Shown: positions 1 through 42,273 of the stretch, in pieces
Layout of the letters: each line of letters begins with the position of its first letter
Position numbering within the stretch: the first letter of the stretch is position 1
Source of the DNA: Bacteroidota bacterium
GTDB lineage: Bacteria; Bacteroidota; Rhodothermia; Rhodothermales; Bin80
Assembly (NCBI GenBank): GCA_028875125.1
Contig: JAPPGC010000043.1
Coordinates: 1 to 42,273 of the forward strand
Reading direction: 5' to 3'
Length of the DNA: 42,273 nt
Notes under the pieces: model-generated
What the model saw: the letters and a program-made list of their open reading frames with translations, nothing else
Databases searched by the model: none
Told to the model about the DNA's origin: nothing
Made by a program: the position numbers and the translations under genes

Positions 1-137
1 TTTTTCAAATTTTGCTGATTTGGACTTGCATAAATGGTAGGGAGTCCCCCCCTTCATTGATATTTTGCACTCCGTTGGTTCAGAACGCAAAATCATAAGG
101 TGTTGCATTTCATACTTGAACTGGCGACCGCACCGAT

Positions 138-1214
138 TCATGGTTCAGTCTGAGGAGATATAAATCTATAGCGGAGAATCACTGGGTTACCAATTTCGCC
201 ATTGGGAAGCGATTCATGTTCGCCAACAGCATAAAAATATCCACCGCCAGCTGCCAGAGGGTGAACCGAGGAAATCGTGCTACGTGCCGGGAACTGTCCT
301 GAATTGCTAGCCACGCTTAAACCGAATCCTTCACCCGCTCGAACATCGCTTGTGCTCCACCTACTGTCTAGGTCGACATAGACAACCATCCGTGTTGATC
401 CATTGAGCGCAAAAACTGCAATTGTAGACGGATACTCTTTTTGCAGTTCGAGTTTATTTTCTGGGGAAGCGTCGGGGAAATCTCTCGGCCTCCATTCGAA
501 AAAGTCGGGTTCGTATTGGATCCTTGACAAACTTGATTCAACGGGTGTCGCGTCCATGCTTTCGGCGTATATGTAGTATGCACCGTCGTCGAAGCAATCA
601 ATGGTCCTACCTCGTTGTCCCGCAAAATATGTATTCAGGAAAGTCAGGCGTGGCGGTTCGACAGGAACCTCTCCAAACGTCTCAAGCATTGGAGAGTACA
701 CATTGGCCATAGCCTGTTCTTCGAAATGAACCTGCTGAGCGAATATTGAGTCCTTATATGTGCAAAACGCTTTCGCCCAGGGCATCAACATTCTTTTTTC
801 GGCAAAGCAAGTTCCGTCAGCTTCAAAGATGACGGCACCGCCAGCAAATCGCATAGTCATTATGCGGCCATCTCCAATGAAACGAGTACTCCATGGATAA
901 AAGTCCGCGTCGTCAGGCAGGCATTCAGGTGCGGAATAGGAACGTATATAGCTTCCTGACGGGGAAAACAGGTAGGTACTGTTAGCTAAATGGTCGGTTA
1001 CCAGAATTTCTTCCCGTTCACTGACGTCAAGAAACGCGACCTGTCCAATAAGCATGATCGGATCCAGTCGCAGCGTATCCTGCAGCACAAACAGTTCGTC
1101 AAAGGGCACTAATGGCGAGCGAACCGTGGCCACCTTTGTATTCTCCAAAAGGCAACCTGCCACAGAAATGGCCAAAAGAAAGATGAGCAGTTGAGCGGAT
1201 ATCCTACCCGGCAT
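138..1214 (-). CDS. 6-bladed beta-propeller-like lipoprotein (paralogue of the gene at 36384)
   Basis: 358-residue predicted lipoprotein of unknown function. The N-terminus is a short basic stretch, a hydrophobic segment and a lipobox VAGC with the acylated Cys at residue 21, so it should sit in the outer or inner membrane facing the periplasm or outside. The rest has the repeated beta-strand character of Bacteroidota 6-bladed beta-propeller proteins (strand-turn pieces such as FLDVS, RFIGDGRIM, STRMVVY). It aligns from end to end with the lipoprotein at 36384-37484, sharing PLxPFxxLF near the N-terminus, FLDVS, RFIGxGR, FPAR and GNPxILRY near the C-terminus. The ATG is the only start that precedes the signal peptide. 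It is divergent from the Fic gene and appears monocistronic in the window. A role in ligand binding or as a partner of a surface complex is inference only. Confidence 0.8.
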   Translation of the reverse strand: MPGRISAQLLIFLLAISVAGCLLENTKVATVRSPLVPFDELFVLQDTLRLDPIMLIGQVAFLDVSEREEILVTDHLANSTYLFSPSGSYIRSYSAPECLPDDADFYPWSTRFIGDGRIMTMRFAGGAVIFEADGTCFAEKRMLMPWAKAFCTYKDSIFAQQVHFEEQAMANVYSPMLETFGEVPVEPPRLTFLNTYFAGQRGRTIDCFDDGAYYIYAESMDATPVESSLSRIQYEPDFFEWRPRDFPDASPENKLELQKEYPSTIAVFALNGSTRMVVYVDLDSRWSTSDVRAGEGFGLSVASNSGQFPARSTISSVHPLAAGGGYFYAVGEHESLPNGEIGNPVILRYRFISPQTEP

Positions 1215-1432
1215 ATTATAATGTGCCTCTTGCTAGTAAAGTATTCGACTGGATTTAGCTTGTGTTCCGAGTGAGGCGCGTTACGTATGGGACCGCACTA
1301 TTCTTAAGATTGAAGAAGCGCTGTCTTTACCTTCCATTTTAAGTGGTACGGAAGCTTTGTTTCGCCTTGCCGGGCTTTGGGCACATATTTCCATACTAAC
1401 AGGACATCATGGAGTGGCAGCCGGCAGAATTT

Positions 1433-1461
1433 AAATAAAGAAAAGGCCCTTTTCTTTATTT
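1433..1461. promoter_or_regulatory. 14-bp perfect inverted repeat upstream of the Fic gene
   Basis: Left arm AAATAAAGAAAAGG (1433-1446), one central C, right arm CCTTTTCTTTATTT (1448-1461): a perfect palindrome ending 33 bases before the Fic start. The symmetry and position fit an operator for a dimeric DNA-binding protein; the Fic protein itself has a C-terminal winged helix. It could instead act as a terminator-like hairpin, but it lies far from the end of any plus-strand gene. Confidence 0.5.
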
Positions 1462-1470
1462 TTGAGAAAT

Positions 1471-1493
1471 CAAAATTAAGTTTCTTGATTTTG
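1471..1493 (+). promoter_or_regulatory. 10-bp inverted repeat touching the Fic start codon
   Basis: CAAAATTAAG (1471-1480), loop TTT, CTTGATTTTG (1484-1493). Nine of ten positions are Watson-Crick pairs and one is a G-T wobble in RNA. The right arm ends one base before the ATG at 1495, where a ribosome binding site would normally lie, and no purine-rich Shine-Dalgarno is visible. It may be a second operator half or an RNA hairpin that limits translation. Confidence 0.4.
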
Positions 1494-1494
1494 C

Positions 1495-2673
1495 ATGAAT
1501 CATCACGAGATGTGGTCTCGAATAGGAAGCGAGGTTGTCATTTCTTCTGTGGGGGAGAAACGTGTTAAGGCATATCTGCTACCGCCGCTTCCACCAGACC
1601 CACGAGTTAACATGGAGATGTTAACCGCCAAATTAGAAAAGGCCCATCTGTTCATGGGGAGACTAGATGGCATGACAGCAATTATGCCAGATATTCCAAT
1701 TTTCCTAAACACTTATGTCAGGCAGGAGGCGTTGTTGTCATCACAGATTGAAGGAATCCGATCATCACTATCTGATCTTCTACTTTTTGAAGTTGACAGT
1801 GCGCCTGGGGTTACCCTAAATGATGTACAGGAAGTGTCTAATTATGTGGCTGCGATGAAGCACGGATTAAAGCGTATTGCAGAAGGTTCCCCATTAAATC
1901 AGCGCCTGATGCGGGAAATACATGAAATACTCTTTTCCAAAGGTCGTGGCAGCACAAAACTTCCGGGGGAATTTAGACGGTCGCAAAATTGGATCGGAGG
2001 ATCTCGTCCAGGGAATGCCCTCTATGTTCCTCCTCCGACAGAACATGTCGTTGATTTGATGGGCGATCTGGAGAAGTTTATTCACACAGATTACCCCGAA
2101 TACCCCACACTAGTAAAGGCTGGCCTCATGCATGCCCAATTTGAAACAATTCATCCATTCCTAGATGGAAATGGGCGCTTGGGAAGATTGCTAATTACGC
2201 TCTTATTGTGCGCTAGTGGACTTCTTAGACATCCGATTCTCTACCCCAGTCTGTACTTCAAGACACATAGATCCTATTATTACGAGCTTTTGCAGCGCGT
2301 GCGCACCCATGGTGATTGGGAAACATGGCTTGAATTCTTTTTGGATGGTGTGATCCATACGTCAGAGCACGCCATCGAAACTGCCAAAAAAATCCTTGGG
2401 TTGTTTGAGAGAGATTATGAGAAGATTAAACAGTCTGGACAACTTGTGGCATCATCACTGCGGTTACATAAGGTACTGCAGGAGCGTCCAGTGCTTCCGG
2501 CATCGTATGCCGTCAGGAGTGCAGGCATTTCGTTACCGACAGTGTACAGTGCTGTCGGGCACCTTCAAAGCATTGGCATCGTGAAAGAAGTAACTGGGAA
2601 AAGGAGGAACCGCGTCTTCGCATATGACGAGTATGTTCGGATTTTGAGCAAGACCAGTGATCCTGTTGCATAA
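1495..2673 (+). CDS. Fic family protein, class II, with C-terminal winged helix
   Basis: 392-residue Fic/DOC protein. Fic enzymes usually transfer AMP from ATP to a hydroxyl side chain of a target protein. The catalytic motif HPFLDGNGRLGR is complete at residues 220-231, with the base His220 and the phosphate/metal-binding Asn226 and Arg228. An N-terminal Fic_N region holds the inhibitory motif SxxxEG (Ser82, Glu86, Gly87), which marks a class II enzyme that holds itself inactive through its own alpha-inh helix, so no separate antitoxin is expected and none is visible beside it. Residues about 330-385 look like a winged helix-turn-helix (SLPTVYSAVGHLQSIGIV plus a wing). Two inverted repeats sit just upstream, which suggests autoregulation. 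The start is the ATG that gives the usual N-terminus ahead of the PLPPxP segment; no Shine-Dalgarno is seen. The target is unknown. Confidence 0.93.
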   Translation: MNHHEMWSRIGSEVVISSVGEKRVKAYLLPPLPPDPRVNMEMLTAKLEKAHLFMGRLDGMTAIMPDIPIFLNTYVRQEALLSSQIEGIRSSLSDLLLFEVDSAPGVTLNDVQEVSNYVAAMKHGLKRIAEGSPLNQRLMREIHEILFSKGRGSTKLPGEFRRSQNWIGGSRPGNALYVPPPTEHVVDLMGDLEKFIHTDYPEYPTLVKAGLMHAQFETIHPFLDGNGRLGRLLITLLLCASGLLRHPILYPSLYFKTHRSYYYELLQRVRTHGDWETWLEFFLDGVIHTSEHAIETAKKILGLFERDYEKIKQSGQLVASSLRLHKVLQERPVLPASYAVRSAGISLPTVYSAVGHLQSIGIVKEVTGKRRNRVFAYDEYVRILSKTSDPVA

Positions 2674-3088
2674 GGATTCTGACCTTGTGGGTAAGACTGG
2701 CTTCCAGCCCCACCGTAGTAAGATTTGTTGAAATTGACGAGCTCGGGAAGGGGTCAGAAGAACGCAAAGACTCTTGATTGACGCAAGCAAGTAGTTTTTG
2801 GGTTTAAGGTGGACGCGGCCTGCCTTTATACAAGCATGACGGACTATTGGGAGGTTCTTGCGGAGCCTTCGTATCACGGGCAGATCCTAGTGATGACTTT
2901 TCCTTACATCGGAAACTTCGGTACACACGATAAGAATACCAAGGCAGCTTAACCTCTGGATTCTGCTTTGGTCGTTGAACATTTTCCTATGAGTACTTCA
3001 TCTTTCTGGACAAGAATCTCTCAATAACATGTAGGGGTTACCTACCCGGTCATTTACGTAACTTGCCGTAGAAATTCACATAATTCCG
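2674..3088. other. intergenic region, no gene recognised
   Basis: About 415 bases between the Fic and methyltransferase genes. A nested hairpin (outer GTGGG/CCCAC, inner CTGG/CCAG) spans 2687-2713, 14 bases after the Fic stop; it lacks a following T-run, so it is only a weak terminator candidate. The open frames here are antisense extensions with no recognisable protein features. Confidence 0.4.
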
Positions 3089-3718
3089 ATGACCTGCTGT
3101 GCTTCTGCTGACGCCTTCTTTAATGATACCCACGCTAAGCGTGACCTTCTCTGGTACAGACGCTTCGGCCCGCTACCCTCGGCACGCAAGATATTGCGTG
3201 CGCTAGGGGACGTTCATAACCGAAGCTTCATTGATGTTGGAGCTGGTGTAGGTGCGATCACACATGGCGCGTTGTTGCTTGGTGCGAAACATGTGACCGT
3301 CGTGGACGCCTCCAGTGCCTACCTGCAAACCTTGCTCAAGGAGGCCCGACTACAAAAGCACACCGACCGCATCAATACCTATCACGGGGATTTTGTTGAA
3401 ATCGCACCTACCTTATCAAAAGCAGATGTTATTACGATGGACCGCGTGATCTGCTGTTATGAAAATGTTACCGGTCTGCTTGAGGAAGCGTGCAAACGAG
3501 CCGCATGGCGTATTTGTATGTCCTTTCCTCGTCGAGCGTGGTGGTCCAAAGGCGCAATCCAGGGCTTCAATCTCGTGCAGCGCGTGCGAAAACATGCATT
3601 TCGGGTTTATTACCACGATCCAGACTACGTGGATCAGTGTCTTGCAGATAGTGGCTTTGTACCTGTGAAGTTTGACAAATCCATACTGTGGAGTGTGAGG
3701 CTATACGAACGACGGTAA
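3089..3718 (+). CDS. class I SAM-dependent methyltransferase
   Basis: 209-residue soluble methyltransferase of the Rossmann type. Motif I, the SAM-binding glycine loop FIDVGAGVGAITHG, is at residues 47-60; the acidic end of strand beta2 is VVDAS at 71-75; GDF at 100-102 and the motif IV-like ADVITMDRVICCYEN at 112-126 follow. The DRVxCCY signature and the N-terminal Cys-rich start place it near a family often annotated as methyltransferase-domain or Mg-protoporphyrin O-methyltransferase-like proteins, but no other tetrapyrrole gene is in the window, so the substrate is unknown. Its stop codon is directly followed by the ATG of the phosphodiester-glycosidase lipoprotein, with no bases between, so the two are almost certainly co-transcribed and may be translationally coupled. 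Confidence 0.85.
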   Translation: MTCCASADAFFNDTHAKRDLLWYRRFGPLPSARKILRALGDVHNRSFIDVGAGVGAITHGALLLGAKHVTVVDASSAYLQTLLKEARLQKHTDRINTYHGDFVEIAPTLSKADVITMDRVICCYENVTGLLEEACKRAAWRICMSFPRRAWWSKGAIQGFNLVQRVRKHAFRVYYHDPDYVDQCLADSGFVPVKFDKSILWSVRLYERR

Positions 3719-4480
3719 ATGCGTTGTCGATCGTTATGGATCTGTTTTTTCATACTGGCTGCCTCGCTGCTGACGGGCTGTAGTTCGCTCAGACAGGCAG
3801 TACAAAACCGGCCTTGTGCCCTGGATTCATCACAACCTTATGACACGGTGCACATCAACCCTGCACTGCACAACATAACACTGCACTGGAAAAACCCGGA
3901 AACCGACGAACCCTTCAAAACGATAAACAATCTGGTTGAGTGGCTGGAGAATACAGGTCACTCAATTGTTGCAGTAACCAACGGCGGCATTTTTGAACCT
4001 GGACTTGTACCCACAGGACTATATGTGGAAAACGGCCACGAATTGCAGCCCTTAAACCTTGATGACGGGTATGGCAACTTCTACTTGAAGCCCAACGGTG
4101 TATTCTTCGTTCGAGACGGCCATTTTGGTATTGAGGAGGCTACACACTTTGGCGAAGGAAAGACCGAAGTAGATTTTGCACTGCAGTCAGGCCCCCTGAT
4201 CCTGCAAGACAACCAGATACATCCTGCCTTCACCCCAGGCTCCAAGAACTGTCGCCTGCGCAGCGGCATCGGGGTATCTCCAAATGGACACGCGATACTT
4301 GCGATCAGCAACGGGGCTGTCAATTTTATCGACTTTGCGACCTGGTTTCGGGACACTGCGGGAATGGTCGACGCACTCTACCTAGACGGAGCGATCAGCA
4401 CACTGTACAGGCGTGAGCATCCGAGTATCTCGGAGGAGGTTTATGCTGGATTTCTTGCGGTAACTCGAAAGAGGGAGTAG
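3719..4480 (+). CDS. phosphodiester glycosidase-family (NAGPA/DUF2233) lipoprotein
   Basis: 253 residues. A signal segment ends in the lipobox LLTGC (Cys21), giving a periplasmic or surface lipoprotein. The body matches the NAGPA/DUF2233 fold: AVTNGGIFEPG about residue 82, TGLYVENG, the FYLKPNGVFFV strand, LQSGPLIL, RLRSGIGVSPNGHAILAISNG, and ALYLDGAISTLY near residue 220, which corresponds to the conserved LDGG-S motif of the family. Relatives remove GlcNAc from a phosphodiester in eukaryotes; in bacteria the substrates are largely unknown and may be glycosyl-phosphate polymers. The ATG immediately follows the stop of the methyltransferase gene. The stop lies one base from the 3' end of tRNA-Gln on the other strand. 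Confidence 0.85.
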   Translation: MRCRSLWICFFILAASLLTGCSSLRQAVQNRPCALDSSQPYDTVHINPALHNITLHWKNPETDEPFKTINNLVEWLENTGHSIVAVTNGGIFEPGLVPTGLYVENGHELQPLNLDDGYGNFYLKPNGVFFVRDGHFGIEEATHFGEGKTEVDFALQSGPLILQDNQIHPAFTPGSKNCRLRSGIGVSPNGHAILAISNGAVNFIDFATWFRDTAGMVDALYLDGAISTLYRREHPSISEEVYAGFLAVTRKRE

Positions 4481-4481
4481 T

Positions 4482-4553
4482 TGCCCCGCCAGGATTCGAA
4501 CCTGGAACCTCCTGGTCCAGAGCCAGGCGCTCTGCCAATTGAGCTACAGGGCA
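4482..4553 (-). tRNA. tRNA-Gln(CTG)
   Basis: The reverse complement folds as a full cloverleaf of 72 bases. The acceptor stem is TGCCCTG/CGGGGCA with one G-T pair, the D stem GCTC/GAGC, the anticodon stem CCTGG/CCAGG with loop CTCTGGA (anticodon CTG at positions 34-36, reading CAG), and the T arm CCAGG-TTCGAAT-CCTGG. No CCA is encoded. It is convergent with the lipoprotein gene ending at 4480. Confidence 0.95.
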
Positions 4554-4977
4554 GCGGGGACGTTTATTCCATGTTGCTCAAATTGGTTCCAAACAGAGCC
4601 CCAATCCAGCGTAGCACCGAGTCCCTATGAGACCCCCTCCCTCCCCTGACAGATAAAACACAGCCTGCATCACTCATTACACAGACCGAGGTCATCGGGG
4701 CTAACCTCACCTCTGGACTCCTTGTCCGGCAATGCTATTGAAATTCAGCATCTTTGGGGGCGCATATCCTTGGAGGACACAGCACGCTGATTTTCCGGTC
4801 TTTCACAGTCCATTGCCTCGTTGCATGCTCACACTCTGCAACGATAAGATCTGACACAGCCTCCACACCCGTTCAGCAGGCGAACACAAAGATGCCTCCC
4901 GCGGTCCGAATCCATCAATCCAAGACTGCAGGCTTGCTCCACAGTTGAATCTCGGAGTGACCCGCAATATGCCTGAA
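4554..4977. other. intergenic region, no gene recognised
   Basis: About 424 bases between the 5' end of tRNA-Gln and the 3' end of the M16 protease gene. It must contain the tRNA promoter (minus strand). I see no convincing ORF, terminator or repeat. Confidence 0.4.
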
Positions 4978-7812
4978 TCAGGGCTGCTCGGGAAAAAGAG
5001 TAACCTGCACGTAGCGATCGGTCAACCATTCTGTGACGGCTTGTTGGAGATCTTCTGCCGTCAAATCATCCACAAGCTCACTGTAGCTAAGGATGTCCAG
5101 TGGTTGCGAAGCACTATCTGAGTAGTACGTGCTACGGAGTGCACTCAGCCAGAATCCATTCTCCTCAAGACTGACGGTACGGGCCTGACGCTGTTGCTCT
5201 TTTACCCGTGCTACATAATCTTCTGAGACCCCATTTTCTTTGATTTCCTCGATAGTCTCGAATACGGCATTCGTTAATTCTTTTGCGCGTTCAGGGTCGC
5301 AGCCAAAAGAGATCGAAAAACTGTATGTTTCCCGAGGACGCCGCAGCGGCGATGCATTCACACCGGCACCATAGACACCGCCCCGCTCCTCTCGCAATTC
5401 TTCGAACAAAATAATATCCAGAAGCATCTCCAGGGATTCCATTTGATGACTGGCCTTTCGCGAGGCCTCATAGGATCCGGTGAAAGTGATATTGACTCGG
5501 CTCTGAGGCTCTTCTCCTTTGTAGACAGTTTTGACAACTGTCCCTTCCGGGGTTTGCCGGTTTACGTCCAGCCATGTTTCTTCCCGGTCCGTTGCAGGTA
5601 GTGTACCGAGGTACGTCTGCGCTAGTGCAGTCAACGTATCCGTATCGAAGGCTCCGACGAAGATGAATACAAAATCATCCATATCCACAAATCGCTCTTG
5701 ATATAATTGCAGCGCAAGTCCCATATCTACTGCGTCTAGATCTTCCATTTTGGTAGGTCTGTAGCGGGGATGATTCATGTAGAGTGCCGTACGAAGCGTG
5801 TCGCTGAACGCAGCACCCGGGGAATTCTCCCGATTGGCCAGAAAAGTGCGATTCAAATTGATAAATGACTGGAATGTAGACGAGTCCAAACGTGCTTGTG
5901 TGGCACGTAAATGGATCAACTGAAAAAGTAGTTCGAGATCTTCCGGCGACGCCTGGCCACTGAATCCCTCAAATAAAGTGCTAATAGACGCAGACACAGA
6001 CGCCCTCTTTCCTGCGAGACTTTTGCGCAACTCCGTTTCATCAAACAGCCCAACCCCGCTGCTGCTTACCACTAACGCTGCAAATCTGGCAGTAGAGAAG
6101 TCATCATCACTGTACAGTGATGTCCCACCTTCGCTAAACGAGGTGAACCGAACTTCGTCTGCACGAAAATCTGTCGGCTTCATCACGACACGAATGCCGT
6201 TTGACAGGGCAATCTCCGTAACTCCTAGTTCGGGGATGGAGTCTTGACTCAGGACTTCAACTGGGGTTAGTACCTCTTCAAATAGTGGAATGTCAAGGGT
6301 GGTATCGATGTATGGCTCTACCACAGTACCATCATACTCATACTGCTCAAAGGTACTTGCCAGCATCTCTTCGGTAAGCCATTCCAGTGATGGTTTCTCT
6401 GGAATATTCACGGTCACAGCCCGATCTTCGCTACTGAGCGCTTCCGACAGATACGTGCTTACTTCTTCAAGTGTGACGGTAGGCATAAGCATCTGTGCAA
6501 GTAGGTAGTCGTTCACAACTCCTGGAATTGGGGTGTCTTCCAGAAAGTGATTCACATATGAAAACACAAGTTGGGCTGATGGAGTGTTTTCGCGCTCATT
6601 GTAGTCTTCTTCACGCAAGCGTAGGTTCAATTCTTTGTATCGCGAGAACTCTCCTGGGGTAAAGGGATGCTGTTTGGCCCGTTCTGCTTCCAGGATCACG
6701 GTGCGAAGTGCAGCAACCAGGCTGTCTTCGTTTGCATACGTCGTTAAATTGAATTGGGAAACACCTCGAACGATCTCCCCTGCATTGGCTACAGCAATGA
6801 GGAAAGGAGCACGCGTACCGTCCTCTGCAATCTCACTAAACCGCTGGTTCAGCATTCCCATCGCCAGTGCTCCGACTAAACGCTGGCGATAGTCAGCAAC
6901 GGTTTTTAAGGGGAACACCTGCTGTCGATAACCCACCGAAAGTGTCGGAAGGAACCCATACTCCACATCACTCACAACCTTGTAACGCGTCTCCATGTAG
7001 GGCACCTCAAATGTCGGACGCTCCCTCGGATTCTCGTGTGGTTCAATCGTGGCAAAGTGCTCTTCAACCAAGGACTTCATAGTTGGTACATCCAAAGCCC
7101 CAACGACAACAACCGCCATCAAGTCAGGCCGGTACCATGTTTCGTAATAGCGACGCACGGCCTCGTACGAGCTCTGTTTAATCACGAGAGTGTCACCGAT
7201 AGGCAACCGCTCAGCATAGCGAGACTCACCGAGAATTACAGGTAACTGCTCGTCCAACATGCGCCCAGCTGCACCACGACCGCTTCGCCACTCCTCTATG
7301 ACTACCCCGCGCTCGTTATCAATTTCCTCGTCGCTCAACGTGGCGTAGGCCGCCCAATCTTCCAACACCTGAAATGCCTTACGTACCACTTCCATGCTGT
7401 CGGTAGGTACTTGAAGCTGATAGACGGTTTCATCGAAACTGGTATAGGCATTGACGTCTGGACCTATCTGCATACCGATTCCCTGCAAAAAGGCCATGAG
7501 GGTTTGCTTGGGGAAGCGCTCGGTGCCATTAAAGAGCATATGCTCTACAAAGTGAGCCAGCCCAAGTTGATCCTCATCCTCCAGTATGCTTCCAGCGTTG
7601 ACCACTAACCGAAGTTCAAGGCGGGACTCTGGCTCGTGATTCTCACGGAGATAGTACGTAATGCCATTGTCGAGTTGCCCAATCGTCACAGCACTATCAA
7701 CAGGAATATCCATATCCAGAGGTGATTGGGCCTGTACATTCACGGCGGAAATGGCGGCCGCAACAAAGCAGGTGGCCAGTGAAATTATGAATGAAGATTG
7801 ACGTGTATTCAT
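4978..7812 (-). CDS. secreted M16 (pitrilysin-type) zinc metallopeptidase
   Basis: 944 residues with a signal peptide ending near VQAQ (about residue 29), so it acts in the periplasm or outside. The inverted zinc motif HxxEH is present as HFVEH at residues 87-91, in LAHFVEHMLFNGTERF, with the distal Glu ligand in NERGVVIEE (Glu167). The length fits a full M16 protein of two fused repeats: an active N-terminal half (about 35-480) and an inactive C-terminal half (about 520-930) that ends with the GVYGAG and PRETYSFSISFGCDP strands of M16_C. Members cut oligopeptides, often products of other secreted proteases, inside a closed chamber. It is a single gene with no close partner on its strand; the ATG is unambiguous. 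Confidence 0.95.
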   Translation of the reverse strand: MNTRQSSFIISLATCFVAAAISAVNVQAQSPLDMDIPVDSAVTIGQLDNGITYYLRENHEPESRLELRLVVNAGSILEDEDQLGLAHFVEHMLFNGTERFPKQTLMAFLQGIGMQIGPDVNAYTSFDETVYQLQVPTDSMEVVRKAFQVLEDWAAYATLSDEEIDNERGVVIEEWRSGRGAAGRMLDEQLPVILGESRYAERLPIGDTLVIKQSSYEAVRRYYETWYRPDLMAVVVVGALDVPTMKSLVEEHFATIEPHENPRERPTFEVPYMETRYKVVSDVEYGFLPTLSVGYRQQVFPLKTVADYRQRLVGALAMGMLNQRFSEIAEDGTRAPFLIAVANAGEIVRGVSQFNLTTYANEDSLVAALRTVILEAERAKQHPFTPGEFSRYKELNLRLREEDYNERENTPSAQLVFSYVNHFLEDTPIPGVVNDYLLAQMLMPTVTLEEVSTYLSEALSSEDRAVTVNIPEKPSLEWLTEEMLASTFEQYEYDGTVVEPYIDTTLDIPLFEEVLTPVEVLSQDSIPELGVTEIALSNGIRVVMKPTDFRADEVRFTSFSEGGTSLYSDDDFSTARFAALVVSSSGVGLFDETELRKSLAGKRASVSASISTLFEGFSGQASPEDLELLFQLIHLRATQARLDSSTFQSFINLNRTFLANRENSPGAAFSDTLRTALYMNHPRYRPTKMEDLDAVDMGLALQLYQERFVDMDDFVFIFVGAFDTDTLTALAQTYLGTLPATDREETWLDVNRQTPEGTVVKTVYKGEEPQSRVNITFTGSYEASRKASHQMESLEMLLDIILFEELREERGGVYGAGVNASPLRRPRETYSFSISFGCDPERAKELTNAVFETIEEIKENGVSEDYVARVKEQQRQARTVSLEENGFWLSALRSTYYSDSASQPLDILSYSELVDDLTAEDLQQAVTEWLTDRYVQVTLFPEQP

Positions 7813-8299
7813 TGATCGGGGATTATAGCAGGGTGTATGGAAATTTACGAACTAATGAACGAATTCAACAATGTTTAGCCGGGAAAACAGGTTCACTGGA
7901 GGACGACCTATGGCTGGGGAACTCGCTTTAAAGCATGGTTTCATGGTACATACGGGCGTTAGCTGGAATAAAAGTGAGCATGCCCCATGAATCGGGGATT
8001 GCTCAATCCTGCTTTCGAGTAATGGTTTCACGGAAAGCACCCGGGGCATCTCCAGAATGATAAAGCAGGAGCAAATCCACGACTCGGTGGGCTGACAATA
8101 CAAGGCCCAGCCACCCGTCAATGCCTGCTGTCAGGCAAACTCACTAAAAGTAATCATATAACTGAGTCGTAAGCCTAGGCTAATTTCATATAAATTCATC
8201 ATCCTAGCTGAATGTATTACCCCAAGGATCAACCAATGTCTGTATGTGCGCCATTCAATGTTTATCTTCGTATGTTTAGGCCCCCAAAAAGCTGACCTC
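7813..8299. other. divergent promoter region between M16 protease and amidohydrolase
   Basis: About 490 bases that must hold the starts of both divergent genes. A perfect 6-bp stem TGCCTG-CTGT-CAGGCA lies at 8122-8137. No T-run follows it on either strand. No promoter can be assigned with confidence and no gene is recognised. Confidence 0.35.
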
Positions 8300-10042
8300 A
8301 TGAAGTTCTCCCCCTCTGCCTTCATCACGCTTACTCTATCTGCTCTTTTATTTTTCGGCTGTTCCAGTGACGAATCCGCCGATCTAGTGCTGACGAATGG
8401 AAAAATTGTCACCGTGGACCCGTCGCTGCCAGAGGCAGAAGCCTTAGCTGTGAAAGGGGATACTATCGTGGCCGTGGGCACCGCCGAAGAAATTGCAGAC
8501 CATATCGGATCGCAAACCCTTGTCATTGATCTGAACGGCAGCCTAGCTGTCCCGGGGCTCATTGAGGGACACGGCCATTTCCTTGGAGTCGGCGAAGCCA
8601 AAATGATTCTTGATCTAACGACAGCCAAGAGCTGGGAAGAAATTGTAGCAATGGTTGACTCGGCTGCTACTGAGGCTGAGCAGGGCGAGTGGATCACCGG
8701 CCGCGGATGGCATCAGGAAAAATGGGACTCAATCCCTCCTGGATCCGTGGAAGGTGTTCCAACCCACCACACCCTGAGCGCCGTTTCTCCCGATAACCCC
8801 GTACTACTGCGCCACGCCAGCGGTCATGCAGGATTTGCCAACAAAGCTGCAATGGACGCGGCTGGAATTAGCCCAGAAACCCCAAACCCCGATGGCGGCG
8901 AGCTCGTACGAGATCTGCGCGGGGACCTGACTGGCCTTCTCCGGGAAACTGCCGAAGGCCTCGTAGGCGCCGCACGGGCGAAGGCACGGGAAGGAATGAC
9001 CCGCGAAGAACTTGAAAAGGAATTGCGCACAATGGCGCACCTGGCCGCCGAAGAAGCTCTCACTAATGGAATAACTTCATTCCACGACGCCGGAGTAGGG
9101 TTCTCTACAGTAGACCTCTTCAAGGAACTCGCAGATGAAGGCAACCTCCCCGTACGGCTTTATGTGATGATTCGTTCTAACAGCACGGAGCTGGAAGAAA
9201 AGCTGGCGTCCTATCGAATGATCGGCTACGGAAACAATCACCTGACTGTCCGCAGCGTAAAGCGCTCCATTGATGGAGCACTCGGCTCTCACGGTGCCTG
9301 GCTGCTTGAACCATATGCAGATATGCCTAACTCAAGGGGCCTCGAAACCACCGCAACGGACGAAGTCCGGGCTACAGCAGAAATTGCAAAGGCCCATGAC
9401 TTCCAAGTGAATGTACACGCAATTGGGGACCGGGCCAACCGGGTTGTTCTGGATCTTTACGAATCGCTCTACGGCAACACCGACAACGATCTTCGCTGGC
9501 GGATTGAACACGCGCAGCATATACATCCAGACGACATCCCGCGGTTTGGAAGCCTGGGGGTTATCCCCTCTATGCAGGGCGTCCATGCCACAAGTGATGC
9601 CCCATGGGTTTTTCGGCGCCTGGGTGAAGAGCGGGCACAAAGCGGCGCATATCGCTGGCAAACGTTATGGCAGACCGGTGCAGTGGTCACGAATGGGACC
9701 GACGCGCCCGTGGAAGATATAGACCCCATTGCAAGCTACTATTCAACTGTAACACGCGTACTGAGCGACGGGTCTATGTTTTATCCCGAAGAGCGACTCT
9801 CAAGGGAACAGGCCCTACAGTCTTACACACTCAATAATGCCTATGCGGCGTTTGAGGAAGACATCAAAGGCTCGCTTACACCTGGCAAACTGGCTGATAT
9901 TACTGTCCTCTCGAAGGATATTCTGACCATACGTGATGAAGAAATCCTCTCAACAAGAGTACTCTACACCATAGTGGGAGGCGTCGTGAAGTACCAGGCA
10001 CAAACTAGCTCCGATTCTGACGGGCACGCCTATTCAGAATAA
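8300..10042 (+). CDS. YtcJ-like amidohydrolase lipoprotein
   Basis: 580 residues from the chosen ATG. That start gives a classical lipoprotein signal (MKFSPSAF... lipobox LFFGC, Cys21); an upstream in-frame start at 8246 would bury it. The mature part starts with the amidohydrolase beta-sandwich (LVLTNGKIVTVDP), followed by the metal site GHGHFLG, a TIM barrel with VNVHAIGDRA and RIEHAQHIHPDD (metal/active-site His) and TDAPVEDIDP, and ends with the returning sandwich strand KLADITVLSKDIL. These are the marks of amidohydrolase family 3 (YtcJ, N-substituted formamide deformylase-like). The natural substrate is unknown; it hydrolyses C-N or similar bonds outside the cytoplasm. Its 3' end overlaps the convergent TMEM220-like gene by 38 bases. 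Confidence 0.9.
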   Translation: MKFSPSAFITLTLSALLFFGCSSDESADLVLTNGKIVTVDPSLPEAEALAVKGDTIVAVGTAEEIADHIGSQTLVIDLNGSLAVPGLIEGHGHFLGVGEAKMILDLTTAKSWEEIVAMVDSAATEAEQGEWITGRGWHQEKWDSIPPGSVEGVPTHHTLSAVSPDNPVLLRHASGHAGFANKAAMDAAGISPETPNPDGGELVRDLRGDLTGLLRETAEGLVGAARAKAREGMTREELEKELRTMAHLAAEEALTNGITSFHDAGVGFSTVDLFKELADEGNLPVRLYVMIRSNSTELEEKLASYRMIGYGNNHLTVRSVKRSIDGALGSHGAWLLEPYADMPNSRGLETTATDEVRATAEIAKAHDFQVNVHAIGDRANRVVLDLYESLYGNTDNDLRWRIEHAQHIHPDDIPRFGSLGVIPSMQGVHATSDAPWVFRRLGEERAQSGAYRWQTLWQTGAVVTNGTDAPVEDIDPIASYYSTVTRVLSDGSMFYPEERLSREQALQSYTLNNAYAAFEEDIKGSLTPGKLADITVLSKDILTIRDEEILSTRVLYTIVGGVVKYQAQTSSDSDGHAYSE

Positions 10043-10343
10043 TCATATAGACGAAGATCAACAGGGCACCCATCATTTCGCGGCCAGCTTCGTCCTCAAA
10101 GAAGCGGAGATTTTGACTCACAACCAACCAGATGTAGTACATACAAAGCCCCAATGCTGCAAGTGCGAGTAAGGCCGCAAGTCGCCTTGGCAACCGGTTT
10201 AATATCGTCGCAAAGCCTGCCAGTGCAGCTAATGCATACGCAGCAACCCACCAAAGTGCATCGGGATCATTGAATTGCCAATATGCACACAGCGCAAAGA
10301 AAACCGCGCCAACAAACACTATTGCCGTAACAACTCTGTTCAC
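10005..10343 (-). CDS. TMEM220-like four-helix membrane protein
   Basis: 112 residues, mostly hydrophobic, with four predicted membrane helices (about 5-22, 29-45, 53-73 and 88-104). The FALCAYWQFNDPDALWWVAAY segment near residue 16 matches the QxNDPD..W..Y signature of the TMEM220 helix family (PF15071), whose function is unknown. The start is a GTG; an in-frame TAG lies upstream and there is no ATG. It begins 29 bases after the TonB-receptor stop on the same strand, so the two are likely co-transcribed. The last 38 bases overlap the convergent amidohydrolase gene. Confidence 0.8.
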   Translation of the reverse strand: MNRVVTAIVFVGAVFFALCAYWQFNDPDALWWVAAYALAALAGFATILNRLPRRLAALLALAALGLCMYYIWLVVSQNLRFFEDEAGREMMGALLIFVYMIILNRRARQNRS

Positions 10344-10372
10344 TGAACTGCTTGTCTAATTATGATGCTCAC

Positions 10373-12508
10373 TTACAACGCAACCCCGACTCCGACTTGC
10401 ATGGCACGCCCAGCTGCGGGATATACAAAGGCTGTATCTGAACCGCCCGGATCCAGGAATCCTGTCGTGCTGAAAAGATTATCCAGGAGGTTGAATGCTT
10501 CAAACTCTATTGTAAGCCGACCCACTGCATACGTGAGCTTGAAATCTACTGAGGAGAAATTGTTTAATTCAACGGTATTGGCGTCATCCAGCCAGATGCG
10601 TCGAGCACTCCGCAAAGCTGCCATTGCCAGAATCCTGCCCCGGATAGGCAGACTCACCGCAGCCGAGATGAAATCTCTCGGGATGGCCTTGACAAAATTT
10701 CCCTCGTAATCTCCTGAACGGTAGGTCACGTTCTGGAGTGTGTAATTGAACCACAAGGACGCCAAGTTTTCCGTTTCCAGAGATAACCCAGCTTCCAGTC
10801 CCCGGTGCCTGCTACTAGCAATATTTGCATACTGGAAAGTCTCGAACTGAAAATCCAATTCATCCTTCATGTCCATCTGGTACAAACTCAATGTCAGTTC
10901 TCCACTCAAACTTTCAGGTACGAGCACTGAACGGTGGTATACTCCGGTTTCAAGACTGGTGCCACGCTGGGGCTTTAGCTCATGGTTTGAAATGGATACA
11001 GCGTATGGCGGAAAAGGCAGGGGGATCAACCTCTGGCCGAAGAGCTGATCCAAGGTGGCAGTTTTGAATGAGCGCGTCACATTGGCATACCAATTACCTA
11101 CATGCTGCGTACTTGCTACATAACGAATATTAAGCCCCACCTTTGGACTCAGCGCGGTATGGACCGCATCCTGCTCGGTACCTTGTTCCGGAGAATACGC
11201 GTCACTGATGCGATCGTAGCGAATGCCCGCCGAGGCGCGCAATCGACGCATGGGTTCAATAACATATTGCATGTACATAGCCAGTGCGCTACGAGTACCA
11301 TTACCTGCGCTGGACAACTCTCCGATTTTCCCATCGTGACCCTGAAAAACTTCGGCTGTCCCCGTAACAACGTTACGCCATTCAACATCGAGTCCCCCGC
11401 GCTGGAGATCTACGCCAAGCGTCAGACGATCGTCTGCAAACAGGGATGGAGTCATCAATTGCGCACTTAAAAACACCCTTGAAGTCCCAAATTCCCGCCA
11501 TTTCGCGTCTGCGAATTCTGCACTCAAGGGCAGCGTGCGTATACCCTTCAAGCTACGCCTGTTACCAACTATTGAAGCGCGCAGTTCTGATTGCTCACCA
11601 ATACTCATCCTGCCTTGCAGGGCTAGTCGCTGGGTGCGCTCGTCAGCATCATCAAGCTGGAAAAACGGAGATTGCTGCACACGGTCGTTGGCAATCTGCT
11701 CGCTTGTGAGTGGACCCGGAATATCATATTTCCGCACATGCATCGACCCGGAAAGCGTAATCTTGGATCGACTTGAGCGAAATACATCCGAACTAACTCC
11801 CACACCGAACTTGGTACGATCGGCGTGCTCCCGATATCCGCGTAACGTTTCATAATTACCATAAGTAGAAAGCTCTCTGCCCCCTAGCGATGTCCGCAAG
11901 GAGCCGCTGCCCCTGAACGTACCAAATGAGCCACCGGATGCCGCAAATTCGGAACGTGAGGATGCTTCAGAATCTGTCACAATATTGATGACACCCCCAA
12001 TTGCAGCATCACCGTACAGCGATGAAGCCCCACCACGAAGGATTTCTACGGACTCAATAGCCACCAAAGGGATTTGATCCCAATTTACAAGCCCGGTTTC
12101 CAGCGCATTTACTGGTTGCCCATCCACCATTAGCAAAACATATTCTGCTTCTCCGCCGCCATAAAATCCGCGTATAATAGGCTGTGCGTCATACCCTATG
12201 CCATCCAAATGGAGCATAGCGAATCCAGGTATTTGCTGTAGTGCGCCAGGCAAACCACGAACACCGGCTAATTGCCTGATCGTGGCACTTTTTAGTACGC
12301 TCACTGCCCCGGTGGACTGCGAACGCATGGACTCGGATCGATCTGCCGTAACAATGACTTCGTCCATGGCCACAGTGCTCAATGTATCTACATCCTGAGC
12401 CTGCAGAAAAACCGGACATGCGACTGCAAAAAGCAAAGTTTTCAACATCAACAATCTTAATGTCATTTCTTGTCTACCGACCGATTTGGAAAAACTTAGA
12501 ACCTTCAT
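10373..12508 (-). CDS. TonB-dependent outer-membrane receptor
   Basis: 711 residues. A signal peptide is followed by a TonB-box-like DEVIVTADR, a plug domain with IPGFAMLHLDG, PIIRGFYGGG, VLLMVDGQPVN and the conserved VESVEILRGGASSLYGDAAIGGVINIVT (about 120-180; written here as separate strands IESVEILRG, SLYGDAAIGG and VINIVT), then a long beta-barrel. Receptors of this type import iron complexes, cobalamin or other small ligands; no neighbouring gene decides which. Two starts are possible: the ATG at 12508 has an AAAGGGG Shine-Dalgarno-like stretch six bases upstream and was chosen; the ATG at 12466 would give a more typical signal peptide. The C-terminal residue is Leu rather than the usual aromatic. 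A downstream TMEM220-like gene follows closely. Confidence 0.93.
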   Translation of the reverse strand: MKVLSFSKSVGRQEMTLRLLMLKTLLFAVACPVFLQAQDVDTLSTVAMDEVIVTADRSESMRSQSTGAVSVLKSATIRQLAGVRGLPGALQQIPGFAMLHLDGIGYDAQPIIRGFYGGGEAEYVLLMVDGQPVNALETGLVNWDQIPLVAIESVEILRGGASSLYGDAAIGGVINIVTDSEASSRSEFAASGGSFGTFRGSGSLRTSLGGRELSTYGNYETLRGYREHADRTKFGVGVSSDVFRSSRSKITLSGSMHVRKYDIPGPLTSEQIANDRVQQSPFFQLDDADERTQRLALQGRMSIGEQSELRASIVGNRRSLKGIRTLPLSAEFADAKWREFGTSRVFLSAQLMTPSLFADDRLTLGVDLQRGGLDVEWRNVVTGTAEVFQGHDGKIGELSSAGNGTRSALAMYMQYVIEPMRRLRASAGIRYDRISDAYSPEQGTEQDAVHTALSPKVGLNIRYVASTQHVGNWYANVTRSFKTATLDQLFGQRLIPLPFPPYAVSISNHELKPQRGTSLETGVYHRSVLVPESLSGELTLSLYQMDMKDELDFQFETFQYANIASSRHRGLEAGLSLETENLASLWFNYTLQNVTYRSGDYEGNFVKAIPRDFISAAVSLPIRGRILAMAALRSARRIWLDDANTVELNNFSSVDFKLTYAVGRLTIEFEAFNLLDNLFSTTGFLDPGGSDTAFVYPAAGRAMQVGVGVAL

Positions 12509-12762
12509 TCAAAACCCCTTTCATTAAGAAAAATTCCTTGGTATCGTTTATCAGCCAAGCGCATGCCAGCTACATGTGCAAGTGTTCTGGGGGGAAAAGC
12601 AATTGGATCATTATGTGGTATCTGATCACACATTCGGGACCCCATCATGCTTCGAACTTTTAGTTCGCCTAGTCGCAAACGATCTTCCACAACACAATCA
12701 GAGCAGTCAACACATTCACGACCTCCATGCTGCGCTGAATTCGCCCTTGCCGCATTTTTCAA
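12505..12762 (-). CDS. possible short protein with CxxCxxC motif (doubtful)
   Basis: An 85-codon open frame that starts only with TTG and whose stop overlaps the receptor ATG as ATGA. It encodes CVDCSDC near residue 17 and no recognisable domain. The overlap geometry and the location fit a small gene ahead of the receptor, but the TTG start without a Shine-Dalgarno and the lack of any family resemblance make chance equally likely. Confidence 0.2.
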   Translation of the reverse strand: MKNAARANSAQHGGRECVDCSDCVVEDRLRLGELKVRSMMGSRMCDQIPHNDPIAFPPRTLAHVAGMRLADKRYQGIFLNERGFE

Positions 12763-12913
12763 CGGAAAGGCAAACCTATTGATGCACTTCAGTCAACTTA
12801 AAGAATTTGCCAATTAATTCTTCCAGGATAGGTGGGCTGGCAAATCACCGTCTGTTTCGAAATACCCTACACGGAACTATAACAGTTTTGATCCAACTGT
12901 GGGTCGACACATG
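12763..12913. other. remaining intergenic sequence between dehydrogenase and receptor genes
   Basis: Together with the doubtful 12505-12762 frame this makes a 405-base gap (12509-12913) between the alcohol dehydrogenase stop and the receptor start, both on the minus strand. The gap suggests that the receptor has its own promoter. No cobalamin-riboswitch-like boxes or other known riboswitch were recognised. Confidence 0.3.
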
Positions 12914-14026
12914 CTATCCGTCCATCAGCAACACACCCCGTATTAAACTACCGTGTTCAAGGTCCTCATATGCCTGCATAACCTCTTCAAGAGGGTATTG
13001 TCGGGTTATCATGCTGTCCAGAGGAAGCTTCCCCTCTAAGTAGTAGCTAGCGTATCGCAAAAAATCGTCTTTGGGTACAGAAGTACCGTAATATGATCCT
13101 GTGATTGTTATCTCTCTGCGAGTAATCCGGGCAGCAGGAAAATTCGTATTGCTTCCAACCGGCGCCAAGCCAGCCAAAACCAATGTCCCTCCCGGTCGCA
13201 CAGCCTCCAGACAGGCTTCCTGAATACTCGGAATTCCCGTTGCCTCAAAGACATAATCAGCACCTCGGCTCTCGGTGCGCTCCCGGACTATGGAGGCATC
13301 CCCATCGTTTCCGGCAAGAGTCCCGTGCGCACCAAACTCAGCAGCCTTTTTCCGGCGATCTGGCACAGGATCAACAGCCAAAACGAGCCCAGCACCAACC
13401 AACCGTGCCCCAAGAATTGCCGATAGACCAACCCCGCCTGCCCCATACACCACAACATCACTCCCCGCAGGTACCCGTGCAGTATTCAGCACTACACCCA
13501 CACCGGTCGTTACGCAGCAACCTATCAGTGCAGCAACAGGCATGGGAATCTTCAGGTTCGTGGGGAGTAGCACACATGCAGCTTCAGCGACTACCACATA
13601 CTCCGAGAAACATCCGAGCGCACAGTACTGATATACCGGGTTCTTCCCCAAATACATGCGTGGGGTCCCATCCTGCATAACTCCTGCCCAAATGGCATCC
13701 TTGGTGACACTGCAGAGGGCCGGCCGGCGGATGTCACAGTAGAAGCACTGCCCGCATGCCGGTGCCCAATTGAATATCACGCGATCACCCGGCCGCAGAT
13801 TTGCTGTTTCACTGCCACACTGGACGACGACACCTGCGCCCTCATGTCCGAGCACTGCCGGTAGAACATGTGGCGTGGTACCTGTCATTACCTGGAGATC
13901 ACTGCGACAAACACCGGCCGCATGCACCCGAACAAGTACTTCATTAGTTCTTGGCGGCTCAAGCTCCAACTCCTCAATAACCAGCGGCGCTCCTACGCTG
14001 TGCAACACTGCTGCTCGTGTTTTCAT
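12914..14026 (-). CDS. zinc-dependent alcohol dehydrogenase (class III-like MDR)
   Basis: 370 residues, medium-chain dehydrogenase/reductase that oxidises an alcohol (or reduces the aldehyde) with NAD(P). Catalytic zinc ligands are Cys40 (GVCRSD), His61-Glu62 (GHEGAG) and the Cys in ALIGCCVTTG; the structural zinc site is complete at Cys91, Cys94, Cys97 and Cys105. The nucleotide-binding loop VVVYGAGGVGLSAI is about residues 196-209. The overall pattern resembles the class III/mycothiol- or glutathione-dependent formaldehyde dehydrogenase branch, but the true substrate cannot be read from sequence. The gene starts 10 bases after the stop of the phosphatase gene and is the last member of a three-gene minus-strand cluster. 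Confidence 0.92.
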   Translation of the reverse strand: MKTRAAVLHSVGAPLVIEELELEPPRTNEVLVRVHAAGVCRSDLQVMTGTTPHVLPAVLGHEGAGVVVQCGSETANLRPGDRVIFNWAPACGQCFYCDIRRPALCSVTKDAIWAGVMQDGTPRMYLGKNPVYQYCALGCFSEYVVVAEAACVLLPTNLKIPMPVAALIGCCVTTGVGVVLNTARVPAGSDVVVYGAGGVGLSAILGARLVGAGLVLAVDPVPDRRKKAAEFGAHGTLAGNDGDASIVRERTESRGADYVFEATGIPSIQEACLEAVRPGGTLVLAGLAPVGSNTNFPAARITRREITITGSYYGTSVPKDDFLRYASYYLEGKLPLDSMITRQYPLEEVMQAYEDLEHGSLIRGVLLMDG

Positions 14027-14036
14027 GAGAACGCCG

Positions 14037-14990
14037 CTAATCCTCGGGCAACTCCTGTCCTATTTCCAGTGCTTTCAGAGCATTGATCACTTTGTCGTGG
14101 AGCTGACCATTGGTTGCAATAATGCCACGATTTCGCGCTAGTCCCTTGCCACAGGTAAAGTCCAGTTTTCTGCCTCTGCAATCGGTAACGCTCCCACCTG
14201 CTTCACTCAGGATCAGCGATCCCGCCGCATGATCCCAAATGCGCTCGACATACCCCTTTCGCGTCGGCAGGCGCATGTATATTTCCGCCTCTCCGCGCGC
14301 GACGACCGCATACTTCGCCTGACTGTCCAACCGTCTACTCTCGGTAGTAATTCCCAAATAGTCGGCGACCCGCTGCGCATCCCCATGTGCGCTATGCCCG
14401 GACTCCATGCTCTCACAAAACCTTGCACCGCTTAGACGATAAATGGTGCTCACACTGATTGGGTGATTACCCTGTACTGCTCCGTGTCCGCGTACCGCTA
14501 GAAGCAATCCGCCGTCCAGTTTCGGGCAGGCGAGTCCGCCCACGGCTACCTCACCGTCCACAATGAGGGCCAAGGCCACAGCAAAATGCCCCTTCCGCAA
14601 AAAACCTTTGGTGCCGTCAATCGGGTCAAGTGTCCAGAATCGATCGCTGAAACCCTCTGCACTACCATAATCAATCCATCTCATTGCATCCGTCAAACTG
14701 GAGTCTGGATGAACGTTCGCGAGATGTTTTATCAGCATTTCCCGAAGCGCAGACTGTCCAGGCATCCTTAACAGCGTACTGTCTTCCTCAGCCATAATCG
14801 GATCCTCTGGAAAAGCTTCTCGAACAGCACGACACACCAACGCCTGGCTTCCATAGTCTGCCACGGTGACCGGACTACGATCACCCTTTTTAACAGCTAC
14901 CCGATCTTGGACATTCCTGCAAAGCTCGGCCGCTGCGCCAAGAGCTGCCCGGACAACCGAAACCTCTTTCGTATATGTGTTACGCAGCAT
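14037..14990 (-). CDS. inositol monophosphatase-family phosphatase, HAL2/3'(2'),5'-bisphosphate nucleotidase-like
   Basis: 317 residues from the ATG at 14990. Lithium-sensitive, Mg-dependent phosphatase motifs are all present: PIMAEEDSTLL, DPIDGTKGFLRKG and WDHAAGSLILSEAGG. The DPIDGTKGFLR form with the following VALALIVDGEVAVG is characteristic of HAL2/SAL1-type enzymes, which hydrolyse 3'-phosphoadenosine 5'-phosphate from sulfate activation, rather than of plain inositol monophosphatases. An upstream in-frame ATG at 15032 exists but would extend 53 bases into the preceding gene; the start at 14990 overlaps its end by only 11 bases and fits the family N-terminus. No sulfate-assimilation gene is in view, though a sulfatase lies 1 kb away. 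Confidence 0.85.
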   Translation of the reverse strand: MLRNTYTKEVSVVRAALGAAAELCRNVQDRVAVKKGDRSPVTVADYGSQALVCRAVREAFPEDPIMAEEDSTLLRMPGQSALREMLIKHLANVHPDSSLTDAMRWIDYGSAEGFSDRFWTLDPIDGTKGFLRKGHFAVALALIVDGEVAVGGLACPKLDGGLLLAVRGHGAVQGNHPISVSTIYRLSGARFCESMESGHSAHGDAQRVADYLGITTESRRLDSQAKYAVVARGEAEIYMRLPTRKGYVERIWDHAAGSLILSEAGGSVTDCRGRKLDFTCGKGLARNRGIIATNGQLHDKVINALKALEIGQELPED

Positions 14991-15453
14991 TGATTGAGGA
15001 TGATACCATTTTCTGATAGGATGGAAGTTCATTCACGAAACGGGACTCACGATTCTTGTGATCTACCTTACAGCAGTAGTGCTGCAGACCATTTGTAACT
15101 AGCAGATAAGGTGCCTTACACACTGTATTGTAAAGGCCAATCTGGTCGAATACATCCTGTTTGATCTTAACGGATGGATTCTTGCACTCGGCGATCAGTA
15201 CCGGTTGCATATTCCGGTCGTAAACGACAACGTCTGCCCGGTAATTACGATCGTGCGCCGGGATGGAGGCCTCCAAGGCAATAAACCCCTTAGGTACATC
15301 CAAGTCTTCAACGAGGTACTGAATCAAGTGCTGACGTACCCACTCTTCAGGAGTTAATGGTACAAAACGCTGGCGGACGCGATCCAGAATCACTACTCTG
15401 CCGTCTGCGTTTCGTACCTCAAAATTGTATGACGGAAAATTCAATTGCTCCAT
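14980..15453 (-). CDS. HsdR N-terminal-like (HSDR_N_2) PD-(D/E)xK protein, stand-alone
   Basis: 157 residues from the ATG chosen because family members begin with a short peptide such as MEQLNFPSYNF; an ATG at 15486 would add 11 residues. It has the type I restriction HsdR N-terminal domain fold: TPEEWVRQHLIQYL, then RADVVVYDR...VLIAECK, where Asp, Glu and Lys form the PD-(D/E)xK site, and YLLVTNGLQHYCCKVD. It lacks the helicase part and there is no HsdM or HsdS nearby. Such single-domain proteins are common in Bacteroidota, and their role is unknown; nuclease activity is inferred from residues only. It is the first gene of the phosphatase-dehydrogenase cluster and lies 62 bases from tRNA-Pro, divergently. 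Confidence 0.85.
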   Translation of the reverse strand: MEQLNFPSYNFEVRNADGRVVILDRVRQRFVPLTPEEWVRQHLIQYLVEDLDVPKGFIALEASIPAHDRNYRADVVVYDRNMQPVLIAECKNPSVKIKQDVFDQIGLYNTVCKAPYLLVTNGLQHYCCKVDHKNRESRFVNELPSYQKMVSSSINAA

Positions 15454-15515
15454 ACCTAAAGGTAACGATTCGGCATCGGATCCCATAGCCCCGTCACGCG
15501 TTAGCGGTCCCTACT

Positions 15516-15589
<74 letters not shown>

Positions 15590-16008
15590 CGCTTTACCTC
15601 CTTCTGTGAGTGCATTACTGTATCACCTGCTAGTTCGAACCGCTGGTGCCCTTCATATTCATGTCGCCCATGGCAGATATGTGCGTCTGGCGAGCCGTTG
15701 TCCCCACAAATGATCGGGCTGCTTCGTAGGTCAGTCCGGGGTTCCCTCCGGAATTTTGGATTGCTTTATTGGAGGATGCAGATTTACTGTATTCTTCCGC
15801 ATAGCGGGGCGAACACATGACAATCCAACGAATAGATGAGACGACCACATAGACAATGCTGTAAACTGTTGCTGTGTAACGTACTCGATATCGCCTGATA
15901 GATCAGCCCGTTGGATTCAAATTGCAACTTGAACTGAATCGGATCTCCCGAGTCGGCATTGTTCATTAACTGCAGTCGTAGATTGCAATCAAACATGTCA
16001 GGGTTTCC
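15590..16008. other. intergenic region upstream of sulfatase
   Basis: About 420 bases. A minus-strand frame of 72 codons (15630-15848) is the longest lying wholly inside it; it resembles no family I know and has no ribosome binding site, so I do not call it a gene. The sulfatase promoter must lie here but is not recognisable. Confidence 0.35.
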
Positions 16009-17421
16009 ATGAATCGTCTTTCGATAGTGCGCGGGATACTTTTGGCCTGTGCCCTGCTGTCTATTGGATGCCAGTCGAAAACACAAAGACCAAATGTAAT
16101 TCTGATTGTGACCGATGATCAGGGATGGGTTGATCTGGGCAGTTATGGATCCTCCGACCTGTCGACGCCGCACCTTGACTCATTGGCTGCCCGTGGCCTC
16201 CGCTTTACAGATTTCTACACGGCTGCAGCTTCCTGTTCACCCTCCCGCGCAGCCTTCATGACCGGCATGTATCCGCAGCGTGTGGGCATCCCGGGCGTAC
16301 TCATGCCCCAATCCCGCCGCGGACTTCATCCGAATGAACGCACAATGGCCGAAATGCTCAAGGAGTTAGGATACTCCACCGCCTGCTTCGGAAAATGGCA
16401 TCTGGGACACGATTCGCTACACCTCCCAATAAATCACGGGTTTGATGCGTACTTCGGTATCCCCTACTCCAATGACATGACACCGGATGCCATAAAGAAT
16501 CCGAATCCACCTGCAAGGCAGCATCCGCCAGTTCCACTTGTTGAAGGCTTCACTACCATTGAACTTGAACCGGACCAATCGCAGCTGCCCCGACGCTACA
16601 CCGACCGGGCGGTCGCTTTCATTGAGTCCAACCGTGACACTCCCTTCTTTCTTTACCTTCCACACACATTTCCACATGTCCCGCTCTTTGTTTCTGAAGC
16701 ATTTGCCGGACAATCCAGCGCCGGATTATACGGAGATGTGATCATGGAAATCGACTGGTCGGTAGGCCGAATCATGCAAACGCTTGAGCGCCTGGACCTG
16801 ACGGAGAATACGCTCATTATCTTTTCCTCGGACAATGGCCCATGGCTAGTGAAGGGGGATCACAGTGGACGTACCGGCCCTTTGCGCGAAGGGAAGGGGA
16901 CTACGTTCGAGGGAGGGCATCGCGTGCCTTTGCTCATGACCTGGCCCGGCACAATTGCGCCAGGAATTACGGATGCAATGGTTTCTGCTATGGACATTAT
17001 GCCAACCGTGGCTGAGATTACTGGGGCTGCACCTGGACCGTTCCCGTTCGATGGAAAATCCCTGACAGGCGTCATCAATGGCGATCCCTCTCCACACGAT
17101 GCATTTTTCTTCTACCAGGGATACCAGCTCCACGCTGTCCGCTCCGGTCGATGGAAATTACATGTACCCCACCACTACCGCAGCATTCATGATGCGGTAT
17201 ATTCGACACCGACTTTTCAGGGCGCTTATCGACGGGACTCTATTGGACTGTCCCTATTTGATCTGGAGTCAGATATCGGAGAAACTCTCAATCTTGCAGA
17301 CACGCACCCGGCAGTCGTCGATCGACTGCTAGTATATGTGGATTCCATGCGAAACGATCTGGGCGATGCTCTCACCGGTTCGGAGGGACCCAACCGTCGC
17401 CCACCTCATGTTCTGGAGTAA
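16009..17421 (+). CDS. type I (formylglycine) sulfatase, lipoprotein
   Basis: 470 residues. Lipobox SIGC (Cys21) marks a lipoprotein exported to the periplasm or surface. The S1 sulfatase core is complete: RPNVILIVTDDQG with the metal-binding Asp36 and Asp37, the modification motif CSPSR at 76-80 whose Cys76 is converted to formylglycine, TGMYPQRVG, FGKWHLG, SSDNGPW (metal ligands Asp and Asn) and a C-terminal region with WKLHVP and LFDLESDIGET. It removes sulfate esters, probably from sulfated glycans. An anaerobic maturase or formylglycine-generating enzyme is needed and is not in the window. A GH88-like hydrolase lies head to head downstream (convergent), which supports a polysaccharide role. 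Confidence 0.95.
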   Translation: MNRLSIVRGILLACALLSIGCQSKTQRPNVILIVTDDQGWVDLGSYGSSDLSTPHLDSLAARGLRFTDFYTAAASCSPSRAAFMTGMYPQRVGIPGVLMPQSRRGLHPNERTMAEMLKELGYSTACFGKWHLGHDSLHLPINHGFDAYFGIPYSNDMTPDAIKNPNPPARQHPPVPLVEGFTTIELEPDQSQLPRRYTDRAVAFIESNRDTPFFLYLPHTFPHVPLFVSEAFAGQSSAGLYGDVIMEIDWSVGRIMQTLERLDLTENTLIIFSSDNGPWLVKGDHSGRTGPLREGKGTTFEGGHRVPLLMTWPGTIAPGITDAMVSAMDIMPTVAEITGAAPGPFPFDGKSLTGVINGDPSPHDAFFFYQGYQLHAVRSGRWKLHVPHHYRSIHDAVYSTPTFQGAYRRDSIGLSLFDLESDIGETLNLADTHPAVVDRLLVYVDSMRNDLGDALTGSEGPNRRPPHVLE

Positions 17422-17513
17422 CATCCTCTTCCCCTCCAAAGTATCGTATGTACCAAAGAGGCAATCAAAGCGGTCCGTACCCGGTTATTATCCCTGATTG
17501 ATACCCCTCATTG

Positions 17514-18899
17514 CTAGGCCGCGGAAACCTTCCAGTGAAAATTTGCAAAGCTGTAATACGATCTCTTGGGTGACAATCTCAGTAAATAGAGCGCGAGTTC
17601 CCGCAAGTGATAGTCCCCCCACATTACACTTTCTCCATAGGGAATCTCGGCTCCTTCCGGAACGTAATCCCAACGGCGTGGCCAATGGTATACGCTGTGT
17701 AGAAGCAGGCCCTCATGGGCTGGATCCAGACTCAGGTATGGTTCATCCAGGAGCGTCAGGGCAATTTTGCGCCCAGCTATGGTATATTTTTCGCCTTGCT
17801 TGCCTAAAATCTTTCCCAGACGCATTAACCCCTGAGCTGCAATAGCCGCGGCAGAACTATCTACGGGTTCCTTGTCATTGAACGGATCCGCATCACACTC
17901 AGACCAATTGCTTAAATCTTTTAAGCCCGGTGCGCCTGTGTCCCAGTAGGGTACGCCGCACGTTGGTGTGCTCTTGATGTAGTAATCAGCTGCATCCAAC
18001 AACGCCTGCTTGATTTCAGCTTCTGCCTCTCTGTACGGACGTGTAACACCTTTGGGCAGCATGTTGAGAAATTCAAGGATTTCAGCACACCCCAGAATTA
18101 TCCACGCTAAACCTCTCGTCCATGTGCTGAATGGAGAGTACCCCTGCTGCGTGCTCGGACAACGATACGTGCCTGAGCGTACGTTGAAGATTGCTTCATG
18201 GGCAACCCGACCCCGGATATCGTACCCGTCTGCTTTTTCCCCCTCACCACGAAATACGATGTACTTGCAGGTTGTGCGTGCGTGGGTCACCAACCGATCT
18301 AGCAAGCTGTACTCCCGGTCCTGCTCGCCCCGTAATACACCTCCCAACAAGTATGCAATAGCGAGCGCCCGGAGTGAGCGAATTGTATCCGCGAAAAGAG
18401 AATGTGGCCCATTAAAGGAGTGAATGAATCCATATCCGCCTCCGAGTTCAGTCCAACGGTGCGCTTGAACACTCCCACTTGTTAACAGGGCCTGCACATA
18501 GCAACTGCGCTCCCATTCGTTGTACTCAATGAAGTGCTCATCCATGAGTCGAAGTAGCGCTCCATAAGTACTCGTGACGGTAAACCCATGATCATGAACA
18601 CCAAAGTGTGTCAGGTGATGCTGTATGCGCTCTATTGTATTGCCACGCCCCCATTGAAACAAATAGCTCGAGTCTTCCGCCTCAGCCTGCAGAAGCATTG
18701 AGCCTACCTGAAAGCCACGCGTCCAATCAGTCCAACCTCTGGAAGTGTAACGCCCCTTTCTGGTGTACACCAACGCTTCGTCCTCGGATTGGGCCAGCCT
18801 TTCCTCAATCGCTATCAGTTTTTCTCCTGAAATCTCCCACATGCGGGCGATGGGTTTCTCAAAAACCCCCAACGGAATGGGCTTGCTCGTGTCAATCAT
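17514..18899 (-). CDS. glycoside hydrolase family 88/105-like unsaturated uronyl hydrolase
   Basis: 461 residues from the ATG at 18899 (a TTG directly before it is also in frame). The protein has an (alpha/alpha)6-barrel pattern of GH88/GH105 enzymes: HDHGF at residues 103-107 provides the candidate catalytic Asp104, VPYWDTGAPG holds the second Asp near residue 325, and YSPFSTWTRGLAWIILG, PVDSSAAAIAAQGLM and VMWGDYHLRELALYLL match the conserved core and C-terminal signatures. Enzymes of this type remove the unsaturated uronic acid left on oligosaccharides by polysaccharide lyases. No signal peptide is visible, so it is probably cytoplasmic. It starts 6 bases after the metallophosphoesterase stop, as one operon. 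Confidence 0.88.
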   Translation of the reverse strand: MIDTSKPIPLGVFEKPIARMWEISGEKLIAIEERLAQSEDEALVYTRKGRYTSRGWTDWTRGFQVGSMLLQAEAEDSSYLFQWGRGNTIERIQHHLTHFGVHDHGFTVTSTYGALLRLMDEHFIEYNEWERSCYVQALLTSGSVQAHRWTELGGGYGFIHSFNGPHSLFADTIRSLRALAIAYLLGGVLRGEQDREYSLLDRLVTHARTTCKYIVFRGEGEKADGYDIRGRVAHEAIFNVRSGTYRCPSTQQGYSPFSTWTRGLAWIILGCAEILEFLNMLPKGVTRPYREAEAEIKQALLDAADYYIKSTPTCGVPYWDTGAPGLKDLSNWSECDADPFNDKEPVDSSAAAIAAQGLMRLGKILGKQGEKYTIAGRKIALTLLDEPYLSLDPAHEGLLLHSVYHWPRRWDYVPEGAEIPYGESVMWGDYHLRELALYLLRLSPKRSYYSFANFHWKVSAA

Positions 18900-18905
18900 C
18901 AAAAT

Positions 18906-19703
18906 TTATTGTTCGGCAAAAGAATGCGTTACTCGCCTGCACACCGAAAAAGTGCGTGTATGCCTATCATACTTGCGGATCTGAACTTCTAAGTTACGTT
19001 CGCCTGTCTCAATGAGGTTCCAGGAATTCATCTCCGTTTGTGGCTCGCGCCACCGATCTGAGGTGGCTGTACCCGCAATGGAAACGACCAACTCACTTCC
19101 TGCCTCAATACACACCTCCACATGGGCACAATGCCAGTGCCCTGCGCAGACAAGCGTTACGCCAGCGTCCGCAGCCGCAGCAAATAGTTGCTCCCCGCCA
19201 CGTGCCAAATCCAGGTTTTCGGACACTCTGAGTGCGGTAAGTGGATGATGAACCGCCAACACCTTGAGTGTGCTTGGCGGCTGCTCTGAAAAAAAACTCT
19301 GTACTCTCTTGACTTGTTGGGCTGTGCAACGCCCTCCCTGGACCGTAAACCCGTATGTGGTATTGAGTCCCAGCACGGCCAAACCCTGAATGGCGATTGT
19401 CGGCTCCAACTGCCTGGTAAGCTGCCGCTTGTATCGACGTAACGGGTCAAGCATGCGCAAGTCCGGTCGATGCCACCACGCGTGCATATCATGATTCCCG
19501 GGAACTACGATGTATGGCAGGGGAAGCGCATTCAGGAATCCCCGCGCAGCTTCGAACTCGCCCCGTCTTGCCCTCTGGGTCAGATCTCCTGTAATCACAA
19601 TCACGTCACATCCATGCGCACGGATATCCTCAATCAGATCTTCCTCTACATGAAGGGAAGCAATCCGGCCAAAGTGAGGATCGCTTACGTGTGCCAGCCG
19701 CAT
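18906..19703 (-). CDS. calcineurin-like metallophosphoesterase
   Basis: 265 residues, likely cytoplasmic. All five metallophosphoesterase blocks are present: DPH (Asp8, His10), GDLTQRARR (Asp40), GNHD (Asn70, His71, Asp72), AVHHPL and CAGHWHCAH. The size and GDLTxR motif place it near the CpdA/Icc group (3',5'-cyclic AMP phosphodiesterase-like), but specificity for cyclic nucleotides is not certain. It is the first gene of a pair with the GH88-like hydrolase. The ATG is followed directly by the core, so the start is well fixed. Confidence 0.88.
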   Translation of the reverse strand: MRLAHVSDPHFGRIASLHVEEDLIEDIRAHGCDVIVITGDLTQRARRGEFEAARGFLNALPLPYIVVPGNHDMHAWWHRPDLRMLDPLRRYKRQLTRQLEPTIAIQGLAVLGLNTTYGFTVQGGRCTAQQVKRVQSFFSEQPPSTLKVLAVHHPLTALRVSENLDLARGGEQLFAAAADAGVTLVCAGHWHCAHVEVCIEAGSELVVSIAGTATSDRWREPQTEMNSWNLIETGERNLEVQIRKYDRHTRTFSVCRRVTHSFAEQ

Positions 19704-19848
19704 AAGGACCTGATTGGATTACAAAAACAACGCGCAGCGCTTAGATCGAGAAAACCAGCCGGAATAGATCTTTCCAATAACCTCCTGAAGACCCCGCCCG
19801 CTATCTGTGATGGTCATCAAACCCAATCTTCAACCCCGGACTTTAAAA

Positions 19849-21093
19849 TCAGGCCGCCAAGGCCTCTTGCAAGAACAGGCTGATTGGGTTTTCCAGCAAC
19901 TCTTTGAGTGTGGCGAAGAACCGTGCTCCCACTGCTCCGTCCACCGCCCGATGGTCACACGATAGTGTGAGCTTCATACGTTTACCTGGGACAACTACGC
20001 CACCCTGCACGACCGGTACATCACGAATTGTACCGATGGCCAGAATACAGGCATTCGGAGGATTGATGATTGCCGTAAATGATTCGATGCCAAACATGCC
20101 CAGATTACTGGTAGTAAACGTTGACCCTTCCATTTCTTCCGGGGTCAATTTTCGGTCTCGTGCACGCGCTGCCAGCTCCTGAGTCTCCTCAGCTATGGCT
20201 GCCACACTCTTTTGATGAGCATTCCGCACAACGGGCGTGACCAACCCATCTTCTATAGCTACGGCCACCCCCACATCTACGTAACTGTACCTGCGAATCA
20301 CACCCTCCTCTGCAGCATATGCTACGTTCGCATCAGGATGTTGCACTAGGGCAATGGCACTTGCCTTGGTCACAAAGTCGTTAAAGGAAACCTTAGGGCG
20401 ACCAGATTTCTCCAGGAGATCATTCACTGCAGTTCGATGGGCAATAAGTGCAGTCACATCTACGTCTACATTCAGATAGAAATGTGGAGAGGTGTACTTG
20501 CTCTCAGCCAAACGACGTGCGATCGCCTTACGCATCTGGGAGATCCGAACCGTTTCAATGCCACGATCAGCACCAATGGGTGCAGGAATCCGAGGCCTTG
20601 ACATCTGCGCTTCTACATCCCGCTTGATTATACGCCCTCCCGGGCCGGATCCTGTCAGATGAGTCAAATGAAGCCCATGGTCAGCCGCCATCCGCTTAGC
20701 GAGTGGAGAAGCCTTGACCCGCCCAGTGAATGTCGCCTCGGAAGCAACAATGTTTGCCGGCGCAGGAGACGGCGTTTCCGTTGGAGTTTCAGCAGGCGCT
20801 GGAGTTGCGCTATCATCAGCTGTATGCGACGACAGTATAGCGGATACATCCTCGCCGGCCTCACCCAGAACAGCAATGAGCCCACCTATCGGCAGGGCAT
20901 CACCGGCCTGAGCAACCTTTTTGAGTAGGATACCATCATCGTATGCCTCAACATCCATCGTTGCCTTGTCCGTCTCCACCTGAGCAATCACATCACCAGC
21001 AGCAATTTTGTCTCCTTCTTCAACGGACCACTCAACCAGGACACCCTCTTCCATGGTGTCCGTCATCTTTGGCATTTCTATTGCAATTGGCAT
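19849..21093 (-). CDS. pdhC: pyruvate dehydrogenase E2, dihydrolipoamide acetyltransferase
   Basis: 414 residues. A single lipoyl domain (about 1-77) carries the modified Lys43 in VETDKATMDVE. A flexible Ala/Pro/Thr-rich linker with APAETPTETPSPAPA follows. Then comes the peripheral subunit-binding domain (about 127-163, KASPLAKRMAADHGL ... GSGPGGRIIKRDVE), and a C-terminal catalytic domain with CDHRAVDGAVGARF, whose His and Asp are the transferase residues. It moves the acetyl group from E1 to CoA. The ATG at 21093 gives the standard MPIAIEMPKM start; a GTG four codons upstream is in frame but unlikely. It follows E1beta closely on the same strand. The E3 gene is not in the window. Confidence 0.96.
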   Translation of the reverse strand: MPIAIEMPKMTDTMEEGVLVEWSVEEGDKIAAGDVIAQVETDKATMDVEAYDDGILLKKVAQAGDALPIGGLIAVLGEAGEDVSAILSSHTADDSATPAPAETPTETPSPAPANIVASEATFTGRVKASPLAKRMAADHGLHLTHLTGSGPGGRIIKRDVEAQMSRPRIPAPIGADRGIETVRISQMRKAIARRLAESKYTSPHFYLNVDVDVTALIAHRTAVNDLLEKSGRPKVSFNDFVTKASAIALVQHPDANVAYAAEEGVIRRYSYVDVGVAVAIEDGLVTPVVRNAHQKSVAAIAEETQELAARARDRKLTPEEMEGSTFTTSNLGMFGIESFTAIINPPNACILAIGTIRDVPVVQGGVVVPGKRMKLTLSCDHRAVDGAVGARFFATLKELLENPISLFLQEALAA

Positions 21094-21116
21094 GATCAGT
21101 ACCACTTAGAATATGG

Positions 21117-22100
21117 TCAATCAAGATACATCACTGCACGGCAGGCTCGGTATACATCCTCCGTACTCGGCAGATAGTACTCCATTAGATTTTTAGCATA
21201 CGGGGCCGGCGTATCTTTGGCAGTGATTCGGTGAACCGGCGCATCAAGGTAATCAAAAGCCCTTGCCTGAATCTGGAAAGCGACCTCCGAGGAGACGCTT
21301 GCAAATGGATTGCTCTCATCCACCACTACGCACCGATTGGTCTTCTTTACGGACGAGATCACTGTATCCCAGTCAAACGGGCGGATCGTACGCGGGTCAA
21401 TAACTTCCGCGGCATAACCGTCCGCTTCAAGCATTTCGGCTGCCTCCAGTGCACGCCAATAGCTCTTGTTATGACCTATAATGGTTACCGCGTCGCCTTC
21501 ACGCGCGATCCGCGCCTTGCCGATCGGAATGGTATAGTCCTCCGCTTCTGACACTTCGCCACGCATGCCGTACATGAACTCACTCTCCAGAAACACTACC
21601 GGATCATCGTCCCGGATCGCTGATTTGAGCAGCCCCTTGGCATCGTCGGGGTTCGACACTGAAATCACCTTCAGTCCCGGGAAGCAGCTGTAGATCGCTT
21701 CAACCGAAGTGTTGTGTGTCGCCGCCAACTGCCCCGCAGCACCATTCGGTCCGCGAAACACTATCGGAAACGAAAACTGCCCACCTGACATGTAGCGGAC
21801 CTTCGCCGCATTGTTGATGATCTGATCAATGGCTACGAAGGCGAAGTTCCAGGTCATGAACTCTATGATCGGCCGAAGCCCATTCATCGCCGCGCCAAGC
21901 CCCAAACCTGCAAAGCCACTCTCACTGATCGGCGTATCAATCACACGTTGATCACCAAACCGATCACGCATACCCTCACTAACCTTGTAGGCACCATTAT
22001 ACTCAGCCACTTCCTCCCCCATGAGGAATATATTCTCGTCGCGATCCATCTCTTCAACCATCGCAGCACGGACGGCCTCCCGAAGTTGCAATTCTGCCAT
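21117..22100 (-). CDS. pdhB: pyruvate dehydrogenase E1 component, beta subunit
   Basis: 327 residues, transketolase-like pyrimidine-binding and C-terminal domains. Recognisable are MGEEVAEYNGAYKVSEGM (thiamine pyrophosphate-activating Glu), DTPISESGFAGLGLGAAMNGLRPIIEFMTWNF, FRGPNGAAGQLAATHN and, in the C-terminal part, VIDPRTIRPFDWDTV and VVVDESNPFASVSSE. With the alpha subunit it forms the decarboxylase of the PDH complex. The ATG at 22100 gives the usual MAELQLREA start, 8 bases after the E1alpha stop; a TTG four codons upstream overlaps that stop. Confidence 0.96.
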   Translation of the reverse strand: MAELQLREAVRAAMVEEMDRDENIFLMGEEVAEYNGAYKVSEGMRDRFGDQRVIDTPISESGFAGLGLGAAMNGLRPIIEFMTWNFAFVAIDQIINNAAKVRYMSGGQFSFPIVFRGPNGAAGQLAATHNTSVEAIYSCFPGLKVISVSNPDDAKGLLKSAIRDDDPVVFLESEFMYGMRGEVSEAEDYTIPIGKARIAREGDAVTIIGHNKSYWRALEAAEMLEADGYAAEVIDPRTIRPFDWDTVISSVKKTNRCVVVDESNPFASVSSEVAFQIQARAFDYLDAPVHRITAKDTPAPYAKNLMEYYLPSTEDVYRACRAVMYLD

Positions 22101-22108
22101 AGCTTCAA

Positions 22109-23212
22109 TCAAGTCAGAAAAGGAAAATCTTCTTGTGTGTAGAGATGTTCATATATGTCCTCCAGAGGCGGGAACGGGCTTTCATCCGCAAAGGTGACGG
22201 ATGCAGCCACTTCAGCCTTCACCTCCACGTCCAGAACATCAAGCTCTTCATTGCTCATGAGGTTTTCCTGTATGAGATAACTTTTCAAGCGAAGGATTGG
22301 GTCTTCGTTCTTCTTGGCTTCCAACTCTTCCTTGGTCCGGTACTTGCCCGGATCACTCATGGAATGCCCCCTGTAGCGGTAGGTCCGGATTTCCACAATC
22401 GATGGCTGGCCCGCGCGCGCCATGTCCACGTGATCGCGCATGGCCTGACAGACACTGAAAACATCCATCCCGTCTGCCAGTGAGCCCGGCATAGCATAAG
22501 AAACACACTGCTTAAAAAGGTCCGTCTCGGCAGTGGCCCGATCAACCGCAGTGCCCATTGCATATTGATTGTTCTCAATCACAAAAACAACGGGCAACCT
22601 ATACAGCGAAGCCAGATTCAGTGTTTCATGAAAAGCACCCTGCCACACCGCACCATCACCCAAATAACATATACATACGCCCCCATCGTTCTTGTACATA
22701 TGCGCAAAAGCAATGCCCGCAGCCACAGGAATATGCGCACCAACGATGCCGTGCCCTCCAAACATGCCCTTTTCCTTGCTGAAAAAATGCATTGAGCCCC
22801 CTTTGCCTTTGGAACAGCCGTCCACCTTCCCAAACAGTTCGGCCATGCATTCGTTGGAGGTCATCCCGAGTGCCAGCGCGAGGCCGTGGTCGCGATACGC
22901 CGTGATCGCTGAATCTAATCCGGGCTTGATCGCATAAGCCGACCCGGTTGAAATGGCCTCTTGACCGATATACAAGTGTAGAAAACCACCAATCTTTTGT
23001 CTGCCATACATCTGAGCAGAACGCTCCTCGAACCGCCGTTGCAACAGCATATTTCGGTATATATCACCAACCTCTTCCACACTGAGCCCCAAACTCTCAT
23101 GGGAAAACCTGTCTCCCGGATAGTGTCGGAAGGTGAGCTTAGTCTCAATCGTGTCGTAAGATGCTTCCGGCTGGCCGTTTTGGGTTGCCACTTCTTGTGC
23201 CTTCAAAGACAT
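22109..23212 (-). CDS. pdhA: pyruvate dehydrogenase E1 component, alpha subunit
   Basis: 367 residues. The thiamine-pyrophosphate motif runs from GDGAVWQGAFHE to VIENNQYAMGT, the expected GDG...NN spacing. Other family blocks are RRFEERSAQMYGRQKIGGFLHLYIGQEA near the N-terminus, GKGGSMHFFSKEKGMFGGHGIVGAH, and the phosphorylation-loop-like YRYRGHSMSDPGKYRTKEE. It decarboxylates pyruvate and passes the acetyl group to E2. It is the first gene of the pdhA-pdhB-pdhC operon; its promoter must lie in the 116 bases shared with the divergent glycosyltransferase gene. Confidence 0.97.
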   Translation of the reverse strand: MSLKAQEVATQNGQPEASYDTIETKLTFRHYPGDRFSHESLGLSVEEVGDIYRNMLLQRRFEERSAQMYGRQKIGGFLHLYIGQEAISTGSAYAIKPGLDSAITAYRDHGLALALGMTSNECMAELFGKVDGCSKGKGGSMHFFSKEKGMFGGHGIVGAHIPVAAGIAFAHMYKNDGGVCICYLGDGAVWQGAFHETLNLASLYRLPVVFVIENNQYAMGTAVDRATAETDLFKQCVSYAMPGSLADGMDVFSVCQAMRDHVDMARAGQPSIVEIRTYRYRGHSMSDPGKYRTKEELEAKKNEDPILRLKSYLIQENLMSNEELDVLDVEVKAEVAASVTFADESPFPPLEDIYEHLYTQEDFPFLT

Positions 23213-23328
23213 GTCACCGGGATGTTTGGAATATCATGCGCTCGTAATACAAGTACAGCCCGTGTGTACCCTTATGAGGCGCTTGTGATCCCCAATTTTC
23301 TGCAACCGCGGGTTCTGTCCTGAGATTC
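23213..23328. promoter_or_regulatory. divergent promoter region, pdhA and glycosyltransferase
   Basis: 116 bases between two divergent start codons, so both promoters must be here or inside the genes. No motif can be assigned with confidence. Confidence 0.4.
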
Positions 23329-24054
23329 ATGTGCAAGGTTCTCGTCATTATCCCGACGTACAACGAAGCTAAAAATGTGGCCCTGGCGCTGAAACGCGTG
23401 ATGGAACAACCTTACAACCTGAACGCGCTTGTCGTGGATGATGGATCGCCCGATGGTACAGCAAATATCGTTCGCCAGACTCAACTGGAATACCCTGGAC
23501 GCATTGAGCTGCTAGAGCGTTCAGGAAAACTAGGCTTGGGGACCGCCTACCTGACCGGTTTTGCGCACGCGCTTAAACACGAGTATCAGATTATCTGTGA
23601 AATGGATGCTGACCTCTCGCATAACCCGGATGACCTGCCGCGACTGATCAAAGCTATTAGGACTGATCAATGTGATCTTGCCATTGGATCCAGATATATC
23701 CATGGTGTTCGTGTTGTAGATTGGCCGCTTGGTCGACTTATACTCAGTTATGGCGCTGGCTGGTACACACGAATCGTAACACGTCTTCCGGTCCGTGATG
23801 TTACCGCTGGTTTTGTGGCCTATCATCGTCGTGTTCTGGAGTCTGTAAACCTGGGAGCAGTCCGCAGCAACGGGTATTCCTTTCAGGTAGAAATGAAATA
23901 CCGTGCATGGAAGAAAGGCTTCCGCCTTACCGAAATTCCTATTGTCTTTACCGAGCGAACAGAAGGCCAAAGCAAGATGAGCCAGGATATCGTTCGTGAA
24001 GCTGCTTTCAAGGTCTGGGAGTTGCGTTTCCGTTCTCTCTTCGGAAAGCTCTGA
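23329..24054 (+). CDS. polyprenol monophosphomannose synthase-like GT2 glycosyltransferase
   Basis: 241 residues, GT-A fold of family 2. The N-terminal VLVIIPTYNEAKNV, LVVDDGSPDGTANIV, the loop SGKLGLGTAYLTGF and the metal-binding CEMDADLSHNPDDLP (DxD) are those of DPM1/polyprenol-phosphate mannosyltransferases. Downstream, IGSRYI, DVTAGFVAYHRRVLE and GYSFQVEMKYRAWKKGFRLTEIPIVFTER are also typical. It transfers a sugar, probably mannose, from a nucleotide sugar to a lipid phosphate at the cytoplasmic face of the membrane. No C-terminal membrane helices are present, so it is the short soluble form. It is followed by icd after 59 bases. Confidence 0.92.
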   Translation: MCKVLVIIPTYNEAKNVALALKRVMEQPYNLNALVVDDGSPDGTANIVRQTQLEYPGRIELLERSGKLGLGTAYLTGFAHALKHEYQIICEMDADLSHNPDDLPRLIKAIRTDQCDLAIGSRYIHGVRVVDWPLGRLILSYGAGWYTRIVTRLPVRDVTAGFVAYHRRVLESVNLGAVRSNGYSFQVEMKYRAWKKGFRLTEIPIVFTERTEGQSKMSQDIVREAAFKVWELRFRSLFGKL

Positions 24055-24113
24055 TGAGGTCCGATGAGATCTTATTTGTATAACTTTCGCACCGCCAAGA
24101 ATTTATTTAACTG

Positions 24114-25370
24114 ATGCCCTACACACATCTCTCTCCGCCCAAATCGGGAAATCCTATTCAATTTTCTGGTGGTACGCTGCAGGTACCCCATGACCCCATC
24201 ATCCCTTTTATTGAAGGGGATGGGATCGGTCCTGATATCTGGTCTGCTGCCCGCCACGTACTTGATCATGCCGTCTCACATGCGTACGGCGATCAACGAA
24301 AAATTCACTGGTATGAAATCTATGCCGGAGACAAAGCTCACAAAAAGTTCAGCGAGTGGCTCCCCGACGATACTCTTCAGGCCGTTCGAGACTACCGCAT
24401 TGCTATCAAGGGGCCGTTAACGACGCCGGTCGGTGGAGGAATTCGCAGCCTGAATGTCTCCCTGCGACAAGAACTTGATCTTTACGCCTGCGTTCGGCCT
24501 ACACGCTACTTCTCCGGGGTTCCCTCCCCAGTGCGGAACCCTGAGTACGTAGACATGATCATTTTCCGCGAGAACGCAGAAGACATTTATGCAGGTATTG
24601 AGTTTGAGCGCGGAACCGAAGACACGCAACGATTCCAGAAACTTTTCAGTGAGGCCTTCCCTCAACGTTTCTCAAAAATCCGTTTCCCAGAAAGCAGCGG
24701 GATCGGGATTAAGCCTGTTTCGGAAGAAGGTACTGAACGTATCGTTCGCGCTGCGATCCAGTACGCGATTGCTGAGCGCAAGCCCAGTGTAACGCTGGTG
24801 CATAAGGGCAATATCATGAAATATACCGAGGGTGCATTTCGTGATTGGGGATATAAAGTTGCTGCAGAGCAGTTCGGTGCAACACCTTTGGATGGCGGGC
24901 CCTGGCATGTACTTAACCAGAACGGACACGAGATAATCATCAAGGATGTGATCGCGGATGCTTTCCTGCAACAGGTCCTGACCCGCCCCAGAGAATACAG
25001 CGTGATTGCAACCATGAACCTCAATGGAGACTACATCTCAGACGCGCTTGCGGCCCAAGTTGGAGGGATTGGAATTGCTCCGGGAGCCAATATCAACTAC
25101 GATACGGGGCTCGCCCTGTTTGAAGCGACCCACGGTACCGCCCCCAAGTACGCTGGTTTGGACAAAGTCAACCCGAGTTCTGTACTGCTTTCGGGAGAGA
25201 TGATGCTACGGCACATGGGATGGAAAGAGGCCGCAGATGCTATCATTGGCGCGGTCGAAAAGACGATTGGCCAGAAACGCGTTACTTATGATTTTCACCG
25301 TCTGATGGAAGGGGCAACCTTGCTAAGCTGCAGCCAATTCGGTCAGGCGCTGGTTGAGAACCTGGGATAA
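24114..25370 (+). CDS. icd: NADP-dependent isocitrate dehydrogenase
   Basis: 418 residues, close to the length of the E. coli enzyme. It oxidises isocitrate to 2-oxoglutarate with CO2 release in the TCA cycle. Visible are [14 protein letters not shown] at the N-terminus, [30 protein letters not shown] with the substrate-binding Ser and Arg residues, [31 protein letters not shown] (catalytic Lys) and the family signature [19 protein letters not shown] followed by APGANI and [11 protein letters not shown]. The ATG is the first after an in-frame stop. It may be read with the upstream glycosyltransferase gene or from its own promoter. Confidence 0.97.
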
Positions 25371-25559
25371 TAGGCGGAACATCGTGAAGTTCGCTGTGGT
25401 CATGCCAGGATCACTGTGCTCAACTACAAGTCTTCTAGGCGAGGTACGCTGCGAGTCAGTTCAGTCGTACAATGACACACTGGATGCACTTGGGCAACGG
25501 GCGCATGCATCCATCCGTCGCTCGTCTCCATTGAATATTTCTATTTTCCGTGGTCTGTC

Positions 25560-26598
25560 TCATTCCACAGCGTACACAACTATGGTCGTATCCCCCTCAC
25601 TCCCATATAGACGCTGATTCAACAGGTAAGCATTTTCTATTTCTCCTATGCGGAATGAGTGTTCATAGGTTCCCGTTTGTGCATCATATACATCGACTGC
25701 ATAACCTGGCTCAGACGTCACATATGCGAAAACATAAACCTTTCCCTCGTCTACGCTTATTTCTTCGTGCAGGCTTTGCCCAACAAAATGATATCCCTGC
25801 ATACCACCCATTTCCACAGTCTCCCATTTCGGTGGTTCCACTGTTCCCCAATCTGGGGTTCCACGGACATATTCGATTGTTCCATCCGGCTTGTACTGAA
25901 CGAGAACGGGGAAATAATGCGGAGCAAAGAGCAAGTTGTCCCCGAACGTCGTGGTAAAGCCAAGACAACACGAGCTGCTGCGCCCATGAGGTGCTTGGGG
26001 AACAATACCGAAAGTCACGATATCTGCGCCTTTTCTAGTCTCAAAGAGGTGATCTGTCAGTCCTCCCACCAAAGAATAGGAGCGTCCTCCTGACGTAAAC
26101 TGGTGCCCTACAGGTGAAAATTCAAGGATTTCCGACCGCAAGAAAGCCCCGTCAAGACCAAAATAGGAGATTCTTCGAGCATTTTCATCAACTACGTATA
26201 CAGTTGAATCACTTATCATGCCTAGATCCACAATACTCATGAGTTCTCCCGGTCCAGCACCTATGGTACCGCCATAGGTTGCTACGTAGCTACCCGTAGA
26301 ATCAAAGCCATGAATAGCCACAGCACGTAAGTCGACTACATATGATATTGCCTTGTCGATCAGCTCTGACTGCATTGGGAGTAAATATTAGGTCTCTATC
26401 TTCCGCTTCGCCCGGCAACCTAACAAGTTCTCGTAACCGTACTTCGGACCACACACGCCCAGACGTACTTTGGAGCTCAATGTTTGAGAGAGATAGCATT
26501 TCCACTGAGTTAGTCTCCTGATCTGAAGAACATGCACCGCCGACGAAAAGGAGCACGATAACAACTAGAGATATAGACAGTCCATTCGGGCAGTTCAT
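25560..26598 (-). pseudogene. frameshifted 6-bladed beta-propeller lipoprotein (tandem copy)
   Basis: Two overlapping frames together make one protein of about 346 residues matching the intact neighbour at 26687. The first part (26598 to about 26340) has the lipoprotein signal VVIVLLFVGGAC and continues to VRADRQGNI; the second part resumes with YVVDLRAVAIHGFDSTG in another frame. The neighbour reads VRADREGNIYVVDFRASAIYGF without interruption, so a single extra base near 26340-26347 (GGCAATATCATATGTA on the coding strand, where ATCTATGTA is expected) explains the break. The remainder is well conserved to the last residue (NQRLYGSEGDTTIVVYAVE), so the lesion is recent, a switch-like mutation, or a sequence error. 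The ATG at 26375 gives a fragment without a signal peptide and is not a likely true start. Confidence 0.85.
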
Positions 26599-26686
26599 CT
26601 ATCAGTAATGGTTATGACCAACATCAAGTGAGCACACTACATCTGCTGCTCGCCTCCTCGAGTATGTCTTTTTTCCGTGGTCTACT

Positions 26687-27739
26687 TTATTCCAACGTGT
26701 ATACAACTACGGTTGTATCCGAGGCTAGCCCATATATGCGCTGATTTAACAGATAAGGATCGTTAATCTGACCAATGCGAAACGAGTGCTCATAGTCGCC
26801 AGTTTTGGCATCATACACATCAACGGCTCTATCTGATTCCGAAACAGGGATCATGATGTAAATTTTATCTTCTTCTACGCTTACCTCTCCATGAACATGT
26901 TCCCCTACTGTACGGTATAGCTGGCTACCACCGACTTCTACGGTTTCCCATTCAGGCAACTGAACTTTTCCCCAATCGGGTGTACCTCGGGCATATTCAA
27001 CGGTCCCATCTGGCTTGTACTGTACGAGAACCGGGAGCTTTCTAGGCACGTAGATGAGATTCTTTTCAAACGTTGTTAGCATGCCAAGTAGTCCACCCGC
27101 GCTATGTTGTCCGTGAGGCCCTTTTGGCGTGACACCGAATTCCACAACGTCTGGTCCTTTTTTAGACTCAAACATATGAGACATCCCCTCTACCATTGCA
27201 TAGGATCGACCATCCGATGTGAAACGATATCTTGTTGGAGCAAAGTCGAGGTTCTCCGATCGCAGAAAACTCCCGTCAAGCCTAAAATAGAGCACTCTTC
27301 GCGCCTGATTATCAACCACATAGACGGCCGAATCACCAATAACCCCCATATCCAGAATTCTCCTGAGTTCTCCTGGCCCCGAACCTGAAACTCCACCATA
27401 AGTCGCCATGTATTGACCAGTGGAATTGAAGCCGTATATCGCCGAGGCACGGAAGTCAACAACGTATATGTTGCCTTCACGGTCTGCTCTAACTGCACCC
27501 GGGGCAAGAAACAACTCACCGTCTTCTGATTCGTCCGGCAACCGAAATAACTCGCGCAGCTCCACCTCAGTCCACACACGCTCCTCCGTATCTTGGAGCT
27601 CAATGCCTGACAGAGATAGCATTTCCAGAGAGTGTGGATCTGTATCTGAAGAACACGCAACTCCGACGAAAAGAAGTACGATAACGACCGGAAAAACAGA
27701 TGGTCTATTCGGGCAATTCGTCTTATCCAGCATACTCAT
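26687..27739 (-). CDS. 6-bladed beta-propeller lipoprotein (intact tandem copy)
   Basis: 350 residues. Lipobox FVGVAC preceded by a hydrophobic VVIVLLF segment. The mature protein starts with a linker (LSLSGIELQDTEERVWTEVELRELFRLP) and then shows NHL/6-bladed beta-propeller repeats, for example APGAVRADREGNIYVVDFRASAIYGFNSTGQ, GVSGSGPGELRRILDMGV and AVYVVDNQARRVLYFRLDG; long matching stretches are quoted here only as landmarks. Conserved propeller features are the GNIYVVD strand and the GxGPGE turn. Proteins of this type are numerous in Bacteroidota and usually of unknown function. Upstream tandem order: this gene precedes the frameshifted copy on the minus strand, 88 bases apart, so both may share a promoter in front of 27739. 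Confidence 0.85.
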   Translation of the reverse strand: MSMLDKTNCPNRPSVFPVVIVLLFVGVACSSDTDPHSLEMLSLSGIELQDTEERVWTEVELRELFRLPDESEDGELFLAPGAVRADREGNIYVVDFRASAIYGFNSTGQYMATYGGVSGSGPGELRRILDMGVIGDSAVYVVDNQARRVLYFRLDGSFLRSENLDFAPTRYRFTSDGRSYAMVEGMSHMFESKKGPDVVEFGVTPKGPHGQHSAGGLLGMLTTFEKNLIYVPRKLPVLVQYKPDGTVEYARGTPDWGKVQLPEWETVEVGGSQLYRTVGEHVHGEVSVEEDKIYIMIPVSESDRAVDVYDAKTGDYEHSFRIGQINDPYLLNQRIYGLASDTTVVVYTLE

Positions 27740-28248
27740 TTAGGGTTTGGATATTCTTGTCGGTAAGCTGTGCCTAATATTCACAAAAATATTCAGGCTC
27801 TTGGGCTAATTCGAGAAAATACCTACCGCCCGACACATTCTGTCCTCGGATTAGAATCAGTTCCAAGCGGTATCGGGAAAGCCGATTGCATAATCGTGGG
27901 TGTGGGTATCGCGCTGGGTCCGGTCTAGGAGGAATCTAAGGCTGAAGGAGTTACATTGATGTCGAGGCGCGGGCGGAGGCAGCGCAGGCGCCTTGCCAAG
28001 CACAGGGGATAAAAGGACGGTCAGATTCGTCCGGCAGGCAGTCCAAAGCACATGCGGACGTGGGCGATAGGAGGGCCGCACCGCTCTGTAGGCGGCTAGC
28101 CGATGCGGAGGCCAGGGAGTCCCGCCGCCACATAGATCCGCTGCAACGCGAGCATACGGCTGCAGTGCATCGGATCAGGGCGAACTCGTGCGACTTGGAC
28201 CGCGCGGCACGAGCGGCCAGACTTAACAGCTGGAAATGTCCGCCTGTT
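27740..28248. other. GC-rich gap without a recognised gene
   Basis: About 510 bases. The first 150 are like the neighbourhood; from about 27940 the base composition rises to roughly 62-70% GC. A purine-rich AAGGAG at 27945-27950 precedes an ATG at 27959 that opens a 17-codon Arg-rich frame (MSRRGRRQRRRLAKHRG). Continuous open frames without stops on several frames reflect the high GC. I cannot identify a known RNA gene. Confidence 0.35.
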
Positions 28249-28446
28249 ATGTTTGCACTTGGAGCGCTGCTTATGGCCGTAGCTCTTTCACTTGCGCCGG
28301 ATCACTGGAAGTTCTCCGCGTCAGTTCGCAGACAGCTGCACCTCGGCCAGCGTCTCGAACTCGTATGGCCGATGCTTGGGCCCGAAGAGAAGAAGCTACT
28401 GCGAGCACTCCTCGGCCTGGCAATCAAGGCCGAGGGGCAGAAATAA
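28249..28446 (+). CDS. possible small membrane-anchored protein, GC-rich
   Basis: 65 codons from an ATG inside a longer open frame whose only upstream starts are GTG. The product begins with a hydrophobic helix (MFALGALLMAVALSLA) and ends with the charged, helical stretch LGPEEKKLLRALLGLAIKA, which reads like real protein. Third codon positions are rich in G and C, unlike neighbouring genes. No family is recognised. It could be the 3' remnant of a larger foreign gene. Confidence 0.3.
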   Translation: MFALGALLMAVALSLAPDHWKFSASVRRQLHLGQRLELVWPMLGPEEKKLLRALLGLAIKAEGQK

Positions 28447-28534
28447 CGGGCTTGGCGCTGTGCGTATCGCGAACTGCACAGGCCGCCACTCTAGCCGCTA
28501 ACGGCCCCGATGCGAGATCATGCGGCTACCCGGA

Positions 28535-29440
28535 TTACATATCGGATAGAGTCAGCGCAAGGTCCGGATAGTCTGTGATGAGACCGTCTACCCCCATCGC
28601 CATGATTCGCTTCATGTCCGAGACCTCATTTACGGTCCAGGGTATGATACGCATTCCGAGGTCGTGCGCAGCTTGCACCAGTGATTCATCAACTATCCGG
28701 AAATTGGGCGAAAAAACCTGGGGAGTGAACCCCAGCCGGTCGAGCAGGGCCGGCAGATCCGTGTCTGAATGCACAAGCACTGCTAGCTGCCAGGGCGCGC
28801 CGATTCTGTGCACGGCCTGGAGCGAACGCAGGTCAAATGACTGGATTGTAGTTCGGTCCATGATACCTGTGCGGACTACTACCTCGTGCACAAACTGCGC
28901 GAAAATCGGCGGAGGCGGCGAATAGATGCCGTCCCATTCCTCGCGTGACTTGATTTCAATATTGTAACGAAGCGGGTCCATCCCGCGCTCCGCCGCGTGA
29001 GACTCAACTGCGTTGATCACATCCGACAGTCGTGGCTTTACAGCGGCCTGCTTTTCCTGACGCGGAAAGCCGGGGTGCCCGCGCATGCCACAGTCGTACC
29101 GGGCCACAGCTTCATAGGACATTCGGAAGATGTTATAGCTCTCGCCGTCGGTTATGGCACGGCCATCTGCGTCGCTGCAGATCGTCTCCAGCATCCAGGG
29201 CTCGTGTGAGACAACAACCGTAGAGTCACCGGCGACAACTACATCTATCTCAAGTGTGGAGACGCCAAGGTCCACCGCGTGCAGGAAGCCGGCAGTGGAA
29301 TTCTCTGGCAAAAGGCCCCGGGCACCTCTGTGTCCCTGAATGTCGAAAGTCTGTCCTGCTGCGACCTGGAATGCGAAAACCAATATGGCGGGAATAGTCA
29401 TGGAAAGCACAGTGCTAATTCTAAAACAACGCGGTGCCAT
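28535..29440 (-). CDS. secreted glycerophosphodiester phosphodiesterase
   Basis: 301 residues from the ATG at 29440, which gives a normal signal peptide ending around FQVAAGQ; a TTG at 29476 is also in frame. The GDPD TIM-barrel motifs are clear: QGHRGARGLLPENS (catalytic His, substrate Arg), TLEIDVVV (metal Glu and Asp), VVVSHEPW (second catalytic His), NIEIKS and, at the C-terminus, IIPWTVNEVSDMKRIMAMGVDGLITDYPD (written as IIPWTVNE, MGVDGLITDYP). It releases glycerol 3-phosphate and an alcohol from glycerophosphodiesters in the periplasm. Base composition (about 60-67% GC) is clearly above that of most neighbours, so transfer from a GC-richer source is likely. Confidence 0.93.
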   Translation of the reverse strand: MAPRCFRISTVLSMTIPAILVFAFQVAAGQTFDIQGHRGARGLLPENSTAGFLHAVDLGVSTLEIDVVVAGDSTVVVSHEPWMLETICSDADGRAITDGESYNIFRMSYEAVARYDCGMRGHPGFPRQEKQAAVKPRLSDVINAVESHAAERGMDPLRYNIEIKSREEWDGIYSPPPPIFAQFVHEVVVRTGIMDRTTIQSFDLRSLQAVHRIGAPWQLAVLVHSDTDLPALLDRLGFTPQVFSPNFRIVDESLVQAAHDLGMRIIPWTVNEVSDMKRIMAMGVDGLITDYPDLALTLSDM

Positions 29441-29469
29441 GTCCAACTTGAGGATCCGGCAGAGAAAAG

Positions 29470-29922
29470 TTAGCAACTGCTAAATAAGCACCTACATTTG
29501 CAAATGAAGATCAAGCCCCCGTCCCCGCTTTCCTCCCACTTTTTCTTATCACAATTAGGGAAATCGTCCATGCATTTTTTCAACGCAGCCATGTCTTCGG
29601 GGGATGGGTTTTTAGGCTGCTCACATCTATATTCCTTTTGCGAATTCTGTGCGAGTTCTTCAAACAACAGTTCTGCGTCCCCGGTCTCCGTGACCCGCAG
29701 TCGGAATGAGCGTTCTCGTATGTCAACTGGAACAGTTTTTTGTTTAACGTTGTCGTAACAGGCAACGCGTGGTGCCTGAGTCTCCACCAAATCACACGGA
29801 GGCATTTTGTCAATATCTGGCACTTCATAACGACTCACAGGAGACTGAGAAACGGCATCCGCAGGGGAGCCGGCAAAAGCAATAATTAGGCCGATCAAGG
29901 CCAGGAACGAAAGATGTTTCAT
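29470..29922 (-). CDS. small secreted Cys-rich protein, unknown
   Basis: 150 residues with a clean signal peptide: MKHL, a hydrophobic core and a cleavage site near SPADA (residue 23). The mature protein has nine cysteines, in PPCD, RVACYD, YRCEQ, KKCMDD, PNCDKK and a dense C-terminal group FICKCRCLFSSC. The region between is acidic and Lys-rich with no recognised domain. The Cys pattern suggests disulfide bonds or metal binding outside the cytoplasm. It lies 29 bases upstream of the GDPD gene on the same strand and may be co-transcribed, but its composition (about 48% GC) is that of the host rather than of the GDPD gene. Confidence 0.65.
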   Translation of the reverse strand: MKHLSFLALIGLIIAFAGSPADAVSQSPVSRYEVPDIDKMPPCDLVETQAPRVACYDNVKQKTVPVDIRERSFRLRVTETGDAELLFEELAQNSQKEYRCEQPKNPSPEDMAALKKCMDDFPNCDKKKWEESGDGGLIFICKCRCLFSSC

Positions 29923-30396
29923 GGGTCAAAAAATTGGTTAATAGTCCAAGACAAGGCTGGCGTTCCCGAAAGAAGCAAACAACTCCCCAACCCAATCTAC
30001 GAACGCAAGATAACCTACAGATGCCAAAACTAGAATGCAACAGGGGCTCATAGCCGTTTGTATGTTTAAAAGCGGCAGTTTATGGCATATTGGACGTGCC
30101 ACCCTTCCAGATCCCGCTTGCCCCAAGACTATAAGTAAATTCAAACAACGAAAATGCCGCTGCGACACTTGAACACTTCGCCTAATTTGTCACACCCGAC
30201 CTGCCAAAATAACAGAGAAATTGACGGCTATGTTCGTGGAAAAGAGCTCATTCCTCGAATTTTTGCGTGTACAAGGCAGCCCTAGCCCTCCAATCACAAA
30301 CTAAACTCGACCTCTAAAACGTTTTCGTGTGCACATGCCATCTTGGCACAGTATTTGCCAAGATGCGTAAAAACGGCGTTTGATCCAACTTGTCAC
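29923..30396. other. divergent intergenic region before the ABC-HtpG operon
   Basis: About 470 bases between the start of the Cys-rich protein gene and the start of the ABC ATPase. It holds the 10-bp inverted repeat at 30339-30365 and must contain both promoters. No gene is recognised. Confidence 0.4.
30339..30365. promoter_or_regulatory. perfect 10-bp inverted repeat upstream of ABC operon
   Basis: CATCTTGGCA (30339-30348), 7-base spacer CAGTATT, TGCCAAGATG (30356-30365), ending 31 bases before the ATPase ATG. The TTGGCA...TGCCAA core resembles the operator geometry of many dimeric regulators. It could also form a 5' leader hairpin. Confidence 0.5.
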
Positions 30397-31368
30397 ATGA
30401 TCGAGGTTAGAAATCTCAGCAAATCGTATGGCCCTGTTCAGGCCGTACGCTCAATATCCTTTCAAGTGAACCAAGGGGAAGTGGTTGGTTTTCTGGGTCC
30501 GAATGGCGCTGGAAAAACCACAACCATGAAAGTAATGACCGGTTACCTGCCTCCCAATGAGGGAACCGTCTTTGTCGATGGCATGGATATCCGCGAAAAC
30601 ACACTTGAAGTGCGTCAGCAAATTGGCTATTTGCCCGAGAGCACGCCACTCTACTCGGATATGGTCACCTACGATTATCTGGAATTCGTTGCTGCAATGC
30701 GCGGCGTTCAGAAAGATGATCGTGCCGACCGTATCGCAGAAATGACACACGCATGTGGTCTGCAGGAAGTTCTCTCAAAGCGCGTAGATGCTTTATCCAA
30801 AGGCTTTCGGCAACGTGTTGGGCTCGCCCAGGCAATGATTCACAACCCGCCAATCCTGATTCTGGACGAGCCAACCAGCGGGCTTGATCCCAACCAGATT
30901 GTAGAAATTCGCGAACTCATTCGAACCATCGGGAAGGAGCGGACAGTCGTACTTTCGACACACATCCTACCCGAAGTGCAGGCATCCTGTGACCGTGTTA
31001 TCATCATTGACAACGGTGTACTCGTGGCCGACGGGACGCCCGAAGAACTCCAATCAAATCTCTCCGCTGGCGAGCATGTTTCAGTCACGCTAATGGATGA
31101 TGAGGAAGATGTTGCAGGGGTACTCGGTGCCTGGGATATGGCCGAAGTGGTGGAGCACGGCACAGATGTCAATGGAGAAGCATACTTCAATCTGAATTCC
31201 TCGAGCGATATTCGAGCCGATCTTTTCCGGTTGGCTGTCAGTAATGGATGGACGCTCACCGGCCTCTCCCGGAGGCATGAGAATCTGGAAGATGTTTTCC
31301 GGCAACTGACCGGCGGGGGAGCACCGAAGATATCTACTTCCAAGTACGACGTTAACTATCAATTATGA
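30397..31368 (+). CDS. ABC transporter ATP-binding protein (GldA-like)
   Basis: 323 residues from the ATG at 30397 (MIEVRNLSKSYG). A TTG at 30343 is in frame but lies inside the upstream inverted repeat and adds an unlikely leader. Motifs: Walker A GPNGAGKT (34-41), Q-loop region IGYLPE, signature LSKGFRQRVGLAQAM, Walker B ILILDEPTSGLD and the H-loop STHILPE. A C-terminal extension of about 90 residues follows, as in GldA/NatA-type ATPases. Together with the next three genes it forms the ATPase-permease-GldG-DUF4340 set found in many Bacteroidota; gliding motility is not implied without other gld genes. It overlaps the permease gene by four bases (ATGA). Confidence 0.93.
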   Translation: MIEVRNLSKSYGPVQAVRSISFQVNQGEVVGFLGPNGAGKTTTMKVMTGYLPPNEGTVFVDGMDIRENTLEVRQQIGYLPESTPLYSDMVTYDYLEFVAAMRGVQKDDRADRIAEMTHACGLQEVLSKRVDALSKGFRQRVGLAQAMIHNPPILILDEPTSGLDPNQIVEIRELIRTIGKERTVVLSTHILPEVQASCDRVIIIDNGVLVADGTPEELQSNLSAGEHVSVTLMDDEEDVAGVLGAWDMAEVVEHGTDVNGEAYFNLNSSSDIRADLFRLAVSNGWTLTGLSRRHENLEDVFRQLTGGGAPKISTSKYDVNYQL

Positions 31369-32072
31369 ACCAAACCTGGACTCTAACGAAGCGTGAATTA
31401 AGGGCCTATTTTGACGGGCCTGCAGCTTACGTTGTGTTGTGCGTATTCCTGGCCATCACCGGATGGTTTTTCGGCAACGCCCTGTTTTTGCAGAATGTGG
31501 CCTCGCTTCACTCTGTTTTTTCGATTGCTCCCTTCATATTCCTCTTCTTCATGCCAGCCCTGACCATGTCGACATTTGCAGAAGAGCGCCGTGCGGGAAC
31601 ATTGGAATTGTTGCTGACACTACCCATACGTGACTGGCAGGTCATTCTAGGTAAACTTCTCTCCGTGGCACTACTGTTGTTACTGGCTATCGCACTGACC
31701 TTCGTATACGCGCTCACACTGGCCATACTTGGCGATCTGGATTTAGGTGGAACAGTCGGAGGGTATCTGGGGCTCTTTCTATTGGGCACCACCTACGGTG
31801 CCATCGGTATTTGGGCCAGCAGTTTGACCCGCAATCAGATCGTTGCATTCATCTTGGGATTTGCAATCATCTTTGTCCTGTTTCTGCTCGATAAAATCAC
31901 AGATTTTGTGCCTGGTCAACTAGGAGTAATCATGCAATATCTGGGAGCAGATTACCACTTCCAGAACCTTATGCGTGGTGTCATTGATACACGAGATGTT
32001 CTTTACTACGTGTCCCTGACAGGATTTGCTTTCCTGCTGACAACGTACACATTGGCCAAGCGGCCTGAATAG
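31365..32072 (+). CDS. ABC-2 type permease (GldF-like)
   Basis: 235 residues with about six membrane helices: the first at roughly 20-38 (AAYVVLCVFLAITGWFFGNA region), then pairs around 55-70, 98-122, 133-150, 157-176 and 212-230. MSTFAEERRAGTLELLLTLPI is the conserved cytoplasmic loop of ABC-2 permeases (written fully here in two parts: MSTFAEERRAGTLE and LLLTLPI). The length matches GldF-type permeases. It forms the channel for the ATPase encoded just upstream and is translationally coupled to it by an ATGA overlap. The transported substrate is unknown. Confidence 0.92.
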   Translation: MNQTWTLTKRELRAYFDGPAAYVVLCVFLAITGWFFGNALFLQNVASLHSVFSIAPFIFLFFMPALTMSTFAEERRAGTLELLLTLPIRDWQVILGKLLSVALLLLLAIALTFVYALTLAILGDLDLGGTVGGYLGLFLLGTTYGAIGIWASSLTRNQIVAFILGFAIIFVLFLLDKITDFVPGQLGVIMQYLGADYHFQNLMRGVIDTRDVLYYVSLTGFAFLLTTYTLAKRPE

Positions 32073-32089
32073 ATTGAGACTGCTGAGTC

Positions 32090-33607
32090 ATGAAACGAGA
32101 TTTTTCTTCACAAACTACACTGTTTCTTGCCGCTGCGATCCTAGTAGTGGTAAACCTTATCGGCCTGAATATATTCGGACGCCTGGATCTAACAGACGAC
32201 CGCGTGTACTCGCTCTCGCGTGCATCCAAAGATATCGTTGAACGCCTGGAAGATCCGGTCACGATCAAAGCCTACTTCAGCGCTGACTTGCCCGCTCAAT
32301 TCGCATCGAACCGGCGATTTTTGAGAGACAAGCTCAATGATTACCGTGCATACGGCGGACAGAATGTGGCATACGAATTCATTGATCCGGGAGAGGATGA
32401 AGATATTCGTGCAGAAGCAACCCGCCTGGGTATTCCACCTGTACAGATTCAGGTCATTGAAAGTGATAATGTACAGCTCAAGAACGCCTATATGGGCGTA
32501 GCTATTGAGTATGAAAACAACCGTGAGTCAATTCCGGTGATTCAGGATCTTTCGAGACTTGAGTACGATCTGACCAGTGCCATCAGGCGACTGACGCGGA
32601 CAGAAAAGCCGACAGCTGGATTCTGGACGGACCACGGAGAACCCGATCTGATGCAGAATATGCCGCGACTGCAACAGAACCTCGCGACTAACTACAATGT
32701 GCAACCGGTAACAGGATTGGACCTGCAAGGCGAAGACAGGCCCGATGTGCTGGTCATCGTCGCACCAACCGACACGATCCCGGAACCTGACCTGCGGGCA
32801 CTCGACAGTTACATCATGGAAGGCGGGCGCGTTGGATTTCTGCTTAATCGCGTAGCCGCCAACTTACAGTCCGGGCAGGCGGTCGAACTGCATACTGGCC
32901 TTGAGCCGCTCCTCGCAAACTACGGTATTGTGCTTATGCCCAACCTCATTATGGATGAGCAAAGCTCCGTCGTCAATGTGCAGCGGCGCCAGGGCTTCTT
33001 TAATATTTCACAGCAAATACAGTATCCGCTCTTCCCGGTTGCGTCTCGTTTCAACACAGAAAACCAGATGGTCAATCGTCTGCAGGATATCGTTTTTTAC
33101 TTTGTCAGTTCTGTAGACACAAGCGCAGTACTTCCAAGTGGCGTGACACGCGAACCCCTTATCTATTCGTCTCCCCAGAGCGGCCTACAACAAGGATTCT
33201 TTATGTTGCAGCCAACACAAACCACTGCAACATTGGCCGGCGGACCTTACCTGCTGGGGGCCGCCTTTATTGGCAGTTTTCCCAGTGCTTATGAACCTGG
33301 ACGCACCGGGATGCCAACCCGCCTGGTCGTTGTCGGTGACGGCGACTTTGTGAACGAATCGGTCATACCCCCACAGGGAGGTAATGCTCAGTTTGGATTG
33401 AATTTGGTAGACTGGCTCGCCCAGGATGATGCACTCTTGAGCATTCGCTCAAAATCTATCGAACCACGCACACTCCGGGATGTATCGGAAGACACACGGC
33501 CGCTAATCAAATATGCCAACATGCTTGGGCCGTTGTTGATTGTGGTCATTTTTGGAATTGCGCGCTGGCGCAAGCGGCGTGCCAGACAAATCGTAGTATT
33601 GAAGTAA
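32090..33607 (+). CDS. GldG-like auxiliary component of the ABC transporter
   Basis: 505 residues. One membrane helix near the N-terminus (about 8-28) and one near the C-terminus (about 473-492) flank a large extracytoplasmic domain. The start (LFLAAAILVVVNLIG, then RLDLTDDRVYSLS) is the hallmark of the GldG / ABC-type uncharacterised transport family: a membrane segment followed by RxDLTxxxxYSLS. The middle part contains VTIKAYFS and a Rossmann-like FWTDHGEPD...VLVIVAPTD stretch. It follows the permease by 17 bases. Its role in the transporter is not established outside gliding Bacteroidota, where it is needed with GldA and GldF. Confidence 0.9.
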   Translation: MKRDFSSQTTLFLAAAILVVVNLIGLNIFGRLDLTDDRVYSLSRASKDIVERLEDPVTIKAYFSADLPAQFASNRRFLRDKLNDYRAYGGQNVAYEFIDPGEDEDIRAEATRLGIPPVQIQVIESDNVQLKNAYMGVAIEYENNRESIPVIQDLSRLEYDLTSAIRRLTRTEKPTAGFWTDHGEPDLMQNMPRLQQNLATNYNVQPVTGLDLQGEDRPDVLVIVAPTDTIPEPDLRALDSYIMEGGRVGFLLNRVAANLQSGQAVELHTGLEPLLANYGIVLMPNLIMDEQSSVVNVQRRQGFFNISQQIQYPLFPVASRFNTENQMVNRLQDIVFYFVSSVDTSAVLPSGVTREPLIYSSPQSGLQQGFFMLQPTQTTATLAGGPYLLGAAFIGSFPSAYEPGRTGMPTRLVVVGDGDFVNESVIPPQGGNAQFGLNLVDWLAQDDALLSIRSKSIEPRTLRDVSEDTRPLIKYANMLGPLLIVVIFGIARWRKRRARQIVVLK

Positions 33608-33615
33608 CCTGACTC

Positions 33616-34500
33616 ATGCAGCAAAAGCAAACTCTTGTGCTCGGTGGCACACTGGTTGTGCTCCTGATTATTGCCTGGATTTCCGGTGTATTTGATCGAA
33701 ATCCGAGCAATGTTGATGTACCCGAACTTGATCTCCCGACCAGTGAAGTCACACGTATCTCCGTCACCCTACCGGATATAACATTCACAGTGGAAAAACA
33801 GGGCATACAATGGTTCATGCGTGAACCGGTGGATATGCCAGCCGATTCGGCAACCGTCACACGCTTACTAAATGAGTTGGAAGATTTGTCGCTTAACAAT
33901 CGGGCGACCAGCAACCCCGATCGCTACGGCATTTACGGCATTGATTCAACCGCCACCACTGTGAGCCTTACATGGTCCGACGGTGCTGAGGACATTGTGA
34001 TTTCCAGACAGGGGCGGGACTATATGTCGATTTACGTCAAAATCGGAGATAACCCCGATGTCTATTCAACGAACGGAAGAGTAACTGTAAGCCAAGACCT
34101 TGACCGATGGCGGGACCGCCAGATTCTTGATCTTGGGACTGGTACTGTGATGTCCGCTCGGGTGACTCGCCCAGACGACACATACGAAGTATCCCTCAAT
34201 AATGGAGTTTGGATGGTCAATGGCCAACTAGGGGACAGCCTGCAGGTAACCAACTGGATTCGGCGGTTCTCCCCTCTGAGCGCGGATGGATTCTTTGATG
34301 ATATTCCGGTGCAAATCCTGACAGACCCGAGCTATCGTATTGATTTTTCAACCAGCACGAACACGACCTCGTCTGTACAGGCAATGCCCGCCGAGTCCGC
34401 GGTAGCTATCACATTGGGCGGCAGTCAATTTACTTACAGGGTTTACGAGAGTCGATTGAACCAACTTTTCCCTGACCCGTCGTCATTGACCGGAGAGTAA
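33616..34500 (+). CDS. DUF4340 domain-containing membrane-anchored protein
   Basis: 294 residues. An N-terminal membrane helix (about 8-23, LVLGGTLVVLLIIAWI) is followed by a periplasmic beta-rich region with repeated ITFTVEKQGIQWFMREPVDMPADSATV-like blocks (core pieces FTVEKQG, WFMREPVDMPADSATV), LNNRATSNPDRYGIYGID, YMSIYVKIGDNPDVYS and WRDRQIL. These match DUF4340, which is commonly encoded right after GldG-like genes. It starts 8 bases after the GldG-like stop. The function is unknown; the context suggests a part or client of the ABC complex. Confidence 0.88.
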   Translation: MQQKQTLVLGGTLVVLLIIAWISGVFDRNPSNVDVPELDLPTSEVTRISVTLPDITFTVEKQGIQWFMREPVDMPADSATVTRLLNELEDLSLNNRATSNPDRYGIYGIDSTATTVSLTWSDGAEDIVISRQGRDYMSIYVKIGDNPDVYSTNGRVTVSQDLDRWRDRQILDLGTGTVMSARVTRPDDTYEVSLNNGVWMVNGQLGDSLQVTNWIRRFSPLSADGFFDDIPVQILTDPSYRIDFSTSTNTTSSVQAMPAESAVAITLGGSQFTYRVYESRLNQLFPDPSSLTGE

Positions 34501-34514
34501 CTGATAATACCCTA

Positions 34515-36368
34515 ATGGCGGAAACCACACAATCTCAACAATTCGAATACAAGGCTGAGATGCAGCAGTTGCTGCACCTCATCGTGAACTCGCTTTACAC
34601 CAACCAGGAGATATTCTTGCGAGAACTAATCTCCAATGCATCGGATGCACTCAACAAGGCCCGCATTCGTCAACTGACTGACCATTCCGAAGGTGACAAA
34701 GAAGACCTCCAGATTACTATCACTGTGGACGAGGAGGCCAATACCCTATCCATCGAGGACACCGGGATTGGCATGACACGCGACGATCTGATCAACCGAC
34801 TGGGAACCGTTGCAAGTAGTGGTACGCTGGCCTTTATTGAAGAGCAGAAAGCAGCAGGCAAAAAGGTTGATGCCGATATGATCGGAAAGTTTGGCGTGGG
34901 CTTCTATTCTGCTTTCATGGTAGCCGATAAAATAGAGATTGAAACGCTGCCTGCCGGTGAAAAAGCCGAATCGTTGAATTGGAGCAGTGATGGTGCAGGC
35001 ACCTATTCAATAAGTCCGGGCACACGTAGTGACCATGGGACCAATGTCAAACTGCACTTAAAGGAGGACGCTAAAGATTTTGCGACGGAGCTTCGCGTAC
35101 GGTCGATCATTCGGAAATACTCAAATTTCGTGGACTTCCCAATCATCCTTGGCTCCGAGCAGGCAAATACAATCAAAGCACTCTGGAGAAAACGCAAGGA
35201 CGACATCACGGATGAAGAGCGCAATGAGTTTTACAAGTTCCTGACGGGCGATTACTCGGAGCCTATCGGGCACTTGCACCTGCAGATTGAGGGACTGGTT
35301 TCGTTTGGTGCACTCCTATTCATTCCTTCACAGCCCACCGGGCCCTTCTTTCAGGAAGAGAATCGACGCGGTCTCCACCTTTACTGCTCAGGAGTATTCG
35401 TGCGAGATGATGCGCAGGAGTTGTTGCCGGATTACCTACAATTCGTAAAAGGAGTTGTGGATACGGATGACCTTCCATTGAATGTATCAAGAGAGGTCAC
35501 CCAGAAAAGTCCTGCCGCCCAGCGAATCCGTTCTACTCTCACCAACAAGATTCTCGGCCTCCTAAAGGACTGGACCTCGGATAATGAGGAGCTATACAAT
35601 AAGTTTTTTGGCAACTTTGGAGGAATACTCAAAGCTGGATTTTGGAGCGATTACGACCGACGCGATGAGCTCCTGGAGTTCATGCGCTACTATTCGACCC
35701 ACTCAAACGGCAGGAGCTTAACTGCACTTAAGGACTACGTAGAGCGCATGCCGGAGGATCAGGAAAACATCTACTACCTCTTGTCTGATTCCCTTGAGTC
35801 CGCTCGTACCAGCCCTCATCTCGAGGTCTTCGCTCGTAAGGGTATTGAAGTATTACTTCTTCCAGACCCCGTTGATACACTAACACTGCCAAACATGGCG
35901 GATTTTGAAGGAAAGTCTTTCAAGAGTATCACCGGGACGGATCTTGATCTTGGAGATGATACTGAAGAAGTCTCACTGCCCGATGATGATACTGACACTC
36001 TCCTCAAGCTCTTCCGCGTTCAGTTGGGCGAACGTATACAGGATGTGGCTGCATCCAGACGCCTCGTGGATTCTGCTGCCACGCTGGTAACGGCCAAAGA
36101 TGGAATGGATCCGCAGATGGAGCGCATGATGAAATCCATGAACCCAGACTATGAGGGCGCGAAAAAGGTCCTGGAAGTCAATGTGGAGCACCCACTCATG
36201 AAAAATATTCTGGCTCTGAATTCAGAGAAAAAACAGTCCAGCCTGGTTGAGGAAGCTATCGAACAAGTGTACGAAGGAGCACTCTTGATGGACGGTAACC
36301 TGTCAGAACCTTCTGCATTCGTGGCACGCATGACACGCATTCTCGTGGATGCAACCAACACCAACTGA
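34515..36368 (+). CDS. htpG: molecular chaperone HtpG (Hsp90)
   Basis: 617 residues, the usual HtpG length. The N-terminal GHKL ATPase has IFLRELISNASDALNKAR (Asn in the Mg/ATP site), IEDTGIGMTRDDL and GKFGVGFYSAFMVAD; the middle domain has GVVDTDDLPLNVSRE, with the catalytic-loop Arg; the C-terminal dimerisation domain ends in a hydrophobic helix region. It acts as an ATP-driven dimeric chaperone in the cytoplasm. The ATG lies 14 bases after the DUF4340 stop, so the gene is probably transcribed with the ABC genes, possibly also from its own heat-shock promoter, which I cannot see in the short gap. Confidence 0.97.
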   Translation: MAETTQSQQFEYKAEMQQLLHLIVNSLYTNQEIFLRELISNASDALNKARIRQLTDHSEGDKEDLQITITVDEEANTLSIEDTGIGMTRDDLINRLGTVASSGTLAFIEEQKAAGKKVDADMIGKFGVGFYSAFMVADKIEIETLPAGEKAESLNWSSDGAGTYSISPGTRSDHGTNVKLHLKEDAKDFATELRVRSIIRKYSNFVDFPIILGSEQANTIKALWRKRKDDITDEERNEFYKFLTGDYSEPIGHLHLQIEGLVSFGALLFIPSQPTGPFFQEENRRGLHLYCSGVFVRDDAQELLPDYLQFVKGVVDTDDLPLNVSREVTQKSPAAQRIRSTLTNKILGLLKDWTSDNEELYNKFFGNFGGILKAGFWSDYDRRDELLEFMRYYSTHSNGRSLTALKDYVERMPEDQENIYYLLSDSLESARTSPHLEVFARKGIEVLLLPDPVDTLTLPNMADFEGKSFKSITGTDLDLGDDTEEVSLPDDDTDTLLKLFRVQLGERIQDVAASRRLVDSAATLVTAKDGMDPQMERMMKSMNPDYEGAKKVLEVNVEHPLMKNILALNSEKKQSSLVEEAIEQVYEGALLMDGNLSEPSAFVARMTRILVDATNTN

Positions 36369-36383
36369 TCGGGAGATCCATTG

Positions 36384-37484
36384 ATGGATGGCAGTGCCCC
36401 AATTTATCCCGACCTGAGGCCTGGGATCGTTCTGACACTTGCAATGGTGGTGGCAGCTGGCTGCGCCACCTCTGATTCGCCATTGCGAAACACCGTTGAG
36501 TCGCCTCTTGCGCCATTTGGTGACCTATTTGCTTCCCCAGACACGATTCGCTTGGACTCTGAAGTTGTGGTCGGAACCATCGACTTCCTGGATGTGAGCC
36601 GGGAAGGACATTTGCTGATCGCCGATGAAATCTCAAAGAGCACGCATCATTTTTCGGCTTCTGGGAAACACATTCAGACGTACTTAATCGGCACCTGTCA
36701 GCCTGATCACGCGGACGAGCATGCGTGGCTCGCGCGGTTTATAGGCGGCGGGAGGGTTATGCTTGTGGGTCGTGATGGGTCGGTGGCAGTCATGGACGAG
36801 TCAGGTGCTTGCGCAGCGACCGAAATTAGCCGCCCCGTTGGCATAGAGGGAGCCTGCGCCATTGGGGACTCCGTTCTCATGCAGCCAAAGCATGTCCCGT
36901 TCCTCAAGCCCGAGGTCTATGCTGTAACACGCGACTTGGAGAGGCTGGACACATGGCAGATTGAGAAGCCTGAGTTCCCGCGGCTTAACGCACTCTGGAA
37001 GGGCATTGCAGGGCGATCGATGGCGTGCTTTGCAGATGGACCATACTACAAATATTCCGAATGGTCCGATGCTTTGCCGGTATTTAGCCGTGACAATGTC
37101 GCCCAGGTTGATCCGGTGTTTTTCACGAAACGGCTCCGGGACATTGCGCGCGGGCCAGACTTGCTGGCAAAGATTGATGAGATCCATGAGTATCCAACTA
37201 ATTTGGGAATAATGGCCATCGATAGCACCACCCGCATGATCGTTTACACTGAGCTGCCGACAGAATGGCGTCTACCAGATGTGTTCCTTCAATCGGGCAT
37301 CGCGGTGGTCAGCAATGTGGGAGCGTTCCCCGCCCGCACAGCCGTAGTCCCATTTACGCCGATTGGGGCTGCTAACGGCTATATCTACCGCAAGGCCGAC
37401 AATGAGATACTGCCAGATGGAGACTTCGGCAATCCTTTAATCCTGCGCTATAAATTTGTCCCGCCCCCAGATGCAAATCCGTGA
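36384..37484 (+). CDS. 6-bladed beta-propeller-like lipoprotein (paralogue of the gene at 138)
   Basis: 366 residues from the ATG at 36384 (a TTG directly precedes it). The signal segment ends in the lipobox VAAGC (Cys27 of the chosen frame). It matches the lipoprotein at 138-1214 over its whole length: SPLAPFGDLFASPDTIRLD, TIDFLDVS, ARFIGGGRVM, STTRMIVYTEL, FPARTAV and FGNPLILRYKF. It begins 15 bases after the htpG stop, so it is probably the distal part of that operon; its 3' end overlaps a short membrane ORF by 14 bases. Parts of the gene are GC-rich (to about 65%) compared with its paralogue. Function unknown; probably periplasmic or surface exposed. Confidence 0.8.
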   Translation: MDGSAPIYPDLRPGIVLTLAMVVAAGCATSDSPLRNTVESPLAPFGDLFASPDTIRLDSEVVVGTIDFLDVSREGHLLIADEISKSTHHFSASGKHIQTYLIGTCQPDHADEHAWLARFIGGGRVMLVGRDGSVAVMDESGACAATEISRPVGIEGACAIGDSVLMQPKHVPFLKPEVYAVTRDLERLDTWQIEKPEFPRLNALWKGIAGRSMACFADGPYYKYSEWSDALPVFSRDNVAQVDPVFFTKRLRDIARGPDLLAKIDEIHEYPTNLGIMAIDSTTRMIVYTELPTEWRLPDVFLQSGIAVVSNVGAFPARTAVVPFTPIGAANGYIYRKADNEILPDGDFGNPLILRYKFVPPPDANP

Positions 37485-37635
37485 GCACACGTACATGGCC
37501 CTCTGGTTCATCATCCCATTTGTGATCGGGATGGGAGTGTTTACGGGAGCCGGGACATTCTTTGCTAACCCGCCTACGGGCTCAGCCCCAAAGGATGGCA
37601 CCATAGCCATTTACCTTTCGCTGGGGAGTAGATAA
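37471..37635 (+). CDS. 54-residue single-span membrane protein, possible
   Basis: A short frame too small for routine listing. It starts with ATG at 37471 inside the end of the preceding lipoprotein gene (14-base overlap) and encodes MQIREHTYMALW followed by one hydrophobic helix (FIIPFVIGMGVFTGAGTFF) and a short polar tail. Overlap with the upstream stop and a sensible membrane topology support a translationally coupled small gene. An inner ATG at 37495 is also possible. No family is known to me. A 5-bp hairpin CTCAC-GAAGT-GTGAG at 37658-37672 lies just after it and may mark the operon end. Confidence 0.45.
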   Translation: MQIREHTYMALWFIIPFVIGMGVFTGAGTFFANPPTGSAPKDGTIAIYLSLGSR

Positions 37636-37854
37636 TTCCATCAGAGAATCTTACCGCCTCACGAAGTGTGAGTCCCTATTGCATAGCTGCCGTTATATTC
37701 TATTTACAGGTCATCAAGTGACTAATGCAGCGTCTCTGTCCGTGCAGGTCCCGTACTCACGCACACAGGTCACATATAAAGACACCGCTAATCACATGAC
37801 CTATTTCACTGCGATTGGGTACTCATGTATACAACCCATTGATTTATTTTCGTT

Positions 37855-38745
37855 TTGAAGCGTACATCAACCCCTCTCCTGGGAGGCATAGAAGCGGGAG
37901 GCACGAAGTTTGTCTGTGCTGTTGGATACCCGCCCGATAACATTCTTGCCTTGGAGCAATTCCCTACAACGACTCCCCTGAAAACGCTCGGTCGCACCTT
38001 GGATTTCTTTCGTTCGCAACCTCGTTTACCTGACGCGATTGGAATCGCGACATTCGGTCCCGTGGATGTTCGGCCAACCTCCGATACTTTTGGCTTCATC
38101 ACAAGCACTCCAAAGCTCGGTTGGCGCAACACGGACTTGGCCGGCTTTGTAGCATGTAGCCTGCACGTACCGACTGCATTTGACACCGATGTAAACGGTG
38201 CTGCTGTGGGTGAACATGCGTGGGGAGCCGGTCAAGACATTGAAAACCTCCTCTATCTTTCGGTAGGTACAGGTTTTGGGGGTGGAGCAATAGTTGGAGG
38301 GGTGCCCGTTCATGGACTCGTGCACCCGGAAATGGGACACCTCATTTTGCCTCGTGCCGAGGGAGATGACTTCAAAGGGCATTGTCCCTTTCATGGTCCA
38401 TGCCTGGAAGGTATGGCTTCTGGGCCCGCGATCAAAGCACGTTGGGGAATTCCTGCGGAATCTTTACTACCAGATCATATAGCATGGGAATTTGAGGCGC
38501 ATTATCTCTCGCTGGCAGTCACAAACTTAATTCTGACTTTATCCCCCGAGCGTGTCATCATGGGAGGTGGGGTGATGCAGCAGGAGCACTTGTTCCCGGC
38601 TATCCGTTCCCGTGTACAGTCACACTTGAATGGTTATGTCCAAGCCTACGCAGTCCTCCATGACATTGATCGCTACATTGTGCCCCCTGGATTGGGAAAT
38701 CATGCTGGTGTGCTGGGGGCTATGGGCCTTGCCTTATCGTTGTGA
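37855..38745 (+). CDS. ROK family sugar kinase (fructokinase-like)
   Basis: 296 residues. The ATP-binding start GGIEAGGTKFVCAVG, the substrate loop FDTDVNGAAVGEHAWGAG (catalytic Asp) and SVGTGFGGGAIVGG are ROK hallmarks. The zinc-binding segment HPEMGHLILPRAEGDDFKGHCPFHGPCLEGMASGPA contains the His-Cys-His-Cys set (here quoted in landmarks: HPEMGH, CPFHGPC, LEGMASGPA) typical of fructokinases of the ScrK/GmuE branch. It phosphorylates a hexose, probably fructose or mannose, in the cytoplasm. The only usable start is a TTG; an in-frame TGA lies 15 bases upstream. The gene stands alone on its strand. Confidence 0.9.
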   Translation: MKRTSTPLLGGIEAGGTKFVCAVGYPPDNILALEQFPTTTPLKTLGRTLDFFRSQPRLPDAIGIATFGPVDVRPTSDTFGFITSTPKLGWRNTDLAGFVACSLHVPTAFDTDVNGAAVGEHAWGAGQDIENLLYLSVGTGFGGGAIVGGVPVHGLVHPEMGHLILPRAEGDDFKGHCPFHGPCLEGMASGPAIKARWGIPAESLLPDHIAWEFEAHYLSLAVTNLILTLSPERVIMGGGVMQQEHLFPAIRSRVQSHLNGYVQAYAVLHDIDRYIVPPGLGNHAGVLGAMGLALSL

Positions 38746-38905
38746 CGACCTGATTCTTTGAATGGAAGTGACTCCCATGGTCTTGTTTGGGTATGGTATT
38801 CCACTCGAATATTGTATAATCACCGGCACCGTCACGAGGTCAGAAAAGAGTATTAATCTTCAATGTAAGCAAGTTGTTTTGATTGCATTGTCGATATCAT
38901 TCACC

Positions 38906-39580
38906 ATGAGACACCTTGGAAGTGTGAAAAGCTCCAGAACGAACGCCCTTGCTTTCGCGGGATTGGCGGCAGTGCTTGTGACGACCGCCTGCGGGAACGG
39001 ACCGACCGAACCGACCGGACCTAATCAGGCACCGGTACCACATAGGCCGGTCGAGGAGCTAAGTATCGACGTCGGACAGTCTGCGGATTTGAGCATGGGT
39101 TCCATCTTCCACGATCCGGACGGAGATGCGCTGACCTACACAGCAGAGTCGTCAAACACCGCCATAACCACCGTCTCTGTCTCGGGCGGCCTCGCCACCT
39201 TGTTGGACGGGGTCAATTCGGTTCTCGGTTCGAGGATGGAATCTTGGCTCAGGACCGTAGGCAGCACCGCCACCTTGGCGGGGGTCAATAAGGGAAGCAC
39301 CGCCGTCACGGTGACCGCGACCGATCCTGGAGGATTGTCCGCGAGCGTGTCTATTTCGGTGACGGTCGTCCGCTTCCTTGGTGCATGCTCCGTGGGCATG
39401 GAGCTGTGGCCGAGGGAAGCCTGCAGCGTCGGTTTCGATCGATTTTCGGTTTGGCGTAGAGGTTACGCTCGTTTCGGCTGCTGTATTGCGCGTACGTTAG
39501 GAACGAGAATTCAGGTCGGCCAATTCATTGCCAGCCGGATACCGGGATGGGACGCCTGGCGGATCGATTCCGTACCGTAA
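38906..39580 (+). CDS. lipoprotein with Ig/cadherin-like domain and Cys-containing tail
   Basis: 224 residues from the ATG at 38906; upstream in-frame ATGs (38762, 38777) would place 48 odd residues before the signal peptide. The lipobox is VTTAC (Cys29), followed by a Pro/Thr-rich linker (GNGPTEPTGPNQAP). Residues about 45-155 are a cadherin-/Ig-like repeat with FHDPDGDALTYTAESSNTAI and TATDPGGLSASVSISVTV. The C-terminal 70 residues (GACSVGMELWPREACSVG, FGCC, DAWRIDSVP) form a separate Cys-containing module. The gene is GC-rich (about 62%), has a coding style unlike its neighbours, and is flanked by AT-richer gaps, which suggests acquisition. Probably surface adhesion or binding, by fold only. 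Confidence 0.7.
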   Translation: MRHLGSVKSSRTNALAFAGLAAVLVTTACGNGPTEPTGPNQAPVPHRPVEELSIDVGQSADLSMGSIFHDPDGDALTYTAESSNTAITTVSVSGGLATLLDGVNSVLGSRMESWLRTVGSTATLAGVNKGSTAVTVTATDPGGLSASVSISVTVVRFLGACSVGMELWPREACSVGFDRFSVWRRGYARFGCCIARTLGTRIQVGQFIASRIPGWDAWRIDSVP

Positions 39581-39619
39581 TGAGTAGTCAGTCCCATGAG
39601 CTCGCAGGGCCTGCCTTTA

Positions 39620-40270
39620 TCAAACTGACTGCCGAGCTTCCGCGATACTTGCACACAGAACGGATGCCCGTTCCGTGAGCACGGAAAGCTGGCCGCTTCG
39701 AATCGCTGCCACGTCGACCAGCGCACTGCCTATCCCTACTGCTGCAGCTCCACTTCGAATCCACTTTCCCGCATTCTCGGGCGTAACACCTCCCGTCGGT
39801 ACCAATTTCAAGTGTGGTAACGGGGCCAGGAGAGCTTTTACATAACTGAAACCCAGCTGCCCGGCGGGAAAGATTTTTACCATATCCGCCCCGAGATCAT
39901 CCGCCACCTGTGCTTCCGTTGGCGTTAGTGCACCCGGCAGAACCGGCAGATCAAAGGCGTGTGCTGCATCAATAACACCTTTCTTTGTAACTGGACTAAC
40001 CACGAAGCATGCACCTGCCGAGACAACATCTTTTACTTGCTGCTCAGTTATCACAGATCCTGCCCCAACCAATAGATCCCTTCCGTAACACCGCCTCAGG
40101 GCCTCGATTGTGGGAAGTGCATTCGGAGTCGTGCATGTGACTTCAAGTACTGTAATCCCTCCTCGAACTAGGGCTTCCGCCGCGGGCTCAAGCGGCAATG
40201 TTTCCCTAACACGCACGATGGCGATCGCGCCAGCCTTAACTATCATGCTGGTAAGGATTTTTCTATTCAT
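39620..40270 (-). CDS. eda: KDPG/KHG aldolase (2-dehydro-3-deoxy-phosphogluconate aldolase)
   Basis: 216 residues, the usual length. A small TIM barrel with AIVRV at the N-terminus, ITVLEVTCTTPNA (Glu43, the proton relay), LVGAGSVITEQQV, FVVSPV, and MVKIFPAGQLG with the Schiff-base Lys132. Then follow LVPTGGVTPENAGKWIRSGAAAVGIG (pieces VPTGGVTPEN, AAAVGIG), the phosphate-binding end. It splits KDPG into pyruvate and glyceraldehyde 3-phosphate (Entner-Doudoroff or uronate breakdown), or KHG in glyoxylate metabolism. The start is the ATG MNRKIL. It is convergent with the GC-rich lipoprotein gene and divergent from the decarboxylase gene. Confidence 0.94.
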   Translation of the reverse strand: MNRKILTSMIVKAGAIAIVRVRETLPLEPAAEALVRGGITVLEVTCTTPNALPTIEALRRCYGRDLLVGAGSVITEQQVKDVVSAGACFVVSPVTKKGVIDAAHAFDLPVLPGALTPTEAQVADDLGADMVKIFPAGQLGFSYVKALLAPLPHLKLVPTGGVTPENAGKWIRSGAAAVGIGSALVDVAAIRSGQLSVLTERASVLCASIAEARQSV

Positions 40271-40559
40271 TATATTTAACCTTCAAAGGATGAAGCCTTT
40301 CGTCCTGATCTGCGTATATGGAGTTGGTGTCGGACTGGAGGGATGCTTCCCGCTAGACTACTGCGCTCTTTCCCAACGGCGTTGATCTGGCTGCATCCCA
40401 AGAGAGGTGAACCCCAGCGTGTGAGGAGTGGTCGTGCGTCACTTGTTTGTTTTTATCGTCGGAAGCCAAGCTCTCCGATGAGTACCAGAGTTCAACTCCC
40501 GTGCTCCCGTTGGGCCCGGAGTATAAGACCTCACATAACATAAAATCATAAAGAATATC

Positions 40560-42062
40560 ATGCTCAGATCTGTAAAGAATACGAAAACTCAACCCAATAC
40601 CAACGCCGATATTCCAGTTAACTATGAGCTCTTGGCCGAGCTTGAACGTCGAGCCAGCGTACTGGAACCCAACGCGCAGCAATTAGACGACCTTTTCACT
40701 AAAGTTGAAGAATACGCCCGTCAGCACATTGCAAATGTTGGCAAAACGCCCGCGTTCGTTGATTCGAAAGACCGAAGCGTTGGTTTGCTGTCATCGCCCA
40801 TAACAGAAGCGGGAATATCCCTGGAAGCGGTGCTGCAATTGCTATATGACCATGTCGATCATAAAGGAATAAACTCGGGGTCTCCCCGTTACCTCGGTTA
40901 TATCCCGGCTGGTGGTCTGGTACATTCTGCATTCGGAGATTTTCTCGCAGCCATTGGGGGGCGATATGCCGGCGTATTTCATTCCGCCCCGGGTGCCGTC
41001 CGCATGGAGAATATGCTGGTTCGATGGATGGCGGAAGTAGTTGGATATCCAAAAGGCGCAGGGGGATACCTTGCATCTGGTGGGAGTATCGCCAATTTGT
41101 CCGGGATCATCACGGCGCGCGAAGCCCATGGACTCCGCAGCATTGACTATGATCGGTCAATTGTTTACCTGACCAAACACACGCACCACTGCGTGGATAA
41201 AGCACTCCGAATAGCTGGTATGGGTAGTTGTGTGCGGCGCAAAGTTGGCGAGGACGGTCACTGCCGAATGTCAGGTGACGCTCTCGAGAAAAGGATCACC
41301 GCCGATAAAGCCGCTGGATTGAACCCATGGTTAATTGTAGCCTCTGCCGGCACAACCAACACGGGAATGGTCGATCCATTGGAAGACATCGCGTCAATTG
41401 CTCGTGCAAACAACCTCTGGTTACATGTTGATGGCGCTTACGGTGCGTTCTTTGCGCTTTGCCCGGAAGGTCAAACAGTTTTGTCCGGGATGGATAAATC
41501 TGACTCGCTTGTTCTGGATCCACACAAGACGCTCTTTTTACCATTCGGTACGGGCGCTCTTCTGGTGCGCGACCGGAATGTTCTTGGATCGGCTCACGGA
41601 AGCCGTGGGGTCTACATGCTTGACATGGACTCAGATGCACACGAACTCTCACCGGCTTACCTGTCACCTGAGTTGTCAAAGCATTTTCGTGGACTGCGCA
41701 TGTGGCTGCCACTGAAACTTCTTGGTGTGGCTCCGTTCCGTGCAGCGCTGTCAGAGAAAATCCACTTGGCTCGATATGCTTACGAACGCATCCAAAGCTT
41801 TGACGGATTTCAAGTTGGATCACGCCCTGATCTGTCTATCGTTACTTACCGATATGTCCCTAAAAGAGGGGATGCCAACTTATTCAACCAGAAGCTGGTG
41901 CGCAACCTGCATGCAGATGGACGAGTTTTCGTGTCTTCAACACGCATTCACAGCACGACAGTCCTGCGATTGGCGGTTGGTTCATTCCGAACGCATCTCA
42001 ACGACATAGATGTGTCGCTGCAGATTTTGAGAGACCACGTTGAAGAACTGAATAACAGTTGA
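40560..42062 (+). CDS. PLP-dependent amino-acid decarboxylase (aromatic L-amino-acid/glutamate group II)
   Basis: 500 residues, a group II pyridoxal-phosphate decarboxylase. Landmarks: HKGINSGSPRYLGYIPAGG near residue 100, GGYLASGGSIANLSGIITAREAHG, TKHTHHCVDKALRIAGMG (the His that stacks on PLP), SAGTTNTGMVDPLEDIA, LWLHVDGAYGAFFALC (Asp binding the pyridine N) and LVLDPHKTLFLPFGTGALLVRD with the Schiff-base Lys323. It converts an aromatic or acidic amino acid to its amine or a related product; the exact substrate cannot be read here. The ATG follows a 290-base gap from the divergent aldolase gene. No transporter or partner gene is nearby. Confidence 0.92.
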   Translation: MLRSVKNTKTQPNTNADIPVNYELLAELERRASVLEPNAQQLDDLFTKVEEYARQHIANVGKTPAFVDSKDRSVGLLSSPITEAGISLEAVLQLLYDHVDHKGINSGSPRYLGYIPAGGLVHSAFGDFLAAIGGRYAGVFHSAPGAVRMENMLVRWMAEVVGYPKGAGGYLASGGSIANLSGIITAREAHGLRSIDYDRSIVYLTKHTHHCVDKALRIAGMGSCVRRKVGEDGHCRMSGDALEKRITADKAAGLNPWLIVASAGTTNTGMVDPLEDIASIARANNLWLHVDGAYGAFFALCPEGQTVLSGMDKSDSLVLDPHKTLFLPFGTGALLVRDRNVLGSAHGSRGVYMLDMDSDAHELSPAYLSPELSKHFRGLRMWLPLKLLGVAPFRAALSEKIHLARYAYERIQSFDGFQVGSRPDLSIVTYRYVPKRGDANLFNQKLVRNLHADGRVFVSSTRIHSTTVLRLAVGSFRTHLNDIDVSLQILRDHVEELNNS

Positions 42063-42273
42063 TCGCAACCAGTCAGTACATCGGAAAATCCCCAGGAGGC
42101 CGACTGCAAGGTAGGCTTGCCGAACCCCTAATCTGAATTGGACAATAATGAACTTGTCCGTCCTATTCGAGGGGGAGGTACATCAGGGAATCACTTCCAT
42201 CCTGTGTACACCCGGACCGAGCGCGACTTCGACATTTCCCTTCCGTCGTGTCTGACTTTTTGACCTGATCTCA
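42063..42273. other. 3' end of the window
   Basis: About 210 bases after the decarboxylase stop. A 6-bp stem GGACAA/TTGTCC with an 8-base loop is present near 42140-42160, without a T-run. No gene is recognised; the sequence may be the start of the next intergenic region. Confidence 0.3.

Follow-up and report, generated by a model that had tools for sequence, protein, structure and literature searches.

Alternating half-sites in the leader of a SoFic-type Fic gene: a probable operator array of the Fic protein itself

In the window, that is the whole 42,273-nucleotide stretch of contig JAPPGC010000043.1 analysed here, a gene for a Fic protein is preceded by two inverted repeats that lie directly in front of its start codon, and the question raised by this locus is what reads them. 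The initial annotation had considered binding by the Fic protein or by a partner, or a hairpin that gates translation. The first repeat (1433–1461) is the perfect palindrome described there, with 14-bp arms at 1433–1446 and 1448–1461 (AAATAAAGAAAAGG and CCTTTTCTTTATTT) that are 100% complementary around a single-base centre. The second one (1471–1493, arms at 1471–1480 and 1484–1493) is real as well but it is imperfect, since 9 of the 10 arm positions (90%) are complementary. It ends 1 bp before the Fic ATG at 1495, and nothing resembling a Shine-Dalgarno sequence can be seen from 1471 to 1494, in agreement with the earlier remark that this repeat takes the place of the ribosome binding site. 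The inverted repeat of the 130-bp leader was reached by none of 150 dinucleotide shuffles (p = 0.007, the floor of the test).

The gene (1495–2673, + strand) encodes 392 amino acids with a Fic_N domain at residues 46–125 and a Fic domain at residues 133–238, and ATG 1495 is its likely start, given the many homologues with an ATG at the same aligned codon. Its product matches the PADLOC model PDLC03963 SoFic with 389.9 bits (E 3e-117, residues 25–385), while the NCBIfam SoFic equivalog NF046030 gives 162.4 bits and its cut-off of 550 is not reached. Judged by its sequence, the protein belongs to the SoFic family taken broadly and does not count as an equivalog of the Shewanella protein. Codons 1738–1755 (+ strand) encode SSQIEG (residues 82–87), which in class II Fic proteins is called the N-terminal inhibitory motif (PMC9755527). 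Within it, S82, S83, I85, E86 and G87 are invariant in 16 homologues. Further downstream, codons 2152–2187 (+ strand, residues 220–231) encode HPFLDGNGRLGR, presumably the Fic active-site motif, whose key residues are invariant in the same number of homologues. The winged-helix-like tail noted initially was recovered in the AlphaFold model (mean pLDDT 81.4, with block values of 82–92 over residues 311–380), Pfam giving only sub-threshold HTH matches on the C-terminal tail. The predicted winged helix spans residues 318–385 (2446–2649, + strand) with helices at 318–330, 336–343 and 347–359 and a strand at 374–376; the last of these helices is the predicted recognition helix (2533–2571, + strand), and its residue 348 aligns with residue 341 of the Bacteroidales protein, the covarying position described below. 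The best PDB matches of the model are 7cb8, 3eqx and 3zcn, which comprise a Mycobacterium marinum Fic protein and Shewanella SoFic.

On closer reading of the leader, four half-sites can be placed. Box A (AAATAAAGAA, 1433–1442, + strand) is a forward half-site kept in close relatives and forms the palindrome together with the inverted box B (1452–1461, - strand, TTCTTTATTT as read on the + strand), the two being 9 bp apart; in box B, TTTTCTTTATTTT is invariant across six Rhodothermaceae leaders. Box C (AAATTAAGTT, 1473–1482, + strand) is a degenerate forward half-site 40 bp past box A, with which it shares 7 of 10 letters, and makes up the left part of the second inverted repeat. It is weak by itself in the window, and is read as a box because relatives such as L008, L095 and L103 show a clear copy. 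The right part of that repeat is box D (TTCTTGATTT, 1482–1491, - strand), an inverted half-site that has 9 of 10 letters of box B and lies 30 bp past it. The second repeat was also considered as an equal copy of the first and this was rejected, as the geometry differs and boxes C and D fit better. Hence, from their sequence, both repeats are best read as adjacent parts of a single array in which half-sites alternate, and not as two separate elements. The core AATAAAGAA-N9-TTCTTTATT has a single site in the window at up to 3 mismatches (0.00 expected from 100 shuffles) and its sole exact match in the 3.3-Mb genome, where the next match has 3 mismatches.

The relatives of the gene were collected at several distances. 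A match at E ≤ 0.001, in some cases a weak one, is present in each of the 16 genomes searched in the window's family, its own genome counted; the number of Fic homologues reaches 10 matches in genome G001, 8 in G006 and 7 in G014, with 1 in the window's genome. A scan of 84,980 species genomes gave 97 relatives, and the best 80 of the 97 loci were kept. The leaders of Fic homologues with the same tail conserve the repeats when aligned. Indeed, the nearest relatives carry AATAAAGAA, about 9 bp and TTCTTTATT at the same place of the leader; alphaproteobacterial and acidobacterial relatives (55–64% identity) keep the arrangement with drifted letters (AACGAAAGGA and TCCTTTCGTT) and display an additional forward box beside the ATG; and in more distant relatives the letters are quite different and the plan is unchanged. 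Among Rhodothermaceae, the entire fic leader of L005 (186–688, bin80) stands in about three tandem 181-bp copies with a palindrome in each, and L006 carries, about 180 bp upstream, another palindrome that has diverged.

In order to quantify the arrangement, each leader was given a three-box score (a box, an inverted box 14–27 bp on and the same box again 39–42 bp on) with a shuffle p value. Left out were L004–L007 as duplicates (same records as L086, L087, L088 and L101), L100, L107 and L109–L114 as weak partial matches, and L034, L043, L059, L066 and L115, whose leader was too short or which had no start. Among the resulting 98 SoFic leaders, 72 show an array at p ≤ 0.05 and 58 at p ≤ 0.01. 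The corresponding counts are 5 and 1 for 93 stretches taken upstream, 1 and 0 for 98 taken from coding sequence, and 13 and 3 for 151 leaders belonging to other genes of the loci. The remaining 26 SoFic leaders show none at p ≤ 0.05; they include L023 and L046, scored as failures and both showing an array once the start is shifted. Of the 58 leaders at p ≤ 0.01, 41 have a period of 41 bp and 15 one of 40 bp. In 66 of 98 loci (3.6 expected), the highest-scoring three-box site of the whole locus is the one at the start of fic. In the window, the leader array is the best-scoring three-box site of the 42 kb; its p value over 100 shuffles (0.04 at 39–42 bp) is no better than that at 27–38 bp (0.01–0.02), because the palindrome of boxes A and B carries the score.

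The spacing range of 39–42 bp was picked from the pooled histogram of half-site distances. There, in group 1 (40 leaders), direct repeats at 41 bp occur in 16 leaders where 1.0 is expected, with a lesser peak at 30–31 bp; in group 2 (48 leaders), 18 have repeats at 40 bp and 21 at 41 bp, for expectations of 2.1 and 2.4. Inverted pairs peak around 20 bp. With 51 non-redundant loci (< 70% protein identity), 22 reach p ≤ 0.01 at 39–42 bp, and at seven other spacings the numbers are 2, 9, 5, 3, 2, 1 and 0. Two further sets were examined afterwards with this range fixed. The first, twelve loci picked from a listing of 30 among 709 plasmid records with a match, shows the array at p ≤ 0.05 in 9; the R. 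phaseoli locus and two haloarchaeal ones gave none at this threshold. On one Haloarcula litorea plasmid (L128, 1242–1371), an inverted repeat TGTCCGAT / ATCGGACA stands around a TATA-like stretch upstream of fic, with no three-box array. The second set comes from the order of L071, in which 56 of 393 genomes have a match at E ≤ 1e-80, and of the 49 new Bacteroidales loci examined 43 are positive at p ≤ 0.05 and 32 at p ≤ 0.01. Altogether, arrays are present in about ten phyla, including Rhodothermota, Pseudomonadota, Acidobacteriota, Bacteroidota, Spirochaetota, Nitrospirota, the candidate phyla radiation and Desulfobacterota, to which the plasmid loci add Deinococcota and Actinomycetota. The letters of the boxes vary by clade and the spacing is constant.

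The position of the boxes relative to a promoter could be assessed in Bacteroidales. The element TAnnTTTG, which we take to be the Bacteroidota -7 element, occurs in the last 70 bp of 42 of 57 Bacteroidales leaders (4.5 expected). In 33 loci mostly three to six boxes were observed in steps of about 20 bp, running from up to about 110 bp upstream through to over the -7 element, and the centre of the closest upstream or overlapping box is at most 14 bp from the element in 29 of the 33. This location over or just upstream of the -7 element is, in Bacteroidales, one where a repressor would sit. The same element was also tried as a general promoter of the window's lineage and is not clearly enriched there (2 of 23 genes, 0.9 expected); consensus scans for promoters and terminators gave sites fewer than or no more than in shuffles.

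If the Fic protein reads these boxes, their letters should follow its own DNA-binding helix. In 53 loci taken across phyla, box distance correlates with wHTH distance (residues 341–372) once the catalytic domain is accounted for, with a partial r of 0.27 (permutation p 0.001) and a value of -0.03 for the reverse. However, in a sliding test two catalytic windows (145–164 and 185–204) score as high as the wHTH windows, so that this covariation is not specific enough as sole proof. In the 49 Bacteroidales loci, the top three of 124 windows of 15 residues, given catalytic distance, are 331–345, 334–348 and 337–351, which correspond to helices 2 and 3 of the wHTH. The best of 316 columns is 341, in the first turn of helix 3, followed by the catalytic columns 63 and 202. 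A box with GTAAA accompanies lysine at this position in 15 of 16 loci and any other residue in 0 of 33; GAGATA or TTTGAG is seen with asparagine in 3 of 3 loci and without it in 0 of 46. A third rule, by which proline at 340 would go with boxes of the TTAA type, did not hold (0 of 6, compared to 12 of 43).

The association holds when descent is considered. A tree built from the catalytic part (52 rows) requires at least six changes of lysine at 341, the rows with lysine and no GTAAA being L136 and L137. In six independent pairs, box and residue switch together in 5–6 of 6 (mean 5.8) and the opposite way never, for a median sign-test p of 0.031, the least possible with six pairs. Moreover, the pair L071 and L076, at 90% identity (94% over the catalytic part), has lysine and asparagine, respectively, at position 341 together with different boxes, while L076 shares both its residue and a TGAGAT-type box with L068 at only 68% identity. 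In three Rhodobacteraceae loci (L041, L043 and L026) the protein breaks off or changes frame at or before the recognition helix; L041 and L026 have an intact leader array despite the damage.

Given the geometry, the covariation with the protein's own helix and, in Bacteroidales, the boxes over a promoter element, it is very probable that the Fic protein represses its own promoter by binding to it through its tail. As judged from the sequences compared, we are thus largely confident that the leader is an operator array of the Fic protein itself, and the repeats, being conserved and changing with its recognition helix, support that part of the initial proposal. The proposal of a partner fared less well. 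A reading of the boxes by another regulator, whether a partner or a host repressor, has in its favour that many operators are bound by a regulator encoded nearby or by a global one, and that the catalytic columns also correlate somewhat with box sequence. However, no conserved partner regulator was found beside SoFic among the loci examined, the only widely recurring neighbours being type I restriction genes (7 lineages), and the arrays accompany the Fic gene across the phyla and change with its recognition helix. The site is also present once in the genome, thus defining no regulon, and a foreign reader is distinctly improbable. As to the neighbours themselves, SoFic lies beside type I restriction-modification genes in L036, L038, L040, L047, L049, L072, L081, L082 and L115. 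Some Fic genes next to restriction genes (L064, L081 and L082) are without an array of their own, and in these three loci no site above shuffles was seen within 3 kb further upstream.

A role of the repeats in translation is very unlikely, even if the hairpins that would mask the start codon in the fic mRNA and gate its translation can be drawn. Indeed, the + strand of 1425–1500 folds into both of them (-16.2 kcal/mol, z -2.33 versus shuffles), next to a start with no ribosome-binding site in sight, and the second repeat retains some pairs through two-sided changes (3 of 10 pairs, 6 sequences). Gating is nevertheless not favoured, because the inner pairs of the first stem are not kept (as many as 4 of 6 close relatives lack the pairing, with the inter-arm distance maintained) and because it leaves the direct repetition at 40–41 bp unexplained; furthermore, arrays of several boxes that extend as far as about 100 bp ahead of the -7 element lie outside the transcript, and the letters of the boxes track a protein helix. 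An Rfam scan of 1–5000 found no RNA family apart from a tRNA (tRNA-Gln). The strong stem followed by a T-rich run could also suggest an intrinsic, bidirectional terminator, but the neighbours diverge (138–1214 on the - strand, fic on the + strand) so that no upstream gene ends at the palindrome, the terminator scan made no call, and relatives keep arms and spacing rather than a G+C-rich stem, which makes termination an extremely improbable role. Finally, the region is AT-rich, where a palindrome could arise by chance or belong to a dispersed repeat; with a conserved, single-copy site that dinucleotide-keeping shuffles fail to reproduce, the odds of this are close to nil.

Coming back to an operator read by the Fic protein, its half-sites alternate in orientation every ~ 20 bp, the same orientation returning after 40–41 bp, and since a step of ~ 20 bp is two helical turns all boxes lie on one face of the DNA. 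The Fic protein, as a dimer or larger assembly such as known for relatives, would grip at least two boxes through its C-terminal winged helices and shut its own promoter, a negative autoregulation by which an AMPylase of a toxic, anti-phage type (by family) might be kept low. As the letters of the boxes change with its own DNA-binding helix, the enzyme is most likely the factor that turns off the gene encoding it. We infer from this physical binding, repression rather than activation, an oligomer on DNA and derepression upon depletion of Fic.

The precedent for self-repression is CccR of Yersinia pseudotuberculosis, which represses its own promoter via palindromic boxes according to EMSA, footprint and a lacZ fusion (PMC9755527). 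As described in that source, CccR is a class II Fic protein with a C-terminal DNA-binding domain, as is predicted for the window's protein, and is a dimer with boxes in its own leader near -35/-10. The two DNA-binding helices of the dimer are 70.2 Å apart (PMC9755527), which at 3.4 Å per bp would correspond to ~ 20.6 bp, near the box step of ~ 20 bp. In contrast, the CccR footprint is given as two 10-bp boxes, AGATAATCAT-N26-ATGATAATCT, whereas SoFic boxes alternate about 20 bp apart with a 40–41-bp direct repeat and number up to six or more in relatives; moreover, CccR is reported as a secreted T6SS effector. CbFic2 of Coxiella burnetii also binds DNA through a C-terminal wHTH, with effects of DNA on its oligomer and enzyme activity; unlike the arrays described here, that work used random DNA with no operator known, and CbFic2 AMPylates host histone H3 (PMC10628234). 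CccR and CbFic2 are the only Fic proteins with DNA binding that we found in the open literature. SoFic (PDB 3eqx, 3zcn, 3zec, 9tcl and others; PMC3667792) has the same domain order and is among the best structural matches of the window's protein. Its DNA binding had, by the account in PMC10628234, not been demonstrated at that time, and no operator or DNA binding for SoFic, hence no self-operator, was found reported in the open literature. For the E. coli Sofic a 47-aa downstream antitoxin, AS1, has been described, whereas a counterpart was not seen as a conserved neighbour in the loci examined. Self-repression through inverted repeats is also described for the phage-defence module of AbiE-type operons (PMC3985639, PMC7319586), with the difference that there the antitoxin is the repressor, while here one polypeptide would be both toxin-type enzyme and repressor.

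A further, unlikely extension is that the array would also act as antitoxin and sensor, boxes 20 bp apart holding SoFic DNA-bound and silent in AMPylation until loss of this DNA contact in infection frees the enzyme. Phage T5 degrades host DNA. A phage of this kind could thereby free active SoFic and lead to abortive infection, one polypeptide being toxin, repressor and sensor, with DNA as the antitoxin. Sofic protects against T5 according to PMC12249575, which states as open both the means of holding SoFic inactive and its trigger. A self-operator conserved in about ten phyla together with a helix-to-box code would give a direct handle on this regulation, the regulator being probably the enzyme itself. 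Binding sites should be predictable from sequence and operators for SoFic genes at large, natural pairs such as L071 and L076 point to the residue for exchange, and toxicity and transcription would be tied to one DNA contact.

Elsewhere on the contig, the gene that diverges from fic (138–1214) has no Pfam match and its product is similar to that of 36381–37484, the two being apparently paralogues. A second pair of similar proteins, apparently paralogues as well, is encoded at 25560–26375 and 26687–27739.
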